DNA of 64,000 bases, from the NCBI GenBank assembly GCA_027065695.1, contig JAMONP010000018.1, positions 62,001 through 126,000 on the forward strand. The letters run 5' to 3'. A program made the translations under genes and the position numbers. The first letter of the stretch is position 1, and every line of letters starts with the position of its first letter. The notes beneath the pieces are model-generated. The model had not been told where the DNA came from, did no database searches, and was given only the letters and a program-made list of their open reading frames with translations. Below, one piece after another: positions 1 through 64,000 of this stretch. This DNA is from Desulfuromonadales bacterium. Its GTDB lineage: Bacteria; Desulfobacterota; Desulfuromonadia; Desulfuromonadales; BM103.

Positions 1-1340
1 CAGGTAGCCGGGAAAGTCTAACCCTACTCCTTGAGCTTGAAGGCTATCAGGTGGAAGCTGTCGCAGTTGGTGAAGATGCAATAGAATTGCTCTCCAGAAA
101 GAGCTACGACGTCGTTATCACCGATCTCTTTCTACCAGGTGTAAGCGGCATAGATATCCTTAAATATGTTAAAGAGCATTCCCTGCCTTGCAACGTCATC
201 CTTATCACCGGCAACGCAACGGCTGAAACGGCTGTCAAGGCAATGAAGGAAGGTGCTTTTGACTACATTACCAAACCCCTCAATTTTGAAGAACTGAAGG
301 TACTGGTTACAAAGGCTGTCGAAAAAACCCGTCTGGTTGCTGAAAATCTTTATCTGCGCCAGCAATTACGCGGCAAATACAAATTTGATAACATTATTGG
401 CAATAGCCCAGCCATCCAGCAAGTCTTTTCCCGCATGGAAAAGATCCTCCACACAGATTCAACCGTACTCATTCTTGGTGCGTCCGGAACCGGCAAAGAG
501 TTGGTGGCACGCGCTATCCACTTCAATGGCTCACGTAAAGAAAAACCATTTATTCCGATAAACTGTGGAGCGATACCAGGCGAGTTACTGGAAAGTGAAC
601 TTTTCGGTCATATACGCGGTTCGTTTACCGGGGCCGTTGCAGACAAACCGGGGAAATTCGAACTAGCCAACCATGGAACCATTTTTCTTGATGAAATAGG
701 TACCATGCCTCTGCACCTGCAGATGAAACTACTGCGTGTTCTACAGGAACAGGAAATCGAACGGGTTGGTTCGACACATCCAACAAAACTGGACGTACGG
801 GTGATTTCTGCAACGAATACCGACCTTGAGGAAAAAGTTCGTCTCGGTGAATTTCGCGAAGACCTCTACTATCGACTGAATGTTATCCCTATTCCTCTGC
901 CGCCATTGCAAAAGCGGCGTGAAGACATTCCTTTGCTAGCTAAACATTTTCTAAGAAAAATCTGTATGGATATGCACCGTCCATTACTGGATCTGACACT
1001 GGATGCAATAAGAGCTCTGGAGAGTTATGAATGGCCAGGCAATGTTCGAGAGATGGAAAATGCCATTGAACGAGCTGTTGCCCTGACCGACAGCAACGTT
1101 ATTGATCTACAGGATCTGCCGCCCCAGATTGGCAACGTTTCTCAGGAAAACGGACACTTGCCGACACTGCATATCCCTGATGAAGGCTTGAACATGGCTG
1201 AAACGGTCGCGTATATTGAGCAGACATTAATCAAGCAGGCCATGGATAAATCAAGTAACGTCAAGGCCCGTGCCGCCAATCTTCTAAAAATTAATCGCAC
1301 AACCCTGGTTGAAAAAATCAAACGCTACGGTATGAATTAA
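1..1340 (+). CDS. Sigma-54-dependent response regulator, NtrC family (5' end outside window)
   Basis: This is a two-component transcriptional activator for sigma-54 promoters. The frame is open from position 3 without a start, so the gene begins upstream of the window; the GTG at 51 lies inside the receiver domain and is not the start. About 445 residues are visible: the receiver lacking its extreme N-terminus (the phosphoacceptor Asp sits in VITDLFLPG), a complete AAA+ domain with Walker A GASGTGKE and Walker B-type FLDEIG, and a C-terminal Fis-type helix-turn-helix (ARAANLLKINRTTL). The sigma-54 contact loop reads GSFTGA instead of the usual GAFTGA, keeping the essential FT pair. The partner kinase is not visible. 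Function class is certain; target genes are unknown, although the ferredoxin follows 49 bases downstream on the same strand. Confidence 0.95.
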   Translation, partial: GSRESLTLLLELEGYQVEAVAVGEDAIELLSRKSYDVVITDLFLPGVSGIDILKYVKEHSLPCNVILITGNATAETAVKAMKEGAFDYITKPLNFEELKVLVTKAVEKTRLVAENLYLRQQLRGKYKFDNIIGNSPAIQQVFSRMEKILHTDSTVLILGASGTGKELVARAIHFNGSRKEKPFIPINCGAIPGELLESELFGHIRGSFTGAVADKPGKFELANHGTIFLDEIGTMPLHLQMKLLRVLQEQEIERVGSTHPTKLDVRVISATNTDLEEKVRLGEFREDLYYRLNVIPIPLPPLQKRREDIPLLAKHFLRKICMDMHRPLLDLTLDAIRALESYEWPGNVREMENAIERAVALTDSNVIDLQDLPPQIGNVSQENGHLPTLHIPDEGLNMAETVAYIEQTLIKQAMDKSSNVKARAANLLKINRTTLVEKIKRYGMN

Positions 1341-1389
1341 AAACCGGGTCTGTCGGTTTGATCCATAACCATGATAAGGAGCCTATTCA

Positions 1390-1596
1390 ATGTCACAAAT
1401 ACCCGCTATCGACCCAGACTGCTGCATCGGCTGTGAAGTCTGCACTCAGGTCTGCCCAGAGGTCTTCCGTATGAAGGAGAGCCACAACGGCCACGACCAT
1501 GAGAACGCTATAGTTCACAACCCGACCGGGGCACCTGAGTCCAAAATTGAGACAGCTATGGATAATTGTCCATCAGCTTGCATTTATTGGACGTAG
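1390..1596 (+). CDS. Small [4Fe-4S] ferredoxin, D. gigas type
   Basis: A 68-residue soluble electron carrier. The cluster motif CIGCEVCTQVCP begins at Cys12, and the closing motif CPSACIYW is at the C-terminus. This arrangement, with the extra Cys of CxxCxxCxxxCP and the C-terminal CPxxCIxW, is that of Desulfovibrio gigas/D. africanus ferredoxins, which bind one [4Fe-4S] or [3Fe-4S] cluster plus, in some, a disulfide. The His-rich middle segment (residues 32-38) is unusual. A ribosome-binding site AAGGAG lies at 1377-1382, ahead of the ATG. It follows the sigma-54 regulator and precedes an HD hydrolase by 23 bases, so it is probably the first gene of a ferredoxin-HD-DedA-bioA run. The redox partner cannot be told from the sequence. 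Confidence 0.93.
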   Translation: MSQIPAIDPDCCIGCEVCTQVCPEVFRMKESHNGHDHENAIVHNPTGAPESKIETAMDNCPSACIYWT

Positions 1597-1619
1597 CACC
1601 CAGGAAAGCCCTTTCACCC

Positions 1620-2165
1620 GTGCCGCCACTTGATCTGATAAGCAAATACTATGACGGCCATGCTATGGCCAGAAGTATACTGATTGCGCATAGTCACCAG
1701 GTTGCCAGACTGGCCGTTACAGTAGCTGATCATGTTGGTCGAAGTGAATCTGTCGATATAGACTTTATCGAACAAGCCGCCATGCTACATGATATCGGCA
1801 TGCTTTACACTGACACGCCTATACTTGGCTGTCATGGTGACAAACCTTATATTGCCCACGGAATTCTTGGCGCAGAATTACTGTCCAAAGAAAACCTGCC
1901 TCGCCATGCCTTGGTTTGCGAACGCCACATCGGGGTCGGCCTGACTGTTGAGGACATAAAATTACAGGGTTTGTCACTGCCATTACGCGACATGCGTCCA
2001 CAAGCCCTGGAGGAGAAAATCATCGCCTATGCCGACCTCTTCTTTTCCAAGACCCAAAAAGGCAAACGCACAACAGATATGGTACGCACTTCATTGGCCC
2101 GGCATGGGCAATATAAAGTAAAGATTTTTGACTCATGGCATGAGCAATTCAAACCTTGGGCATGA
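1620..2165 (+). CDS. HD-domain (HDIG) phosphohydrolase
   Basis: A cytoplasmic HD-superfamily metal-dependent phosphohydrolase of 181 residues if the GTG at 1620 is used. That start is preferred because AGGAAAG lies at 1602-1608 and because the family usually begins only a few residues before the PLxLIxKYY segment; an in-frame TTG at 1566 would overlap the ferredoxin. The metal ligands are visible as HSHQVARLAV, AAMLHDIG and a later CERHIGVG. The fold is typical of HDIG-family proteins, whose substrates (often nucleotides) are mostly unknown. The 3' end carries a 22-base tandem duplication (2138-2176) that sets the last residues. Substrate cannot be inferred. Confidence 0.85.
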   Translation: MPPLDLISKYYDGHAMARSILIAHSHQVARLAVTVADHVGRSESVDIDFIEQAAMLHDIGMLYTDTPILGCHGDKPYIAHGILGAELLSKENLPRHALVCERHIGVGLTVEDIKLQGLSLPLRDMRPQALEEKIIAYADLFFSKTQKGKRTTDMVRTSLARHGQYKVKIFDSWHEQFKPWA

Positions 2166-2176
2166 GCAATTCAAAC
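2138..2176 (+). repeat. 22-base tandem duplication at 3' end of the HD gene
   Basis: The word GCATGAGCAATTCAAAC occurs at 2138 and again at 2160, a period of 22 bases. The second copy supplies the TGA stop, so the duplication shifted or replaced the original C-terminus. Confidence 0.8.
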
Positions 2177-2199
2177 TCTGATCAATTAACACAAAAAAC

Positions 2200-2817
2200 A
2201 TGATGGAACAGTGGCTGCAAGACATCTTTAATCTCTTACCGGGCGGGATGATTTTCGTCGCAGCAGTCTTTGTGATTGCCTTTCTTGAAGCGCTCGTTGC
2301 TATCGGCTTGATCATGCCAGGCAGCGTGCTGACTGTTTTTAGTGGCTGGCTGGCTTTCCAGGGGAAGGCACCAATAGGAGCGATCATGGCTGCAGCAGCT
2401 TTGGGGGCCATGCTTGGTGACCTGCTCAGCTACTGGCTGGGCACACGTTTTGGGGTTCATCTCTGGCAGTGGAGTCTTTTGAAAAAACGTCAGCGTTTGT
2501 TACATATGACGGAACTTTTTTTTGTTGTACATGGCGGCAGAAGCGTCTTTTTCGGCCGGTTCCTGGGGCCAATTCGCGGGCTTATCCCTTTTGTTGCTGG
2601 AGCCAGCCAGATGCGGCCTGCTCTTTTCTGTGGCTATACTATTGTCAGCGGAATTCTCTGGGGAATCAGCTATCCCGGACTTGGCTACCTTGGTGGAACC
2701 AGCTGGCAGCGAGCGGAAACTCTGACCAGCCGCCTTGGTCTGCTGATGGTGCTTGCACTGGTTGTTACCTTGCTGATGGCCTGGGTGCGTCATAAATTAT
2801 TACCAAAACAGGAATAG
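2200..2817 (+). CDS. DedA family integral membrane protein
   Basis: A 205-residue inner-membrane protein of the DedA/SNARE-associated (VTT) family; characterised members are lipid scramblases or flippases needed for membrane homeostasis. Hydrophobic segments lie near residues 15-50, 65-85, 130-165 and 170-195. The diagnostic stretch FFGRFLGPIRGLIPFVAG, near residues 112-129, contains the conserved Arg of FxRxxPxxR, and the N-terminal LEALVAIGLIMPGS reentrant motif is present. There is no strong ribosome-binding site ahead of the tandem ATG codons, so translation may be coupled to the preceding gene, whose stop is 34 bases upstream. bioA begins 5 bases downstream, so the two are almost surely cotranscribed; no functional link is evident. 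Confidence 0.9.
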   Translation: MMEQWLQDIFNLLPGGMIFVAAVFVIAFLEALVAIGLIMPGSVLTVFSGWLAFQGKAPIGAIMAAAALGAMLGDLLSYWLGTRFGVHLWQWSLLKKRQRLLHMTELFFVVHGGRSVFFGRFLGPIRGLIPFVAGASQMRPALFCGYTIVSGILWGISYPGLGYLGGTSWQRAETLTSRLGLLMVLALVVTLLMAWVRHKLLPKQE

Positions 2818-2822
2818 CCACC

Positions 2823-4130
2823 ATGCCTAACCTCCTGAATGACAACAGCTGGCTAGATTTTGAGAAAACCCACCTCTGGCATCCCTATGCACCTCTTGAG
2901 GGTGCCCTGCCGCCCTATCCTGTCAAACATGCTCAAGGCGTTCGTCTGACCCTGGAAGATGGTCGTGAGCTGATCGACGGCATGTCTTCCTGGTGGTCGG
3001 TGATTCACGGTTATAATCATCCGGTTCTCAACAACGCGGCCAAAGAACAGTTAGACAAGATGGCACATGTCATGTTTGGCGGCCTGACCCATCGTCCTGC
3101 CGCAGAATTGGCAGCACGCCTGGTAGAGTTGACCCCCGAAACTCTCGAACGGGTCTTTCTCTGCGATTCCGGTTCTGTCAGTGTCGAAGTCGCCATAAAA
3201 ATGGCCATCCAGTATTGGTACGCAAAAGGTCAACCTGACAAACAACGCATGTTGACGATTCGCCGTGGTTATCATGGTGACACCTGTGGTGCCATGGCCG
3301 TCTGTGATCCAGAAACCGGCATGCATCATCTCTTTACTGAGGTTCTCTCCGAACATTTCTTTGCCGACGCACCAATGGTTGTCAATGATGCTGATTGGCA
3401 GGACGATGATATCACCAGCTTTCGCAGTCTGATTGAAGCTCATCACGAAAAAATTGCTGCTGTCATCCTTGAACCAATCGTGCAGGGTGCTGGAGGCATG
3501 CGCTTCTATGCTCCCGAATATCTTCGCCAGGCTCGCGCGCTGTGCGATGTCCATAATGTTCTGTTAATCGCTGACGAAATAGCCACCGGCTTTGGCCGTA
3601 CCGGTACGCTGTTCGCCTGTGAACAAGCTGACATTACCCCAGACATCATGTGTCTAGGCAAAGCCATCACTGGTGGCTACATGACCCTGGCAGCTGTGCT
3701 GACAACAGAGGAGATCAGCCGGACCATCTCTAGCAATGCTCCAAACGCATTTATGCACGGTCCAACCTTTATGGCCAATCCACTGGCCTGTGCTGTCGCC
3801 AATGCCAGCATTGATCTACTGGTCGACAGTCCCTGGCAAGAACACATCGCCGCAATGTCCAAAGCCTTTGCTCAGCACCTGCTGCCTTGTCGGAATTGGG
3901 ACGGTGTAGCCGATGTGCGTATCAAGGGTGGAATAGGCGTTCTGGAGTTGAACCAACCAGTCAAGATGGCCACAATCACCAAACGTTTTGTCGACAAAGG
4001 CGTCTGGATTCGTCCTTTTGGCAAACTGGTTTATGTCATGCCACCTTATGTTATCAGTAATGAGGATTTAAACCTGTTACTGACTGCAATGACTGAAGCT
4101 GTGGCGGAGGAACTGAACGCTGGGTGCTAG
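2823..4130 (+). CDS. bioA: Adenosylmethionine-8-amino-7-oxononanoate aminotransferase
   Basis: Biotin synthesis enzyme that converts KAPA to DAPA using S-adenosylmethionine as amino donor, PLP-dependent and cytosolic. It has 435 residues, the usual length. Visible hallmarks are the DGMSSWWS segment (53-60), which is characteristic of BioA, GYHGDTCGAM (149-158), the PLP-ring Asp in DEIATGFGRTG (Asp251), and the Schiff-base Lys280 in LGKAITGGY. The HGPTFMANPLAC segment also fits BioA. Other bio genes are absent from the window, so bioA is separated from the rest of the pathway and sits behind dedA. A perfect palindrome 14 bases after the stop may terminate the transcript. Confidence 0.96.
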   Translation: MPNLLNDNSWLDFEKTHLWHPYAPLEGALPPYPVKHAQGVRLTLEDGRELIDGMSSWWSVIHGYNHPVLNNAAKEQLDKMAHVMFGGLTHRPAAELAARLVELTPETLERVFLCDSGSVSVEVAIKMAIQYWYAKGQPDKQRMLTIRRGYHGDTCGAMAVCDPETGMHHLFTEVLSEHFFADAPMVVNDADWQDDDITSFRSLIEAHHEKIAAVILEPIVQGAGGMRFYAPEYLRQARALCDVHNVLLIADEIATGFGRTGTLFACEQADITPDIMCLGKAITGGYMTLAAVLTTEEISRTISSNAPNAFMHGPTFMANPLACAVANASIDLLVDSPWQEHIAAMSKAFAQHLLPCRNWDGVADVRIKGGIGVLELNQPVKMATITKRFVDKGVWIRPFGKLVYVMPPYVISNEDLNLLLTAMTEAVAEELNAGC

Positions 4131-4143
4131 AAACAGCAACTTA

Positions 4144-4165
4144 TTCCTTCAAATATTTGAAGGAA
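4144..4165 (+). terminator. Perfect 22-base palindrome after bioA
   Basis: TTCCTTCAAA at 4144 pairs exactly with TTTGAAGGAA ending at 4165, with only TA between the arms. A loop-bearing hairpin would lose a few central pairs. It is followed by AATTT rather than a full T run, so it is either a weak terminator or a dyad operator. Confidence 0.45.
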
Positions 4166-4574
4166 AATTTCCGTTGCACACCATGTCGACATTTTAGTAA
4201 TAGACAAACACCAAATGTCACGAATGAGCCTGTCATGGAAATCGCTATCTCTAAAATTTTGGGTCTACGCAATATACTTATGGCAAATTGGGAATATCTT
4301 TTTCGCCTCCAGTCATGATTACACCCTGCAATTGAGTTATAAGCCCATTTTTGCCCTTGAAAAGCAGTCCATAGGCTGTTTATAGGGGGTAAAAGCCTAC
4401 CTTATTACTGTTATTTCAATGACTTATCTTGGTTCGATCCCGGATCGGGATGTCTACTTGTTTCCGGCTTCAATTTGTCCCATGACAAGGGCTGACCCCT
4501 TCTTATTCCAGGTTATCATGGTTCGAGCCCAGCAGCTATTACTCATTTTTGAACAACGAACTTGAAAAATATAT

Positions 4575-4607
4575 CGTTTTATCTACCCGGTGTCTGTATT
4601 CTGTATT
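4575..4607 (+). repeat. Dispersed intergenic repeat, copy 1
   Basis: The block reading TTTATCTACC then GGTGTCTGTATTCTGTATT occurs here and at 10379-10410 with one substitution and one base of length difference over about 32 bases. Related words (GTATTCTGT) recur at 53811-53819. Both full copies lie in gaps ahead of a plus-strand gene. Confidence 0.75.
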
Positions 4608-4656
4608 TCGTCTAACCCTTTCTTACGTATCACTAAAGCACACAAGGATCATCCAC

Positions 4657-5580
4657 ATGCCCGACACATTAGAATTCCTAGCCATGCCCAACGCATCAAC
4701 CGAGGAAGCTGATATCCTGATCCTGCCGATTCCTCTGGAAAGAACTGTCTCATTCAAACCGGGAACAGCTGAGGCTCCCAAAGCTATTCTGGAAACCACC
4801 GAGCAACTCGAGTTCTACGAGGAAGATGCCGGCTGGTCACCATTCAAACATATGAAGCTCAGCGTTCTGCCTGAATTTGCCGACGACAAATCAGAAATCG
4901 ACGCCGATTTTCATGCCAGACTTACTGAACACGTTGCTTCTTTACCTATCGACAACCTGTTCGTCGGACTCGGTGGTGAACATTCCCTGACGCCAGCACT
5001 CGTTGCCGCTCGTATGCCGAAGCCAGGTACGGTACTTTTTCTCGATGCCCACGGCGACATGCGCACCAGTTACGCAGGCAACAGGTATAGCCATGCCTGC
5101 CCGGTCACCCGCCTGCTCGAACAGGGGCATAAAATCGTCATAGCTGGCGTTCGGTCGGTCTATGAAAGTGAAGTTGATCTGGTTGAAGATGAACCCCGCA
5201 TCACCCTGTTTCTGGATTGGGACCTGCGCGGCAAGGAACAGTGGGAGTCTTTCCTGCATAAAGTAAATTCTATTGAAGGTCCTGTCTATCTCTCTATCGA
5301 CATGGACGTATTTAACCCGGCTGTCGTTCCCGGTGTCGGCACACCACAACCCGGGGGCTTTTTCTGGTACCAGATGATCGAACTGCTCGAATCACTCTTC
5401 TCGAAAAAACAGATCGACCTGCGAGGTGTTGATGTCGTGGAAATCGTCCCGGAAGCGAGCAGGGTTTCCGAGATGACCGCCGCGAAACTCCTTTTAAAGG
5501 TCATCTCCTTCTGGGGCAGTGCCCACGGTTTCAATCTGAAGCCACAAACAGGTAGCCAGATGCAGGTTGAATACGAATAA
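4657..5580 (+). CDS. speB: Agmatinase/arginase family ureohydrolase
   Basis: A 307-residue manganese ureohydrolase, most like agmatinase (agmatine to putrescine and urea). Metal-binding motifs are GLGGEHSLTP, LDAHGDMR and SIDMDVFNPAVVPGVGTP, in the correct order, with the His and Asp ligands intact. The ATG at 4657 is chosen because AAGGAT precedes it by 7 bases and the family begins with a short N-terminus; the frame remains open back to 4549, but that extension has no family character. The usual DP after the last metal motif is NP here, which is not a ligand position. No arginine decarboxylase or spermidine synthase is nearby. Guanidinobutyrase or formiminoglutamase activity cannot be excluded, so the symbol is tentative. 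Confidence 0.85.
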   Translation: MPDTLEFLAMPNASTEEADILILPIPLERTVSFKPGTAEAPKAILETTEQLEFYEEDAGWSPFKHMKLSVLPEFADDKSEIDADFHARLTEHVASLPIDNLFVGLGGEHSLTPALVAARMPKPGTVLFLDAHGDMRTSYAGNRYSHACPVTRLLEQGHKIVIAGVRSVYESEVDLVEDEPRITLFLDWDLRGKEQWESFLHKVNSIEGPVYLSIDMDVFNPAVVPGVGTPQPGGFFWYQMIELLESLFSKKQIDLRGVDVVEIVPEASRVSEMTAAKLLLKVISFWGSAHGFNLKPQTGSQMQVEYE

Positions 5581-5856
5581 AGCCCCCGGACCACTCTAAG
5601 ACCAAGGTCGATAACCAATCTGTGTTGTCGACTTTTCCCTATCCAGCACACAGCAACGCACAACCTTGTCGATTACTAATTAAAGGAATGTTAATTGCAT
5701 GTTATTTACCGTGATATCCGTGCAAATAATTGCCATTTCAATGATATTAATGACTTCCATCCATGTTTTCATCCATATCGTTTTGAATAGTAGCGATATC
5801 ACCGAAAGTACACGTGATTAAAAGGGGTAGCTGTAGCTTTAAGGGGGATATAGCAT

Positions 5857-8800
5857 ATGTTTCGACAGTGGAGTCGCTTCAGCTTACTAATCTTTTCAGC
5901 TCTGATAATTTTCTCTCAGGTATGGGCAGCAGAGCCAGGAGTACATTTTTTCGATTGTAAAGAATGTCACCTCTCAGGTCGGACAATCAATCAACTGGGT
6001 GGCGACAACGTCTGTCTGAAATGCCACCACTTGACCTCTGGAGATACCACACTCAACGATGGGGCACCAGTCATACTTGATGGTCACACCAACGCTCGCT
6101 TTGTTTCGGGGGATGCAAGCAACGCCTTTGGTCATGGTTCAGGAGAGCCAGGCGCCGAGCAAACGTCCCACACCTGGTCTGCGCCATCAGATACCCTGGC
6201 CGCAGCAGGAGCTCAAGCGCCAACGCAAACCGAACATCCAGAGTTCTATTCCCGTTACGGCACCTCTACGGGCAGAATAACCTGTTCACGCTGCCACAAC
6301 CCTCATGGAGCCGCAACAAGCAATCCCAAACTGCTTGTTAAGGGCAACAATTCGTCCGACGTCATGTGCCGAGCTTGCCACCAGTCCTGGGTCATCAATG
6401 ATCATGGTTGGCTGACTCACCCCATCATTGACAACTACAGTGCCTCCGTAGCAGCAAATCCAGGAAAGTACTTTGCAAATTTGAATAACAAAGACAATGC
6501 CAGCATTAATCTGGTCAATGGTGGAGTCTCCTGCACCTCTTGTCATGGCGTTCATTTTGTTGACTCAGATGCAGCAACGGCTGACGGAGCGGGTCAAAGC
6601 CTCAGCGTTTCAGATGGCAAATTGCTTCGCAGTGACGGACCTGGCCAGCCGGACAAATCCTCCCTCTGTCAGACCTGCCATACATATGGAGAGCACGGCG
6701 ACAATATCGGCGAAAAGGTTGGCTGCCTGATCTGTCACAGCGGTCATTCTTACGATCCTGACTTCCCCAATTATTATGTCCTCAGAAAGTCGGCAGAAAC
6801 GACTACCTACAATGCGGTTACAGCACTTGACTACTCCTCGCCGTCAGTGCTTGATGAAAGCCTGAAATATACTTTCTGGAACGATCAGACCGATGGCACA
6901 GCCAACGGCTACTGTGAAAAATGCCATGGCGACGCTGTTACAATCGGAACTGGTGCTGGTGATTATCATACTGCTGCTGCGATCTGTACCGATTGCCATA
7001 GTCACAATGGTACGAACGGGAGTAGTTTCTCTGCCGATTGCAATGCTTGCCATACCTACCCACCTGTCTGGCAAAGCCATGGGATTCATCTTGACCGAGG
7101 ACGTCTCAGCAATACACCCTCCTGTGATACTTGCCACAAAACATCCGTCCATTTAAATGAACTCTCTGAAATTCGTTTTGACCCTGACGATCTACGTGTT
7201 GACTCCGGCACCTACTCAGGAACGGAGTCAAGTCGTTATACCCTTGCAAACGGTTACAATGCGGCGGTTCCCGCTTATGGCCAATGTGACAACGTCTACT
7301 GTCACAGTAATGTCCAGGGTCAGACAGACCCGACTCAAGCCCCCGACTACCAGACGCCCTCATGGGGCGGGGCAGTTGTAGGGGCCTGCAAAGCCTGCCA
7401 TAACGGCGGTGTTCATTCTGGCTTCACACCAGCAATGGCAACAGGCAGCCATACTGCCCATCTCGCCTACGTTTTCGGCAATACTGACACCATTATGAGT
7501 TGCCAAGCCTGCCACTACCTCGGGGAATCAGCAACCTGCGAACCCTGCCATATGAATAATGTCGATTATGGCGATTCGACCTATAACCGTATGGACAAGC
7601 ACGTCGATGGCAGCATCAATGTTGATTTCAACCCGACAGCTGCAGGGACTTCTGCAGCATATTCAGGTGACACCATCCCGCAAACAGCCTATGGCTCGTG
7701 CAGCGCAACTTATTGTCACAGCCTTGGAGAATTAAGCGTGACAACAGGACAACTCCCTGCGGCATATGGTGGCAATATGTTCCGTGTTCCCGAATGGGGC
7801 GGGAGTTCAATGGGTTGTAACGGCTGTCACGGCCTGAGCACAGCAAACGGCATGCCGGATTACATATCAGGTCCGGCAGGTACTGAAGATGCCAACAGTC
7901 ATGTACCGCACGCCGGGGACAGCCAAATTGGGTGCCAACTCTGCCATTTCGGCACAACCGAAGACGGTACAACCATCAGCTACGATGGTCTTTACATGAA
8001 ACACGCGAATGGTGTGAATACCGATGTTGAGTTTGAAGCCGTACTCAACCCCGCGGCAACATACAATGCGGCCATTGGTTTGAAGGATTGTAGCAGCAGT
8101 TACTGTCACGGCAATTATCAAGGCAGCGGCAAAAATGCCACCCCGCAGTGGGGTGATGCTGCCTCAGGTCAATGCGGATCATGCCATGGAGCCTCAAGCA
8201 GTGACATCCCGAATAGCGGTTCTCACGAGGGACATGTCTCGCCAACGGGTTTCGTGCTTGCCTGTACAACCTGCCACAGCGGAATTATCTCCGGAACCGA
8301 TCCTTATACGATTACTGACTTCGGAAAACACGTCAACGGATCAGTTGACTGGACCTTTGATGCAACGGACGTCAGACTGCAAACGGGAACACCACTTTAC
8401 AACATCGCAACCGGTACGGTGCCCCCGTCTGATGGCATTGATCCCCGCGCTTACGGCACCTGCTCCAACGTCTACTGCCACAGCACCGCTCAAGGGATAG
8501 CCAACCCGACCGCGCCTCCAACGTACACCACACCCGCATGGGGCGATACAGCCTCAGGCCAGTGCGGAACTTGCCACGACCTGGGTTCTCATGTTGGTGG
8601 CAGTGGAGTCGTCATCAGTTCAGGGAGTCACCCTAATCACTTACTGACTGAATACAGCTTCAGCGGCAGTGTTTCTAATTGCCAGGTTTGTCATTACGAC
8701 CCCGAAATCAGCAGTTATGGCTGCAACTTCTGTCACCTGGGAGGATATCCTTCCCCAACATCTCGTTTGGCAGCCAAACACGTCAATGGCTACATTGATG

Positions 8801-10365
8801 TCGATTTTCGTACACAAGTCGCAGGCACAAATGCCTCATACTCAGGAGATAACAGCCCAGGGAACGCCTACGGTGATTGTCTGAATATCTACTGCCACAC
8901 CGATGGCACCTCTCGTTCGACCGGTACTTACTCAAGCAGCGCAGCGATCTCCTGGGGAGGAGCCATCCTCGGATGTGACGGCTGTCACGGCAATCCTCCT
9001 GCTTATACAACAGCGTCACTCAAGGCTAACAGCCACGTAGAACACGCAGCTTACTCGTGTGAAGTCTGCCACCATTACACAACAGATGATGGCACAACCA
9101 TAACCGATCCAGCGACTCACATAGACCAGGAGTACAGCTTATCTCCTGTTTCTGGTAAATATTTTGATTATGCTTTCCTCCCCTCCGGTGGAACCTGTTC
9201 CTCGGTTGCCTGCCACGGCAACACCAATGCGACCTGGGGCGACTCAGCATCATACAACTGCGTTGACCTCGACGCCGATGGCATTTGTGCAGACGATAAC
9301 TGTCCCACCATGGTCAATCCAAGCCAAGTAGACACGGATGGCGATGGCATTGGTGATATCTGCGATGCCTGGGCCACTATTGATACGGGCGGCAACACTC
9401 AACGCGCTCTGAAAGCAGATGGCTCATGGTGGGCCTGGGGCTGGAACAATGTCGCCCAGTTTGGGGACGGAACCTACATCTCCAACGACTTTCCTAATCA
9501 GACCGTTCCCGGCAACGACTGGACAATCCTTGTCGGAGGAGATCAACACACTATTGCCCGGAAAGACAACGGCACACTCTGGGCGTCAGGCAGCAATAGC
9601 TACGGGCAGTTAGGTATTGGCCCAAGTGGCATTGCCAAAACCCCTATCCAAATGGGGACAGACACAGACTGGTTGATTGTTGACTCCGGTAGTGAGAGAA
9701 ACCACGCGATCAAAACCAATGGTTCTCTCTGGTCATGGGGACGCAATGACAACGGCGAACTGGGAGATGGAACAACGACTCAAAAATACACACCGGTGCA
9801 GGTCGGAACCGACACTGACTGGCAATCTGTTTCGGCAGGGGGCTATCACACTGTTGCAATCAAAACAAACGGGTCTATGTGGGCCTGGGGACAGAACGTT
9901 TACGGTAAACTGGGTGACGGGACAACCACGCAAAGGAACGCCCCGGTGCAGACTGGAACCGACTCCGATTGGCAGGTTGTCGCCGCAGGGGACCATCACA
10001 CCATTGCTATCAAAATCAACGGCACACTCTGGGCTTGGGGCAACAACTCATATGGACAACTGGGCAACGGAACGACCACATCAAGCGGCGTTCCGACACA
10101 GATCGGCTCACAAACCAATTGGGACTCTATTTATACTGGCGGCAATCACAACATTGCCATCAAAACCGACGGCACACTCTGGGCTTGGGGCAACAACTCA
10201 TATGGGCAACTTGGAGACGGTACAGCAACAAGAAGACTCGCTCCCGTGCAGATTGGCACGGACACAGACTGGAAAACTGCTGCGGGCAATGATTACGATA
10301 GTTTTGTCATAAAAACAAATGGGGAGCTCTGGCAATTAGATACTATTCCTGTGCAGATTGATTGA
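5857..10365 (+). CDS. Exported multiheme cytochrome c with TSP3 segment and C-terminal RCC1-like propeller
   Basis: A 1502-residue secreted protein, probably an extracellular or outer-surface electron carrier. Residues 1-24 form a signal peptide ending in AWA-type VWA. Residues 34-1120 contain 23 CXXCH motifs (first CKECH at 34) and six CX4CH motifs (CDNVYCH, CSATYCH, CSSSYCH, CSNVYCH, CLNIYCH, CSSVACH). From about residue 425, six modules of roughly 130 residues repeat: a KHVNG-like start, the CX4CH, a PxWG spacer, then CX2CH. This matches the Geobacter CxxxxCH/CxxCH domain family. Residues 1135-1171 are a thrombospondin type 3 calcium-binding segment (DTDGDGIGDICD). Residues 1172-1502 carry seven RCC1-type repeats (LWAWGNNSYGQLGDGT). 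AAGGGGGA lies 8 bases before the ATG. The fusion order is unusual; substrate and partner are unknown. It is monocistronic as far as visible. Confidence 0.95.
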   Translation: MFRQWSRFSLLIFSALIIFSQVWAAEPGVHFFDCKECHLSGRTINQLGGDNVCLKCHHLTSGDTTLNDGAPVILDGHTNARFVSGDASNAFGHGSGEPGAEQTSHTWSAPSDTLAAAGAQAPTQTEHPEFYSRYGTSTGRITCSRCHNPHGAATSNPKLLVKGNNSSDVMCRACHQSWVINDHGWLTHPIIDNYSASVAANPGKYFANLNNKDNASINLVNGGVSCTSCHGVHFVDSDAATADGAGQSLSVSDGKLLRSDGPGQPDKSSLCQTCHTYGEHGDNIGEKVGCLICHSGHSYDPDFPNYYVLRKSAETTTYNAVTALDYSSPSVLDESLKYTFWNDQTDGTANGYCEKCHGDAVTIGTGAGDYHTAAAICTDCHSHNGTNGSSFSADCNACHTYPPVWQSHGIHLDRGRLSNTPSCDTCHKTSVHLNELSEIRFDPDDLRVDSGTYSGTESSRYTLANGYNAAVPAYGQCDNVYCHSNVQGQTDPTQAPDYQTPSWGGAVVGACKACHNGGVHSGFTPAMATGSHTAHLAYVFGNTDTIMSCQACHYLGESATCEPCHMNNVDYGDSTYNRMDKHVDGSINVDFNPTAAGTSAAYSGDTIPQTAYGSCSATYCHSLGELSVTTGQLPAAYGGNMFRVPEWGGSSMGCNGCHGLSTANGMPDYISGPAGTEDANSHVPHAGDSQIGCQLCHFGTTEDGTTISYDGLYMKHANGVNTDVEFEAVLNPAATYNAAIGLKDCSSSYCHGNYQGSGKNATPQWGDAASGQCGSCHGASSSDIPNSGSHEGHVSPTGFVLACTTCHSGIISGTDPYTITDFGKHVNGSVDWTFDATDVRLQTGTPLYNIATGTVPPSDGIDPRAYGTCSNVYCHSTAQGIANPTAPPTYTTPAWGDTASGQCGTCHDLGSHVGGSGVVISSGSHPNHLLTEYSFSGSVSNCQVCHYDPEISSYGCNFCHLGGYPSPTSRLAAKHVNGYIDVDFRTQVAGTNASYSGDNSPGNAYGDCLNIYCHTDGTSRSTGTYSSSAAISWGGAILGCDGCHGNPPAYTTASLKANSHVEHAAYSCEVCHHYTTDDGTTITDPATHIDQEYSLSPVSGKYFDYAFLPSGGTCSSVACHGNTNATWGDSASYNCVDLDADGICADDNCPTMVNPSQVDTDGDGIGDICDAWATIDTGGNTQRALKADGSWWAWGWNNVAQFGDGTYISNDFPNQTVPGNDWTILVGGDQHTIARKDNGTLWASGSNSYGQLGIGPSGIAKTPIQMGTDTDWLIVDSGSERNHAIKTNGSLWSWGRNDNGELGDGTTTQKYTPVQVGTDTDWQSVSAGGYHTVAIKTNGSMWAWGQNVYGKLGDGTTTQRNAPVQTGTDSDWQVVAAGDHHTIAIKINGTLWAWGNNSYGQLGNGTTTSSGVPTQIGSQTNWDSIYTGGNHNIAIKTDGTLWAWGNNSYGQLGDGTATRRLAPVQIGTDTDWKTAAGNDYDSFVIKTNGELWQLDTIPVQID
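10021..10210 (+). repeat. Near-identical 40-base segments in two adjacent RCC1 blades
   Basis: The segments at 10021-10060 and 10171-10210, exactly 150 bases apart, differ at one base (GGCACACTCTGGGCTTGG... onward). The other blades are much more diverged, pointing to recent duplication or conversion between blades five and six. Confidence 0.8.
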
Positions 10366-10378
10366 TTTTTCTGTTGTC

Positions 10379-10410
10379 GTTTATCTACCAGGTGTCTGTA
10401 TTCTGTATTA
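10379..10410 (+). repeat. Dispersed intergenic repeat, copy 2
   Basis: Second copy of the block at 4575-4607 (TTTATCTACC then AGGTGTCTGTATTCTGTATT). It lies 14 bases after the cytochrome stop, in the gap leading to thrC. Confidence 0.75.
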
Positions 10411-10593
10411 TTTATTTGTAACGCCCCTGAAACAGAGGCCCTCTTCATTTACGCTTGGCATTGATATGGGTTGAGTAGTAACCGTTGATGTAATGCCTTT
10501 GCCCTTAACCTTTATGCCTATTCCCACTTCCTTGAAGGGGAAACACCTGCTAAAATATTGGTCCACTAAAAAAGAACAGAAGGAAGTGACAAG

Positions 10594-11982
10594 ATGAAAT
10601 ACCAAAGCACCAGAGGTCAGGTCAAAAATATCCCCTTTAAACAAGCTGTAATGATGGGTCTGGCTGAGGATGGCGGCCTGTTGTTACCGGAAACCATCCC
10701 TCACCTTACCCCCGGCGATCTCGACGCACTGGCCAAACTGGCCTATCCGGAGCTCGCCTTCCAGGTCATGAGCTATTTTATCGAAGACATTCCGTCCGCT
10801 GACCTGAAGACTATGATCGACCGGGCCTATTCCAGCTTCAAACATCCGGATATCACCCCGGTGGTTCATCAGGATGGCCTATACATCCTGGAACTCTTCC
10901 ATGGCCCCACCCTCGCCTTCAAGGATGTTGCTTTGCAGTTCCTGGGCAACCTCTTCGAATACCTGCTGGCGGAATCGGGTGAGCACATGAATATTCTCGG
11001 TGCCACCTCAGGGGACACCGGCAGTGCAGCCATTTACGGCGTGCGCGGCAAAAAGAACATCAATATTTTCATCCTGCATCCGCACAAGAAGGTCTCACCG
11101 GTGCAGGAGCTGCAGATGACAACGGTCACCGACGCCAACGTTTTTAACCTTGCCATTGAAGGCACCTTCGACGACGGTCAACAGATTGTCAAAGAGACTT
11201 TCGGCGACCTTGAATTCAAAAAGCAATACGCTCTCGGTGCCGTCAATTCGATTAACTGGGCACGCATCCTTGCCCAGGTTGTCTATTACTTTTATGCCTG
11301 GGGTCAAGTGCGCAAACAGACCGGAGCCAAGAAGGTCTATTTCTCGGTACCGACCGGTAACTTTGGAGATATTTTTGCCGGTTATATCGCTAAAAGAATG
11401 GGCCTGCCAATAGAGAAACTGGTGCTTGCCACCAACGCCAATAACATTCTTGCGCGTTTTGTTAACGCCGGTGACTATTCGAGCAGTGAAGTTCACCCCA
11501 CCTTCTCGCCTTCAATGGATATTCAGAATGCAAGCAATCTGGAGCGTTATCTCTATTACCTGTTCAATGAGGATTCCAAGCAGCTGACTTCTGCCATGCA
11601 GCAGTTTGCCAAAACCGGCAAGCTTTCATTTACAGCTAAACAAATAGCTGAAATCCATGAGACTTTCCTGTCGACTTCCGTAGATAATGATCAGACACTG
11701 GCAACTATTCGTGATTTCCATAATGCCACCGGCTATGTCCTTGATCCACACACGGCCACCGGCATCAAGGTCGGCAAAGATCTCTCCGCTGGCGATTATC
11801 CGGTTATATGCCTGGCGACGGCCCATCCAGCTAAATTCCCCGATGCTGTTAACCAGGCAATCGGTAGAGACCCGCAGCGCCCAGCCTGCCTTGACGGCCT
11901 GGAAGATCGCGAACGCCGTTGCGAGATTATTCATGCCTCAACCGACACCGTCAAAAGATACCTGGCAAAACATGCTCTGTAG
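10594..11982 (+). CDS. thrC: Threonine synthase
   Basis: PLP enzyme that converts O-phosphohomoserine to threonine. It has 462 residues, typical of the longer ThrC class. The N-terminal YQSTRG motif, the PLP Lys110 in HGPTLAFKDVALQ, the phosphate-binding GATSGDTGSAA and the VPTGNFGDIFAGY segment are all visible. The start ATG follows GAAGGAAG with 7 bases spacing. It stands alone between the cytochrome and a strong terminator; homoserine kinase and dehydrogenase genes are not in the window. The 228-base upstream gap holds a dispersed repeat and no recognised riboswitch. Confidence 0.97.
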   Translation: MKYQSTRGQVKNIPFKQAVMMGLAEDGGLLLPETIPHLTPGDLDALAKLAYPELAFQVMSYFIEDIPSADLKTMIDRAYSSFKHPDITPVVHQDGLYILELFHGPTLAFKDVALQFLGNLFEYLLAESGEHMNILGATSGDTGSAAIYGVRGKKNINIFILHPHKKVSPVQELQMTTVTDANVFNLAIEGTFDDGQQIVKETFGDLEFKKQYALGAVNSINWARILAQVVYYFYAWGQVRKQTGAKKVYFSVPTGNFGDIFAGYIAKRMGLPIEKLVLATNANNILARFVNAGDYSSSEVHPTFSPSMDIQNASNLERYLYYLFNEDSKQLTSAMQQFAKTGKLSFTAKQIAEIHETFLSTSVDNDQTLATIRDFHNATGYVLDPHTATGIKVGKDLSAGDYPVICLATAHPAKFPDAVNQAIGRDPQRPACLDGLEDRERRCEIIHASTDTVKRYLAKHAL

Positions 11983-12030
11983 GGCGAAGCAAGAGCCTTC
12001 AATCTCAATTAGAGCTAAGAGAAGCATAAA

Positions 12031-12067
12031 AAAGCCCCCGGCCAACAAACCGGGGGCTTTCTCGTTT
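12031..12067 (+). terminator. Rho-independent terminator of thrC
   Basis: AAAGCCCCCGG (12031-12041) pairs with CCGGGGGCTTT (12050-12060) around an 8-base loop, followed by CTCGTTT. The A run on the left side could make it work on the other strand too, but glnA ends 167 bases away. Confidence 0.9.
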
Positions 12068-12100
12068 AACCTTTGTAACTATCCATCATTATCAAAGATT

Positions 12101-12175
12101 GTCATTCCCGAGGGTGTAATCGGGAATCCAGATTTTAGAACCGTGGATCCCCGATAGAATCATTCGAGGATGACA
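12101..12175. repeat. Palindromic dispersed repeat of the GTCATTCCCG...GGATGAC type
   Basis: The left half begins GTCATTCCCGAGG and continues to GGGAATCCAG. The right half, TGGATCCCCG to GGATGAC, is its imperfect reverse complement. Elements with exactly these ends are common intergenic repeats in many proteobacteria. It lies between the convergent thrC and glnA genes. Confidence 0.7.
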
Positions 12176-12226
12176 GAAGTTTTTGTAAAACATAGATTTA
12201 GCTGAACAGTTACTAACCTTTTTGTC

Positions 12227-13636
12227 TTAACAATCAAAATAAAGAGCAAACTCTTCAGGACATGGGCGCATGCGCACTGCATCAACTTCAGCTTCGCGCT
12301 TGTAGGAAACCCACATTTCAATAACGTCTTTGGTGAAGACATCGCCCTTGAGCAGAAAGTCGTGATCATCCTCCAGACAATCGAGGGCTTCGCTGAGAGA
12401 ACCGGCGACACTCGGAATATCTTTTAACTCTTCAGGGGAGAGACCGTAGATATCCTTGTCAAGCGGATCGCCCGGGTCAATCTTGTTCTCAATGCCGTCG
12501 AGACCAGCCATCATCAGTGCAGCAAACGCCAGGTAGCCGTTGCAGCTCGGATCGGGTGTACGGTACTCGACACGTTTCGATTTAGGATTGTCAGTCACCG
12601 GGATACGCAGGGATGCGGAGCGATTACGGTTGGAGTAAGCTAGGTTAACCGGAGCTTCGTAACCAGCCACCAGGCGTTTGTAAGAGTTGGTACTCGGGTT
12701 GGTGAAGGCGCAGAGAGCTTTGGCGTGCTTCATGATGCCGCCAATGTAGTACATAGCCATTTTGGAGAGACCACCGTAGCCGTCACCGGCAAACAGGTTC
12801 TCACCATCTTTCCAGAGTGATTGATGGCAGTGCATACCGGAACCGTTATCACCAAAGATTGGCTTTGGCATAAAGGTGACGGTCTTGCCGTTCTGAATGG
12901 CGACGTTCTTGACGATATATTTGAACCACTGCAGGGTATCACCCATGCTGAGCAGCGAATCAAAGCGCATGTCAATCTCGGCCTGGCCGCCAGTGGCGAC
13001 TTCGTGGTGCACGGCCTCAATGGTCATGCCAACACTCTGTAGTACTTCAACCATTTCGTTACGCAGGTCAACCATAGAATCAGTCGGCGCGCAAGGAAAG
13101 TAGCCTTCCTTGTGGCTCGGTTTGTAAGCGAGGTTGGGGAACTCTTCACGACCGGTATTCCAGGTCCCTTCGACCGAATCAACCGAGTAGAAAGACTCAT
13201 TGGCACTAGAAGCATAACGAACATCGTCAAAGATGAAGAATTCCGGCTCGGGACCGAAGTAGGCTGTATCAGCAATACCGGTTGACTTCAGGTACGCTTC
13301 CGCTTTCTGGGCGATATAGCGCGGGTCGCGGGTGTAGCCTTCCTTGGTGATCGGATCAATGATGTTACAAATCAGGCTGAGGGTAGAAACCTTGACAAAA
13401 GGATCTATCTTGGCTGTACCAGGATCTGGCATGATCAACATATCCGAGTTATGAATCGGCTGCCAGCCACGGATCGAAGAACCATCGAAACCGATGCCCT
13501 CTTCAAATATGTCTTCGCTGAATTCACCGATAGGTGTGGAAAAATGCTGCCAGATACCGACAAAATCGAGGAACTTGTAATCGACCATCTTGCAATTGTT
13601 ATCCTGGGCAAACTTGACTACTTTTTGTGGGGTCAT
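12227..13636 (-). CDS. glnA: Glutamine synthetase, type I
   Basis: ATP-dependent synthesis of glutamine from glutamate and ammonia; a dodecameric cytosolic enzyme. It has 469 residues from the ATG at 13636. An in-frame GTG three codons upstream (13645) sits only 3 bases after AGGAG, and GlnA relatives start with MTPQxVV, so the ATG is favoured. Motifs include [10 protein letters not shown], the glutamate-binding [10 protein letters not shown], the ATP-site [12 protein letters not shown], and the loop NRSASLRIP. Tyr400 (Tyr397 from the preferred start) in [11 protein letters not shown] matches the adenylylation site of GSI-beta enzymes. It lies 71 bases downstream of glnB and probably shares its sigma-54 promoter. 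Confidence 0.96.
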
Positions 13637-13707
13637 CGTTTTCACTTTCTCCTTTAGGAAATGTCTTTGCTGTTATCGTCAGTTAAATAGAACGACCTGC
13701 TATCTAA

Positions 13708-14067
<360 letters not shown>

Positions 14068-14134
14068 TTAATGTCAGATGTCATATTTAACAGGGTAGTG
14101 CCAAGACACAACTATTGCGCAAATTTCATGTAAA

Positions 14135-14151
14135 TGCAAATTGCTTGCCTA
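14135..14151 (-). promoter_or_regulatory. Candidate sigma-54 promoter for glnB-glnA
   Basis: Read on the minus strand the sequence is TAGGCAAGCAATTTGCA. The GG and GC pairs are spaced exactly as in TGGCAC-N5-TTGCW, and the -12 element is perfect; the -24 element has two mismatches. It would give a leader of about 80 bases before glnB. Confidence 0.55.
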
Positions 14152-14309
14152 AATAAAAACTCACCGACAAACAAATATAACACACGGATTTTAAAAGCTT
14201 TACAGCCAAAAAACCAAAGAGATTGATATGAATAAAAGTACGGCGTTTAAAAGTTATGCAAACAAATCAAGCAACTGTAGCTATAATTGCCTATATTGTG
14301 AGCAGGCAT

Positions 14310-14840
14310 CTACCCTCTATCGAAAAATGGATTCTTGCCCTTGGCCGCAAGTGGAATGCCGTAAGCTATCTTGATATCGTCGCCCAGCATACCGAGTTCA
14401 ACGGCCGCTTTTCCGGCAGTATACATAATCCGATTGTCGACACGAAAATCTGCGGCCATGGCAACCGCAGAACCAAGAGCTATGCCAAGATCACCACTAT
14501 TAAATGAACATGTTCCACCAGCATCAAGCATAGCATCACAATCGATGAAACCACAGTAACCACAAGCAGGGAGTCGCAAAGGCAGCTTACGGGTACCAAT
14601 CAGGACGACAACCGGAGCATGCTCCAGGTTACCGGCGTCACGCTGAAAAAACGCAACTTCGTCACGCTGACCGATCTCCTCCATCTTCTTCCGGAGTTGC
14701 TGCTTGTCATCATCAGTAATAATCGCCGTAACCAGGAGATCTTGCCCCTTGCCTTTCGGAGCCGTACGTGCGGCAACACAGATATGTTCTGCGGCACGGA
14801 TAAGACCGGATATTTCAGCCTTTTCATTCAATACAAGCAT
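14310..14840 (-). CDS. DUF2148 ferredoxin-domain protein
   Basis: A 176-residue cytoplasmic protein of the uncharacterised DUF2148 family. The ATG at 14840 has AGGAGG 6 bases upstream; an open extension to 14888 has no such site. The N-terminus (AEHICVAARTAPKGKG) and the Cys cluster CGYCGFIDCDAM are typical of the family and suggest metal or Fe-S binding, with a further Cys in GGTCSFNSGDLG. The C-terminal half has AADFRVDNRIMYTAGKAA, also family-typical. It is a single gene divergent from the SH3b gene and faces the glnB promoter. No reaction is known for the family. Confidence 0.85.
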   Translation of the reverse strand: MLVLNEKAEISGLIRAAEHICVAARTAPKGKGQDLLVTAIITDDDKQQLRKKMEEIGQRDEVAFFQRDAGNLEHAPVVVLIGTRKLPLRLPACGYCGFIDCDAMLDAGGTCSFNSGDLGIALGSAVAMAADFRVDNRIMYTAGKAAVELGMLGDDIKIAYGIPLAAKGKNPFFDRG

Positions 14841-15017
14841 CTCAAACCTCCTGTTTGTCGATGAGATAAAATAGACGATTATGCTCATTAACTCAAGGAT
14901 TGATTGATACCTGTGCGGTCATAATAAATTGATTTTTTAATTGAAATTATTATGTTATCGGTTATTTTAGCATGGATATTTATAAAAGATATTCAATCAA
15001 AAAACAAGGAGAGGGCT

Positions 15018-15482
15018 ATGAAGAGACATTCCATCTTGAGACTTTCAATCATATTGGCATACTTTGTGACATTGTCAGTCGGCTATGCGGCAATCAGTTA
15101 TGCAGAAAACATGTCCGTTGGTTTTTCAGGCACAGAGATGCGTTCCGCACCAAATGCGATGGCTTCCGAAGTTATTGCCAAGCTAAATCCCTACGACCCG
15201 TTGACAATCATCGAGAAAGGTTCTGACTATTATAGGGTCAAGGATTATCGCGGCCGCAGCGGATGGGTACATCGGGCCCTGCTGAGCAACTCCCCAAGTG
15301 TCGTGGTCACCGGTAACAACGCCAATGTTCGCCAGGGGCCAGGCACCAATCATGCTGTGGTCTTCCAACTCTCAAAAGGGATGGCTGTAAAACTTTTAGA
15401 AAAACAGGGGAAATGGGTTAAGGTGCAGACCGCTGATGGCAAACAAGGCTGGATTGCTGCATTTCTGGTTTGGGGAGAATAG
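15018..15482 (+). CDS. Exported bacterial SH3 (SH3b) domain protein
   Basis: A 154-residue exported protein. The ATG at 15018 has AAGGAGAG directly upstream and begins a signal peptide (residues 1-30, cleavage likely after SYA). Two SH3b domains follow, about residues 34-85 (MRSAPNAMASEVIAKL ... SGWVHRALL) and 93-152 (ANVRQGPGTNHAVVFQL ... QGWIAAFLVW). SH3b domains usually bind peptidoglycan or other cell-wall material; no catalytic domain is present. An inverted repeat just after the stop probably terminates transcription from both sides. Confidence 0.88.
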   Translation: MKRHSILRLSIILAYFVTLSVGYAAISYAENMSVGFSGTEMRSAPNAMASEVIAKLNPYDPLTIIEKGSDYYRVKDYRGRSGWVHRALLSNSPSVVVTGNNANVRQGPGTNHAVVFQLSKGMAVKLLEKQGKWVKVQTADGKQGWIAAFLVWGE

Positions 15483-15490
15483 TATTCTAA

Positions 15491-15528
15491 TGGGACGCGC
15501 AAGTTTTGCTTTTGACTTTCGCGTCCCG
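15491..15528. terminator. GGGACGCG...CGCGTCCC inverted repeat between convergent genes
   Basis: GGGACGCG (15492-15499) pairs with CGCGTCCC (15520-15527). The inner part GCTTTTGACTTTCGCG matches, in reverse complement, the GGGACGCGATAGTCAAAAGC at 43054-43073, so this is both a terminator-like hairpin and a member of the GGGACGC repeat family. Confidence 0.6.
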
Positions 15529-15530
15529 AG

Positions 15531-16295
15531 CTACAGTCTATCTTGAAATTTCTTATATATATCTGTAAGCCGTGAATCCAAGCGGGCAAGAGCCTCATCC
15601 GCGATTTCAACTGGCACCCCACCATAATAAGCCTCCGCTATACTCCCGGCAATACAAGCCTGGGTATCACTATCCCCCCCTAGCGAGACTGCGTTACGGA
15701 TAGCATCTTCAAAATCTGTTGATTCCAGAAATGCCAATATCGCATAGGGAACAGATCCCTGGCATGACACATCAAAGCTGTAACCAGGACGGATTTCATC
15801 TATTGACCCGGAAAGGTCATAGGCAAACGTATCCTGGATAAAATTACGGATCTGCTTTTTGTCAGCACCCTTTCGGGCAATAAACACCGCACCGGCTACA
15901 GACTGGGCACCACGAAGACCTTCCGGATGATTATGGGTCATCTCGGCACTGCGTCGCGCTGCCTCAAGAACTTCATCCTGACTATCATAATACCAGGCGA
16001 TGGGACTGACACGCATGGCAGACCCATTGCCATAACTGCCATATGGCATTGGTTGCGGTGATCGAGCCCAACGTCGGAAGCGGCCACCATAGCCAGCATG
16101 GGGATAGTAGATGAAATATTCGCGGAGCTTTTCCTGATAAGGAATTTTATGCAGAAGGCTGTCTGCCAAGGCGACAGTGTGAACTGTGTCGTCAGTGAAA
16201 ATACTTTGACGATTGAATAATTCGAAATCCTTACTCTTGATCCCGGCATGCTCAAATCGCGAACCGATGATGTCTCCTGCAATCGCACCAAGCAT
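15531..16295 (-). CDS. ADP-ribosylglycohydrolase family protein
   Basis: A 254-residue hydrolase of the ADP-ribosylglycohydrolase (ARH/DraG) fold, which removes ADP-ribose from proteins or small molecules. The N-terminal LGAIAGDIIGSRFE, the metal-binding FTDDT (about residues 33-37) and the C-terminal GGDSDTQACIAGS are intact, so the dinuclear magnesium site appears complete. It resembles the broad housekeeping-like ARH group rather than nitrogenase-specific DraG, and no draT or nif gene is near. It ends 3 bases from a hairpin shared with the SH3b gene and lies 48 bases downstream of the aminopeptidase gene. The target is unknown. Confidence 0.88.
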   Translation of the reverse strand: MLGAIAGDIIGSRFEHAGIKSKDFELFNRQSIFTDDTVHTVALADSLLHKIPYQEKLREYFIYYPHAGYGGRFRRWARSPQPMPYGSYGNGSAMRVSPIAWYYDSQDEVLEAARRSAEMTHNHPEGLRGAQSVAGAVFIARKGADKKQIRNFIQDTFAYDLSGSIDEIRPGYSFDVSCQGSVPYAILAFLESTDFEDAIRNAVSLGGDSDTQACIAGSIAEAYYGGVPVEIADEALARLDSRLTDIYKKFQDRL

Positions 16296-16343
16296 CTTTT
16301 CTCCCTAATTAGGGCTTGCTATCAATGTACACAATGTGAGCCA

Positions 16344-17480
16344 CTAACTCAAGAAGAAAGGTTGGTCCGTCCTCATGATAGAGGCCCATTCATACTGAAG
16401 AGATGATGGCTTAATTAAGAGCACCTTAAGACGATGAGACAAAGACTTTAACCTGGCATTGCGCTCACGTTCAGGAAGTTTACCAAGTTTTTTTACTTCA
16501 GCATAGAATTTGAACAGATCATTATCGACCTGGCGCAATAACGTTTGAAACGCCGGGACCAGATCATTGTAGGTTGCCACAGACGATAAACGTGCATTAT
16601 TCAGGCCCCCTTGCATCCATTGATCAAAGCCGACATAACCATGCCAACGTCTCTTTAAACGTTCATATTCATCGAAGGCATGCGCCAGGATTTCCTGCTT
16701 GGCCAAACGTTTCTGGTTATTATCAAGACTAGAAGCATAGACTTGTCCCAGGTTGGCACGAATCCCGGCAAGAAACTCATAGAAATCAGCAGATTGATCT
16801 TCGCGTTGTAAACATTGAGCCCATAAGTCGTGGGAATCAGAGCCTTGCAGCCACCGACGCAGCCCTTCCATTTCTACCGTCTTGGCAAATGATTCATTAA
16901 AGTCTGTGTCGTTCGGCACATAGACCACCTGATGTGACATTTCGTGAAACAGGAGAGCGGCGAGGCGCAAGTCATCATTGGTAAGAAAAGTATTAAGAAC
17001 CGGATCGTCAAACCAGTTCAGGGTTGAATATGCCTGGACACCGTAGACATCGACATCGAAACCCTGCTTAGAATACTTTTGCGCCAGGGTGGTGGCTGAA
17101 GCTTCGTCAAAATAGCCACGATAGGTAACACAACCGACAAAAGGGAAACACCACTGGTTCAACTTAAGAGAGAGCTCTGGAGCAACAACCAGATTCCAAA
17201 CGACGTAGGGACGCCCAAGGTCGACATACTGCCTATAGCTACCGGTATCTGGTAATTTCAGTGAACTGACAGCAAATTCACGCAATTCAACAACTTTGAT
17301 CAACTGATCGCGAATATTCTGTGACTCGCTGTTCTGCTCAAGGATGTCATCTATAGGCTGTGCACGCGACATCAAGGACCACTGACCCTTAACGCTTTGT
17401 AACAGATAGTCCCTATCACTACAGGCATTCAGGAGGAAGAGAGATAAAACCAATGGTACAATGCAGGTCAGGGGTTTCAT
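16344..17480 (-). CDS. Putative lipoprotein zinc aminopeptidase (PF10023-like)
   Basis: A 378-residue lipoprotein: residues 1-20 are a lipobox signal (LFLLNACSD, Cys20). The zinc-protease motif HEMSHQ is near residue 179, followed by NESFAKTVEMEG, whose Glu is a likely third ligand. This arrangement and the preceding AYSTLNWFDDP segment match the putative aminopeptidase family PF10023. Residues 250-350 are rich in charged helices. It lies 33 bases downstream of the MGMT-family gene, so it is probably in the murJ transcript. Substrate is unknown; localisation to the periplasmic face of a membrane is inferred from the lipobox. Confidence 0.85.
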   Translation of the reverse strand: MKPLTCIVPLVLSLFLLNACSDRDYLLQSVKGQWSLMSRAQPIDDILEQNSESQNIRDQLIKVVELREFAVSSLKLPDTGSYRQYVDLGRPYVVWNLVVAPELSLKLNQWCFPFVGCVTYRGYFDEASATTLAQKYSKQGFDVDVYGVQAYSTLNWFDDPVLNTFLTNDDLRLAALLFHEMSHQVVYVPNDTDFNESFAKTVEMEGLRRWLQGSDSHDLWAQCLQREDQSADFYEFLAGIRANLGQVYASSLDNNQKRLAKQEILAHAFDEYERLKRRWHGYVGFDQWMQGGLNNARLSSVATYNDLVPAFQTLLRQVDNDLFKFYAEVKKLGKLPERERNARLKSLSHRLKVLLIKPSSLQYEWASIMRTDQPFFLS

Positions 17481-17513
17481 GTTAAGACACAGCCAGAATA
17501 ATTCAACAGATTA

Positions 17514-18029
17514 TTATCCCTCGACGATTCCTCGCTCAAAATCAATCAGCCAGGCTTTGGTCATGGAGCCGTGCGCGGCGGAATAGCGGCCAATACTGCC
17601 GTCAGCATTCACAACACGATGACACGGCACTATCAATGGAAACGGATTCGATGACATGACCCTGCCAACAGCTCTGGCAGCCTTAGGGGAACCTGCCATC
17701 GCCGCCAACTCACTATAAGAAACAACCGAACCATAAGGCACTTTGAGTAATGCTTGCTGAACTTTGCACGCAAAAACAGATAGAGAATCGTCATCAGTCT
17801 GTATATCAAAAGTACAGCGCTTACCGAGAAAATACTCTGCTAATTGCTTTAAGCATTTATCTATCAGCGCTGGAGAAGACTGCTTTGCCTCCGGATAAAG
17901 CCGCTTTACCAATGCTGAGGCAGTCTCCGATGAACATTTAAAAAAGATCCGGCTCAAACAATCTCCTTTTGCCACAACGGCCACGGTTCCATGCTCAAAG
18001 GATAACATGTTCCACTGTTTATTCGCCAT
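17514..18029 (-). CDS. ogt: Methylated-DNA-[protein]-cysteine S-methyltransferase family
   Basis: A 171-residue suicide DNA-repair protein that transfers alkyl groups from O6-alkylguanine to its own cysteine. The active-site IVPCHRVVNADG, the recognition-helix segment RAVGRVMSSNPFP and the preceding PYGSVVSYSELA are all intact. The N-terminal domain (1-80) is short and divergent. There is no Ada DNA-binding domain. It starts 3 bases after the murJ stop, so translation is probably coupled. The symbol ogt is used for the Ogt/Mgt class in general. Confidence 0.92.
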   Translation of the reverse strand: MANKQWNMLSFEHGTVAVVAKGDCLSRIFFKCSSETASALVKRLYPEAKQSSPALIDKCLKQLAEYFLGKRCTFDIQTDDDSLSVFACKVQQALLKVPYGSVVSYSELAAMAGSPKAARAVGRVMSSNPFPLIVPCHRVVNADGSIGRYSAAHGSMTKAWLIDFERGIVEG

Positions 18030-18032
18030 CTG

Positions 18033-19688
18033 TCAGCCTTTTCTAAAAGAGATTAACCTCGATGTAAACATAGTCCAGACTTGCTGTATCTCCTTGACGC
18101 CAAAGATCCATAAGCCGGCGGCATAAACCAGGCAACCACAAAGGACTGCAGAACCCAACAATACAAAACGTAACCCAAAAGACCCTGGAAGCAACCAGTC
18201 GACCTGACCAAGAATCAGAACCACAACAATAGCCATGAAACATAGACCAGGAATCATGCGAAGAGTGATGCGGAAAAGCGCTGAGAGGTTCAGATCACCG
18301 AGTCGTCGCGAAAGCAAAAGAGTCAGAACAACAGCATTAAAAACAGAGGCGATGGTCAAAGCAAGAGCCAGCCCCGCATGTCCCATATATTGCATCAACA
18401 GAAGCCCGGCGACAACATTAACCAGAAGCGTCCAGAAGGAAACCAGAACCGGGGTACGGGTATCCTTCATCGCGTAAAACGATGGCACAACAACACGACT
18501 GATGCCGACAAAGAGAAGACCCGGTGCATACCATGACAACGCCAGGGCCGCCTGTGAGACATCAAAGGAAGAGAAATTCCCACGCATGAAAAACAAGCTG
18601 TAAACAGCCTGGTTACAAAGAACCAGACCCAACGAGGCAGGGATTGTCACGAGCAGGATCAAAACCAGGGCAAAACGCAACGAGTCACGGAAACCTTCCA
18701 TATCATCAGCCGCCGCCTGGCGACTCATCGTCGGTAAAACCGCTTGCGCCAGAGACACGACAAAAACGCCTTGAGGAAATTCAAACAAGCGCTGACCATA
18801 ATAAAGCCAAGAGACACTCCCTTCCTGCAGGAAAGATGCAAGCAGACGCGTCACCACGACGTTGATCTGATAAATAGCAACACCGAGGATCCCCGGTAAC
18901 ATGAGTCGAATTATTCTGGCAACAGCCGAGTGACGAAAGTTGAAATCCAGGCGTAAGTCATAACCATAACGATAGAGTACAGGGATCTGCATGGCAAACT
19001 GGATAGCCCCACCAACCAATACACCACAGGCCAATGCAACAATCGGTTGCTCCATCCTTGGTGCAAGAACAATTGCCGATCCAATCATGGCCAGGTTCAG
19101 CATGACCGGCGAGATGGCAGGCAAAAGAAAGTGCCCGGAAACGTTCAAAACCCCTGCAAACAGGGCCACCAGGCTGACAAAGAAAATGTAAGGGAACATC
19201 AACCTGTTAAGCAGGTCTGTCAGAGCCAGTTTGCCTACGCTTCCGGAGAAACCATAGCCGATCGCTTTAACCAACCAGGGAGACGAAAGGATTCCTATCA
19301 TGGTGACACCTGCCAGCACCAACAACAGAAGTGTCCAGCAGATACGGACGACCTGGCGCGCTTCCTCAGTTCCCTCGTGGTGCAAAACATCAGTAAATGT
19401 CGGCACAAAGGCCGCAGTAAGGGACCCTTCAGCAAAGAATCTCCGCAAAAGATTGGGAATTGTGAAAGCTACAAAAAAAGCATCAGTGACCATGCTGGCA
19501 CCGAATACAGCTGCGACAACCATGTCACGAACCAGGCCCGCAACCCTACTAGTCATGGTTGCCGCAGTAAGAACTCCGGTCGCCCTGGTAATCTGTTTCT
19601 TTTCCTGGCTGTCTACTGACACTGAATTTTCACCCTCACTACCGTATTTTCTGGGATTATTTTTCATTAATCCCCGATATTTACTCAT
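18033..19688 (-). CDS. murJ: Lipid II flippase MurJ (MviN)
   Basis: A 551-residue inner-membrane protein of the MOP exporter superfamily that flips the peptidoglycan precursor lipid II. The N-terminal domain starts near residue 38 with TSRVAGLVRDMVVAAVFGAS, containing the conserved Arg of the cavity. NLLRRFFAEGSLTAAFVP is the family signature. About 14 hydrophobic segments follow. The first 35 residues are polar and longer than usual; the ATG at 19688 lacks a good ribosome-binding site, and an ATG seven codons later is possible. It is divergent from rpsT and leads a murJ-ogt-peptidase run. Confidence 0.95.
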   Translation of the reverse strand: MSKYRGLMKNNPRKYGSEGENSVSVDSQEKKQITRATGVLTAATMTSRVAGLVRDMVVAAVFGASMVTDAFFVAFTIPNLLRRFFAEGSLTAAFVPTFTDVLHHEGTEEARQVVRICWTLLLLVLAGVTMIGILSSPWLVKAIGYGFSGSVGKLALTDLLNRLMFPYIFFVSLVALFAGVLNVSGHFLLPAISPVMLNLAMIGSAIVLAPRMEQPIVALACGVLVGGAIQFAMQIPVLYRYGYDLRLDFNFRHSAVARIIRLMLPGILGVAIYQINVVVTRLLASFLQEGSVSWLYYGQRLFEFPQGVFVVSLAQAVLPTMSRQAAADDMEGFRDSLRFALVLILLVTIPASLGLVLCNQAVYSLFFMRGNFSSFDVSQAALALSWYAPGLLFVGISRVVVPSFYAMKDTRTPVLVSFWTLLVNVVAGLLLMQYMGHAGLALALTIASVFNAVVLTLLLSRRLGDLNLSALFRITLRMIPGLCFMAIVVVLILGQVDWLLPGSFGLRFVLLGSAVLCGCLVYAAGLWIFGVKEIQQVWTMFTSRLISFRKG

Positions 19689-19739
19689 AACTTATTCAAA
19701 TTAAACACTATTTTTTTATAAATTGGAATTTATTTATCT

Positions 19740-19768
19740 TGACTGCGGCTTCCGCGAATGTTATAAAA
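19740..19768 (+). promoter_or_regulatory. Sigma-70-type promoter of rpsT
   Basis: TTGACT at 19740-19745 and TATAAA at 19763-19768 are separated by 17 bases. The first ribosomal-protein codon is at 19820, leaving a leader of about 45 bases with GGAGGAG at 19806-19812. Confidence 0.75.
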
Positions 19769-19819
19769 CTGACGCTCAGACAATAATACATGCAATAAAC
19801 TGCGCCGGAGGAGATAAAA

Positions 19820-20089
19820 GTGGCCAATCACAAATCAGCAGAAAAACGTAATCGTCAAAATAAAATCCGTAACGCTCGCAATACACATATTCGTTCTACG
19901 ATGCGCAGCTATATCAAAAAGATTCGCATAGCCATTGCAGAAGGTGATATGGACAGTGCAAAAACTCTGCTTGAAAAGGCTATTCCGTATATCGACAAAG
20001 CAGCTACCAAAGGTGTCATTCACAAAGCAACGGCAAGTCGTAAAATCAGCCGTCTGGCAAAACTGATAAACACGGAAGTCACCGAGTAA
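19820..20089 (+). CDS. rpsT: 30S ribosomal protein S20
   Basis: An 89-residue basic protein that binds 16S rRNA in the small subunit. The N-terminus (ANHKSAEKRNRQNKIRNARN) and the central MRSYIKKIRIAI segment are characteristic. The start is GTG, placed by a strong GGAGGAG 8 bases upstream; GTG or other weak starts are common for rpsT, which is autoregulated in E. coli. It is monocistronic, with a sigma-70-type promoter upstream and a G/C-rich hairpin downstream. Confidence 0.97.
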   Translation: MANHKSAEKRNRQNKIRNARNTHIRSTMRSYIKKIRIAIAEGDMDSAKTLLEKAIPYIDKAATKGVIHKATASRKISRLAKLINTEVTE

Positions 20090-20114
20090 AAAACCCTTCA
20101 AACAACAAGTAACA

Positions 20115-20146
20115 TGGGGGAGCGCCTGAAAACGGGTTGCTCCCCC
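20115..20146 (+). terminator. Terminator-like hairpin after rpsT
   Basis: GGGGGAGC (20116-20123) pairs with GCTCCCCC (20139-20146). The following GTTCAACTCC is not a clean T run, so termination may be partial. Confidence 0.6.
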
Positions 20147-20161
20147 GTTCAACTCCATCCT

Positions 20162-20189
20162 TCTCTGCGTCTCCGCGTCTTTGCGTTAG
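20162..20189. repeat. CTGCGTCTCCGCGTCTTTGCG-type dispersed repeat
   Basis: TCTGCGTC-TCCGCGTC-TTTGCGTTAG is a degenerate 8-base tandem. Sequences of this form are frequent in gaps of many bacterial genomes. Here it lies between the convergent rpsT and holA genes. Confidence 0.5.
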
Positions 20190-20235
20190 TTAATTGCTTA
20201 AGTATTGTTTTGCTTTTGTTTTGGTTATAAGCTTG

Positions 20236-21237
20236 TTATTTTTTCCCAAGCCCCGCAATCTCAAGCACCAATTGCTCCAGATGCATCCTCGGCTCTCCCC
20301 CACTTGACTTCAAAGCCAGATCCGTTGCCAGAAATTGGCAGAAAACCTGTCGATAATGCTTGTTTTCAAACCGGCCAGCCTGTTGCATCAATCCTTTCAG
20401 AAAATAAGGACTGACACCAACTCTTCTTGGCATTTCTTTTTGTGGCACTTTTTGTGCTATCAACTCCCTGATTTTCCACATTTGTCTAAAATGGCGAGTC
20501 ATCATAGCCAGCACCATAAGTGGTGCCTGCCCCTCTGCCAGAAGGCGGTCAAGCAGTTGTAATGCCGTGGAGCTATCGCCCTGTCCGAGAGCGTCCGTTA
20601 GATCAAAGACACTTTCAATACGGGTATCCGAAACGATAGCAGAGACATCGCTTTCATCAGCGAGATCGCGCTCACCCAGGTAGCCTACAAGTTTTTCCAA
20701 TTCTCCCTGGACTTCAACAAGGCTGGTACCGACCCTCTTGCAGAAGAGCTTCAGGGCACCACCAGTTAAGGTTATATTGGCAGATTTTGCCAGTTCTCGC
20801 ACAAATGATGGCAGCTGATTATCATAGATTTTCTTGAATTCGATTACAGTCCCGATCTTCTTGAGCAGCTGATAAATCTTACGTCTGGCATCAATTTTCT
20901 CTGCTGTCAAGAGTAGTACAGTTTCCGGGACCGGGTCTTCAATGTAAGCCAACAAGCCATCAAGCTGATCCGCTGATGCCTCGTGAAGGTTTTTAATAAT
21001 AACCAGGCGACGTTCTGCAAAAACTGGGAAGGTCCTGGCCTGCTCAACGATTTGATTGGCTTTGAAATCCCGGCCATAAAATATGGTCAGATTGAAATCG
21101 GCATCCTGCGGCAAGACAACGGCATTGCGGACAGCCCGCAGCCCCTCTTCTATAAAGTAGGACTCCTGCCCATAAAGCAAAATCAGACCGGGAATGGTTC
21201 CAGCCTGAATCATATTTTGCAATTCTCGCAAAGACAT
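20236..21237 (-). CDS. holA: DNA polymerase III subunit delta
   Basis: A 333-residue clamp-loader subunit that opens the beta sliding clamp. The N-terminal segment LILLYGQESYFIEEGLRAVR, the FNLTIFYGRD strand and the RRLVIIKNLHEA region are typical of HolA; as in the family there is no functional Walker A. Residues 215-330 form the helical collar domain. It is the third gene of the leuS-lptE-holA run, an order also found in relatives, with 14 bases between lptE and holA. Confidence 0.93.
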   Translation of the reverse strand: MSLRELQNMIQAGTIPGLILLYGQESYFIEEGLRAVRNAVVLPQDADFNLTIFYGRDFKANQIVEQARTFPVFAERRLVIIKNLHEASADQLDGLLAYIEDPVPETVLLLTAEKIDARRKIYQLLKKIGTVIEFKKIYDNQLPSFVRELAKSANITLTGGALKLFCKRVGTSLVEVQGELEKLVGYLGERDLADESDVSAIVSDTRIESVFDLTDALGQGDSSTALQLLDRLLAEGQAPLMVLAMMTRHFRQMWKIRELIAQKVPQKEMPRRVGVSPYFLKGLMQQAGRFENKHYRQVFCQFLATDLALKSSGGEPRMHLEQLVLEIAGLGKK

Positions 21238-21251
21238 TGTTGATGATGGAC

Positions 21252-21815
21252 TCAGAAACTGTTGAGTAGGCCCGCATTGATATCTTCGGCAAGGCGTCGT
21301 GAAACCTGTTGTGCTGCCAGGCGTTCAACTTCAAGCTGGAGGTTCTTATTGACAGCAGCAGGGTACTCCTGACTGCGCAGTAAACTCACCCGCCAGAGGA
21401 CTTCATCACTACCTTTACGTAATAGTCGTACAGAGATTTTCATTTCTACACGATATTCCGTTATCCGATCTTGTGTACCATAAGCAATCGCATTGCTACT
21501 AAAATCTTTAACCTCTCCGACAAGCCTGACCTCAGCAAGGTCCGGATTCTCCGTCAACTCCACCTGTCTCGACCGGGACAACTCGTAAACCAGAGCATCG
21601 CTAAGGTAATTCTCCAGATACGGGTTCGCAGTCTGGTTTTCAAATAGCTGAACGTAGAGAACACGTGCATCGCCACCAACCCAGCTATCAGATGAAGCGC
21701 CCCCATCTGTTGACAAGCTGGAGGGTGACGACAAACGAGAGGGTGTTGAAGTACCTGGAACGTGATAACCACACCCGGCAAGCAGAACAACGAAGAGAAT
21801 TACAACTATACGCAT
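21252..21815 (-). CDS. lptE: LPS-assembly lipoprotein LptE
   Basis: A 187-residue outer-membrane lipoprotein that plugs LptD during lipopolysaccharide insertion. The lipobox is LLAGCGYH (Cys15), and CGYxxxG at the mature N-terminus is the LptE signature. A Ser-rich linker follows (residues 22-44), longer than in most relatives, then the VLYVQLFENQTANPYLE strand and LVGEVKDFSSNAIAYG. Its position between leuS and holA supports the call. Sequence conservation in this family is low. Confidence 0.9.
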   Translation of the reverse strand: MRIVVILFVVLLAGCGYHVPGTSTPSRLSSPSSLSTDGGASSDSWVGGDARVLYVQLFENQTANPYLENYLSDALVYELSRSRQVELTENPDLAEVRLVGEVKDFSSNAIAYGTQDRITEYRVEMKISVRLLRKGSDEVLWRVSLLRSQEYPAAVNKNLQLEVERLAAQQVSRRLAEDINAGLLNSF

Positions 21816-21879
21816 AGGATCAATCCTGCAACTACGGGTTTAACCTGCAATCATGGATTTCATCATGTAACCACGGACT

Positions 21880-24441
21880 TTATCCAACAACGACGTTAAC
21901 AAGTCGACCAGGCACAACAATCACCTTGCGGAGAGTTTTACCTTCTATAAAGCGAGAGACATTCGTATCTGCTAAGGCTGTCGCTTCGACAGTCTCTTTG
22001 TCAGCATCAACAGGAACAGTTACCTTACCGCGAACCTTGCCATTTACTTGTACGACAATGAGTAGCGTGTCCACAACCAGAGCATCTTCATCCCAAACTG
22101 GCCAGCGGCTCTCTTGCAGAGAATCCTCATGACCAAGATTCTGCCATAACTCTTCGCAGATATGAGGCACAAATGGTGACAGCAGACGGACAACTGCTTC
22201 AATAGCCTCTTTAAGCACTTCCGGTGCCGCTTCTTTATCCGGGAAAGCCGAGATCGCATTGACCAGTTCCATAACGGCCGCTATCGCCGTGTTCAAATGA
22301 AAACTGCCGTCGATATCAACCGTTACTTTTTTAATCGTACGGTGAACCTGACGACGCAAATCCCTCGCCGCAGGCTGCAGGCTCGTGGTGTCAACTTCAC
22401 CAGCAGCAACGACGCTCACATGATTTTCATACACTAGACGCCAGACCCGGTTTAGAAAGCGGAAGCAACCTTCCACACCCTGATCATTCCATTCGAGATC
22501 CTTCTCTGGAGGCGAGGCAAACAGAGTAAACAGACGTGCCGTATCAGCACCATATCGTTTGATCAGTCCGTCGGGATCAACGACGTTCTTTTTCGATTTA
22601 CTCATTTTTTCGTTGCGCCCCGTGACAGCCTCTGCCTGGCAACGTACGCAACGACCATCCTCAACTTCTTCAGGATAGAGCCAGCCATGCTCTGGACAAG
22701 ACTGGGTCTCCATACAAACCATCCCTTGGGTCAACAGATTCTCAAAGGGTTCATCAATGGAAACCATGCCCAGGTCACGCATAATTTTGGTCCAGAAACG
22801 GGAATAGAGGAGATGCAGAACGGCATGCTCAACCCCGCCGATATACTGATCTGCAGGAAGCCAGTAATCAACCGCGGATCGATCAACAGGCGATTGCTCA
22901 CAATGCGCACTGGCGTAGCGCATGTAATACCAGGAGCTCTCAACAAAAGTATCAAAGGTGTCGGTCTCTCGTCTTGCCGGTTGACCACATTGCGGACAGG
23001 AAGTATTCACAAAAGATTCGAGACTCGCCAGCGGGCTACCACCCTCACCGGTAAACTCAATATCTGTTGGCAGTTCTATCGGCAGATCTTTTTCAGGGAC
23101 CGGCACAGTGCCACAGGCATCACAATAGATGACAGGAATCGGTGTGCCCCAATAACGCTGTCTGGAAACCAGCCAGTCACGGATACGGTAATTGACAGAG
23201 CTCTGACCGGTTCCCTGCGATTCCAGGTATTCTGTAATTTTCTGTTTGCCGGTGACATGATCCAGGCCGTCAAAGCTGCCTGAGTTGGCCATCGTGCCCG
23301 ACCCTTCCCAAGCCTCTTCCATCGTGGCGGAATCAAGAGTTTCACCTTCAGGCTGAATCACCACTTGCAGCGGCAGCTCGTATTTGCGGGCAAACTCGAA
23401 GTCACGCTGGTCATGCGCAGGCACGGCCATAACTGCACCGGTGCCATACCCCATGAGAACGAAATTAGCCAGGAATACAGGGATTTTGGCGCCGTTCACA
23501 GGGTTGATACAGTAGGAACCTGTGAAAACCCCTTCTTTCTCGTATTCATCACTCGACCGTTGTATCTGGTCAGCGTTCTGTACTTTATCAATAAAGGCTT
23601 CGACTTCTTCGCGACGCTCCGGCACGGTAAGAACGCTTGCCAGAGGATGTTCCGGGGCCAGGCTCATAAAGGTGGCACCAAACAGCGTATCGGGACGTGT
23701 CGTAAAAACACGGACCTTCTCATCGAGATCGTCTACCGCAAAATCGAGTTCACAGCCGGTGCTCTTGCCGATCCAGTTACGCTGCATGGTCAAGACGGAC
23801 TCAGGCCACCCAGGCAGCTTATCGGTCCATTCGAGCAACTCCTCGGCATAGGAAGTGATTTTGAAAAACCACTGGTCAAGCTCTTTCAGCTCGACCTTAT
23901 TCTCACATCGCCAACAGCACTCATCTTCCACCTGCTCGTTGGCGAGAACCGTCTCACACTCCGGGCACCAGTTAACAGCAGCGCTTTTTTTGTATGCCAG
24001 CCCCTTTTCGAACATCTTCAGGAATATCAGTTGCTCCCAGCGATAATAATCAGGTTCGCAGGTTGCCAGTTCCCTGTCCCAGTCATAGGAAAACCCCATT
24101 CCTTTAAGCTGGGTGCGCATATTGGCAATATTTTCCCGAGTCCATATCGCCGGATGAGTACCGTGCTGGATAGCAGCATTCTCGGCAGGCATACCAAAGG
24201 CATCCCAACCCATCGGGTGCAGCACATTGTAGCCTTGCAAACGCTTGAAGCGCGCCACGACGTCGCCTATAGAGTAATTCCGCACATGCCCCATATGAAT
24301 ACGGCCGGAGGGATATGGGAACATCTCCAGCAGGTAATACTTCGGCTTGTTGTCGTCCTCGGAGACCTTCCACGGCTTACTTACAGACCACTGGGCCTGC
24401 CAATTATTTTCAATTTCCAAGGGGTTGTAACGTTCCTGCAT
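21880..24441 (-). CDS. leuS: Leucyl-tRNA synthetase
   Basis: Charges tRNA-Leu; a class Ia synthetase of 853 residues, normal length. The HIGH-type motif HMGHVRNY is near residue 49 and KMSKSKKNV near residue 612. The CP1 editing domain is complete, with [11 protein letters not shown] and the [21 protein letters not shown] segment. Zinc-binding Cys pairs appear in CPECE/CCWRC and CDACG. The start ATG is followed by the usual [14 protein letters not shown]. It heads leuS-lptE-holA. Between it and infA lies a MITE-like element. Confidence 0.98.
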
Positions 24442-24480
24442 ACTTCCTCCACAAGGAGACTATCAGCCTCCTGAACAGCT

Positions 24481-24647
24481 CTAGGAGCCTGTCCGACAAT
24501 CCATGATCGGCTGCAAACCCAGCTGTTTGGCCCATATTTCAGCTCCCTTTCTACCAATAGCTATGGCTATTACTCTCAAACGGGCCAAAATCTGTTCTCA
24601 AACTTCTGGATTTTCGCTTCGCCCCTTATTGTCGGACAAGCTCCTAG
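24481..24647. mobile_element. MITE-like element, 167 bases, with 20-base terminal inverted repeats
   Basis: CTAGGAGCCTGTCCGACAAT (24481-24500) is matched by its reverse complement with one mismatch at 24628-24647. Inside, TTTGGCCCATATTT near 24526 pairs partly with the reverse complement around 24580-24592, and AATAGC-TATG-GCTATT at 24556-24571 forms a central hairpin. No protein is encoded. It sits between leuS and infA. The ends carry CTAG, so the target duplication cannot be separated from the repeat. Confidence 0.7.
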
Positions 24648-24654
24648 CGGAAAC

Positions 24655-24677
24655 ATGAAAACCGGCATAAGCCGGTT
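24655..24677 (-). terminator. Terminator of infA
   Basis: AACCGGC and GCCGGTT flank a 4-base loop (24659-24677). Read on the minus strand the hairpin is followed by TTCATGTTT, giving a modest T-rich tail downstream of infA. Confidence 0.65.
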
Positions 24678-24756
24678 ATTGTCATGGCCCGGCTATTATC
24701 ATGTACGGTGTCTGAGCAGACATCTGGCCCAACCGTATCTGCCGCCTGCAGACTAG

Positions 24757-24975
24757 TTACTTGGCGCGATAAGTGATGCGACCGCGGGTGAGATCATAAG
24801 GTGAGAGTTCCACTGTCACCCGGTCTCCCGGCAGGATGCGGATATAGTACTTGCGCATTTTCCCGGAGATATGCGCCAGGACAACATGCCCGTTATCGAG
24901 CTCAACTTTGAACATTGCATTCGGCAAGGGTTCAATAACACTACCTTCGACTTCGATCGCTTCTTCTTTTGACAA
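24757..24975 (-). CDS. infA: Translation initiation factor IF-1
   Basis: A 72-residue OB-fold factor that binds the 30S A site during initiation. The start is placed at TTG (24975) because GGAGG lies 5 bases upstream and this gives [10 protein letters not shown], the N-terminus normal for the family. An ATG four codons earlier (24987) lies just before the GGAGG itself and has no ribosome-binding site. Motifs [18 protein letters not shown] and [15 protein letters not shown] are typical. It follows the last Che-locus receiver gene by 46 bases and may be partly read from that operon. Confidence 0.93.
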
Positions 24976-25033
24976 ACCAGCCTCCATATTTATCTGTTTA
25001 TCTTTTGATTAGTACTTTCACTTATCGAGAGGG

Positions 25034-25408
25034 TTAAATACCCATCAACTTTCTTACCGTTTCCAGAATTTTCATCGTCTGGATCGGCTTGGTAATATAT
25101 TCGTCAGCGCCCAGAGCCAAGGCCCTTTCACGATCTTCCGTGGCACCTTCCGTGGTAATGACAATAATCGGCGTTTCCTTATAGTTCGGATCATTACGAA
25201 CCATGCTCACCAGTTTCAAACCGTCCATGATCGGCATGTTGATGTCGGTCAGGATCAGGTCGAACTTCTCCGCGCTCAACTTTTTCAAACCATCCACGCC
25301 GTCATTGGCCTCAAAGATCTGGAAACCACGAATACGCTTCAGCGCAAAAACAATCAGCTGTCGCATAGTGGGTGAGTCTTCAACAACAAGAACTTTATAA
25401 CCAGTCAT
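25034..25408 (-). CDS. CheY-like single-domain response regulator (Che locus, last gene)
   Basis: A 124-residue stand-alone receiver. The acidic pair ED near residue 10, the phosphoacceptor Asp in LILTDINMP (about 54), the Thr of VITTEGA and the Lys of ITKP are all present, so it should accept phosphate from the CheA of this locus. It closely resembles the receiver at 36439-36825 in the MP-DGL--V--R-----Y-ETP pattern, suggesting duplication. It is 83 bases downstream of the GAF gene. Its output partner is not evident. Confidence 0.93.
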   Translation of the reverse strand: MTGYKVLVVEDSPTMRQLIVFALKRIRGFQIFEANDGVDGLKKLSAEKFDLILTDINMPIMDGLKLVSMVRNDPNYKETPIIVITTEGATEDRERALALGADEYITKPIQTMKILETVRKLMGI

Positions 25409-25491
25409 GAAATCACGCCCCCGTTCCCGATGGCAGAGCCATCTTAAGTCTTAGTTTGCAGAGCCATCTTAAGTCTTTTGTGCAAAGATAT

Positions 25492-26322
25492 CTATTTGGT
25501 TAATAAGTCAATAAAGCCCTGTATAGTCGACAGCTTCCGCTCTGAATCGGAATACATCCGCGACGAGAAAACCGCCGTAGCTGCGTGTCCGGCCAGCAGG
25601 GTAAAAAGTTCATAATCAACATTTGTGAATTCATTTTTCTGCGTCAACAATTTGTAAATGACAATCACACCAATGACGTGTTCTTTTATCTTCAGTGGAA
25701 TGCAAACCAACGGCTTCTCAAAATCGCGTTCATAGCCTGCCATCGAAGAGATAAAGTAGTTTTCACCAGTCTTGACTGCCTCACCGATAATCCCCTGACC
25801 GATAGCAATAGAAGGAAGCTTCGATGTCTCAATGCCCTCGCTGGCGACAGGTTCGAGGCGGTTGGTCTTCTCATCCAGGAGGAGCACACCAAATTCTTCT
25901 GAACCAATCAGGTTGATAGCAATCTCAAGAATGATCTGCAGAACTTCCTTGAAATCAAGTGTGGAGTGTAATTGATAAGAAGCAATGTAGAGATTGGCGA
26001 GCATGTTATTCTCTTCCTCAATCTCAACATAGCGATTTGCAAAGTTCTGATTTTCTTCTTCAACTTGTTTGATCTGCCCCATAATTTCGGCTTTTTCCTG
26101 TTCCAGGGCTGCGATCTTCTTTTTCAACTCAAGGGTTTCAGGAGCCTCAGAAGCAACGTCATAGCCCTTTTCCTTGAGACTTTCCTCCAGCTTAACGACG
26201 CGAAACCTGAGCCGCTCATTTTCTCTAAGGAGATCCTGAGTGAACTCGGCCCCCTTCTTGAAAACCTGCAGAAATTCGTCGGCACGACCAGCAACATCAT
26301 TTTCTTCGTCATGATGACTCAT
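25492..26322 (-). CDS. GAF-domain protein with N-terminal coiled coil
   Basis: A 276-residue soluble protein. Residues 15-110 are rich in Glu, Lys and Leu heptads (LRENERLRFRVVKLEESLKE and following), predicting a long coiled coil. Residues about 120-265 form a GAF domain (EEFGVLLLDE, IGQGIIGEAV, VCIPLKIKEHVIGVIVIY). No catalytic output is present. In a locus without a membrane chemoreceptor, a coiled-coil/GAF protein could be a sensory input or scaffold, but this is inference. GAGGAGC precedes the ATG. cheB ends 180 bases upstream. Confidence 0.88.
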   Translation of the reverse strand: MSHHDEENDVAGRADEFLQVFKKGAEFTQDLLRENERLRFRVVKLEESLKEKGYDVASEAPETLELKKKIAALEQEKAEIMGQIKQVEEENQNFANRYVEIEEENNMLANLYIASYQLHSTLDFKEVLQIILEIAINLIGSEEFGVLLLDEKTNRLEPVASEGIETSKLPSIAIGQGIIGEAVKTGENYFISSMAGYERDFEKPLVCIPLKIKEHVIGVIVIYKLLTQKNEFTNVDYELFTLLAGHAATAVFSSRMYSDSERKLSTIQGFIDLLTK

Positions 26323-26412
26323 GCACTAGCTCCTCAGTTATTATCCCCAAACTAAAACCTGAGAATGATAACAATCCTGCTAAAAAATATCCAGCTCTAA
26401 TCTGTTAAAGGC

Positions 26413-26500
26413 AGGAACGAGGTTCAAGGTTCGAGAAAACCGACCAACAATAAAACCATGGTTTCGGTTTAAGGTTTTAACTTCCTCGTGCCTTGTCCTT
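26413..26500. repeat. Inverted repeat related to the GGGACGC family
   Basis: GGAACGAGGTTCAAGGTTCGAG then AAAACC at 26413-26441 is opposed by GGTTTTAACTTCCTCGTGCC at 26473-26492. The words resemble the GGGACGAGGGACGCGAAAA repeats of the 43-49 kb region but are more degenerate. It fills the gap between cheB and the GAF gene. Confidence 0.5.
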
Positions 26501-26502
26501 TT

Positions 26503-27600
26503 TCACTTACAGCCACAATGCAGCAGAACTTCCTTGCACACCGCAGGTAAAGGAACAACCCGATCAACCAAACCAGTTGCAATCGCTTCTTTCGGCATAC
26601 CGAAAACAACGCAGCTCTCTTCAGCCTCAGCAAAGACGGTGCCACCATTATTTTTAATGACTTGGACACCTATGGCACCATCATTGCCCATGCCGGTGAG
26701 TACAACACCAAGCAGACGTCGGCCAAAAATGGTGGCAGCACTGGAAAACAGTGTGTCTACTGACGGCAGATAACGTTGATGCCCCTGCGGTTCGGAAACC
26801 TTGGCTATAATTTCGACACCCTGCGGAAAAAACTCTAGGTTCTTCCCACCCGGTGCGAGCAGAACCTCTCCAGGTCTCACCTGGTCACCATTTTCCGCCT
26901 CACGAATTCTGAGCGCGGAGAAACGGTTGAGACGCTCTGCAAAAGCACGCGTAAAATCCGGCGGCATATGCTGGGCAACAGCAAAGGCCACCGGAATTTC
27001 ATCCTGTATAGCAGAAAAAACATTTTGTAGCGCCGGTGGCCCACCTGTAGATGAGCCGATAACAACCATGCGAAAATCCTTGCGAACAGCATCGGCAAGA
27101 GTGCTGAGCCTGGCGGCACGCTTCGGAGCTCTGTCGATCTGCCGGTTGGCGTTGCGGGTGTGCGCCATAGCGTTCTTGAGGTTGGCAGAAGTCACTTCCT
27201 GGACCTTTGCCAGGAGTTCCTCACGAATATCCATCAGAACCGGTGAGACCTTGGACGAGGGTTTCGGCACAAACTCAACAGCGCCGAGATCAAGAGCTTT
27301 GAAAACATCTTCATCGTCAGATCGGGAGGAGACAACAATGATAGGCGTGGGCTGTTTCTGCATAACGATACGCAAGAGCGTGAAGCCGTCCATGCGCGGC
27401 ATTTCCAGATCAAGGGTAATCAGATCCGGGTGCAGGTCAATCACCTTACGCAAGCCTTCTTCACCGTCACAGGCATAGCCGATGACTTCAACATTAGGAA
27501 GTGATTCCAGCATCTTTACAATGGTGCGACGATTGAAAGCAGAATCATCAATAACCAGCACCCTGACTTTACCTGGATTCATACCTCTACTTGAGTTCAT
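26503..27600 (-). CDS. cheB: Chemotaxis protein-glutamate methylesterase/deamidase
   Basis: A 365-residue enzyme that removes methyl groups from receptor glutamates. Residues 10-125 are a receiver (DDSAFNRRT, ITLDLEMPRMDGF). Residues 165-360 are the methylesterase domain with the catalytic Ser in GSSTGGPPAL, the His in AQHMPPDFT and the Asp in LTGMGNDGA. It overlaps cheR by 4 bases (ATGA), so the two are translationally coupled. The presence of both CheR and CheB means that methylated receptors are used, although none is encoded here. Confidence 0.96.
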   Translation of the reverse strand: MNSSRGMNPGKVRVLVIDDSAFNRRTIVKMLESLPNVEVIGYACDGEEGLRKVIDLHPDLITLDLEMPRMDGFTLLRIVMQKQPTPIIVVSSRSDDEDVFKALDLGAVEFVPKPSSKVSPVLMDIREELLAKVQEVTSANLKNAMAHTRNANRQIDRAPKRAARLSTLADAVRKDFRMVVIGSSTGGPPALQNVFSAIQDEIPVAFAVAQHMPPDFTRAFAERLNRFSALRIREAENGDQVRPGEVLLAPGGKNLEFFPQGVEIIAKVSEPQGHQRYLPSVDTLFSSAATIFGRRLLGVVLTGMGNDGAIGVQVIKNNGGTVFAEAEESCVVFGMPKEAIATGLVDRVVPLPAVCKEVLLHCGCK

Positions 27601-28478
27601 GAGAGGCCCCTGACAACCGCACTTGCGATCACGGGTTTCTGGTAAACCATGTCATGCTGGAAATGTCTCAGCTGGAAAGATGTACTGAGGTTAATCAGAG
27701 ACTCAGAGTGGCCAAGCAACAAAAAGCCTTCAGGGACCAGCCTCTGCAAAAAGTTTCCAATTACACTCTTCTTCCCGGCCTTGTCAAAGTAGATTATGAC
27801 ATTGCGACAGAAGATGACATCCATTTTTCCTAACAGGCCAATCCTGGTCGTATCAAAAAGGTTCAGATAGCTAATAGAGACCAGGTTTCTGACTTCATCC
27901 TTAATCCGTGATTTCCCCTCGATCCCGGTGAAAAACCGCAACTTTTGTAAAGGATCAGTACTGCGGAAAGAGGCATCACCATAGACTCCTTCGCGAGCCA
28001 TATGCAGAACCCTCTGGCTTATGTCTGTGCCGATAATTTCAACACGCCATGACTTCAGCCAAGGCTGGTCAAGCAGCAGCATAGCTATGGTGTAAGGCTC
28101 TTCGCCGGAAGAACAACCGGCGCTCCAGATGCGCAGAGTCTTCTTGCCTTCTTTCTCTTTACGTTTGCGAATTTCAGGGAGAATATCTTCAACAAAGGTC
28201 TTGAGTTGAAAGTCCTCCCTGAAAAAATAGGTTTCATTGGTCGTTAACTGATCAATGACCTCGGAAAGTTCTTGGTCTTTGTTTGGGTTGTAGCGCAAAA
28301 AATAGTAATAATCTTTAAACGTCTTCAGGTTGTGCTGTTGCAGGCGCTTGCCCATACGCTTTTCCAGCAGGTACTTGGAATCTTCAGTAAAATTCAAGCC
28401 GCAATGCTGATAGACAAAGTCCCGCAACAAACGGAACTCATCCGCACTCATCTTTATTTCCGGGGTCAGAAAAAGCAT
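27597..28478 (-). CDS. cheR: Chemotaxis protein-glutamate methyltransferase
   Basis: A 293-residue SAM-dependent enzyme that methylates receptor glutamates. The N-terminal helical domain (residues 10-80) precedes the SAM domain with IWSAGCSSGEEPYTIAM and IGTDISQRVLHMAREGVY; IFCRNVIIYFD is also diagnostic. No TPR or pentapeptide-tether extension is present. The ATG at 28478 has no obvious ribosome-binding site; an ATG nine codons later (28451) preceded by GGAAATAAAG may be the true start. It begins 8 bases after the HEAT gene. Confidence 0.95.
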   Translation of the reverse strand: MLFLTPEIKMSADEFRLLRDFVYQHCGLNFTEDSKYLLEKRMGKRLQQHNLKTFKDYYYFLRYNPNKDQELSEVIDQLTTNETYFFREDFQLKTFVEDILPEIRKRKEKEGKKTLRIWSAGCSSGEEPYTIAMLLLDQPWLKSWRVEIIGTDISQRVLHMAREGVYGDASFRSTDPLQKLRFFTGIEGKSRIKDEVRNLVSISYLNLFDTTRIGLLGKMDVIFCRNVIIYFDKAGKKSVIGNFLQRLVPEGFLLLGHSESLINLSTSFQLRHFQHDMVYQKPVIASAVVRGLS

Positions 28479-28486
28479 CTATTGAA

Positions 28487-30517
28487 TCAATTCACAGGTA
28501 ATTCAGCAAGCAAATTTGTCAGCTGTTGTCGCACCACTTCTTCGGTTTCGATCCTTAATCTATCTTCCAGCATGGGCCTCACGCTAGCTCCAAGCACTTC
28601 AACAGCACTGCGGGCAACTTGTGCGCGAACCGTCCAGAAAGGATGATTAATCAATCTCTCCGCATGAGCTTGAATCCAGTCCACTGCACCGGAATGGGTC
28701 AGGAGATTCATAGCCACTGTCACAACTTCCTCATCAGCATGGTCCAGAGCGGCGATCATCTGCGGGCCGGCATCGGCACCAGCAAGATCGGCCAGAGTTT
28801 CCAGAGCGGCAATGCTCACCAGACCGACGGGATCGGTCAGGGCCTGTTCCACCAGAGCTATGCTGCGCCCACTTGCAATCTGAGGGCCAGCAATCCGGCC
28901 GAGACCACGCACAGCCGACGATCGCACCCAGATGTCCTCATCCTGCAAAGCCAGCTGCAAACCGTCGAGGGCCTCATCGTCATTACAATTGCCAAGGATT
29001 TCAACCACAGTTCGCCGTACTTCGGCGTCTTCATCAGTGAGAGAAAGAAGCAATGTGCTGATATGTTCACCAACAGCATAATGCTCAAAGACCTTGACAG
29101 CAGCCCTTCTAACCTCGGCAGCAGAGTCCTTGAACGCCATGCTCAAAGTCTCCAGAACGGCAGGGTTTCCCAGCTCCCTCAGAACCATCACGGCAAACAT
29201 TCTTTGTCTCGGTTCATTATGAGCCAGCAGCGGTTGTAAAGCCGCAAATGTCTCATCAGGGAACTGATGTCCCAGAGAGATCAAGGCCTGTGACGCTGCA
29301 TCCTGAACTTCACTGGAGTGACTCAGCAGACACTCGACCAAGTCTGGCAGCATCTGTACGGCACCAATTTTACCGAGAGCATATGCCGACATACGGACAA
29401 TTTGCGGATCGACATCGCACAACCCCTCTTGCAGCAGCGACAAGCTTTCAGCGCACTCAGACTCGCCAAAAACATAGGCGAGACAGGCACGGCTATTGCC
29501 CCTGACGGCAGTCCATGAAGCCAGCAATATTCGGGGAGCCGCATTGCCGATATCCACAAGCGCCGCCATCACTTCCTGCTGCAGCGATTCATATTCCAGC
29601 AATTGCAACAAAGGCTCAACAGCATCCTCGGCAGCAAGCCAGCCCAGGACTCTTACCGAAGCACGCTTGAGTGTATCGTTGCATTCATCATCCAGATAAC
29701 CAATAGCAGCAACGGCAGCCGGGCCTTTTTCACATTCCGCAAGCTGACGACGAACCTGTTCAGGGTGCCGGGATGAAATCTCCACCAGAGCCAGAATGGC
29801 AGCTTCACGTACATTGCGCATGGAATCTGTCAAGGCGGCAACCAGTTCACCAATTGCCGAAGCATCTCCGGCCTTGCCAAGACAGTCGACCAGAGCTTTA
29901 CGCAGCAGTTTTTCATCTTTGTATGGAAGCAGTTCTGTCATGGGGACCGGGGCGGTAATCTTGCTCAATGCTTCGAGGATGGTAAATTGCAGCAAAAGAT
30001 CCGGATGCTGCATAGCCTTGAGCAGAGCCGGTACTGCCTCGGCGGTTTTCAGCTTACCAAGATTTTCAGCAGCCGAAGCTCGCACATTGCTATCGTCATC
30101 CTCCAGACCACGGATCAGTGTCGGAATAGACTCTGGGGCAGCAATATCACCGAGGATATCAATAATGAACTTACGCACATCGTGGTCAGGGCATCGGGAT
30201 TGATCCAGAAGCATCGGCACGGCATCCCGGCCCATTCGGGACAGGATTTCAACAGCAGCGTTCCGTAACCCGGCATTTTCTTCGGCATGCAGAAGTTCTA
30301 TGATCTCACCGATCAATTCACGACTGACCGGCAGTGTTAAAAACAGGGCTATCGACTCCTTACGCACCCGCCAACTGACATCACCAAACGCCACAAAGAT
30401 CAGGTCAAGACCGTCAATGGCTTCAGAAGCAGCCAAATCGCGCAAGCCCTGCAAACGGATTTCTTCGTCAGGGGAGTTCAATGCGTTGCTGATTTGCTCT
30501 ATTTTTTCCATTGTCAT
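28487..30517 (-). CDS. HEAT-repeat (PBS lyase-type) scaffold protein
   Basis: A roughly 676-residue all-helical solenoid. At least 15 repeats of about 31 residues are visible, with the typical pattern of A..AL..IG-type turns (for example VRASAAENLGKL, VRRAAVKVFEHYA, VRSSAVRGLGRIAG). There is no signal peptide, membrane segment or catalytic motif. HEAT solenoids are usually protein-binding platforms; placement directly before cheR suggests it organises components of this Che pathway. The first open codon is TTG (30526); ATG codons at 30517 and 30511 are likelier starts. Homologous genes occur in Che loci of Geobacter relatives. Confidence 0.88.
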   Translation of the reverse strand: MTMEKIEQISNALNSPDEEIRLQGLRDLAASEAIDGLDLIFVAFGDVSWRVRKESIALFLTLPVSRELIGEIIELLHAEENAGLRNAAVEILSRMGRDAVPMLLDQSRCPDHDVRKFIIDILGDIAAPESIPTLIRGLEDDDSNVRASAAENLGKLKTAEAVPALLKAMQHPDLLLQFTILEALSKITAPVPMTELLPYKDEKLLRKALVDCLGKAGDASAIGELVAALTDSMRNVREAAILALVEISSRHPEQVRRQLAECEKGPAAVAAIGYLDDECNDTLKRASVRVLGWLAAEDAVEPLLQLLEYESLQQEVMAALVDIGNAAPRILLASWTAVRGNSRACLAYVFGESECAESLSLLQEGLCDVDPQIVRMSAYALGKIGAVQMLPDLVECLLSHSSEVQDAASQALISLGHQFPDETFAALQPLLAHNEPRQRMFAVMVLRELGNPAVLETLSMAFKDSAAEVRRAAVKVFEHYAVGEHISTLLLSLTDEDAEVRRTVVEILGNCNDDEALDGLQLALQDEDIWVRSSAVRGLGRIAGPQIASGRSIALVEQALTDPVGLVSIAALETLADLAGADAGPQMIAALDHADEEVVTVAMNLLTHSGAVDWIQAHAERLINHPFWTVRAQVARSAVEVLGASVRPMLEDRLRIETEEVVRQQLTNLLAELPVN

Positions 30518-30728
30518 TCCAATCAAAAAGACAGTGATTTGTAATCTGATAACTGATTGTTGTTTAAATCCAAACCCTAAAGGCTTTATTGGGCCGCTGA
30601 TAAAATCTGATCAGGTCTGATAGGTCAAAGACCAAGGGCTTATGGTTTCTGTCTTAAGATTTATCAGATGTTATCAGATTGCATCTGCGGCTAAATGCTT
30701 TTGCTTTATCTGATAACTGACAACCGGT
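30518..30728. repeat. Gap with repeated ATCTGATAACTGA words
   Basis: ATCTGATAACTGA occurs at 30544-30556 and 30708-30720. TTATCAGATGTTATCAGATT at 30661-30680 is the opposite orientation, and CTGATAAAATCTGATC lies near 30597. Similar TTATCAG words occur at 36833-36858 and TCAGTTATTATTG at 33396. These appear to be a degenerate family restricted here to gaps of the Che locus. Confidence 0.5.
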
Positions 30729-31649
30729 TTAATCCTCTAATTCCCGCCGTCGTTTCTCCAACAAGTCCAAAAACGCTGCCTCAAGGATCTTACTGTTCTG
30801 TATTTCAGGTCTGGGGAATCGCTCACGGAACAATCTCCTGGCTTCTTTGATCTCGGTGGCCAACAATTCCGACCAGTTACCTTTGACAATCCCTTCGTCA
30901 ATACGATCCTGATAATAGAGAGAGATGTCAGAAACAATCACCCGGGCCAGTCGTTCGGCACGATCACGTTCCGGGACATCAGCCGCAGAGATCTCGTGAT
31001 CTTCAGCGGTCTGTATTTTCTCGTTAACAGCATTGATGAAAGCGAGGGATTGTGATGTTCCCTCGGCCGGCGTCAGCTGCACCCCGGACTTCTCTACTTC
31101 GCCATCTGCGGTCGGCCCTGGTGCGGGGACCGCCCCTGCCAGCAAGCGATTGATTTTGAGAACCAGATCATCAGGAATATGATGTTTTTCGATATAATCA
31201 TCAGCGCCATAGAGCGAAGTTGGTGCGCGTTTATAAGCAGCCTTGTTATAGACAGATGACAAAAGGATAATCTTGACATCGGCCAATCCTGGACGACATC
31301 TGACCTTGTCAACCACTTCGAATGCATAGAGGCCCTGCAAGGCGACGTCAACAACAGCGATCTTTGGACGAGAGGCATCCATGACGGTAAGAACCTCAGC
31401 ACCATCATGACCGAGCAAAACCTCAAAACCAGCATCCACAACAAGCTTCCTGATTGTGCCACAGAGTTCAGAGTCGCTGTGTGCAATCATCACACGCACT
31501 TTCCTCTCTACCTGAACACATGAACTGTGCGGCAGTTCAACCTTAAACGGGTTGCGACAGCGGGCACAACGCATGGTGACTCGTTTACCGGCCAGTTTTT
31601 CATGATCCATCCGGAAACGGGCAGCACAAGAAGGGCATTTAACAATCAT
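30729..31649 (-). CDS. Zinc-ribbon plus receiver domain protein
   Basis: A 306-residue cytoplasmic protein starting at the ATG at 31649, which has GAGG 7 bases upstream; two TTG codons just before it are less likely. Residues 4-38 form an MJ0042-type zinc ribbon (CPSCAARFRM ... MRCARCRNPF). Residues about 52-170 are a receiver-like domain with the candidate phosphoacceptor Asp in IAVVDVALQG, but the usual MP after it is replaced. The C-terminal 100 residues are helical and charged, with no recognised output. It lies between cheW and the HEAT gene and is probably an accessory phosphoacceptor of this pathway. Confidence 0.85.
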   Translation of the reverse strand: MIVKCPSCAARFRMDHEKLAGKRVTMRCARCRNPFKVELPHSSCVQVERKVRVMIAHSDSELCGTIRKLVVDAGFEVLLGHDGAEVLTVMDASRPKIAVVDVALQGLYAFEVVDKVRCRPGLADVKIILLSSVYNKAAYKRAPTSLYGADDYIEKHHIPDDLVLKINRLLAGAVPAPGPTADGEVEKSGVQLTPAEGTSQSLAFINAVNEKIQTAEDHEISAADVPERDRAERLARVIVSDISLYYQDRIDEGIVKGNWSELLATEIKEARRLFRERFPRPEIQNSKILEAAFLDLLEKRRRELED

Positions 31650-31658
31650 CAACAAACC

Positions 31659-32171
31659 TCAATCGTGTACCAATTTCTGCAGTTCGATTTTTTCGTCACT
31701 TGAAAGGACTTTTTCCAGGTCAATCAGCATGATCAAGTCATCGTCGCAGCGGGCCACTCCAAGAAAATAACCAGCCTGGGGCCCTTTGATAAATTGGGGT
31801 GCCGGGGCAATGTCCTTCCGCCCGTAACGTTTCACCTCGGTAACTTCATCAACCAGCAAACCTATCAACTTGCCGGCAAGAGAACAGACGATGATACGGA
31901 TTTTACTGTTTTCTTCACTGATTGGCTGGTCAAAACGCTTGCGCATATCAGCGACAGGAATTACTGCCCCACGCAAGTTAATGACACCTTCAATAAAGGA
32001 TGGCGCTTTGGGAATGGGAGTCAATTTCTGCGGCCGGATGATTTCCTTGATCTTCATGATATCCAGAGCGTACAACTCCGGCCCGACTTTAAAACATGCG
32101 AGCTGTACCTCCTGATGGAGTTCTTTTGCATCAGAAGTCGCTATAGATAATCCACCGGTAAGTGCTGACAT
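31659..32171 (-). CDS. cheW: CheW adaptor (short)
   Basis: A 170-residue coupling protein joining CheA to receptors. The CheW fold spans residues 22-165, with ALDIMKIKEIIRP, the FIEGVINLRGAVIPVADMRKRF signature and IIVCSLAGKLIGLLVDEV. It starts 4 bases after the upstream CheY-like gene stop. A second, longer CheW is encoded at 32631-33386, so the locus has two adaptors. Confidence 0.94.
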   Translation of the reverse strand: MSALTGGLSIATSDAKELHQEVQLACFKVGPELYALDIMKIKEIIRPQKLTPIPKAPSFIEGVINLRGAVIPVADMRKRFDQPISEENSKIRIIVCSLAGKLIGLLVDEVTEVKRYGRKDIAPAPQFIKGPQAGYFLGVARCDDDLIMLIDLEKVLSSDEKIELQKLVHD

Positions 32172-32175
32172 ACGC

Positions 32176-32544
32176 TTATTCTATAAACCTCTGGATGGTC
32201 TCAATAACCATCGCCGACTTGAACGGTTTGGTGATATACCAGTCAGCCCCGACCTGTTCCCCGCGGGCCATATCCTCACGGCTCTTCTTGGCCGTCAGCA
32301 TAATCACAGGAATATGCTTGGTCTCATCATCTGCCTTGATACGCCGGCAAACTTCAAAACCATCAATTTCCGGCAGCATGATATCAAGTAAAACCAGGTC
32401 CGGTCTGACATCACCGATAGCATCAAGCGCAGCCTGACCATCACCGACACCATGGACCTCATACCCTTTTGAAGTCAGCAGAATGCTTTCCAGCTTAAGC
32501 AAGCTCACTTCATCCTCTACAATCAAGATCTTTTTCTTTATCAC
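32176..32544 (-). CDS. CheY-like single-domain response regulator
   Basis: A 122-residue receiver. Conserved residues are EDE near 10, the phosphoacceptor Asp in LVLLDIMLPEIDGF (about 53), Thr in IMLTAKKS and Lys in ITKPF. The LLDIMLP pattern is more like PhoB/DivK receivers than CheY, in contrast to the other two stand-alone receivers of the locus. It lies between the two cheW genes and has an AGGAGA ribosome-binding site ahead of the ATG. Confidence 0.93.
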   Translation of the reverse strand: MIKKKILIVEDEVSLLKLESILLTSKGYEVHGVGDGQAALDAIGDVRPDLVLLDIMLPEIDGFEVCRRIKADDETKHIPVIMLTAKKSREDMARGEQVGADWYITKPFKSAMVIETIQRFIE

Positions 32545-32630
32545 GAAGGTCTCCTTTGCAAATTTCTACTTGTCAACTTGGTTCAATGTTCAGTATCTAC
32601 AAGATTTAATATCCTCAAAGGTTAACATCC

Positions 32631-33386
32631 TCAAGGTCTAATACTCTGCAGATCTAACACACGGGTTAAATTCAGTAAAATGATCATGCGCTTCTGATAA
32701 CGGCCAATGCCGGTCACCATTTCACGCTCCAAGCCCGATAAAACCCCGGGTGGTGGTTCTATGTCTTCATCAACAAGGTTGATAACCTGGTTAATGCTGT
32801 CAACCAGAAGGCCGACAGTGGTGTCATGCAGCGAACAGACAATGATACGTGAGCTTGGCATCAATTCCGGCTCGCCAAGATTCAATCTCAGGCGCAGATC
32901 AAAAACCGGCACAACAACACCGCGAAGGGAGATAATCCCCAGAACAAAATCGGGCGCTCTGGGAATATCAGTAAACTCCCTGACCTTGATTATCTCGTTA
33001 ATTTGCGTGATGTCCAGTGCATATTCTTCATCGCTGAGATGAAAAGCCAGATACTGACGCCTGGTCTGAGTTTGAACATCTCCAGAATTCTCGGCAATAT
33101 CCGTATTGAACTGCTCCGTCGACAGCGCAAACTCTTCGGTCACAGCAAAAAGTCGATCCAGGCCATCAGAAGCTTCCTGGGTTGCAAACAGATCGCCCCC
33201 TGACACCTCGACAGCTGCATCAGAACCGGGCTCAGCTATGCCAGACCTTGCCACTGGAGACCCATCCACTAAAACATCAGCAGCGGCCTCAAGTGGCTCA
33301 GACGCAATTACCCCGGCAGACTCAACTACGGGGTCATCCGGCTTTTTTTGAGCTTTCGCTTTTTTTCGTATCTCAGCAATATCCAT
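32631..33386 (-). CDS. CheW adaptor with long N-terminal extension
   Basis: A 251-residue protein. Residues 1-105 are a low-complexity, Ala/Asp/Glu-rich region beginning with a basic helix (EIRKKAKAQKKP). Residues 108-250 form a CheW domain (EYALDITQINEIIKV, FVLGIISLRGVVVPVFDLRLRL, VGLLVDSINQVI). The extension is unusual for a plain adaptor and may bind another component such as the ExeA-like ATPase encoded next to it. That idea rests only on gene order. Confidence 0.9.
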   Translation of the reverse strand: MDIAEIRKKAKAQKKPDDPVVESAGVIASEPLEAAADVLVDGSPVARSGIAEPGSDAAVEVSGGDLFATQEASDGLDRLFAVTEEFALSTEQFNTDIAENSGDVQTQTRRQYLAFHLSDEEYALDITQINEIIKVREFTDIPRAPDFVLGIISLRGVVVPVFDLRLRLNLGEPELMPSSRIIVCSLHDTTVGLLVDSINQVINLVDEDIEPPPGVLSGLEREMVTGIGRYQKRMIILLNLTRVLDLQSIRP

Positions 33387-33419
33387 AATACAGTTGTCAG
33401 TTATTATTGTTACCAGACC

Positions 33420-34226
33420 TCACCAACACCCATCCAATTCCAACATAACCGCCTCCATAACCGCCTCCCCAACCATGTCTTCTCCCCGACCGAAGCATTC
33501 GAGCAAGGCCAACGAGGCCGCATGATTAATCATGCGCGGTATCCCCGTAGAATAGGCAAAGATCGTTGCAACAGCGGCAGCACTGAACAAACCAGGCCTG
33601 CCACCAGCTTTGAGGATTCTGAAATCAAGATACTCCACCGTTTCTTCAAGGTTGAGCGGTTTCAGATTATACTGCATGCCTATCCGCTGTCGCAGTGGTT
33701 CATAGGCACGATGCTTGAGTCGTCGTTTCAACTCCGGCTGCCCCATAAGAACAATACTGATCAGGTTGCGATCATCCAGCTGAAAATTAGTCAGCAGCCT
33801 GATTTCGTCGAAGGTCTCCTTGTGCGGCACCAGTTGTGCCTCATCAATAACAACGACTGGCGTCTTGCCGTTTTCATAATACTCGAACAGGATCTTGCCT
33901 ATCTGCTCAAGCACATCCACTTTGAAGCGAGCCGGGTCGACAACACCAAGATGACGCGCCAGACTGCTTAAAAATTCCAGCGGCGTCAAACGTGGATTTA
34001 TCAGACAGACCACCTTGAAAGAATCATCCAGAACATCCATCAGCGCTCGCGACAGAGTCGTCTTGCCACAGCCTATCTCGCCGGTCAGCAGGACCAAGTC
34101 CCGTTCTTCAACCGCGTATTGCATGCGTGCCAAAGCTTCGCGGTGACCGCGGCTCAAGAAAAGGAACCGCGGGTCCGGAGTTTTGCTGAACGGTCTTTCC
34201 TTCAGCCCGAAATAAGTCTCATACAT
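33420..34226 (-). CDS. ExeA/GspA-like AAA+ ATPase in Che locus
   Basis: A 268-residue ATPase of the ExeA/GspA type. The N-terminus MYETYFGLKERPF is the family signature, followed by Walker A TGEIGCGKTTL (about 46-56) and Walker B PVVVIDEAQL. ExeA works with ExeB in placing type II secretion secretins, but here the membrane and peptidoglycan-binding C-terminal part is absent and no secretion genes are nearby. The protein ends after the AAA+ and lid region. It lies 21 bases downstream of cheA and 33 upstream of the long cheW gene, so it is part of the Che operon; its role there is unknown. Confidence 0.88.
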   Translation of the reverse strand: MYETYFGLKERPFSKTPDPRFLFLSRGHREALARMQYAVEERDLVLLTGEIGCGKTTLSRALMDVLDDSFKVVCLINPRLTPLEFLSSLARHLGVVDPARFKVDVLEQIGKILFEYYENGKTPVVVIDEAQLVPHKETFDEIRLLTNFQLDDRNLISIVLMGQPELKRRLKHRAYEPLRQRIGMQYNLKPLNLEETVEYLDFRILKAGGRPGLFSAAAVATIFAYSTGIPRMINHAASLALLECFGRGEDMVGEAVMEAVMLELDGCW

Positions 34227-34247
34227 TGACGCACTTGCAAAGAATCA

Positions 34248-36383
34248 TCAGAATGAAGACTCACCTCGCAGCGCTTCGCTCATCAGCCCGGCAACATCAA
34301 GAACCAGGATGGTTTTCTGGTTGCCCAATTCTGCAGCTCCAGCGACTCCCCTGACAAAAGCAAGTGCTTTGCCGAGAGACTTGATAACAACATCTTGCTG
34401 CCCCAGGAGTTCATCAACGACAAAACCCATACGCTTTTCTGCCAGACCCACAATCGCAACATAGAGACTATGCTCAGCGTCCTTAACAGCCTCCGGCAAC
34501 CCAAAAACCTGCTCAAGACGCAGCAACGGCACAGTGCTTTCTCTCAATTCCATAACCTCCCGCTTCTCGACAGTCTGAATGGCATCGTCATTGATCATCA
34601 GAGTTTCAAGCACAGAATTGATCGGGATGGCATAGGTTGTTTCACCAACCTGCACAATCAACGCTTTGATAATCGCCAGGGTGATCGGCAGAGTAATAAT
34701 CATGCTGGTCCCCTGCCCCAAAACACTTTTGACCTCGATCATCCCGGAGAGTGCTGCTATGTTGTTTTTAACAACATCCATCCCGACCCCACGGCCGGAG
34801 AGATCGCTAACTTCGTCACGAGTCGAAAATCCTGGTAAAAAGAGCAGTTCATAGACCTCCTCCTCAGTCAGCACCTGGGTGCTAGTAATCAAGCCTTTCT
34901 CAAGCGCCTTACGACGCACCTTGTCAGTATCGATGCCACGACCATCATCATGGACCTCGATAACAACATGATTGCCTTTCTGCGAAGACCAGAGTTGAAT
35001 CAGGCCCTTCTCCGGCTTGCCAGCAGCGCGACGTTCCTGATGGGTTTCCAGTCCATGATCGATCGCGTTACGAATGATGTGCATCAGAGGATCGGAAACA
35101 TCTTCGATGATCAACTTATCAAGCTCAGTATCCGCGCCCCGGATATCAAGATCAACTTTCTTGCCCTGCTCATTAGCAACCCGCCGGACAATCCTGGTCA
35201 TTTTTTCAAACAATTGACCTACGGGGACCATGCGCACAGCCATGACTCCCTTTTGCAATTCATGCAAGCGACGCTCCAGTATACGTGTGGCCTTGCCCAA
35301 CTCTGTCACCAACTCTGTTTCACCACTCCCCTTAAGACGGTCACTGATATCAGTAATTGAACTTTTGGACAGGACCAGTTCGCCAACAATATTCATCAAC
35401 AGGTCAAGCTTATCAATATCGACTCGAACCGTGCGACTGATTGACCGCAACGAACCGCCGCCCTCAGTACCTTCGAGATTTACAGGTAAAGGTGACTCAA
35501 CCGCTGTTGTTGCCATAGCGGTCGTCTTGCCAATGGAATCTGGATCACCAATCGCCTCTGGACCACCAAGAACGAAAGAATCCGAGGCCTCCTGTCCAGA
35601 GACATCATCCACATCGCCGCCAGAATCACCATCACCGGCATCATCACCATAGGTGTGGATATCAAGGTCATCACGACCCAACAACAATTCGATGTCAACG
35701 GAAGTAAGATCACTGCCGAAAAGGATTTGAAAAGCGATCCGCTCGCCGATGTCACCTGGCGAGGGCAGAGTGCTGACGACCTCACCCTTCTGTTTGAGCT
35801 GTTGGGTTATTTCAGCCAATTCCTGATCAAAAGTGGCCAGATCGAAATTCACGCGCAGGAGATTAAGGCGCCGGCCTTTACGTATATTTTCAAGCAGCCG
35901 ATGCTCTTCATACTCGGTCAACACATTTAGAATAGCAGGATCAATATTCAGAGCGGCCAGTGGATCTTCCTCAGCCTGAACATCACCTTCAGCCGCCTGG
36001 CTGATCTGTGTCAGGATAGGGCTGAGATCGATGGTAAAATTCTCATTATTACTTTTACCGTCGATCAGCTGGATCAAAACATCCAGAGCACTGAACAAGG
36101 TGTCGACCAGGGACTGACAGAAGGGAACTTTACCAAGACGCAGACCGTCCAGGAGACTCTCCATGGAATGGGAGATTTCAGACAGATCGTCAAAGCCGAA
36201 CATGCCAGCCAGACCCTTGATTGAATGAGCACCCCGGAAGATACCGTTGAGAACTTCAGGATCACAATCGCTGGAATCGACCGCATCAGCCAATTTGATC
36301 AGGTCAAGACTGAGGGATTCAATAATCTCCTCAGTTTCACTGATAAAATCCTTGAGCGCCTGGGAAGAGTTTATATCGGACAA
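34248..36383 (-). CDS. cheA: Chemotaxis histidine kinase CheA
   Basis: A 711-residue soluble kinase. The HPt domain carries His53 in FRGAHSIKGLAG. A second region, residues 150-245, resembles a P2-type domain. An acidic, Gly/Asp-rich linker (245-310) leads to the dimerisation helices (315-380), the kinase domain with N-box HIIRNAIDHG (Asn438), DDGRGID (478-484) and GRGVGMDVVK (529-538), and a C-terminal CheW-like domain from about 572. All catalytic motifs are intact. No receiver is fused, so phosphate must go to the stand-alone receivers and to CheB. Confidence 0.96.
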   Translation of the reverse strand: MSDINSSQALKDFISETEEIIESLSLDLIKLADAVDSSDCDPEVLNGIFRGAHSIKGLAGMFGFDDLSEISHSMESLLDGLRLGKVPFCQSLVDTLFSALDVLIQLIDGKSNNENFTIDLSPILTQISQAAEGDVQAEEDPLAALNIDPAILNVLTEYEEHRLLENIRKGRRLNLLRVNFDLATFDQELAEITQQLKQKGEVVSTLPSPGDIGERIAFQILFGSDLTSVDIELLLGRDDLDIHTYGDDAGDGDSGGDVDDVSGQEASDSFVLGGPEAIGDPDSIGKTTAMATTAVESPLPVNLEGTEGGGSLRSISRTVRVDIDKLDLLMNIVGELVLSKSSITDISDRLKGSGETELVTELGKATRILERRLHELQKGVMAVRMVPVGQLFEKMTRIVRRVANEQGKKVDLDIRGADTELDKLIIEDVSDPLMHIIRNAIDHGLETHQERRAAGKPEKGLIQLWSSQKGNHVVIEVHDDGRGIDTDKVRRKALEKGLITSTQVLTEEEVYELLFLPGFSTRDEVSDLSGRGVGMDVVKNNIAALSGMIEVKSVLGQGTSMIITLPITLAIIKALIVQVGETTYAIPINSVLETLMINDDAIQTVEKREVMELRESTVPLLRLEQVFGLPEAVKDAEHSLYVAIVGLAEKRMGFVVDELLGQQDVVIKSLGKALAFVRGVAGAAELGNQKTILVLDVAGLMSEALRGESSF

Positions 36384-36438
36384 ATCTTCCTCCAGGCCTG
36401 CTTAAATGTCTGCCGGTCGTTACAGATCATCAAGACTG

Positions 36439-36825
36439 TCAGTCTCCCAGGTATTCACGAATCAGCTGTTGCAATTGGTCAGGAGCAAAAGGTTTGACGA
36501 TGTACGCATTGGCACCGAGTGCCATACCTTTCTCCCGATCACGCTCACTCCCCTCGGTGCTGATGATGAAGAGCGGGGTTTCCTGATAGTTTTCGTTATT
36601 ACGGATAAAGCTGACCAGTTCAAGTCCGTTGATATCCGGCATGTTGATATCAGTAATAATCAGATCGACCTTCTCACGCGGCAGAATACGCAAGGCTTCG
36701 AAGCCATTTGCCGCCTCAACAGTCTCATAATCGCCCATCGCCGCAATCGTCGAAACAATCAGCGAACGCATAGTCAGTGAGTCTTCAGCTATCAGAATTT
36801 TCTTACTCACAACACAGACTCCCAA
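36439..36825 (-). CDS. CheY-like single-domain response regulator
   Basis: A 128-residue receiver with AEDS (acidic pair), phosphoacceptor Asp in LIITDINMPDINGLELV, Thr in FIISTEGS and Lys in VKPF. It precedes cheA by 55 bases and is the closest candidate for the classical CheY of the pathway. It is similar to the receiver encoded at 25034-25408 at the far end of the locus. Confidence 0.93.
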   Translation of the reverse strand: MGVCVVSKKILIAEDSLTMRSLIVSTIAAMGDYETVEAANGFEALRILPREKVDLIITDINMPDINGLELVSFIRNNENYQETPLFIISTEGSERDREKGMALGANAYIVKPFAPDQLQQLIREYLGD

Positions 36826-36887
36826 AATCTAGTTATCAGTGATCCGTTATCAGCAAACACTGGTCACTGGTCTATTCTGATCATTGA

Positions 36888-38648
36888 TTACAGATCCCTA
36901 GCTTTTTCTTTGTTACTCATTATCCTTCGCTCAAGGAGTGCTTTTTCCATTGCCAACCCCGCTTGAGAGAGAAAAATCTCCAATGATTCTGTATCACCGA
37001 CCGGCTTTTCGTCAGGCAAATTGTCACCATAAAGTACGGCGACCACCCGACCTTCACTAATCAGTGGGCCGACAAAGACGTCCTCAGGACGCTTACCACC
37101 CAAATGATCGAAAAGATAATCGTTCCACTCTGTTTGCCGTGGTTCTCTGTGGTAAGGCGCAAACGATTGCAGAGCTTCAGTGAAAATATGTTCCTGTGCT
37201 TTCGGCAATCGAGTGTTACGCACCCGGACATCTGCGGATTCGCCTCCCAGTTCAATACCGAACTGCCCAAGACCGACAATTTCGTCATCCTTGACCAGAA
37301 GAATAACCGCTCGATTCATCAATTCGCTGGCAAACCGCAAAATCAACAGGATAATGCCGCCGCCGAGAGAAGGGTTGTTCAACTCCTGCAGCATACCACG
37401 CAGAAGGTGTAGACCTGGAGTTTGCGGAGGGGCCTGAGTAAGGACATTGCCTTCTATCTCCCCCATCTCCTTAAGTAGTTCCGCACCAAGGTTATGCATG
37501 CCTACGTCATCAGGAGCTTGCTGAACCTGAGCCTCTGCCGCCAGCCTCCCACTAGCGGGAGTTTCATCAATGCCACTGGCAACAATTTCATCAACTAAAG
37601 AGACCAGACCATTACGTCCACGATCCTCAAGTATTTCGTTCTTCTTCGGTTTGGTAAAAAGAACCGGCACAGCCAGACGACGAAGACTCTCTTCCGCCTC
37701 CTGATTGGGATAATCCGACATGACCAAAACCTGAAAGTCAGGATACTTGCTGCGCACTTCCTCAAGAAGTTCCAGTCCGCCAAGGACACCGTTGCCATCA
37801 CGACGCGGCATGATGAGGTCGATGACCAGGGTCGTAGATTGCGAATCAGCAGATGAAACAGCTTCAAGAAAAGAGCGGTAGTTGGTAAAAACGTGGACAT
37901 GGGCCTTACGCTTTTGCAACAGGCTGGCAATCTGCTCGGCGGTATCCGGATCATCGTCGACCACGATAAACCTGCGGGGCTGAGCCTGCTTCTCTACAAC
38001 CTCCTGCAGTTGTTCGGTTTCAACATCACTCGCAACAGAACCAGGCTTTTTACCATAGATCTCGCCTTTAACTTCGACCAGGAGTTGATCAATATCAACC
38101 AGGGATTCGCCGTGCTCATCGACATCATCTCCACGGTGCCGTTTCTCGTCAAGTAGACGACTGCCCTCCATGGCCAGCCACTGGGGACTGAGACCCTGGT
38201 CGAGCATAAATTGCAGCGGATTGAAATTGGTATCAGCCAGCTCATCCGACTCGCCAAGTTCGAAAGAAAAAGCACCCTCATCCCAGCTGAAGAAGCTGTA
38301 AACCACCTTTTCAACCTGCGTGCGAACCGCCGTTTCAATGGCATCGCGGTCAACACCAAAATTACTCACAAGGATGTCGCCAATACGGCGACCATCATTG
38401 TTTCTCTGTTGGATAACAAGAGCTTGCTTGAATGTGTTCATATCGACCAGATCCGCACGCAGAACAAGATCGCCGATGTTCTCTGGAAAGGTCGACGCAG
38501 ACGCACGAATAACCTGGCCATCATGAAAAACAACGCGCCCTTCACGGTCACGGCTGGTCAAATTCAACACACCAGACTTGCGGCTCAGGCTGACGATCTG
38601 CAGGATTTCTCCCAGACCGAGATCTTCAAGGCTACCAACGAGACTCAT
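36888..38648 (-). CDS. PATAN (DUF4388)-receiver-GAF-like protein, first gene of Che locus
   Basis: A 586-residue soluble protein. Residues 1-155 form a PATAN/DUF4388 domain (GSLEDLGLGEILQIVSLS, KSGVLNLT, GRVVFHDGQVIRA). Residues about 220-335 form a receiver with acidic DDDP and the candidate phosphoacceptor Asp in LVIDLIMPRRDG. Residues 415-575 look like a GAF domain (GGIILLILRFASELMNRAVILLV, FVGPLISEGRVVAVLYGD). PATAN domains are found in two-component proteins of Geobacter and cyanobacteria, where they affect surface behaviour; the role here is inferred only by context. It is the promoter-proximal gene of the locus, with a candidate promoter at 38724-38750. Confidence 0.88.
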   Translation of the reverse strand: MSLVGSLEDLGLGEILQIVSLSRKSGVLNLTSRDREGRVVFHDGQVIRASASTFPENIGDLVLRADLVDMNTFKQALVIQQRNNDGRRIGDILVSNFGVDRDAIETAVRTQVEKVVYSFFSWDEGAFSFELGESDELADTNFNPLQFMLDQGLSPQWLAMEGSRLLDEKRHRGDDVDEHGESLVDIDQLLVEVKGEIYGKKPGSVASDVETEQLQEVVEKQAQPRRFIVVDDDPDTAEQIASLLQKRKAHVHVFTNYRSFLEAVSSADSQSTTLVIDLIMPRRDGNGVLGGLELLEEVRSKYPDFQVLVMSDYPNQEAEESLRRLAVPVLFTKPKKNEILEDRGRNGLVSLVDEIVASGIDETPASGRLAAEAQVQQAPDDVGMHNLGAELLKEMGEIEGNVLTQAPPQTPGLHLLRGMLQELNNPSLGGGIILLILRFASELMNRAVILLVKDDEIVGLGQFGIELGGESADVRVRNTRLPKAQEHIFTEALQSFAPYHREPRQTEWNDYLFDHLGGKRPEDVFVGPLISEGRVVAVLYGDNLPDEKPVGDTESLEIFLSQAGLAMEKALLERRIMSNKEKARDL

Positions 38649-38723
38649 AAGCTCTTCTTAAGAAGGTTAAGCAGTAAATTTCGGGACAGAAAACCAGCGT
38701 AACAATCGGAAATTAAATGGGAA

Positions 38724-38750
38724 TCAATATACTTCATTGAGTGTTGTCAA
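38724..38750 (-). promoter_or_regulatory. Candidate sigma-70 promoter of Che locus
   Basis: On the minus strand TTGACA (38745-38750) is followed after 15 bases by TATTGA (38724-38729). The spacing is short, so confidence is moderate. It lies between der and the PATAN gene. Confidence 0.35.
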
Positions 38751-38761
38751 GTAAAGAAAGT

Positions 38762-40075
38762 TTAGTGCTCCCGATCAGAAAACCTCAAACGAATCGGGCA
38801 ACCGACAAAACCAAAAGTCTGCCGCAGGCAGTTCATCAAATAACGCTCATAAGAAAAGTGAACCCCCTCTGCTTTGTTGACGAATATGACGAAGGTGGGT
38901 GGCCGGACAGCCGTCTGGGTGATGTAGAAAAACTTGAGTCGTTTGCCGCGATACATCGGTGGTTGATGATTATGTTCGGCATCTTTCAAAAGTTTATTGA
39001 GATCAGATGTCGACACCTTACGATTGAACTCATCGCTAACCATCTCAACGTCTGCCATGATTTTGCTGACACGCTGGCCGCTGAGAGCAGAGACAAAATG
39101 AATCGGGCTATCAGGAAGAAAGCGGAAGGCTGCGCGGACATCCTTGATATACTCACTCATGGTCCGGTTATCTTTTTTGAGTAGATCCCACTTGTTCACC
39201 AACAGGATTACCGCCCGCCCGCGCTCATGAGCATAGCCGGCAATCGTCAGGTCCTGGTCAGTGATACCTTCCTCTGCATCAATCACCACCAGCGCGATAT
39301 GGGCCCTGTCCAGAGCTTTCAACGCTTGAATGACCGAATACTTTTCCAATCTTTGTGACACTCTGCCCTTACGCCGAATACCGGCCGTGTCAATCAGCAC
39401 ATAACGATGCTGATTATAGGTAAAGGGTGTATCCACACTGTCGCGGGTTGTACCAGCCGTCGGGTTGGCAACCACGCGTTCATAGCCGAGCAATCGATTG
39501 ACCAGTGAAGACTTGCCGACATTGGGACGACCGACGATAGCCATACGAGTCTCGGTGGAGTCGTCATCAACGGGGACATGATCAGGCATCAACCTGAGAA
39601 TCTCATCGACCAGACCGCCTACACCGAGACGATGCTCCGCCGAAACCGGGTGGAGTTCGTCAACACCAAGAGCATAAAACTCGCCGAGATTTTCTTCCTG
39701 TTTTGGGCCATCGACCTTGTTGACCACAAACAATACGGGTTTATCCACCTGCCTCAGCATGTGGGTAACCTCTTCATCGGCAGGGTTCAAACCCTCCTGA
39801 CAGTCCATCAGGAAAATGATGATATCAGCCTCTTCGATGGCCAACTGTGACTGTTCCCGCATCTGCGAAAGCAGGCGTTCACTGCTGGCCGGCTCGAAAC
39901 CACCCGTATCGATCAGAGTAAAATGCTTCTCATAACGAGTCACTTCCGCATAATTGCGATCACGGGTCACACCCGGAAAATCCTCGACAATAGCCTTACG
40001 TTTGCCGAGGATACGGTTGAAAAGCGTCGATTTGCCCACGTTGGGACGACCGACTATGGCAACAATGGAACTCAT
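38762..40075 (-). CDS. der: Ribosome-assembly GTPase Der (EngA)
   Basis: A 437-residue GTPase with two tandem G domains, needed for 50S subunit maturation. The P-loops are [13 protein letters not shown] (about residue 8) and [13 protein letters not shown] (about 181), with DTGG and DTAG switch II motifs and NKVD/NKWD specificity motifs. The C-terminal KH-like domain ([13 protein letters not shown]) is complete. Its start overlaps the stop of the upstream epimerase gene by 4 bases. Confidence 0.97.
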
Positions 40076-41115
40076 GAATAATACCCCTTATACCACTCTA
40101 CAAAGCTCCCGACACCATCCTCAATCGACGTTGCCGGGCGAAAGCCGACATCATTGCTCAAGGCATCAACATCGGCCCAGGTGGCAGGAACATCACCTGG
40201 CTGGATCGGCATAAAATTCTTTACAGCAACCCTGCCAAGAGCCTTTTCGAGCGTTTCGATCAGATGCATCAACTCAACCGGGTTGTTGTTGCCAATATTG
40301 TAGACCCGATAAGGTGCTGCACTGGTCCCTGGATCTGGGTTATCGCCAGACCATTCAGGATTCGGCCGGGCCGGTTGATCGATCACGCGGACAACACCCT
40401 CGACAATATCATCGATATAGGTAAAATCTCGCCGCATGCGGCCATGATTAAAAACATCAACCGGCTCACCGGCGAGGATTGCCCTGGTGAAGAGAAACAG
40501 AGCCATATCGGGGCGTCCCCAGGGGCCATAAACGGTGAAGAAGCGCAAACCGGTACAGGGCAGTCCATAAAGATGAGCATAAGTATGCGCCATCAGCTCG
40601 TTCGCCTTTTTGCTGGCAGCATAGAGTGACACCGGATGATCAATATTATCGTGTACCGAAAACGGCATATTGGTATTGGCACCATAAACCGAAGAGGATG
40701 AGGCATAAACAAGATGTCCAACCTGCTGATGCCGACAGCCTTCAAGGATGTTCATGAACCCAACCAGATTTGCATCAATATAAGCATGCGGGTTGGTCAG
40801 AGAATAACGCACCCCGGCCTGGGCGGCCAGGTTGACGACGACATCAAACTTGTCATCAGCAAAGAGTTTTTCCATAGCGCCGCGATCTGCGAGATCACAT
40901 TTTATAAATGTGAAATTATCCTTGTCAGTCAACTGCTTGAGACGATTTTCCTTGAGTGTTACATCATAGTAATCGTTCAGGTTGTCCAGGCCGATGACGG
41001 AGTCGCCTCTGGCCAGAAGACGCTGGCAAAGGTGGGAACCGATGAAGCCGGCGGCGCCGGTTACCAGGATATTGGGGGATGTAGCGCGCGTATTTGAATT
41101 GGTTTTTTTGTTCAT
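40072..41115 (-). CDS. UDP-glucuronate 4-epimerase-like NAD-dependent epimerase
   Basis: A 347-residue extended SDR enzyme. The Rossmann motif is [17 protein letters not shown], and the catalytic residues lie in YASSSSVYG and the YAASKK motif (Tyr and Lys). The [11 protein letters not shown] and [17 protein letters not shown] segments are typical of UDP-glucuronate 4-epimerases (converting UDP-GlcA to UDP-GalA) for capsule and LPS sugars. The UDP-glucose/GlcNAc epimerase alternative is less likely. It is coupled to der by a 4-base overlap, which looks incidental, and lies at the edge of the sugar-nucleotide region. Confidence 0.88.
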
Positions 41116-41689
41116 TATATTGCCTGTTTCAGTTTGTTTTTACTGTTTATTATTTTGTTGAAAAACCATAATCAAGACCGTCGGGTCGCGTCCCGACAGA
41201 CGCCATACTTTTTACAACGCCAAAAAAGTATGCAAAAAGGCTTGCTCCTGCGGAGGGCACTTCTTGCGCCAGTGGTCGGTGTTTTGTTCAGCGACAAAGA
41301 TAAATGAATACGTTTGTGCTGCGTGGCACCGAAGACCAATCCCTGCTTTTTTGAACCCTACAAACTAAAGGTTGGTGCTAAGCTTTATAGCTTGTGCTTG
41401 ATTTGCGATTTTGTAACCCGTTGCTGCAACAGCCCTGCCGAGAACCTGGCAAACCACAACAGCTCAGCAGCAAAAATAAAACAGCAGGAAACCTTATTCA
41501 TCAAGAGCAGTTACTGGTTTACGCACCGACCACTACGAGCAAGAAATGCCTAGCGCCGCGCAAAGCGTTCTTTGGTTACTTTCTTTGGCTTTGGAAAGAA
41601 AGTTACCCGGCTGTCGGCCGGGACCGACGGTCTTGACCTTTAATTATTCTGCAGAAAGGCTCAACTACAAGCCTCAAACTCATATCACC
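41116..41689. other. 574-base gap between epimerase and phosphomannomutase genes
   Basis: Nearly all of this gap is the inverted-repeat element 41172-41636. The remaining ends are AT-rich and may carry the epimerase promoter (41116-41171) and the end of the phosphomannomutase transcript. No protein-coding gene is supported. Confidence 0.5.
41172..41636. mobile_element. 465-base inverted-repeat element
   Basis: TCAAGACCGTCGGG (from 41172) to CCCGACAG (41199) is matched in reverse complement by CTGTCGG to CCGACGGTCTTGA at 41611-41636, with small gaps. A second nested pair is GGCACTTCTTGCG and AGTGGTCGGTG (about 41247-41272) against CACCGACCACTACGAGC and AAGAAATGCC (about 41525-41551). Smaller hairpins such as CATACTTTTT/AAAAAGTATG (41203-41231) and TACTTTCTTTGGCTTTGGAAAGAAAGT (41577-41603) lie inside each arm. 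The centre (41275-41520) has no recognisable gene. Confidence 0.65.
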
Positions 41690-43039
41690 TTATAAACCAC
41701 CTAAAAAATCCAACAATTCCCGAGTCTTCAGACTCATCAACCCCTGATCCCCTCGCGACTCTACATTCAACCTCACCACCGGCTCAGTATTCGACATCCG
41801 CAAATTAAAGCGCCAGTCAGGATATTCTATCGAAAGCCCATCAGTACGATCAATATTGACGGCATCAGCAGCATATTTCGTTTCAACAGCAGCAATCGCT
41901 GCCGTCGGATTCTCCAGAGTCCGGTTGATTTCACCGCTGGCGGGAAACATGCGCATCCGTTCTCCAACCAGCTCGGAGAGCAACTTGCGTTGACGGCACA
42001 TCAATTCAACCACCAGTAGCCAGGGAATCATACCACTGTCACAGTAGGCAAAGTCGCGAAAATAGTGATGGGCACTCATTTCGCCACCGTAAACGGCATC
42101 CTCGGCACGCATGCGTTCCTTGATGAAGGCATGACCGGTTTTACTCATCACAGGCTGCCCACCAGCCTTTTGCACAATATCAATGGTGTTCCAGGTCAAA
42201 CGTGGGTCATGAATAATTTTCGCACCCGGTTGTCTGGAGAGAAATGCTGCCGCGAGCAAACCAACGATATAATAACCTTCGATAAATTCGCCATGTTCAT
42301 TGAAGAAGAAACAGCGGTCGAAGTCACCATCCCAGGCGATACCAAGACCGGCACCATGTTCAAGCACAGCGTCTCGCGTGATACCGCGATTCTCCGGCAA
42401 CAACGGGTTGGGGATGCCGTTGGGAAAAGTCCCGTCCGGCTCATTGCAAATCTTGATAATCTCCAGCGGCAACTGTCGCTCAAGCAGGTCGAGCAGCGGC
42501 CCGGCACAGCCATTACCGGCATTTACCACTATCTTTAAAGGGCGCAAGGCCGAAGCATCTATATAGCTGAGCAAATGACGAATATAAGCAACCCGAGGTT
42601 CGTAAGGTGACACCTGGCCGGCTTTAACGACAGGATCAAAGTCTCCCTCTTCAGCAAGCTGACGAATCCGGTTGAGGCCACTATCACCGCTGATCGGTCT
42701 GCTCTCTTCGCGCACCAACTTCATGCCATTGTAATCCGCCGGATTATGGCTTGCCGTCACCATAATACCACCATCAGCTTTGGCATGCGAAGTGGCAAAA
42801 TAAACCTCCTCAGTACCACACAAGCCAATATCCAGGACATCGGCCCCACCCTCGGTCAGCCCCTTAACCAGAGCAGCCGTCAACGCCGGACTGGTCGGCC
42901 GTACATCCTGACCAACCACCACGGTTTTGGGCCGCAGAAATTGCGCAAAAGCGCGACCGATTCGGTAAGCAACATCCTCGTTAAGTTGGTCGGGGATTCG
43001 ACCGCGGATATCGTAGGCTTTGAAGCAGGATATTTTCAT
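41690..43039 (-). CDS. manB: Phosphomannomutase/phosphoglucomutase
   Basis: A 449-residue alpha-D-phosphohexomutase that makes mannose-1-phosphate from mannose-6-phosphate. The start [11 protein letters not shown], the phosphoserine loop [18 protein letters not shown], the metal-binding [11 protein letters not shown] and the sugar-binding [11 protein letters not shown] are all present. The ATG lies in the centre of a 25-base perfect inverted repeat (43028-43052). The gene is in the same direction as manC, fcl and gmd and supplies their substrate. The bifunctional AlgC-like glucose activity cannot be excluded. Confidence 0.94.
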
Positions 43040-43052
43040 GATGAAAATATCC
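43028..43052 (-). promoter_or_regulatory. Perfect 12-base inverted repeat centred on the manB start codon
   Basis: GGATATTTTCAT and ATGAAAATATCC flank a single base. On the transcript this would fold the start codon, the first four codons and the leader into one hairpin (with a few central pairs lost to the loop), which could limit initiation. Confidence 0.5.
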
Positions 43053-43192
43053 CCGGGACGCGATAGTCAAAAGCAAAAACAGCATCAAAAGAATAAAAAA
43101 AAGTAGGGTTCATACTAAATCCTTCAAATTCAAGGTGTTCTCGTCCAAATCTTTTAGGTTTTCTCGTTCCGCGTTCCTGCCTTCAAGGTTTT

Positions 43193-43222
43193 CGCGTCCC
43201 TCGTCCCGCGTCCCTCGTTCCG
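43193..43222. repeat. Heptanucleotide tract between manB and manC
   Basis: Four consecutive 7-base units, CGCGTCC-CTCGTCC-CGCGTCC-CTCGTTC, end 6 bases before the manC stop. Degenerate copies (TCTCGTTCCGCGTTCC at 43162-43177) precede them, and GGGACGCGATAGTCAAAAGC (43054-43073) lies near the manB start. Confidence 0.75.
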
Positions 43223-43227
43223 ATCTT

Positions 43228-44724
43228 CTAACGTCCATACTGATCGCTAAACCGCTCAATATCATCTTCCGACAGATGATCCCCCGTCTGCACCTCAATA
43301 ATCTCCAGAATCTCATCACCAGGGTTACTCAGACGATGCTTGTCACCAATCGGGATATAAAAAGACTGGTTCGCTTCGAGGGTCTGGATGACATTTTCGC
43401 AGGTAATTTCTGCGATCCCACGCACGACTATCCAGTGTTCAGCACGATACTGATGGCATTGCAGAGAGAGGCTGGCACCGGGATTAACCGTAATTCGTTT
43501 GACAAGAAAACCATCACCCGCATCCAGCCCTTCGTAGGCACCCCAGGGGCGGTTGACACGACGGTGCAGCAGATGCTCCTCCCGTCCCAGCTTTTTAAGT
43601 TGTTCAACAATCTGCTTGACCTTCTGAACCTGGTCCTTAGCCGCGACCAGTACGGCATCAGCCGTCTCTACCACAACTACATCCTGCAGGCCGATACCAG
43701 CCACCAGTCGCGAACCAGCGTAGATATAGCTATCATTACAATCGAGATCAAATACATCACCGACCGTGACATTGCCACGGCTATCAGAACATGAGCCATC
43801 AGACTCACCAACCTCCCAGAGCGCCGCCCAGGAACCGACATCGCTCCAGCCGACATCAAGAGGGATCATCACGGCACGTTCCGTCTTCTCCATCACCGCG
43901 TAATCGATTGAATCTGCAGGACAGGCAGCAAAAGCCTCGGCATCAAGCCGGGTAAAGTCCAGATCGGTCACCCTCCCCGTCCAGGCTTTACGACATGCCG
44001 TCAACATCTCCGGCGAATGCTTTTTCAGCTCACCCAGATATGCCGATGCCTTAAACAAAAACATACCGCTGTTCCAGTAGTAGTCGCCACTCTCCAAATA
44101 TCGCTCTGCGGTTTCAAGGTCAGGCTTTTCCACGAATGAGCTGACTTCGTAAGGTGAGAGGGGTGAGGGGTGAGGAGTGTTATTCACCTGGCTCCTCACT
44201 CCTGGCGCCTCACCTCTATCTCCGAGTCGCTCGCCTCGACGAATATAACCATAACCCGTCTCCGGCGAGGTCGGTACAATGCCAAAGGTCAGCAATGCCC
44301 CCCCTTGCACCGCATCAACACCGGCACTGATCGCAGCACAGAGAGCCGCAGCGTCACGAATGACATGATCCGCAGGCAACACCAACAGAACTGGATCCGC
44401 ACCAGTCTCCATTGCCTGTAACGCTGCCACCGCCACCGCCGGAGCCGTATTGCGACCAACCGGTTCAAGGATCACACTCCCAGCCGTCTGGCTTACCTGA
44501 CGCAACTGCTCAGCAACCATAAAACGATGGTCGTCATTACAGACAACCATCGGCGCGCCAAGGTCAGGGAGCCCCTCCAGACGCAGCACGGTTTCCTGCA
44601 ACATGGTCCGTTCTCCAACTAGTGGCAATAGCTGCTTCGGGTAGAGTTCTCGGGATAAAGGCCATAGACGCGTACCTGCGCCGCCAGAAAGTACGACGGG
44701 AATTATTTTGGCTTCTTTTTGCAT
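43228..44724 (-). CDS. manC: Mannose-1-phosphate guanylyltransferase/mannose-6-phosphate isomerase
   Basis: A 498-residue bifunctional enzyme that makes GDP-mannose. The nucleotidyltransferase domain has VVLSGGAGTRLWPLSRE with the nucleotide-binding Lys in YPKQ (9-32), LPADHVI (116-122) and FVEKPD (197-202). The isomerase-type cupin (about 375-485) has RPWGAYEGLD, ITVNPGASLSLQCHQYRAEHW and IPIGDKHRLSNPG. Residues 164-192 (GDRGEAPGVR ... PHPSPLSPYE) interrupt the usual short link between the IRRG and FVEKP strands and are encoded by a repeat-like DNA segment (44149-44235). The reading frame stays open. It lies between fcl and manB. Confidence 0.94.
   Translation of the reverse strand: MQKEAKIIPVVLSGGAGTRLWPLSRELYPKQLLPLVGERTMLQETVLRLEGLPDLGAPMVVCNDDHRFMVAEQLRQVSQTAGSVILEPVGRNTAPAVAVAALQAMETGADPVLLVLPADHVIRDAAALCAAISAGVDAVQGGALLTFGIVPTSPETGYGYIRRGERLGDRGEAPGVRSQVNNTPHPSPLSPYEVSSFVEKPDLETAERYLESGDYYWNSGMFLFKASAYLGELKKHSPEMLTACRKAWTGRVTDLDFTRLDAEAFAACPADSIDYAVMEKTERAVMIPLDVGWSDVGSWAALWEVGESDGSCSDSRGNVTVGDVFDLDCNDSYIYAGSRLVAGIGLQDVVVVETADAVLVAAKDQVQKVKQIVEQLKKLGREEHLLHRRVNRPWGAYEGLDAGDGFLVKRITVNPGASLSLQCHQYRAEHWIVVRGIAEITCENVIQTLEANQSFYIPIGDKHRLSNPGDEILEIIEVQTGDHLSEDDIERFSDQYGR
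44149..44235. repeat. In-frame repeat insertion inside manC
   Basis: GGTGAGAG-GGGTGAG-GGGTGAG-GAGTG (44153-44179) is a 7-base degenerate tandem. It is opposed by CTCCTCACTCC and CGCCTCACCTC (44192-44217), so the segment can fold on itself. It encodes residues about 164-192 of ManC. Confidence 0.65.
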
Positions 44725-44766
44725 AATTAAAGACGGGTACAGGGTATAGGGTTTTAACCTTTACCC

Positions 44767-45774
44767 TTAAACCCTTACTTCCTCCTTATGTTCTAAAAAC
44801 CACCGATAAGTCTTAACGATCCCCTCTCGAAGCGAAACCTCAGCTTTCCAACCCAACTTTTTCGCCCTAGACACATCAAGCAGTTTACGCATGGTACCAT
44901 CCGGCTTGCTGGCATCAAACTCCAACTCGCCATCGTAACCAACGACACCTTTAATAGTTTCCGCCAGTTCCCGGATCGTGACATCAACCCCGGTACCAAG
45001 GTTAACAAAACAAGGCTCAGGATAACTCAGCATTTCCCGAGACAGAGTCACATCATCAAGCTCCATCACAAATACACAACCATCCGCCATATCATTCACA
45101 TAAAGAAACTCACGCATCGGTGTCCCGCTACCCCAAACGACAACAGAATTCCTGGTTTGACCTGCGAGTCCCACATCCCGCGTGCCATGTCCCGTCTTCG
45201 CTTCGTGAAAACGACGAATCAAAGCAGGCAAAACATGCGAATTCTCGGGGTGAAAATTATCTCCAGGCCCATAAAGATTGGTCGGCATCACCGCCATAAA
45301 TTGCGTGCCATACTGACGATTATACGCTTCACACATTTTCAGACCGGCGATCTTGGCCAATGCATAAGGCTCATTGGTCGGTTCCAGCAAACCGGTAAGC
45401 AGGGCATTCTCATTCATTGGTTGAGTGGCGTTTTTCGGATAGATGCACGACGAGCCAAGAAACAGCAGGCGCTTTATCCCGGCAAGATAAGCCTGATGAA
45501 TCACATTGGTCTGGATGACAAGGTTACTGTAGATGAATTCTGCCGGATAAGTGTTATTGGCATAGATACCACCAACCTTGGCCGCCGCCAGAAAAACATA
45601 TTCAGGCTTCTCAGCCGCAAAAAAAGCGGCAACCGCCCTCTGATCAGTCAAGTCGATCTCGTCAATCTCCGGGGTCAGCAGATTCGTATAACCACCAGAC
45701 TGCAAGCGACGGACGATGGCTGAACCAACCAGGCCGTTGGAACCGGCTACAAAGATTTTAGCTTCTTTATTCAT
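44767..45774 (-). CDS. fcl: GDP-L-fucose synthase
   Basis: A 335-residue NADPH-dependent epimerase/reductase that converts GDP-4-keto-6-deoxymannose to GDP-L-fucose. The ATG at 45774 overlaps the gmd stop by 8 bases; the frame is open further upstream, but [19 protein letters not shown] is the normal N-terminus. Catalytic Ser is in LGSSCIYPK, and Tyr/Lys are in [29 protein letters not shown] is the family signature. Residues 193-210 ([18 protein letters not shown]) are an 11-residue expansion relative to E. coli Fcl in the loop before [13 protein letters not shown], encoded by degenerate GGGACGC-type repeat DNA. The fold should tolerate it, since the site is a surface loop. Confidence 0.95.
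45145..45198. repeat. In-frame repeat-derived segment inside fcl
   Basis: CATCCCG-CGTGCCA-TGTCCCG-TCTTCGC (45174-45201) is a degenerate run of 7-base units of the GGGACGC family. On the coding strand it gives HGTRD, the same tetrapeptide GTRD found in gmd and in the cysQ fragment. Confidence 0.65.
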
Positions 45775-46894
45775 GATAATCAAAAACCTGATAACCCTCA
45801 CGCTTAACCAGTTCATCCCGTTGCGCGAGACCCAGATCAACCCTCACCATTTCACTGACCATTTCCTCGAAGCTGGTTTTCGCCTCCCAGCCAAGCTTCT
45901 GCTTCGCTTTCGTCGGGTCACCAAGTAAGGTCTCAACCTCTGCCGGCCTGAAATAGCGTGAATCAATCCTTACCATCACTTGCCCAGGTTCTAATACCGC
46001 GTCCCGCGTCCCGCGTCCCGCATCAACGGTATCAACGATGCCGATTTCATCCTGGCCCTCACCTTCCCAGCACAGGCCAATACCAAGTTCACTGGCAGCG
46101 GCTTCCACCATCTGACGCACTGTGTACTGTTTGCCGGTAGCAATAACGAAGTCTTCCGGTTCGTCCTGTTGCAGCATCAACCACTGAGCCGCGACGTAAT
46201 CTTTTGCATGTCCCCAGTCACGGCGTGCAGAAAGATTGCCGAGATAGAGGCAATCCTGCAAGCCAAGCGCCATGCGTGCTACCGCACGAGTGATCTTACG
46301 GGTGACAAAAGTCTCGCCACGGATCGGCGATTCGTGATTAAAGAGGATACCGTTACAAGCAAAGTAACCGTAAGACTCGCGATAATTGACCGTGATCCAA
46401 TAGGCATATAGCTTGGCTACACCGTATGGAGAGCGCGGATAAAACGGCGTCGTCTCCTTCTGCGGCGTTTCCTGTACCTTACCGTAGAGTTCTGAAGTCG
46501 ACGCTTGGTAAAAACGCGTCTTCTTCTCCAGGCCAAGGATGCGTATCGCCTCGAGAATGCGTAAGGTCCCAAGACCATCGGCGTTGGCAGTGTACTCCGG
46601 AGTATCGAAGGAAACCGCAACATGCGACATAGCCGCCAGATTATAAATCTCATCCGGTTGCACTTCCTGAATAATCCGAATCAGGTTGGTCGCATCAGTC
46701 AGGTCACCATAGTGCAGAATAAAATTACGATGCTCAATATGCGGATCCTGATAAAGATGATCAATGCGATCAGTATTAAATAGCGATGCCCGACGTTTGA
46801 TGCCGTGGACGATGTAGCCCTTTTTCAGCAGGAATTCGGCGAGATATGCGCCATCTTGGCCAGTTATTCCGGTTATTAGTGCCGTTTTTGACAT
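45767..46894 (-). CDS. gmd: GDP-mannose 4,6-dehydratase
   Basis: A 375-residue SDR enzyme that makes GDP-4-keto-6-deoxymannose. The NADP-binding [17 protein letters not shown], the catalytic Ser/Thr in QASTSELYG, Tyr/Lys in [27 protein letters not shown] and [18 protein letters not shown] are all present. In the variable loop before RYFRP, residues 291-299 (DAGRGTRDA) are encoded by a run of four heptanucleotides (45997-46024). E. coli Gmd has a loop of similar but slightly shorter length there, so activity is probably kept. It leads the gmd-fcl pair, and the stop overlaps the fcl start. Confidence 0.95.
45997..46024. repeat. Heptanucleotide tandem inside gmd
   Basis: Three identical CCGCGTC units and one CCGCATC unit lie head to tail in the coding region. 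Gain or loss of one unit would shift the frame by one base. Confidence 0.85.
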
Positions 46895-46938
46895 AGCTTA
46901 GTTTATACCCCCCAAATTTGTGTTACTTAAAAAAGATC

Positions 46939-47031
46939 GGGACGAGGGACGCGAAAATCAAAACATTTAATCGAAACCAGTGGTTTTATTGTTACTTGCT
47001 TTCCTCGTCCCTCGTACCGCGTCCCTCGTAC
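46939..47031. repeat. Paired heptanucleotide tracts upstream of gmd
   Basis: GGGACGA-GGGACGC followed by GAAAATCAAAAC (46939-46964) faces CTCGTCC-CTCGTAC-CGCGTCC-CTCGTAC (47004-47031) in the opposite orientation. The second tract forms the 3' part of the cysQ-like fragment. Confidence 0.75.
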
Positions 47032-47150
47032 CGGTTTTTATCGCCCTTAAGTTCAACATTGAACTCACCGGCATAAATCTCCATGATCGCTGCACCCGCC
47101 TCGCGGGCAATAGCACAAACCTTCTCAAAATCAATTTCATTTACATGCAT
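46992..47150 (-). pseudogene. cysQ: Truncated cysQ-like fragment (PAP phosphatase N-terminus)
   Basis: Reading on the minus strand from the ATG at 47150 gives 52 codons. The first 38 (VCAIAREAGAAIMEIYAG ... VELKGDKN) match the N-terminal helix and strand of CysQ, the 3'(2'),5'-bisphosphate nucleotidase that clears PAP after PAPS use. The conserved continuation (SPLTxAD, the metal site, the catalytic loops) is missing. Instead the frame runs into the heptanucleotide tract, reads RYEGRGTRDEESK and stops. The fragment follows cysNC, where a cysQ would be expected. It is most likely a broken gene; loss of the 3' part at the repeat is inferred. Confidence 0.7.
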
Positions 47151-47171
47151 AGTCAAAACTAAAACCTTTGT

Positions 47172-47273
47172 TTAGCCGCGGTCAGGATCTGTGAAAATCT
47201 GTAAAGACAAAAGCTCTAAGCTCTTGATTTTGGTTTTAAACGACAGACCTTGACAGATTTTCACCGCGGCTAA
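47172..47273. repeat. Inverted-repeat element, about 102 bases
   Basis: TTAGCCGCGGT (47172-47182) matches ACCGCGGCTAA (47263-47273) in reverse complement, and GTGAAAATCTGT near 47190 matches ACAGATTTTCAC near 47252-47263. A central AAGCTCTAAGCTCTT forms a short palindrome. It separates cysNC from the cysQ fragment. Confidence 0.6.
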
Positions 47274-47296
47274 TTGCTTTTTGCCCTTCGAGAAGT

Positions 47297-49222
47297 TTAT
47301 CGTTCGGTTCCATCCGGAACATCAAACACCGGATCATCCCCCAGAACCATCCTGACAATCGCCTCAGCCAACTCTTCAGCCTGAGATTCACCAGTATCAA
47401 CAGTAATTTCCGGGTTCTCCGGGACCTCATAAGCAGAATCAATACCGGTGAAGTTCTGCAACTGCCCGGCACGGGCTTTTTTGTAGAGACCTTTGGAGTC
47501 GCGAGCTTCGCAGGTTTCCAGTGACGTGCTTACATACACTTCACAGAACTCCCCTTCACCCAGCATTTCCCGGGCCATATCGCGTTCGCTTTTGAACGGC
47601 GATATGAAAGACGTCAGCACGATCATGCCGGCATCGACCATAAGCTTGGCTGTCTCAGAAACACGTCGGATATTCTCGACCCGGTCGGCATCGGTAAAGC
47701 CAAGATCGCGATTAAGACCATGACGGACATTGTCACCATCAAGCAGGTAGGTGTGCTTACCCAGAGAGAGCAATCTCTTCTCAACCAGATTGGCAATGGT
47801 TGACTTGCCGGAACCGGAGAGACCGGTAAACCAGAGCACACAAGGTTTCTGGTTCTTCATCGCAGAGCGGCTGCCCTTGTCAACATCGAGAGCCTGCCAG
47901 TGGATATTGGTCGCGCGGCGCAGAGCAAAATCGATCATCCCCGCCCCCACCGTCACATTGGTCATGCGATCAATAAGGATAAAGTTGCCGGTAGCACGAT
48001 TCTCCTGGTAGGGATCAAAGGAAATTGCCTTGCCAAGGGAAAGATTGCAGACACCTATTTCGTTGAGCCCAAGAGTCTTGCTGGCCACATGCTCCAGGGT
48101 ATTGACGTTGACCTTGTATTTCAGATCACTGACCTGCGCCGGAACCGTGGTCGCCCCGGATTTCAGGAGATAGCTGCGCCCCGGCAACATAGCTTCTTCA
48201 TGCATCCAAACCAGGTGAGCTTCAAATTGATCGGCATGAGCCGGGCGGTTGAGGGGATCGCAGAGCAGGTCTCCGCGACTGACATCGATTTCATCAGACA
48301 GAGTCAGGGTGACCGCCTGACCGGCGACCGCTTCTTCCAGATCACCGTCCATGGTGACAATGCGAGCTATGCGACTTTTCTGACCAGACGAAGTCACCGT
48401 TACCTCGTCACCGGGGCAGATCTTGCCGGATGCAACCGTGCCACAGAAGCCGCGAAAATCGAGATCGGGACGATTAACCCACTGCACCGGCATACGAAAG
48501 GGTGAGGCTGCGGCCATATTGTCAACCTTGACCGTTTCCAGAAAAGCCATCAGAGTCGGGCCGTGATACCAGTCGGTTTGCGCGCTCGGCGCAATGATAT
48601 TGTCGCCCTTCAGGGCAGAAATGGGAATACAGGTGATTTCGTCGAAACCAAGCGGCTTGGCAAAGGTTTCGTAATCGTCCTTGATTGACAGGAAGCGCTC
48701 CTCGGCATAGTCAACCAGATCCATCTTGTTGATCGCCACCACCACCTTGCGGATGCCGACCAGAGAAGCCAGGTAGCTGTGTCTGCGGGTCTGGACCAAC
48801 ACACCCTTGCGGGCATCGATAAGAATGATCGCCACATCGGCAGTCGAAGCACCGGTCACCATGTTGCGGGTATATTGCTCGTGTCCGGGCGTATCCGCAA
48901 CGATGAACTTACGCTTGTCGGTGGAGAAAAAGCGATAGGCCACATCGATAGTGATCCCCTGCTCGCGCTCTGCCTGCAGACCGTCCAGCAGCAACGCATA
49001 ATCGATCTCGTCACCCTGGGTACCAACCCGCTTGCTGTCCACCTCCAATGCCGCCAGTTGATCCTCGAACACCAGTTTCGAATCCCACAACAGCCGCCCG
49101 ATCAAGGTGCTCTTGCCGTCATCGACGCTGCCGCAGGTGATAAATCGCAGCATCGATTTTTCTTCTTGGGATTTTAGGTATTCTAAAATATCTTCGGCAA
49201 TCAATTCAGACTGATGGGCCAT
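47297..49222 (-). CDS. cysNC: Bifunctional sulfate adenylyltransferase GTPase subunit/APS kinase (CysN-CysC fusion)
   Basis: A 641-residue NodQ-type enzyme that with CysD makes APS and then PAPS. Residues 1-445 are CysN: GTPase motifs [10 protein letters not shown] (31-40), [12 protein letters not shown] (110-121) and NKMD (165-168), then two beta-barrel domains. Residues 455-641 are CysC: Walker [10 protein letters not shown] (467-475), [17 protein letters not shown] and the [17 protein letters not shown] segment. AGGAGTTTTCAA precedes the ATG. It lies 104 bases downstream of cysD across a repeat. The fused form is typical of loci that make PAPS for sulfated glycans as well as for assimilation. 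Confidence 0.96.
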
Positions 49223-49241
49223 TTGAAAACTCCTATAAGCC

Positions 49242-49309
49242 GGTACGCGGGACGAAGTACGAGAAAGTCAAAACCTTTAAGGTTTTCGCGTCCCTCGTCC
49301 CGCGTGCCG
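49242..49309. repeat. Inverted GGGACGC-family repeat between cysD and cysNC
   Basis: GTACGCG-GGACGAA-GTACGAG then AAAGTCAAAACC (49243-49275) is opposed by GGTTTTCGCGTCCC-TCGTCCC-GCGTGCC (49281-49308). The two arms can pair, so a transcript running from cysD to cysNC would carry a hairpin. Confidence 0.7.
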
Positions 49310-49326
49310 AAGGTTATTCTTCCCGC

Positions 49327-50232
49327 TTAAAAATAGCCTTCCTGTTTTTTCTTCTCCATCGAGCCAGCAGAATCATGATCAATCAACCGGCCCTGCCGTT
49401 CCGAAGTCCTGGTCAACAGCATCTCCTGGATAATTTCCGGCAGGGTTGCAGCTTCCGATTCAACCGCACCGGTTAGCGGATAGCAACCGAGGGTACGGAA
49501 ACGGACCGATTTCATCTGCACCTCTTCATCTGGAGCCAGCTTGATGCGGTCATCATCCATCAGGATCAGCATACCGTCGCGTTCCACCACCGGACGCACT
49601 TTGGAATAGTAGAGAGGTACGATCGGGATATTCTCAAGGTAGATATACTGCCAGACATCAAGCTCGGTCCAGTTGGATATCGGGAAGGCGCGGATACTTT
49701 CTCCAGGCTTGACCCTGGCGTTGTAAAGATTCCAGAGTTCCGGCCGCTGATTCTTGGGATCCCAACGATGGGTCCCGGAGCGGAAAGAGAAAATGCGTTC
49801 CTTGGCCCGCGACTTCTCCTCGTCACGGCGAGCGCCGCCAAACGCAGCATCAAACTTGTACTTGTCGAGACCCTGCTTCAAGCCTTCAGTCTTCATAATG
49901 TCGGTATGAAGTGCCGAGCCATGAGTAAACGGTGAAATCCCTTGAGCGACGCCTTCCTGATTGGTATAAACCAACAAATCAAAACCATGCTCTCGTGCCG
50001 TGCGATCACGGAATTCGATCATCTCTTTGAATTTCCAGGTCGTGTCGATATGCATCAGGGGAAATGGCAGCTTGGCCGGATAAAAAGCCTTGAGCGCCAG
50101 ACGCAGCATCACTGAGGAATCCTTGCCGATCGAATAAAGCATCACCGGATTCTCGAACTCGGCCGCCACCTCGCGGATAATATGGATACTTTCCGCCTCA
50201 AGCTGGCGGAGATGAGTCATGTTGATTTTCAC
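49327..50232 (-). CDS. cysD: Sulfate adenylyltransferase subunit 2
   Basis: A 301-residue PP-loop enzyme that forms APS from ATP and sulfate, driven by CysN GTP hydrolysis. The PP-loop is [42 protein letters not shown] and [15 protein letters not shown] are family signatures. The GTG at 50232 has AAGGA 7 bases upstream; an ATG four codons later is possible. It leads cysD-cysNC. No assimilatory APS or PAPS reductase is in the window. Confidence 0.96.
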
Positions 50233-50273
50233 TTACAAATCCTTGCTTTCAAAATAAAAGCTTTAAAACCAGA

Positions 50274-51008
50274 TTACCCCTTAGCCTTCTTTATCGCCTC
50301 ATAAGCCTCATTGATCTCGCGAAACTTCTCCTCGGCAAACTTGATGAAGTCTTCAGGCAGACCTTTGGAGATGATTTTGTCAGGATGATATTCACTGACC
50401 AGTTTACGATAGGCTTTCTTGACCGCACTCATATCTGCTCCATCCTTGAGTTCAAGAATGGCATAGTGGTGCGAAAGATCATTGACGAACTTGCGTTTCA
50501 CGGTATCGTAAATATCGCTGTGCAAACCGAGCAAAGATGGTGCGGCACGCAGAATTTTTTCTTCGTCTGGATGTAACACGCCATCGGCCATGGCTACGGA
50601 AAAAAGCATCTCATAAAACATCATGCGCAGTTGCTGTTCTCTTTGGAAAACCTGACCGAACTGGCGGGCATAATCCTCAAAATGAATCTGATTGTCTTTC
50701 GCTTCATTGAAAACACCCATGGCAAATTGCTGTGCTGCCGTATCTAGGCGTAGTTTGTCGCGCATAAAACTGCGAACAAGCTTGATTTCATTTTCACAGA
50801 CCTTACCATCGGCTTTGGCTATCTTGCCGAGCATAGCGAACATCGCCGTAAAGAACACCGCCTGACGCTGTTCCTGACTGGTCATTCGACCTGATTCAGC
50901 CTTGCCATCGATCAATGTATGGCCCAGTGTAGCTCCGACCATGGCACCTATAGGGCCACCCAGCATGAAACCAACACTTCCTCCCATGATCTTACCAAAC
51001 CATGACAT
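50274..51008 (-). CDS. djlA: DjlA-like TerB/J-domain co-chaperone
   Basis: A 244-residue membrane-anchored co-chaperone of DnaK. Residues 1-32 are a glycine-rich hydrophobic anchor (GGSVGFMLGGPIGAMVGATLG). Residues 45-165 form a TerB-like helical domain (FFTAMFAMLGKIAKADGKV, MADGVLHPDEEKIL). Residues 178-243 are a J domain with the essential HPD in SEYHPDKII. AGGAGGT precedes the ATG. E. coli DjlA has the same order and acts in the inner membrane, affecting capsule signalling. The neighbours give no specific link. Confidence 0.93.
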   Translation of the reverse strand: MSWFGKIMGGSVGFMLGGPIGAMVGATLGHTLIDGKAESGRMTSQEQRQAVFFTAMFAMLGKIAKADGKVCENEIKLVRSFMRDKLRLDTAAQQFAMGVFNEAKDNQIHFEDYARQFGQVFQREQQLRMMFYEMLFSVAMADGVLHPDEEKILRAAPSLLGLHSDIYDTVKRKFVNDLSHHYAILELKDGADMSAVKKAYRKLVSEYHPDKIISKGLPEDFIKFAEEKFREINEAYEAIKKAKG

Positions 51009-51114
51009 GGGTTAAACCTCCTTTATCTGTCTGGTGAATATCGTTTTAAAGTCAGGCAATTGTGCAAAGCGTGGCATAGTATCATGACAACACCCTCGCT
51101 GCCACCACTACATA

Positions 51115-52503
51115 TCAAGGTTTCCTAATACCATACTTCTCCATCCGGTAGATCAGGGTATGCCTCGGAACCTGCAGAAAGGCTGCAGCCTGAGTCTGAT
51201 TCCAATTGTTACGTTCCAGGGCCTGAACAACCACTTCCATCTCAACCGCTTCGAGTGAATAACCGTCAGGTGGTAGTTCTACAATCTGACTTCTGGCTGC
51301 AGATGGTGTCGAGCGAATTTTTGCTGGCAAATCATGCAGGTCAAGCTGTTCACCGCGATTCAGGACAACCATCCGTTCAACAGCATTTTGTAACTCCCTG
51401 ACGTTTCCTGGCCAGGCATAAGCCGTCATACTCTCAAGAGCGACGTCACTGATATCTGCAGGAGTCCCGACACTGAAGCGTTCCAGGAAATGCCTGACCA
51501 GCAGTGGTATATCATCAGCACGCTCTCTCAAAGGCGGCAATTCAATCGGAATAACCGCCAGACGATAATAGAGATCTTCACGGAAGCGGCCTTCCTCCAT
51601 GGCGATTTCCACATCCTGGTTGGTCGCTGCAACAATGCGGACATCCACGGAACGGACCTTACCCCCTACAGGTTCGACTTCCATCTCCTGGAGTACTCGC
51701 AGCAGCTTGGGTTGCAGCTCCGTCGGCATCTCGCCAACCTCGTCAAGAAACAAGGTGCCACCATCTGCTTCTACGAATTTCCCGGCGCGATCCCTCACCG
51801 CACCGGTAAATGCTCCGCGAACATGACCAAAGAGTTCACTTTCCAGCAGGTTCGCCGGGATTGCAGCACAATTGATAGCGATAAACGGTTTCTTGTTACG
51901 CGTTCCACCCTGATGAATCGCCCGTGCAATCAATTCTTTGCCCGTGCCGCTCTCGCCCGTAATCAGAACACTCGCTTCGGTCGGTGCGACCCTTTGTACA
52001 ACATCAAAAACGTCTTGCATGACATCGGATATAGCGACCATATGACTGAAATCAATCTGCTGTTCCAGTTCATCCCGAAGCCACCGGTTCTCCTCCTGCA
52101 GACCAAGCAGATTAAAGGCCTTATCAACCAGTAGCACCAACTCATCACGGCTGAAAGGCTTGGCCAGGTAGTCGTATGCGCCCTGCTTCATTGCTTCAAC
52201 GGCCTTTTCAATGGAGCTGTAAGCAGTAATCACAATTACCAGGGTTTCCGGACGTTCTGCCTTAATCTGCTGTAATACTTCATAGCCAGAGAGACCCGGC
52301 ATCTGGATATCGGTGATCACGACTTCTGGATGATCTGCCTTGAAAGATACCAGGCCCTGTTCACCATCAGCAGCACTGATAACCTGAAAACCAGCTGATT
52401 GCAGGGAATATTCCGTGACTCGGCGCAGAGAGGCATCATCGTCAATCAGCAGAACCTTGCGTGGGGATTTGGCAGAATTGGTATGAGAAAGACCAGCAGT
52501 CAT
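51115..52503 (-). CDS. Sigma-54-dependent response regulator, AtoC/ZraR type
   Basis: A 462-residue activator. The ATG at 52503 overlaps the kinase stop by 4 bases and has AAGGAGA upstream; the frame is open further but without a ribosome-binding site. Residues 15-130 are a receiver (phosphoacceptor Asp in [13 protein letters not shown]). Residues 150-390 are the AAA+ domain with GESGTGKE, the standard GAFTGA loop and FLDEVGEMP. The C-terminal Fis-type HTH is [19 protein letters not shown]. It is coupled to the sensor kinase just upstream. Targets are unknown, but the AEC transporter gene is divergent and could be one. Confidence 0.95.
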
Positions 52504-53627
52504 GTTACGGGGTTCTCCTTTGTTGTTATGAAAGGTAATGGCAGACAAACTGTGAAACTTGCACCCTTCCCGGCAATACTGTCGAGGACAATGTGACCCT
52601 CGTGGGCATGCACAATACGTTGTGTGATGGACAAACCAAGCCCAGTACCACTGTCGCGAGTCGTCACAAATGGGTTAAAAATTCGCTCCCGATCTTCCAG
52701 GGCAATCCCTGGACCATTATCACTCACTTTAATGTGAACTTCGTGCTGAAAGTTTTTTGAGGAAACCTCGATGAGACCACCATCCGGCATAGCCTGTATA
52801 GCATTTAACATCAGGTTGAGCAGCACCTGCTTGATCTGTTCCCCCTGTCCAGGTATCTCAATATCATCATCCAAAGCAAGTTTCACTTCAATATGGCTAC
52901 GGGAAGCCTGTTGTCTAGTCAGATCAAGCACGTCCCCGACAACCTTGCCAAGCAGAAACCGGCCATGTTCAACAGGTGCCGGTTTGGCAAAGCACAGAAA
53001 ATCTTCAAGAACTCCGTTCAGGCGATCCACTTCTCTGATCAGTATCTCAGCAAATTCCAGTTTTGGATCATCAGCGGAAACACCATCGCGCAGAATTTCT
53101 GCGGTACCCTTGATTGAACCGAGCGGATTACGAATTTCATGAGCCATACCAGCGGAGAGTTCACCGAGGGCCGAGAGCCGGTCTGCTCGCCGCAACTGTT
53201 CTTCAATTTCAATAATCTGGTCTGCCTGATCTCGCAACTTACCATAACTCTCTTCAAGGGTTTCGGCCGCTTTTTGGTAACGTAATTTCTGCTGGCGCTC
53301 ACGCTGGGCAAGAAAACCAGTCAGACAACCGATTACATTATATAAAATGATTTCCAGATACTGTGCAAGAGCTATTTTCGGGTTATTTTGCCATTGAAAA
53401 AGCACATGAGGCATATAGAATAATGAAGCCAGGATTGAAGTCATTATGCCGCCGCGCAGGGCAAACCAGATGCCGCCAAGTATGATCGGCACATAGTAAA
53501 GACGCCGATAGATATCGTGAGCCTTGAACAACTGCGTCGTCGTCATGTAGTGCAGGGAAGTCACCAACAACAGCAACACAGCAATAATCACCAGACGTAG
53601 ATAAAATGTTTTCTTGGAAGCCAGCAT
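52500..53627 (-). CDS. Membrane sensor histidine kinase
   Basis: A 375-residue kinase. Residues 8-110 contain about four hydrophobic segments with no large periplasmic domain, so the signal is probably sensed in or near the membrane. A coiled-coil linker (115-148) leads to the phosphoacceptor His in GELSAGMAHEIRNPLGS and an ATPase domain with NLMLNAIQAMP (N box), DNGPGI and GTGLGLSI. It resembles ZraS/AtoS-type kinases that pair with sigma-54 regulators. The 18-base dyad at 53672-53689 lies 45 bases upstream of the start. Confidence 0.94.
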   Translation of the reverse strand: MLASKKTFYLRLVIIAVLLLLVTSLHYMTTTQLFKAHDIYRRLYYVPIILGGIWFALRGGIMTSILASLFYMPHVLFQWQNNPKIALAQYLEIILYNVIGCLTGFLAQRERQQKLRYQKAAETLEESYGKLRDQADQIIEIEEQLRRADRLSALGELSAGMAHEIRNPLGSIKGTAEILRDGVSADDPKLEFAEILIREVDRLNGVLEDFLCFAKPAPVEHGRFLLGKVVGDVLDLTRQQASRSHIEVKLALDDDIEIPGQGEQIKQVLLNLMLNAIQAMPDGGLIEVSSKNFQHEVHIKVSDNGPGIALEDRERIFNPFVTTRDSGTGLGLSITQRIVHAHEGHIVLDSIAGKGASFTVCLPLPFITTKENPVT

Positions 53628-53671
53628 TAATTTTACCTATGGCTTTGAGTGCTTGTACGGCCTGATCTATA

Positions 53672-53689
53672 TGTGTAGAATATTACACA
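53672..53689. promoter_or_regulatory. 18-base dyad TGTGTA-N6-TACACA in divergent promoter region
   Basis: TGTGTA (53672-53677) and TACACA (53684-53689) are perfect inverted repeats around GAATAT. The site sits between the kinase/regulator operon and the AEC gene, so it could bind the sigma-54 regulator or a CRP/FNR-type protein. No biochemical identity can be given. Confidence 0.45.
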
Positions 53690-53851
53690 AAGGTATTAAA
53701 AGAAACCCCCATAAATAGTAATCATCAATTTAAAAGCAAAAAGCATTAAAACACCTCCTGATCGATACAATACTGTTATTTTTTGTACTGTATTCTAGCT
53801 CACGTCTTATGTATTCTGTCCTCTGGGTTTTAACTAACATCAGGATGGCAG

Positions 53852-54796
53852 ATGTCTCTTTTGATTGACATTATCAATATAGTACTTCCGGTTTTTTCGG
53901 TTATTGCCCTCGGCTGGCTATTACGCCGTTTGGGACTGATCGACGCAGCCTTTCTCAAGCAGACCAACAAGCTGGTCTACTACGTTTGCCTACCACTACT
54001 GCTCTTTTATAAAATTGGCACAGCAGATTTCTTTGCTAACTTCAACGGCCGCTTGATCATCGGTTCAGTGATTGCCGTAGCAATAACCTTCATTGCTTCC
54101 TATTTTTATACTGTCCTTCGAGGCTACCCGGATAGGGTTCGCGGTGTCTTCAGCCAGGGTTCATTCAGGGGCAACCTGGCTTACATGGGGTTGGCCATCA
54201 CCCTCAATGCCTACGGTGAGACCGGCTTGACCAAAGCGGGCATTCTGATGGGTTTTCTGGTCCCTTTTCTCAACCTCTTTGCCATCCTGGCCCTGCTCTG
54301 GCCACACCGTGGCGGAGGAGAACAACGAGGCTTTACATTCTGGCTTCGTCAGATCACCCTGAACCCACTGATTTTAGCCTCATTCTTAGGAATATTCTGG
54401 AGCTTTCTCGACCTGCCAATACCTCTGGTTTTTGAACGGAGTCTGAATATCGCAACCGGCATGACTCTGCCGTTGGCATTACTAGCACTTGGTGGCGGTT
54501 TTTCCCTTGAAAAGTTACGTGGCGATCTGGTCAAGGCCTCTCTTGTGAGTGGCATAAAAACAATCTGGATGCCAATCCTGGCTGCTGGCCTGCTGATCAG
54601 TCTGGGCGTCAGAGGGATGGATCTCGGCATCGGCGTCCTGATTGCCGGAACACCTGCAGCGACAGCCACCTACATAATGGCTGACCAACTCAAGGGAGAC
54701 GCCGAGTTGGCCGGAACTATCGTCATGTTGTCCACACTCTGCTCTGCAGCAACCTATACAGTTGCCCTGTTGATTTTGCGGAGTCAGGGGCTATGA
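53852..54796 (+). CDS. AEC (auxin efflux carrier) family transporter
   Basis: A 314-residue inner-membrane protein with about ten hydrophobic segments. The N-terminus (VLPVFSVIALGWLLRRLGLID, LVYYVCLPLLLFYKI) and the C-terminal GVLIAGTPAATATYIMADQLKGD are typical of the AEC family, whose bacterial members export or import organic acids such as malate. Substrate is unknown. It overlaps the methyltransferase gene by 4 bases. Its divergence from a sensor/sigma-54 regulator pair suggests regulated transport. Confidence 0.92.
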   Translation: MSLLIDIINIVLPVFSVIALGWLLRRLGLIDAAFLKQTNKLVYYVCLPLLLFYKIGTADFFANFNGRLIIGSVIAVAITFIASYFYTVLRGYPDRVRGVFSQGSFRGNLAYMGLAITLNAYGETGLTKAGILMGFLVPFLNLFAILALLWPHRGGGEQRGFTFWLRQITLNPLILASFLGIFWSFLDLPIPLVFERSLNIATGMTLPLALLALGGGFSLEKLRGDLVKASLVSGIKTIWMPILAAGLLISLGVRGMDLGIGVLIAGTPAATATYIMADQLKGDAELAGTIVMLSTLCSAATYTVALLILRSQGL

Positions 54797-55380
54797 CCTA
54801 CACCCCCTTCGATATCGGATCAAAATTCCGCATCATTCCTGCCAATCACCCACCATCGAATGACAACCGCACCGACCTGGTGATGCAACGTGGTGCCTTT
54901 GGCTCAGGAGAACACGAAACGACAGAGAGTTGTCTGGAAATACTCGGTAGCTTACCTGGCATATCTGGAGCACGAGTCCTTGATCTCGGCAGCGGTACCG
55001 GTATCCTGGCCATTGCTGCCTTGCATCTCGGAGCAGAACATGCCGTTTGTGTCGACATCGAACCAAAAGCTGTGGAGACCGCTGAGAGCAACTGCCGACT
55101 CAACGGGCTGAGAGACCGGGTCACTCATGTCACAGGAGTACTGAACGCTGTGACGGAGAGTGACTTCGACATTGTCCTGGCTAACATCTATGGTGATATC
55201 CTGCTTGGTCTGGCACAATCGTTAAGCGCCAAATTGAAGGCTGGTGGGACCTTATTGCTCTCGGGGATTTTGTGGGAATACAATTTCGACGTGAGGCAAG
55301 CATACGAGAAGAATGGTTGCGAAGTCATCCACAATCACATGCTGGAGGAATTCAGTACTGTTTTATTACGCAAGAGATGA
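54793..55380 (+). CDS. PrmA-like SAM-dependent methyltransferase
   Basis: A 195-residue class I methyltransferase. SAM motif I is VLDLGSGTGILAIAALHLGA; CVDIEPKAVETAESN and the ANIYGDILL motif IV, plus AFGSGEHETTESC, are close to ribosomal protein L11 methyltransferase (PrmA). The N-terminal L11-recognition domain of PrmA (about 100 residues) is absent, so the substrate may be different. It is translationally coupled to the AEC gene (ATGA overlap). A hairpin terminator follows its stop. Confidence 0.88.
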   Translation: MTYTPFDIGSKFRIIPANHPPSNDNRTDLVMQRGAFGSGEHETTESCLEILGSLPGISGARVLDLGSGTGILAIAALHLGAEHAVCVDIEPKAVETAESNCRLNGLRDRVTHVTGVLNAVTESDFDIVLANIYGDILLGLAQSLSAKLKAGGTLLLSGILWEYNFDVRQAYEKNGCEVIHNHMLEEFSTVLLRKR

Positions 55381-55381
55381 G

Positions 55382-55411
55382 AAAAGGGCGAACCTGACGG
55401 CCCGCCCTTTT
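55382..55411. terminator. Bidirectional terminator between the methyltransferase gene and sdhB
   Basis: AAAAGGGCG (55383-55390 region) pairs with CGCCCTTTT (55403-55411), giving a hairpin with A and T tails that serves both converging transcripts. Confidence 0.8.
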
Positions 55412-55440
55412 AGTACCATTAAAGGTAATCTTATTGTTAC

Positions 55441-56181
55441 TTAGCTGACTAGCGCTTTCATATACTCGCGATTCAGCTTGGCAATAAATTTGACGTCAAC
55501 CCCTTTAGGACAGGATGCCTGGCACTCGTAGTGGTTGGTGCAGTTGCCAAAACCAAACTCCTTGGCAGCTTCAGTCATCGCCATAACCCGTTTCTGAGCT
55601 TCAACCTTACCTTGCGGCAGAACCGCCAGTTGAGCCACTTTAGCGCCGGTAAACAGCATCGCCGAGCTGTTGGGACAGGATGCAACACAGGCACCACAAC
55701 CAATGCACTCGGCAGCGTCCATGGAGTAGTCAGCAACAGGTTTGCCAATCAACAGGGCGTTACCATCGGCAACACCACCAGTGTGGCAAGAGGTGTAACC
55801 ACCAGCCTGCATAATTACTTCCAGACCGTTACGATTCACCACCAGATCTTTAATCACTGGAAAAGCGCGTGCCTTCCAGGGCTCAACAAAGATCTCGTCG
55901 CCGTCGTTAAACTGCCTCATATGCAGTTGGCAGACGGTGGTCCGCTCCTGGCCACCGTGAGGAACTCCGTTGATAACCTGGGAACACATCCCGCAGATAC
56001 CTTCGCGGCAGTCGTGGTCGAAAGCAATAACATCCTTGCCTGCTCTTGCCAGAACCAGATTGACATCGTCAAGCATCTCCAGGAAGGACTGGTCTGGACT
56101 GACATCCGGAGCATCTATAGTCTCCAGTCGTCCTTTATCATTTGAGCCATTCTGGCGCCATACGTGAAGTTTGAGTTTCAT
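55441..56181 (-). CDS. sdhB: Succinate dehydrogenase/fumarate reductase iron-sulfur subunit
   Basis: A 246-residue subunit that passes electrons between the flavin and the membrane haems. The [2Fe-2S] ligands are in CREGICGMCSQ and TTVCQLH; [4Fe-4S]/[3Fe-4S] ligands are in CIGCGACVASCPNSS and CTNHYECQASCPKG. The order and the SAMLFTGAKVAQL segment fit the type B (FrdCAB-like) enzymes with one membrane subunit. It overlaps sdhA by one base. In Geobacter a single such enzyme works in both directions; the same is likely here. Confidence 0.95.
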   Translation of the reverse strand: MKLKLHVWRQNGSNDKGRLETIDAPDVSPDQSFLEMLDDVNLVLARAGKDVIAFDHDCREGICGMCSQVINGVPHGGQERTTVCQLHMRQFNDGDEIFVEPWKARAFPVIKDLVVNRNGLEVIMQAGGYTSCHTGGVADGNALLIGKPVADYSMDAAECIGCGACVASCPNSSAMLFTGAKVAQLAVLPQGKVEAQKRVMAMTEAAKEFGFGNCTNHYECQASCPKGVDVKFIAKLNREYMKALVS

Positions 56182-58097
56182 TATTTGTAACTCCTTACAG
56201 CAAGCTTGATATTCTCAAATTTCAAAGGCTCTTTGTGCAATTCGGGTTCAACACCCGTGCCTTTGAATTCCCAGGCGGCAACGTAACAGAAATCTTCGTC
56301 GTTACGCATGGCCTCGCCATCATCGGTCTGGTGTTCGACCCGGAAGTGGCCACCACACGACTCTTCACGGTTCAACGCATCCCTGGTGAGGATTTCAGCA
56401 AAGTCGAAGAAATCAACCAGACGGGCGGCATTTTCGAGCTCTTGGTTGAACTGCTCATTGGTACCAACCACTTTAACATCTTTCCAGAACTCGTCACGAA
56501 GCGCAGGGATAAGCTTGAGGGCTTCCTTGAGGCTTTCATCGCTACGAGCCATGCCAACGTTCTCCCACATGATCTTACCGAGTTCACGATGGAATTCGGA
56601 AGGAGTCTTGGTGCCGTTGACTGCAAGCAGCTTGTCGAGCTCAGCTTTGACCGCTTCAGCAGATTTCTTAAACTCGGGATGCTCGTCGGTCACTTCACCA
56701 GGCTTCACAGTCGCCAGGTAACCGGCGATGGTGTAAGGAATGACAAAGTAGCCATCAGCCAGGCCCTGCATCAATGCCGAGGCACCGAGACGGTTAGCGC
56801 CGTGTACGGAGAAATTTGCTTCACCGAGCACGAACAGACCGGGCACATTGCTCATACAGTTGTAATCGACCCAGAGACCACCCATGGCGTAGTGCGGTGC
56901 CGGGTAGATGCGCATTGGCTGCTTGTAGCCGTCCTCGTCGGTGATCTTCTCGTACATCTCGAAGAGGTTACCGTAGCGCTCACGAATCGTGTCTTCACCG
57001 AGACGGTTGATTGAATCGGCAAAGTCGAGGTAAACACCACGCTTGCCAGGTCCAACGCCGCGATCGTCATCACACTGCTCTTTGGCGGCACGGGAAGCGA
57101 TATCGCGCGGAGCCAGGTTACCGAAAGAAGGATACTTGCGTTCCAAGTAGTAATCACGATCATCTTCAGCGATTTCACCAGCCGGATTCTCGCAGTCTTC
57201 TGCTTTCTTGGGCACCCAACAACGACCATCATTACGCAACGATTCGGACATCAGGGTCAGTTTCGACTGATGTTCACCATGCTGCGGAATACAGGTTGGA
57301 TGAATCTGAGTGTAGCAGGGGTTTGCCATGTAGGCGCCTTTCCTGGCAGCCTTCCAGGCGGCAGTAACGCTACAGCCCATGGCGTTAGTGGAAAGGTAGA
57401 AAACGTTGACATAACCACCGGTCGCCAGAATAACCGCATCACCCCAATAAGATTCAATCTCACCGGTGACCATGTTACGGCAGGTAATGCCTCTGGTGAC
57501 ACCGTCAACAACAACCAGGTCAAGCATCTCACGACGCTCATAGAGCTTAACCGTACCAGCTTTCACCTGACGGGAGAATGCCGCATAGGCACCGAGCAGC
57601 AGCTGCTGACCGGTCTGGCCACGGGCATAGAAAGTACGGGAGACCTGGGCACCACCGAAGGAGCGGTTGTCCAGGTAGCCGGAGTAGTCACGGGCAAAGG
57701 GTACGCCCTGGGCGACACATTGGTCGATAATGTTGTTCGACACCTGGGCCAGACGCCAGACGTCTGCTTCGCGGGCGCGGAAATCACCGCCTTTGATGGT
57801 ATCGTAGAACAAACGATAGATGGAGTCACCGTCGTTCGGATAGTTCTTGGCGGCGTTGATGCCGCCCTGGGCTGCGATGGAGTGTGCGCGGCGGGCGCTG
57901 TCCTGGTAGCAGAAGGCCTCGACTTGATAGCCAAGCTCTCCCAGGGAAGCAGCCGCGGCACCACCGGCGAGCCCGGTACCGACGCAGAGAATTTTGAATT
58001 TACGTTTATTCGAAGGATTGACCAGCTTCGACTCGAAGCGATGGCGATCCCAGGAAGTTTCAATAGGTCCAGTTGGACACTTACCGTCGAGTATCAT
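56181..58097 (-). CDS. sdhA: Succinate dehydrogenase/fumarate reductase flavoprotein subunit
   Basis: A 638-residue catalytic subunit carrying covalent FAD. The dinucleotide motif is [18 protein letters not shown], and the FAD-linking His is in [17 protein letters not shown]. Active-site residues appear in the QIHPT and [17 protein letters not shown] segments. The length and the [15 protein letters not shown] start match the epsilon/delta-type B flavoproteins. AGGAGGT lies ahead of the ATG. It is the middle gene of sdhCAB. Confidence 0.96.
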
Positions 58098-58110
58098 TTA
58101 AATCGACCTC

Positions 58111-58779
58111 CTAAAGCTTGATGAGTCCGAAAACAACCAGCATTGGAATGGAGATGTATCCCACGAGGAGAACAACACCAACCAGTTTGCTGACCATTCC
58201 CATGAACGGAAGTGACTTGTCGTTGCTCAGTCCCAGAGTTTGGAACAGGCTCTGGATGCCGTGACTGACATGCAGAAACAAGAAGAACAGGCCGACCAAA
58301 TAGATAATAACCGGCAGGGCACTACTGAACCCCTGGACTATCATGACAAAGACATTGATCATGCCATGATCACCGAGAGGAACATAGATATCGGGATTGG
58401 TCACCCGAAAGGTGAAGTGCAATAGATGATATATGACAAAAGCCAGTATCACCAGACCCGAGACGATCATGGTTTCTGCACCGAAACCCGTCTTCAAGCG
58501 CTTGATCTGCACGTTCTTTTCAGGAGTCGCCGCCCTGTTCTCCAAGGTCAACTGAATTCCGAAAAAGATGTGAATTACAAAAGCTGCCAGCATAACCAGC
58601 CGGAAGACCCAGACGAATGGTCCGAGACTATGCAGCTTCTGCGCGTAAGCGTTGATTGCGTCTGCACCGATAAACACGGACGAGTTGCCCAGAAGGTGCA
58701 CACAAACAAACGCGACCAACACGAAACCGGTAACGGCCATGATGATCTTTCTGCCCACAGAACTTTGCGTCAGTAGCAT
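58111..58779 (-). CDS. sdhC: Succinate dehydrogenase/fumarate reductase cytochrome b subunit
   Basis: A 222-residue membrane anchor with five hydrophobic helices that binds two b haems and menaquinone. Candidate axial His residues are in FVCVHLLGNSSVF, FVIHIFFGIQL, IYHLLHFTFR and LHVSHGIQSLFQTLG. It is the first gene of the operon, with GAGGAT before the ATG, and is followed by sdhA after 13 bases. Only one anchor gene is present, so the complex is type B. Confidence 0.94.
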   Translation of the reverse strand: MLLTQSSVGRKIIMAVTGFVLVAFVCVHLLGNSSVFIGADAINAYAQKLHSLGPFVWVFRLVMLAAFVIHIFFGIQLTLENRAATPEKNVQIKRLKTGFGAETMIVSGLVILAFVIYHLLHFTFRVTNPDIYVPLGDHGMINVFVMIVQGFSSALPVIIYLVGLFFLFLHVSHGIQSLFQTLGLSNDKSLPFMGMVSKLVGVVLLVGYISIPMLVVFGLIKL

Positions 58780-59121
58780 GATTTTGATCCTCTACTCAAT
58801 GTGTTGTGATGAAAAAACTCGAAAAAGACCTACTCGAGAGCTGGCCGAAACCAGCACGACAAACAGAACAAGACACAACGCCTTGCCCTCGCCTACTGAG
58901 GAGGCCCTCGCCAACGACTTGACAATCTCATATTGATATCCCTTACCACAATATGTCACGAACCGTTTTTGCTTCTCTCTCCCGGTTCGCCACTAATTAG
59001 AAAAACTGCATACTGTATACAAGACCCACGTATATTAAACACCGTTAGAAAAAAAATAAAGTAAAATTTTCCAAGAAAACAGCTTTCAGGGATTTTCCCC
59101 TAATGTTTGCGGGATTAATTC
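58780..59121. other. 342-base gap upstream of sdhC
   Basis: No gene is supported. On the minus strand the gap should carry the sdhCAB promoter. A near-palindrome CTTGTATACAG (58...59 kb strand reversed; plus-strand CTGTATACAAG at 59013-59023) and an AT-rich stretch (59040-59095) with GAAAATTTTAC are the only notable sites. The rdgB end is 4 bases after the gap. Confidence 0.5.
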
Positions 59122-59712
59122 TCAACGAGAAGTAAGATAATCAATAACCTGACGCAAGGCCTGACCACGATGGCTGATCCTGTTTTTAGTATCGATCGGC
59201 AATTCGGCCATGGTGCAATTGAACTCAGAGAGCCAGAAAAGCGGGTCATAACCAAAGCCACCGGCACCTCGTTGCTGCTGCAGAATCAGCCCTTCTACCT
59301 TACCTTCAAAAAAGCGAGTCGGTTCATTCGGCAGGCACAGAGCCATCACACAACAAAAAGCGGCCTGTCGTTGTTGCCCCGGTACAAGGGTCATCTCATC
59401 GAGAAGTTTACAATTATTGCTGTGGTCATCAGCATCGACACCGGAGAAACGCGCGGAATGAACTCCTGGACGCCCCTGTAATGAAGTGACAACCAGTCCG
59501 GAATCATCTGCCAGACAGGACAATCCGGTGACACGAGCTATGGTTTCTGCCTTCTTCGCTGCATTGGCCGTAAAGGTATCGCCGTCCTCTTCCACCTCCG
59601 GTGCGTCAGGAAAATTATCGAGGCCAAGAACGTTCACACCTTGCGATTCGAGCAAACGCCGTATCTCTTTAAGCTTGCCTGCATTGCGGGTGGCCACCAC
59701 CAGTTCCATCAT
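59122..59712 (-). CDS. rdgB: XTP/dITP pyrophosphatase (RdgB/HAM1)
   Basis: A 196-residue house-cleaning enzyme that hydrolyses non-canonical purine triphosphates. [15 protein letters not shown] (7-21), [23 protein letters not shown] and [10 protein letters not shown] are the family motifs, and SHRGQALRQ closes the protein. It overlaps rph by 4 bases and is the last gene of a five-gene run. Confidence 0.96.
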
Positions 59713-60446
59713 GTCTGGCTTCTGGCCTCCTGCTGCAATTGTGTCAACTGCCGACAGCCTTCAACGGCCAAGTTGCGCAGAGCACCAAACTCGGCATCAC
59801 TGAAAGGTTCTTCTTCAGCTGTCCCTTGAATTTCAACAAAACGACCATCACCGGTCATAACAAAATTCATATCAACACTGGCACCTGAATCTTCCACATA
59901 GTCAAGATCGAGAAGTGGCTGACCTTTGATGATGCCAGAACTGACCGCGGCGACACTGTCCTTCAAAGGAGACTTTTTGAGCAACCCTTGAGAAAGCAAT
60001 TCATCAATTGCATCAGCAAGCGCAATCCAGGCTCCGGTAATCGATGCTGTACGGGTACCACCATCAGCCTGCAAGACATCACAGTCAATGACGATAGTGC
60101 GCTCGCCAAGCAGTTCAAAGTCAACCACGGCGCGCAGGGCGCGACCGATCAGTCGCTGGATCTCCATGGTACGACCACCCAACTTGCCTCGGGCAGCTTC
60201 GCGGACTGAACGCGTCTGCGTTGAACGGGGCAACATACTGTACTCAGCTGTCACCCAACCACGGCCCTGACCACGCATGAACGGTGGAACCTTCTCTTCA
60301 ACAGAGGCATTACACAGGACTCGGGTTTCACCGAAGCTGATCAGCACCGAGCCTTCGGCATATAGGGTAAAGCCACGCTCGACCTTGATTGTGCGTAGCT
60401 GGTTTGGTTGGCGACCATCGTGACGAAGTTGTCTGGTAGAACTCAT
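59709..60446 (-). CDS. rph: Ribonuclease PH
   Basis: A 245-residue phosphorolytic 3'-exoribonuclease that trims tRNA 3' ends; forms a hexamer. Signature segments are [47 protein letters not shown] and [18 protein letters not shown]. Its start overlaps the end of the amidase gene by 4 bases and its end overlaps rdgB by 4. The rph-rdgB pairing is common in bacteria. Confidence 0.97.
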
Positions 60447-61582
60447 AAGGTTTCTCCTGGAGCTTCTCCCTGAATTTCTCCCGGGGTATCAACTGAAAAA
60501 GTATCAAAGAATGCCTGTAAGCCATCGAAAAGAGCACGAGCAAAGTCCTGCTGTCGGCCTGGATCCTGTAGCATGGTCAGGTCGACCGTATTGGTCAGAC
60601 TACCCATTTCCACCAAAACTCGCGGCAGATCGCCACGACCCAGGGGGTAAACCGGCAGTTCTTTAATGTCGTGCACATTGAAACCTCTGTCTTCCAGTTT
60701 CTGCCGTAGAATCCCGGCAAGCTCCAGACTGGAATTCTCGGCCAGTTTTATACTGAGATTCTCGGCAACCGCGCCATCTGAGACGTCTCGCTCTGTCTGT
60801 GGCTGAACATAAAGGTTCACGCCCGACGCTTCCGCAGAAAAGAACGCTTGAGCATGCAATGAAATCAACACATCAGCCTGGCCTTCTGCAACGATCTCCA
60901 AGCGGTTCTTCATATCAAGAGCATAGTCGCCGTCACGCGTCAGCACCACCGGAGCATCCTGATGCATTTTCAAAAGCTTTTCCAAACGCTGACCGACTGC
61001 AAGGGTCACGGCTTTTTCTTTACTGCCATTTAAACCGAGGGCGCCACTATCCTCACCGCCGTGTCCGGGGTCAATGGACACCACCCACTTACCACCGTCA
61101 GCAACCGGTGCCTTTTTGCGCAACAAAAAAGCAAACAAGCGATCAAGAGGGTCTTCACTTTCAGTCACAGTCGGTGGGTTGTGATTTCTATAATAAATTG
61201 GCTTGGTCAGAAGTGGTGCCAACTGGCGCAACAGGAATACTTCAGAGACCTGTAGCTTGCCATCAATAAAACGCGGGCGATGAGTAATTGGAATAAGATT
61301 GTCACCAAGCTTAATAAACTGACTGCCTGGCGAAATAATAGCCTTGCCATGTGGCGTGTGGATCGCATAGACATGCGCCACTGAGTTCCACGCACCTTCG
61401 AGCTTAAGAGCAGACAAAACATCGTCTATGGAAATAAAAGCCGTCCCTTCGCGCAGATAAACATCCTCAATAACCAGAGGCTCTTCACCGGGAAGTCCAA
61501 TCTCAACAAGCGCACCGGCAGGCAAGGCAAAAAACAGGGAGACAAACATCAGGCATAACAATTGTTGGATAAAGCAAGGCAT
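60443..61582 (-). CDS. N-acetylmuramoyl-L-alanine amidase (AmiC-type)
   Basis: A 379-residue exported peptidoglycan amidase. The ATG at 61582 begins a signal peptide ([22 protein letters not shown]... cleaved near residue 24); the open TTG at 61627 is less likely. An N-terminal copper-amine-oxidase-like or AMIN-like beta domain (25-160) is followed by the zinc-dependent Amidase_3 domain: [26 protein letters not shown] and [10 protein letters not shown]. The usual LHAN reads LHAQ. It splits the amide bond between muramic acid and the stem peptide, likely during cell separation. It is coupled to rph. Confidence 0.92.
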
Positions 61583-61629
61583 GGCGCGTTTTATACTCCA
61601 GATATCTCGGGCTGTCAACGCAGACAACG

Positions 61630-62679
61630 CTACCCGGTAACCAGTAGTTCCGGCTCAGAATATTCTCGACCCAAAGCAGCCAACAGCCGCCCAGTCAGTA
61701 CATCCTCCATTTCACTCTGCCTGCCCGATGCAGTTAGCAAGGAGCGAACCTGTCCACCGGCGGTCATACTGTGTCCACCACCGGAGCCTAACTCCAGGAT
61801 AACTTTCTGCATCAGGCCCCCGGCGTGGGTCTCCTGATGACTGGTGCGCATGGAGAGAACTCCTTCGTTAAGGTAACAGCCCATACCCAGTACGATATCT
61901 ACACCCTCAACCCGCATCAGGAAATCGGCAATTTCAGCAACAATCTCCGGTTGATCTATGTCGTAAAGATTAAAAATCAATACGTTGCCATAAATTTTTG
62001 CATTCTTCAAACCTGCCTCAAAATATTTAAAATAAATCCGTGATGACTTCGGACGAGTAATTTCATGCAGGATGCGATTATTACATAGAGGCATTAATTG
62101 CAGGTAGGCATCACGATCCGACTTGCTCCAGTCGCGGCCAAGATCTTCTGTCTCCGACTTGATTGCATAAAAAAGAATTGTTGCCAGTTTGGTGGCAATC
62201 TTGATTTCTTGAGACTGCAGATACTCAAAAAGGATACTTGCGGAGGCACCGTATTCCGGGCGCACATCAACCCAACGACAAGACTGGGTTTGCTCTTTAA
62301 GTTGATGATGGTCGATCACCAGGTCTACGCGTCGATCCGACGGGTAAGAATTATTGCCTGTCCCTGGCTGGGTATCAACCATACAGATCGCATTAAAAGT
62401 GTCGAGATCAAGGTCCCTGATCGGCTTTGACTTAATCTCCAGCTCACTGACCATCACCAGATTTTCACGGCGACCGATCACACCGCCAAAGGCTATGGTT
62501 GCCTCTTGTCCTGTTTTGACCAGGACCAGATGCTGCAAGGCAAAAGCAGCCGCGAGCGCATCCGGATCCGGATGATCATGGGTGACAATAAGGATTGAAC
62601 CCTTGCCGCGCAACCACTCAATAATACCCGCAGAAAACTCTTCAGAATGACTCAGGTTACAGTCGGTTTTATGGCTCAT
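61630..62679 (-). CDS. DHH family phosphoesterase (NrnA-like)
   Basis: A 349-residue manganese phosphoesterase. The DHH-type motif is THDHPDPDALAAA (33-45); later metal motifs are MVDTQPG and VIDHHQL. The DHHA1 domain has GGGHSMTAGGQ near residue 300. This layout is that of NrnA-type oligoribonuclease/PAP phosphatases and related phosphoesterases. If it has PAP phosphatase activity it could replace the broken cysQ, but this is speculation. It overlaps the SLOG gene by 4 bases. Confidence 0.9.
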   Translation of the reverse strand: MSHKTDCNLSHSEEFSAGIIEWLRGKGSILIVTHDHPDPDALAAAFALQHLVLVKTGQEATIAFGGVIGRRENLVMVSELEIKSKPIRDLDLDTFNAICMVDTQPGTGNNSYPSDRRVDLVIDHHQLKEQTQSCRWVDVRPEYGASASILFEYLQSQEIKIATKLATILFYAIKSETEDLGRDWSKSDRDAYLQLMPLCNNRILHEITRPKSSRIYFKYFEAGLKNAKIYGNVLIFNLYDIDQPEIVAEIADFLMRVEGVDIVLGMGCYLNEGVLSMRTSHQETHAGGLMQKVILELGSGGGHSMTAGGQVRSLLTASGRQSEMEDVLTGRLLAALGREYSEPELLVTG

Positions 62680-63143
62680 AATTTCAAACTTTCAAAAGCA
62701 AGGGCAACCGCCGACTCTGCAGAAAGAACAGGGACAACCCCGGAGATCTGTGGCCCCCCGGGCAGCACAAAGACCGGCTTGCCAAGTTTACAGGCGATCG
62801 CCACTTCAGAGAGGGTTCCATGTTCCCCTTCCACCGCGATCAGGGCCTCTGCTGTATGGGCGATAATCACGTTACGTGCATGACCCATATTGGTCGGCAC
62901 GGCAATAGTGATATAAGGGTTAGCCGAGAGGTTATCAGGTCCCGGCAGGAGGCCGACAACCTCTCCCCCGGCTTCAACCGCTCCTTTCGCAGCCGCTGCC
63001 ATAACCCCACCCAGGCCACCACACACAAGTATTGCACCACGAAGAGCAATCTCACGACCTACTGTTTCGGCCACACGCAGCCCTTTAAATGAGGGTTGTG
63101 ACGCGCCTATAACGCCGATGATCGGTTTACGTTTGTTGGTCAT
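62676..63143 (-). CDS. TIGR00725/SLOG-fold nucleotide-binding protein
   Basis: A 155-residue protein of the SLOG (LOG/DprA-like) superfamily, close to the TIGR00725 family. The N-terminal Rossmann segment (KPIIGVIGAS), the GG motif LVCGGLGGVMAAAAKGA, and VEGEHGTLSEVAIACKLGKPVFVLP are typical. The LOG cytokinin-releasing active motif PGGxGTxxE is replaced by EGEHGTLSE, so cytokinin activity is not expected. Function is unknown. It is the first gene of the SLOG-DHH-amidase-rph-rdgB run and is divergent from polA. Confidence 0.88.
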   Translation of the reverse strand: MTNKRKPIIGVIGASQPSFKGLRVAETVGREIALRGAILVCGGLGGVMAAAAKGAVEAGGEVVGLLPGPDNLSANPYITIAVPTNMGHARNVIIAHTAEALIAVEGEHGTLSEVAIACKLGKPVFVLPGGPQISGVVPVLSAESAVALAFESLKL

Positions 63144-63301
63144 AAGACCTTTCCACCAGGAAGATAACAGAAAACATGAAAAGACATTAAACCTTAGAAA
63201 CCGGAAAAACGCAAAAACTTCGACGGCATTTTGTCAAAAATATATTGCTGAATTCTCAGGATGTGCGATTCTGGCAGCCTGTCGCACTCCTTGGGAGGAA
63301 A

Positions 63302-64000
63302 CGTGAAATTACCGCAGATGTACTTATTGGACGGCTCCAGCTATATCTATCGCGCCTATTACGGCATCAGAGACCTTGCCACCTCTGACGGTATGCCGAC
63401 CAATGCCGTATTCGGTTTCACAAAGATGCTTCTGGACCTGCTGCAGGAGAACCGTCCCGATTATCTGGCCGTCATATTTGACCGCCCAAGGGAAGAGACC
63501 TTCCGCAGAAAAATCTATCCTGAATACAAGGCAAATCGTGACGCCATGCCCGATGACCTTGTGCCCCAGATCCCGTACATCAAGAGAATCTTGCAGGCGC
63601 TCAATATTCCTTCCCTGGAAGCTCCCGGATTTGAAGCCGACGATGTGATTGCTACCCTGGCCCGCCGCTATGCCACGGAAGGAATCCAGGTCACGGTTGT
63701 CACCGGAGATAAGGATTTGATGCAGGTTGTCGACAACAGGATCGGCCTGCTTGACACTATGAAGGATAAAAAGACAGGGAAGGACAAGCGTTCGGGCCCA
63801 CAGGAAGTTCTCGACCGTTTCGGCATCCCGGCAGAGCTGGTACCGGATGTCTTGGGGCTGGCCGGTGACACCTCAGATAATATTCCTGGAGTTCCCGGAA
63901 TAGGTGAAAAGACTGCTGCAGAACTGGTACGGCGATTCGGTTCCCTGGAGGACGTTCTCAAGTGGAAGCATCTGGTTAGTGGCAAGAAGCGCAAAGAAAA
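63302..64000 (+). CDS. polA: DNA polymerase I, N-terminal part (3' end outside window)
   Basis: The 5'-nuclease domain of DNA polymerase I. The GTG at 63302 has GGGAGG 4 bases upstream and gives KLPQMYLLDGSSYIYRAYYG. The metal-binding residues are seen in VIFDRPREETFRR, APGFEADDVIATLA, VVTGDKDLMQVV and LGLAGDTSDNIPGVPGIGEKTA, the helix-hairpin-helix. The frame is open to the last base; 233 codons are visible of about 890 expected. It could in theory be a stand-alone exonuclease, but the full-length polymerase is far more common with this N-terminus. Confidence 0.94.

Follow-up and report, generated by a model that had tools for sequence, protein, structure and literature searches.

An RCC1-like propeller as one of several exchangeable tails behind a conserved haem head in a predicted multihaem cytochrome of Desulfuromonadales

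The open reading frame at 5857..10365 of the window, by which we mean the whole 64,000-nucleotide stretch of Desulfuromonadales DNA analyzed here, was found to encode a multihaem cytochrome that carries a C-terminal RCC1-like propeller in the same chain. The continuity of this chain, its haem motifs, the family of its head, the fold of the propeller, the exchange of tails in relatives and the recurrence of such fusions could all be read from the sequences and from a structure model. Our main interpretation, to which we give a probability of about 0.6, is that the product is a cytochrome for extracellular electron transfer, held by its propeller on a surface ligand, be it mineral, matrix or cell.

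The frame lies on the forward strand, as do all features given below for this protein, and encodes 1502 amino acids plus a stop codon with zero internal stops. It begins with a Sec-type signal peptide, recognized by eye at residues 1–24 (5857..5928), which ends in ...IIFSQVWA followed by AEPG and has no lipobox; together with the relatives described below, this peptide suggests a location at the cell surface. The head module (residues 26–405; 5932..7071), delimited by an alignment of 15 heads, has 10 CXXCH motifs. The middle haem region (residues 406–1125; 7072..9231) has 13 CXXCH and 6 CX4CH motifs, arranged as CxxxxCH...CXXCH modules that matched PF09698 (70.7 bits versus a cut-off of 21.7) and TIGR01904, the model for GSu CxxxxCH...CXXCH cytochromes (156.7 bits versus 27). 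All 23 CXXCH and 6 CX4CH motifs fall within residues 34–1120, in agreement with the initial annotation, which had also recognized the signal peptide. Shuffling residues 25–1125 (1000 shuffles) gave a mean of 0.18 per motif type and a maximum of 3, so that the observed number, being far higher, is not due to chance. Furthermore, the haem region has 35 non-motif His for 29 predicted haems, possibly enough to offer every haem a distal ligand. It had initially been doubted that the CX4CH sites carry haem, but considering that haems are attached at such sites in Desulfovibrio cytochrome c3, and considering the TIGR01904 score, this doubt is weaker than it was stated.

Residues 1134–1171 (9256..9369) form a segment with predicted calcium binding, having a DxDxDGxxDxxD motif with paired Cys. 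A phmmer match of residues 1136–1171 to thrombospondin-2 (E 3.5e-7) and the D.D.DG..D..D pattern at residue 1159 bore out its earlier assignment as thrombospondin type 3 (TSP3). An NCBIfam match fell below threshold and the Pfam TSP_3 model, which scores in relatives, gave nothing at E 1 in this protein, and we therefore call the segment TSP3-like. The C-terminal domain at residues 1172–1502 (9370..10362) exceeded the gathering scores of the Pfam models WD40_RLD (E 1.6e-63) and RCC1 (E 6.2e-49), with 164.8 bits versus 21.7 for PF00415 and 215.7 bits versus 150 for PF25390, and consists of six blades of ~50 amino acids followed by a short closing seventh. An AlphaFold2 run without an alignment (pLDDT 45) was superseded by one using 22 homologues from viral contigs, in which the domain was predicted as a closed, seven-bladed propeller (pLDDT 86.8, pTM 0.86) with the TSP3 stretch poorly resolved. 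The seven RCC1-type repeats noted in the initial annotation, which had also proposed structure prediction of this tail, were thereby recovered both in the repeat pattern of the sequence and as blades of the model. Foldseek placed the model closest to UVR8 (E 4e-34), with TM about 0.7–0.85 for UVR8 and RCC1, the best solved-structure matches being UVR8, HERC2 RLD, RPGR and RCC1. Propellers of the RCC1 type serve elsewhere as dimerization surfaces, as in UVR8, the propellers of which dimerize, or as GTPase exchange factors. No second RCC1 protein turned up in the same genome.

The head defines a family of its own. It was present in 27 of 58 sampled relatives and, when the genomes of GTDB r220 were scanned, in 65 distinct frames, all from Desulfuromonadales, Geobacter-type bacteria or deltaproteobacterial bins, and the family thus spans Desulfuromonadales and Geobacterales. 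Eight non-motif His residues (30, 105, 150, 188, 233, 280, 297 and 383) were invariant in the 15 aligned heads and are likely distal haem ligands. One member from Desulfuromonas soudanensis, having 2802 amino acids and 58 CXXCH plus 11 CX3CH (69 sites), fits the 69-motif, predicted extracellular cytochrome DSOUD_0664 (PMC4914508), which would tie the head family to an electrode-respiring isolate. That protein, likewise from Desulfuromonadales, shares the 10-CXXCH head with the window protein but stops 10 residues past its last motif and has no propeller. Among structures in the PDB, the head profile found at best the multihaem cytochrome 9yuq (E 3.8e-8), with OmcS only at E 0.21. Membership of the OmcS, OmcE and OmcZ nanowire cytochromes was accordingly rejected, no homology to the solved nanowire proteins having been found, and so was membership of the MtrC/OmcA outer-membrane decahaem cytochromes, with PF22113 absent from the protein and no porin or cytochrome neighbour; the MtrB model reached only 18 bits in this genome. 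It was also seen that nine complete tail-less members (39 to 65 motifs; e.g. L044:10497-17468 and L297:5580-13985) and the D. soudanensis protein share a C-terminal ...CxxCH..LPK signature a few residues past the last haem. Separately, two contigs of one genome (L057 and L058, G010) each carry a similar head copy that runs into the end of its contig, suggesting duplicates at which the assembly was interrupted.

Within the head family, tails were found to be swapped directly behind the last haem. Of the 36 complete frames with the head, 18 stop no more than 30 residues past their final haem motif and 16 run on for at least 100 residues, 5 of these 16 with TSP3. The tail types, besides none at all, included PKD (L055:3908-7624), TSP3 with an SBBP propeller (L055:7668-11696 and 11960-15865), TSP3 with SBBP, lectin-like and Ig-like domains (L104:2144-9079), Laminin_G_3, Ig-like domains, a lactonase/YNCE-type propeller with TSP3 and lectin-like domains (L056:3812-14983), TSP3 with an Ig-like domain (L111), choice-of-anchor Q (L043, the closest paralogue within the same genome, with a head 67% identical), FN3 with RCC1, and TSP3 with RCC1, the last being that of the window protein. 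Its nearest full-length relatives, namely the PKD-ended frame just given and the tail-less L054:4274-8518, share its haem region, which argues that a real module boundary lies near residue 1125. With half of the complete members being tail-less, the tail is dispensable for the basic job of the head family. In one genome (G015, contig C150, ~198–238 kb, covering L055, L056, L062 and L104) about seven head-family cytochromes were observed in tandem with differing tails, comprising PKD, TSP3 with SBBP, TSP3 with SBBP and lectin-like, propeller with TSP3 and lectin-like, TSP3 with Ig-like, and GEVED.

Screening ~70 RCC1-bearing frames of the phylum for haem motifs revealed three clear multihaem-RCC1 proteins besides that of the window. 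The first, P0003, comes from a genome of the same class (family f24, to which Geobacter sp. AOG1 also belongs) and has 13 CXXCH and 6 CX4CH motifs, InlB-like repeats and RCC1. P0004 (L178:1108-12627), whose genome belongs to the same order, has 24 CXXCH, many TSP3 repeats and further domains, with its C-terminal RCC1 preceded by another TSP3; it thus shows the same order of multihaem region, TSP3 and C-terminal propeller as the window protein, but is 3839 amino acids long, has a MopE-like start and many more inserted domains, and no match was obtained between its haem region and the window protein. The search for this domain order therefore ran against the uniqueness of the combination implied in the initial annotation. 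In Geobacter sp. AOG1, an isolate from a lepidocrocite enrichment (PMC8567784), a protein of 2229 amino acids (L292:9370-16056) likewise begins with this head (HMM E 5e-70) and ends in an RCC1 propeller, yet has 19 CXXCH and an FN3 linker in place of TSP3, and its RCC1 tail, ~37% identical to that of the window protein, is not its sister in the tree. Beside that gene lies a frame of >3000 amino acids (L292:3-9272, its start masked as N) with ~20 RCC1 repeats and 3 CXXCH. When 65 RCC1 domains were placed in a tree, the four linked to haem regions stood apart, this being a quick tree with many weak branches in which the repeats align poorly, and a single origin of the four fusions was rejected with an AU p of 0.003 on that same tree, weakly supported inside. 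Because these four RCC1 tails fail to group as a single clade, we have good, although not final, sequence-based evidence that multihaem-RCC1 fusions arose more than once.

RCC1 propellers similar to the present one (up to 50% identity) were very common in viral contigs (L188-L266). In phages such as S-SRM01 and PollyC (L294, L295, L296) the RCC1 genes lie at tail-fibre loci, either adjoining the long tail fibre gene or inside a 'tail fiber' gene, and a plasmid search gave, among the best matches listed, RCC1 matches only. Such modules are widespread and mobile. In Saccharibacteria, PilX2, a proposed pilus adhesin needed for the function of its pilus, has a seven-bladed RCC1 propeller as proposed attachment tip, but unlike the window protein it is a minor pilin without haem (PMC12206443).

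The cytochrome gene is flanked by an arginase-family gene upstream and threonine synthase downstream, and no porin, pilus or cytochrome gene was seen adjacent to it; an operon explanation was rejected, the neighbours being metabolic genes. Six other genomes of the genus have threonine synthase without this cytochrome or its upstream neighbours nearby, and in the two of these that were read (L267, L271) the place held in the window by the cytochrome, ahead of threonine synthase, is taken by a frame of 755 amino acids. As the locus differs in this manner, the gene is accessory in the genus, as would agree with the rapid turnover reported for cytochromes of Geobacter (PMC12977616). Rfam gave no match in the window and near seven related loci, with no c-di-GMP riboswitch seen, and promoter and terminator scans gave signals no more than in shuffles.

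According to the interpretation that we favour, the window protein would be secreted to the outer surface as a multihaem c-type cytochrome loaded with about 29 bis-His haems, 10 in the head and 19 in the repeat region, along which electrons would flow. The TSP3 linker, stiffened by bound calcium, would keep the propeller clear of the haems, and the propeller would dock the protein on a surface ligand such as a mineral-associated polymer, the biofilm matrix or a partner cell. As one interchangeable tail among several in the family, it would set the attachment site of the wire and not its conduction. That the same wire within one family carries different surface-recognition tails points to the tail as the part by which its place of contact is chosen. 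Counting against this interpretation are the other roles of RCC1 propellers given above, the lack of a porin or partner cytochrome beside the gene, the tail-less half of the complete family members and the failure of the Pfam TSP_3 model to reach E 1 in the linker. Of the initial proposal of a haem wire linked to a binding propeller, the combination as such stands as the best-supported reading, strengthened by the exchange of tails and by the known attachment settings in which RCC1 propellers occur, whereas docking is the part that is proposed from these patterns.

Other explanations should be weighed against this. The propeller could be an assembly surface, used for dimers or filaments or for docking on the cell's own outer-membrane porin-cytochrome conduit, with no outside target. 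The closest solved structures being those of UVR8, with its dimerizing propellers, agrees with such a role, as does the lack of a conduit partner near the gene, whereby docking to the cell's own machinery would be needed; relatives that have unrelated folds at the same place (PKD, lectin-like, SBBP, Ig-like) or are tail-less are however better explained by a variable target, and we find the assembly role rather doubtful. We hold it to be still less probable that the tail is a near-neutral add-on, i.e. a mobile surface module that a rapidly changing cytochrome gene has picked up and that matters little for function. The differing gene position relative to the threonine synthase loci of the six genus members, the fast turnover of large cytochromes in Geobacter (PMC12977616) and the mobility of RCC1 modules would all fit with that idea, but the blade pattern is intact, the propeller closes in the model, and RCC1 as well as other adhesion-type tails have repeatedly been joined at the same position.

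It must finally be considered that the frame might represent two genes joined by an assembly error, as had initially been raised for the region at ~9260–9370, and exactly this gene was indeed found in one genome only. The frame is however open throughout 9260–9370, GC content is even (0.51 in the head, 0.53 in the middle region, 0.54 in TSP3 and 0.53 in RCC1), tails are swapped at the same boundary in relatives, and independent multihaem-RCC1 fusions recur in other assemblies. These results make an assembly error at the tail junction unlikely, the module boundary near residue 1125 also counting against it, and we give a merger of two genes only a very slight chance.

A surface cytochrome with an accessory domain is of a kind already known. 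The ANME archaeal MHC-A/B/C proteins are giant multihaem cytochromes fused to S-layer or pectin-lyase-like domains (PMC9012536), thus resembling the window protein in joining a multihaem chain to surface or binding domains, but they are archaeal, have other domains and are proposed to serve S-layer passage. Geoalkalibacter ferrihydriticus, a metal reducer of the same broad group, has a large cytochrome of 24 haems that includes two FN3 domains (PMC12016550), these being likewise of adhesion type but N-terminal, and no propeller. Large cytochromes of the present group are expressed in electrode or iron oxide growth, as in D. acetexigens with up to 86 motifs (PMC12133095). In our literature search we found no paper joining 'multiheme cytochrome' with 'RCC1', and no report of the RCC1 variant, of its repeated fusion or of tail exchange behind one conserved head.

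At stake is how metal-reducing bacteria achieve specific contact with a mineral, an electrode or a partner, a question for which, to our knowledge, most work has concerned the haems and not the non-haem parts. We tentatively propose that Desulfuromonadia may keep combinatorial extracellular cytochromes, in which one conserved head is followed by a haem stretch that varies and by recognition tails that can be exchanged, such as propellers, lectin-like or Ig-like domains, so that a built-in adhesin would pick the mineral, polymer or partner cell and with it the electron acceptor. With a shared haem head and a changing tail within one family, attachment and current should be separable by swapping or removing the tail.
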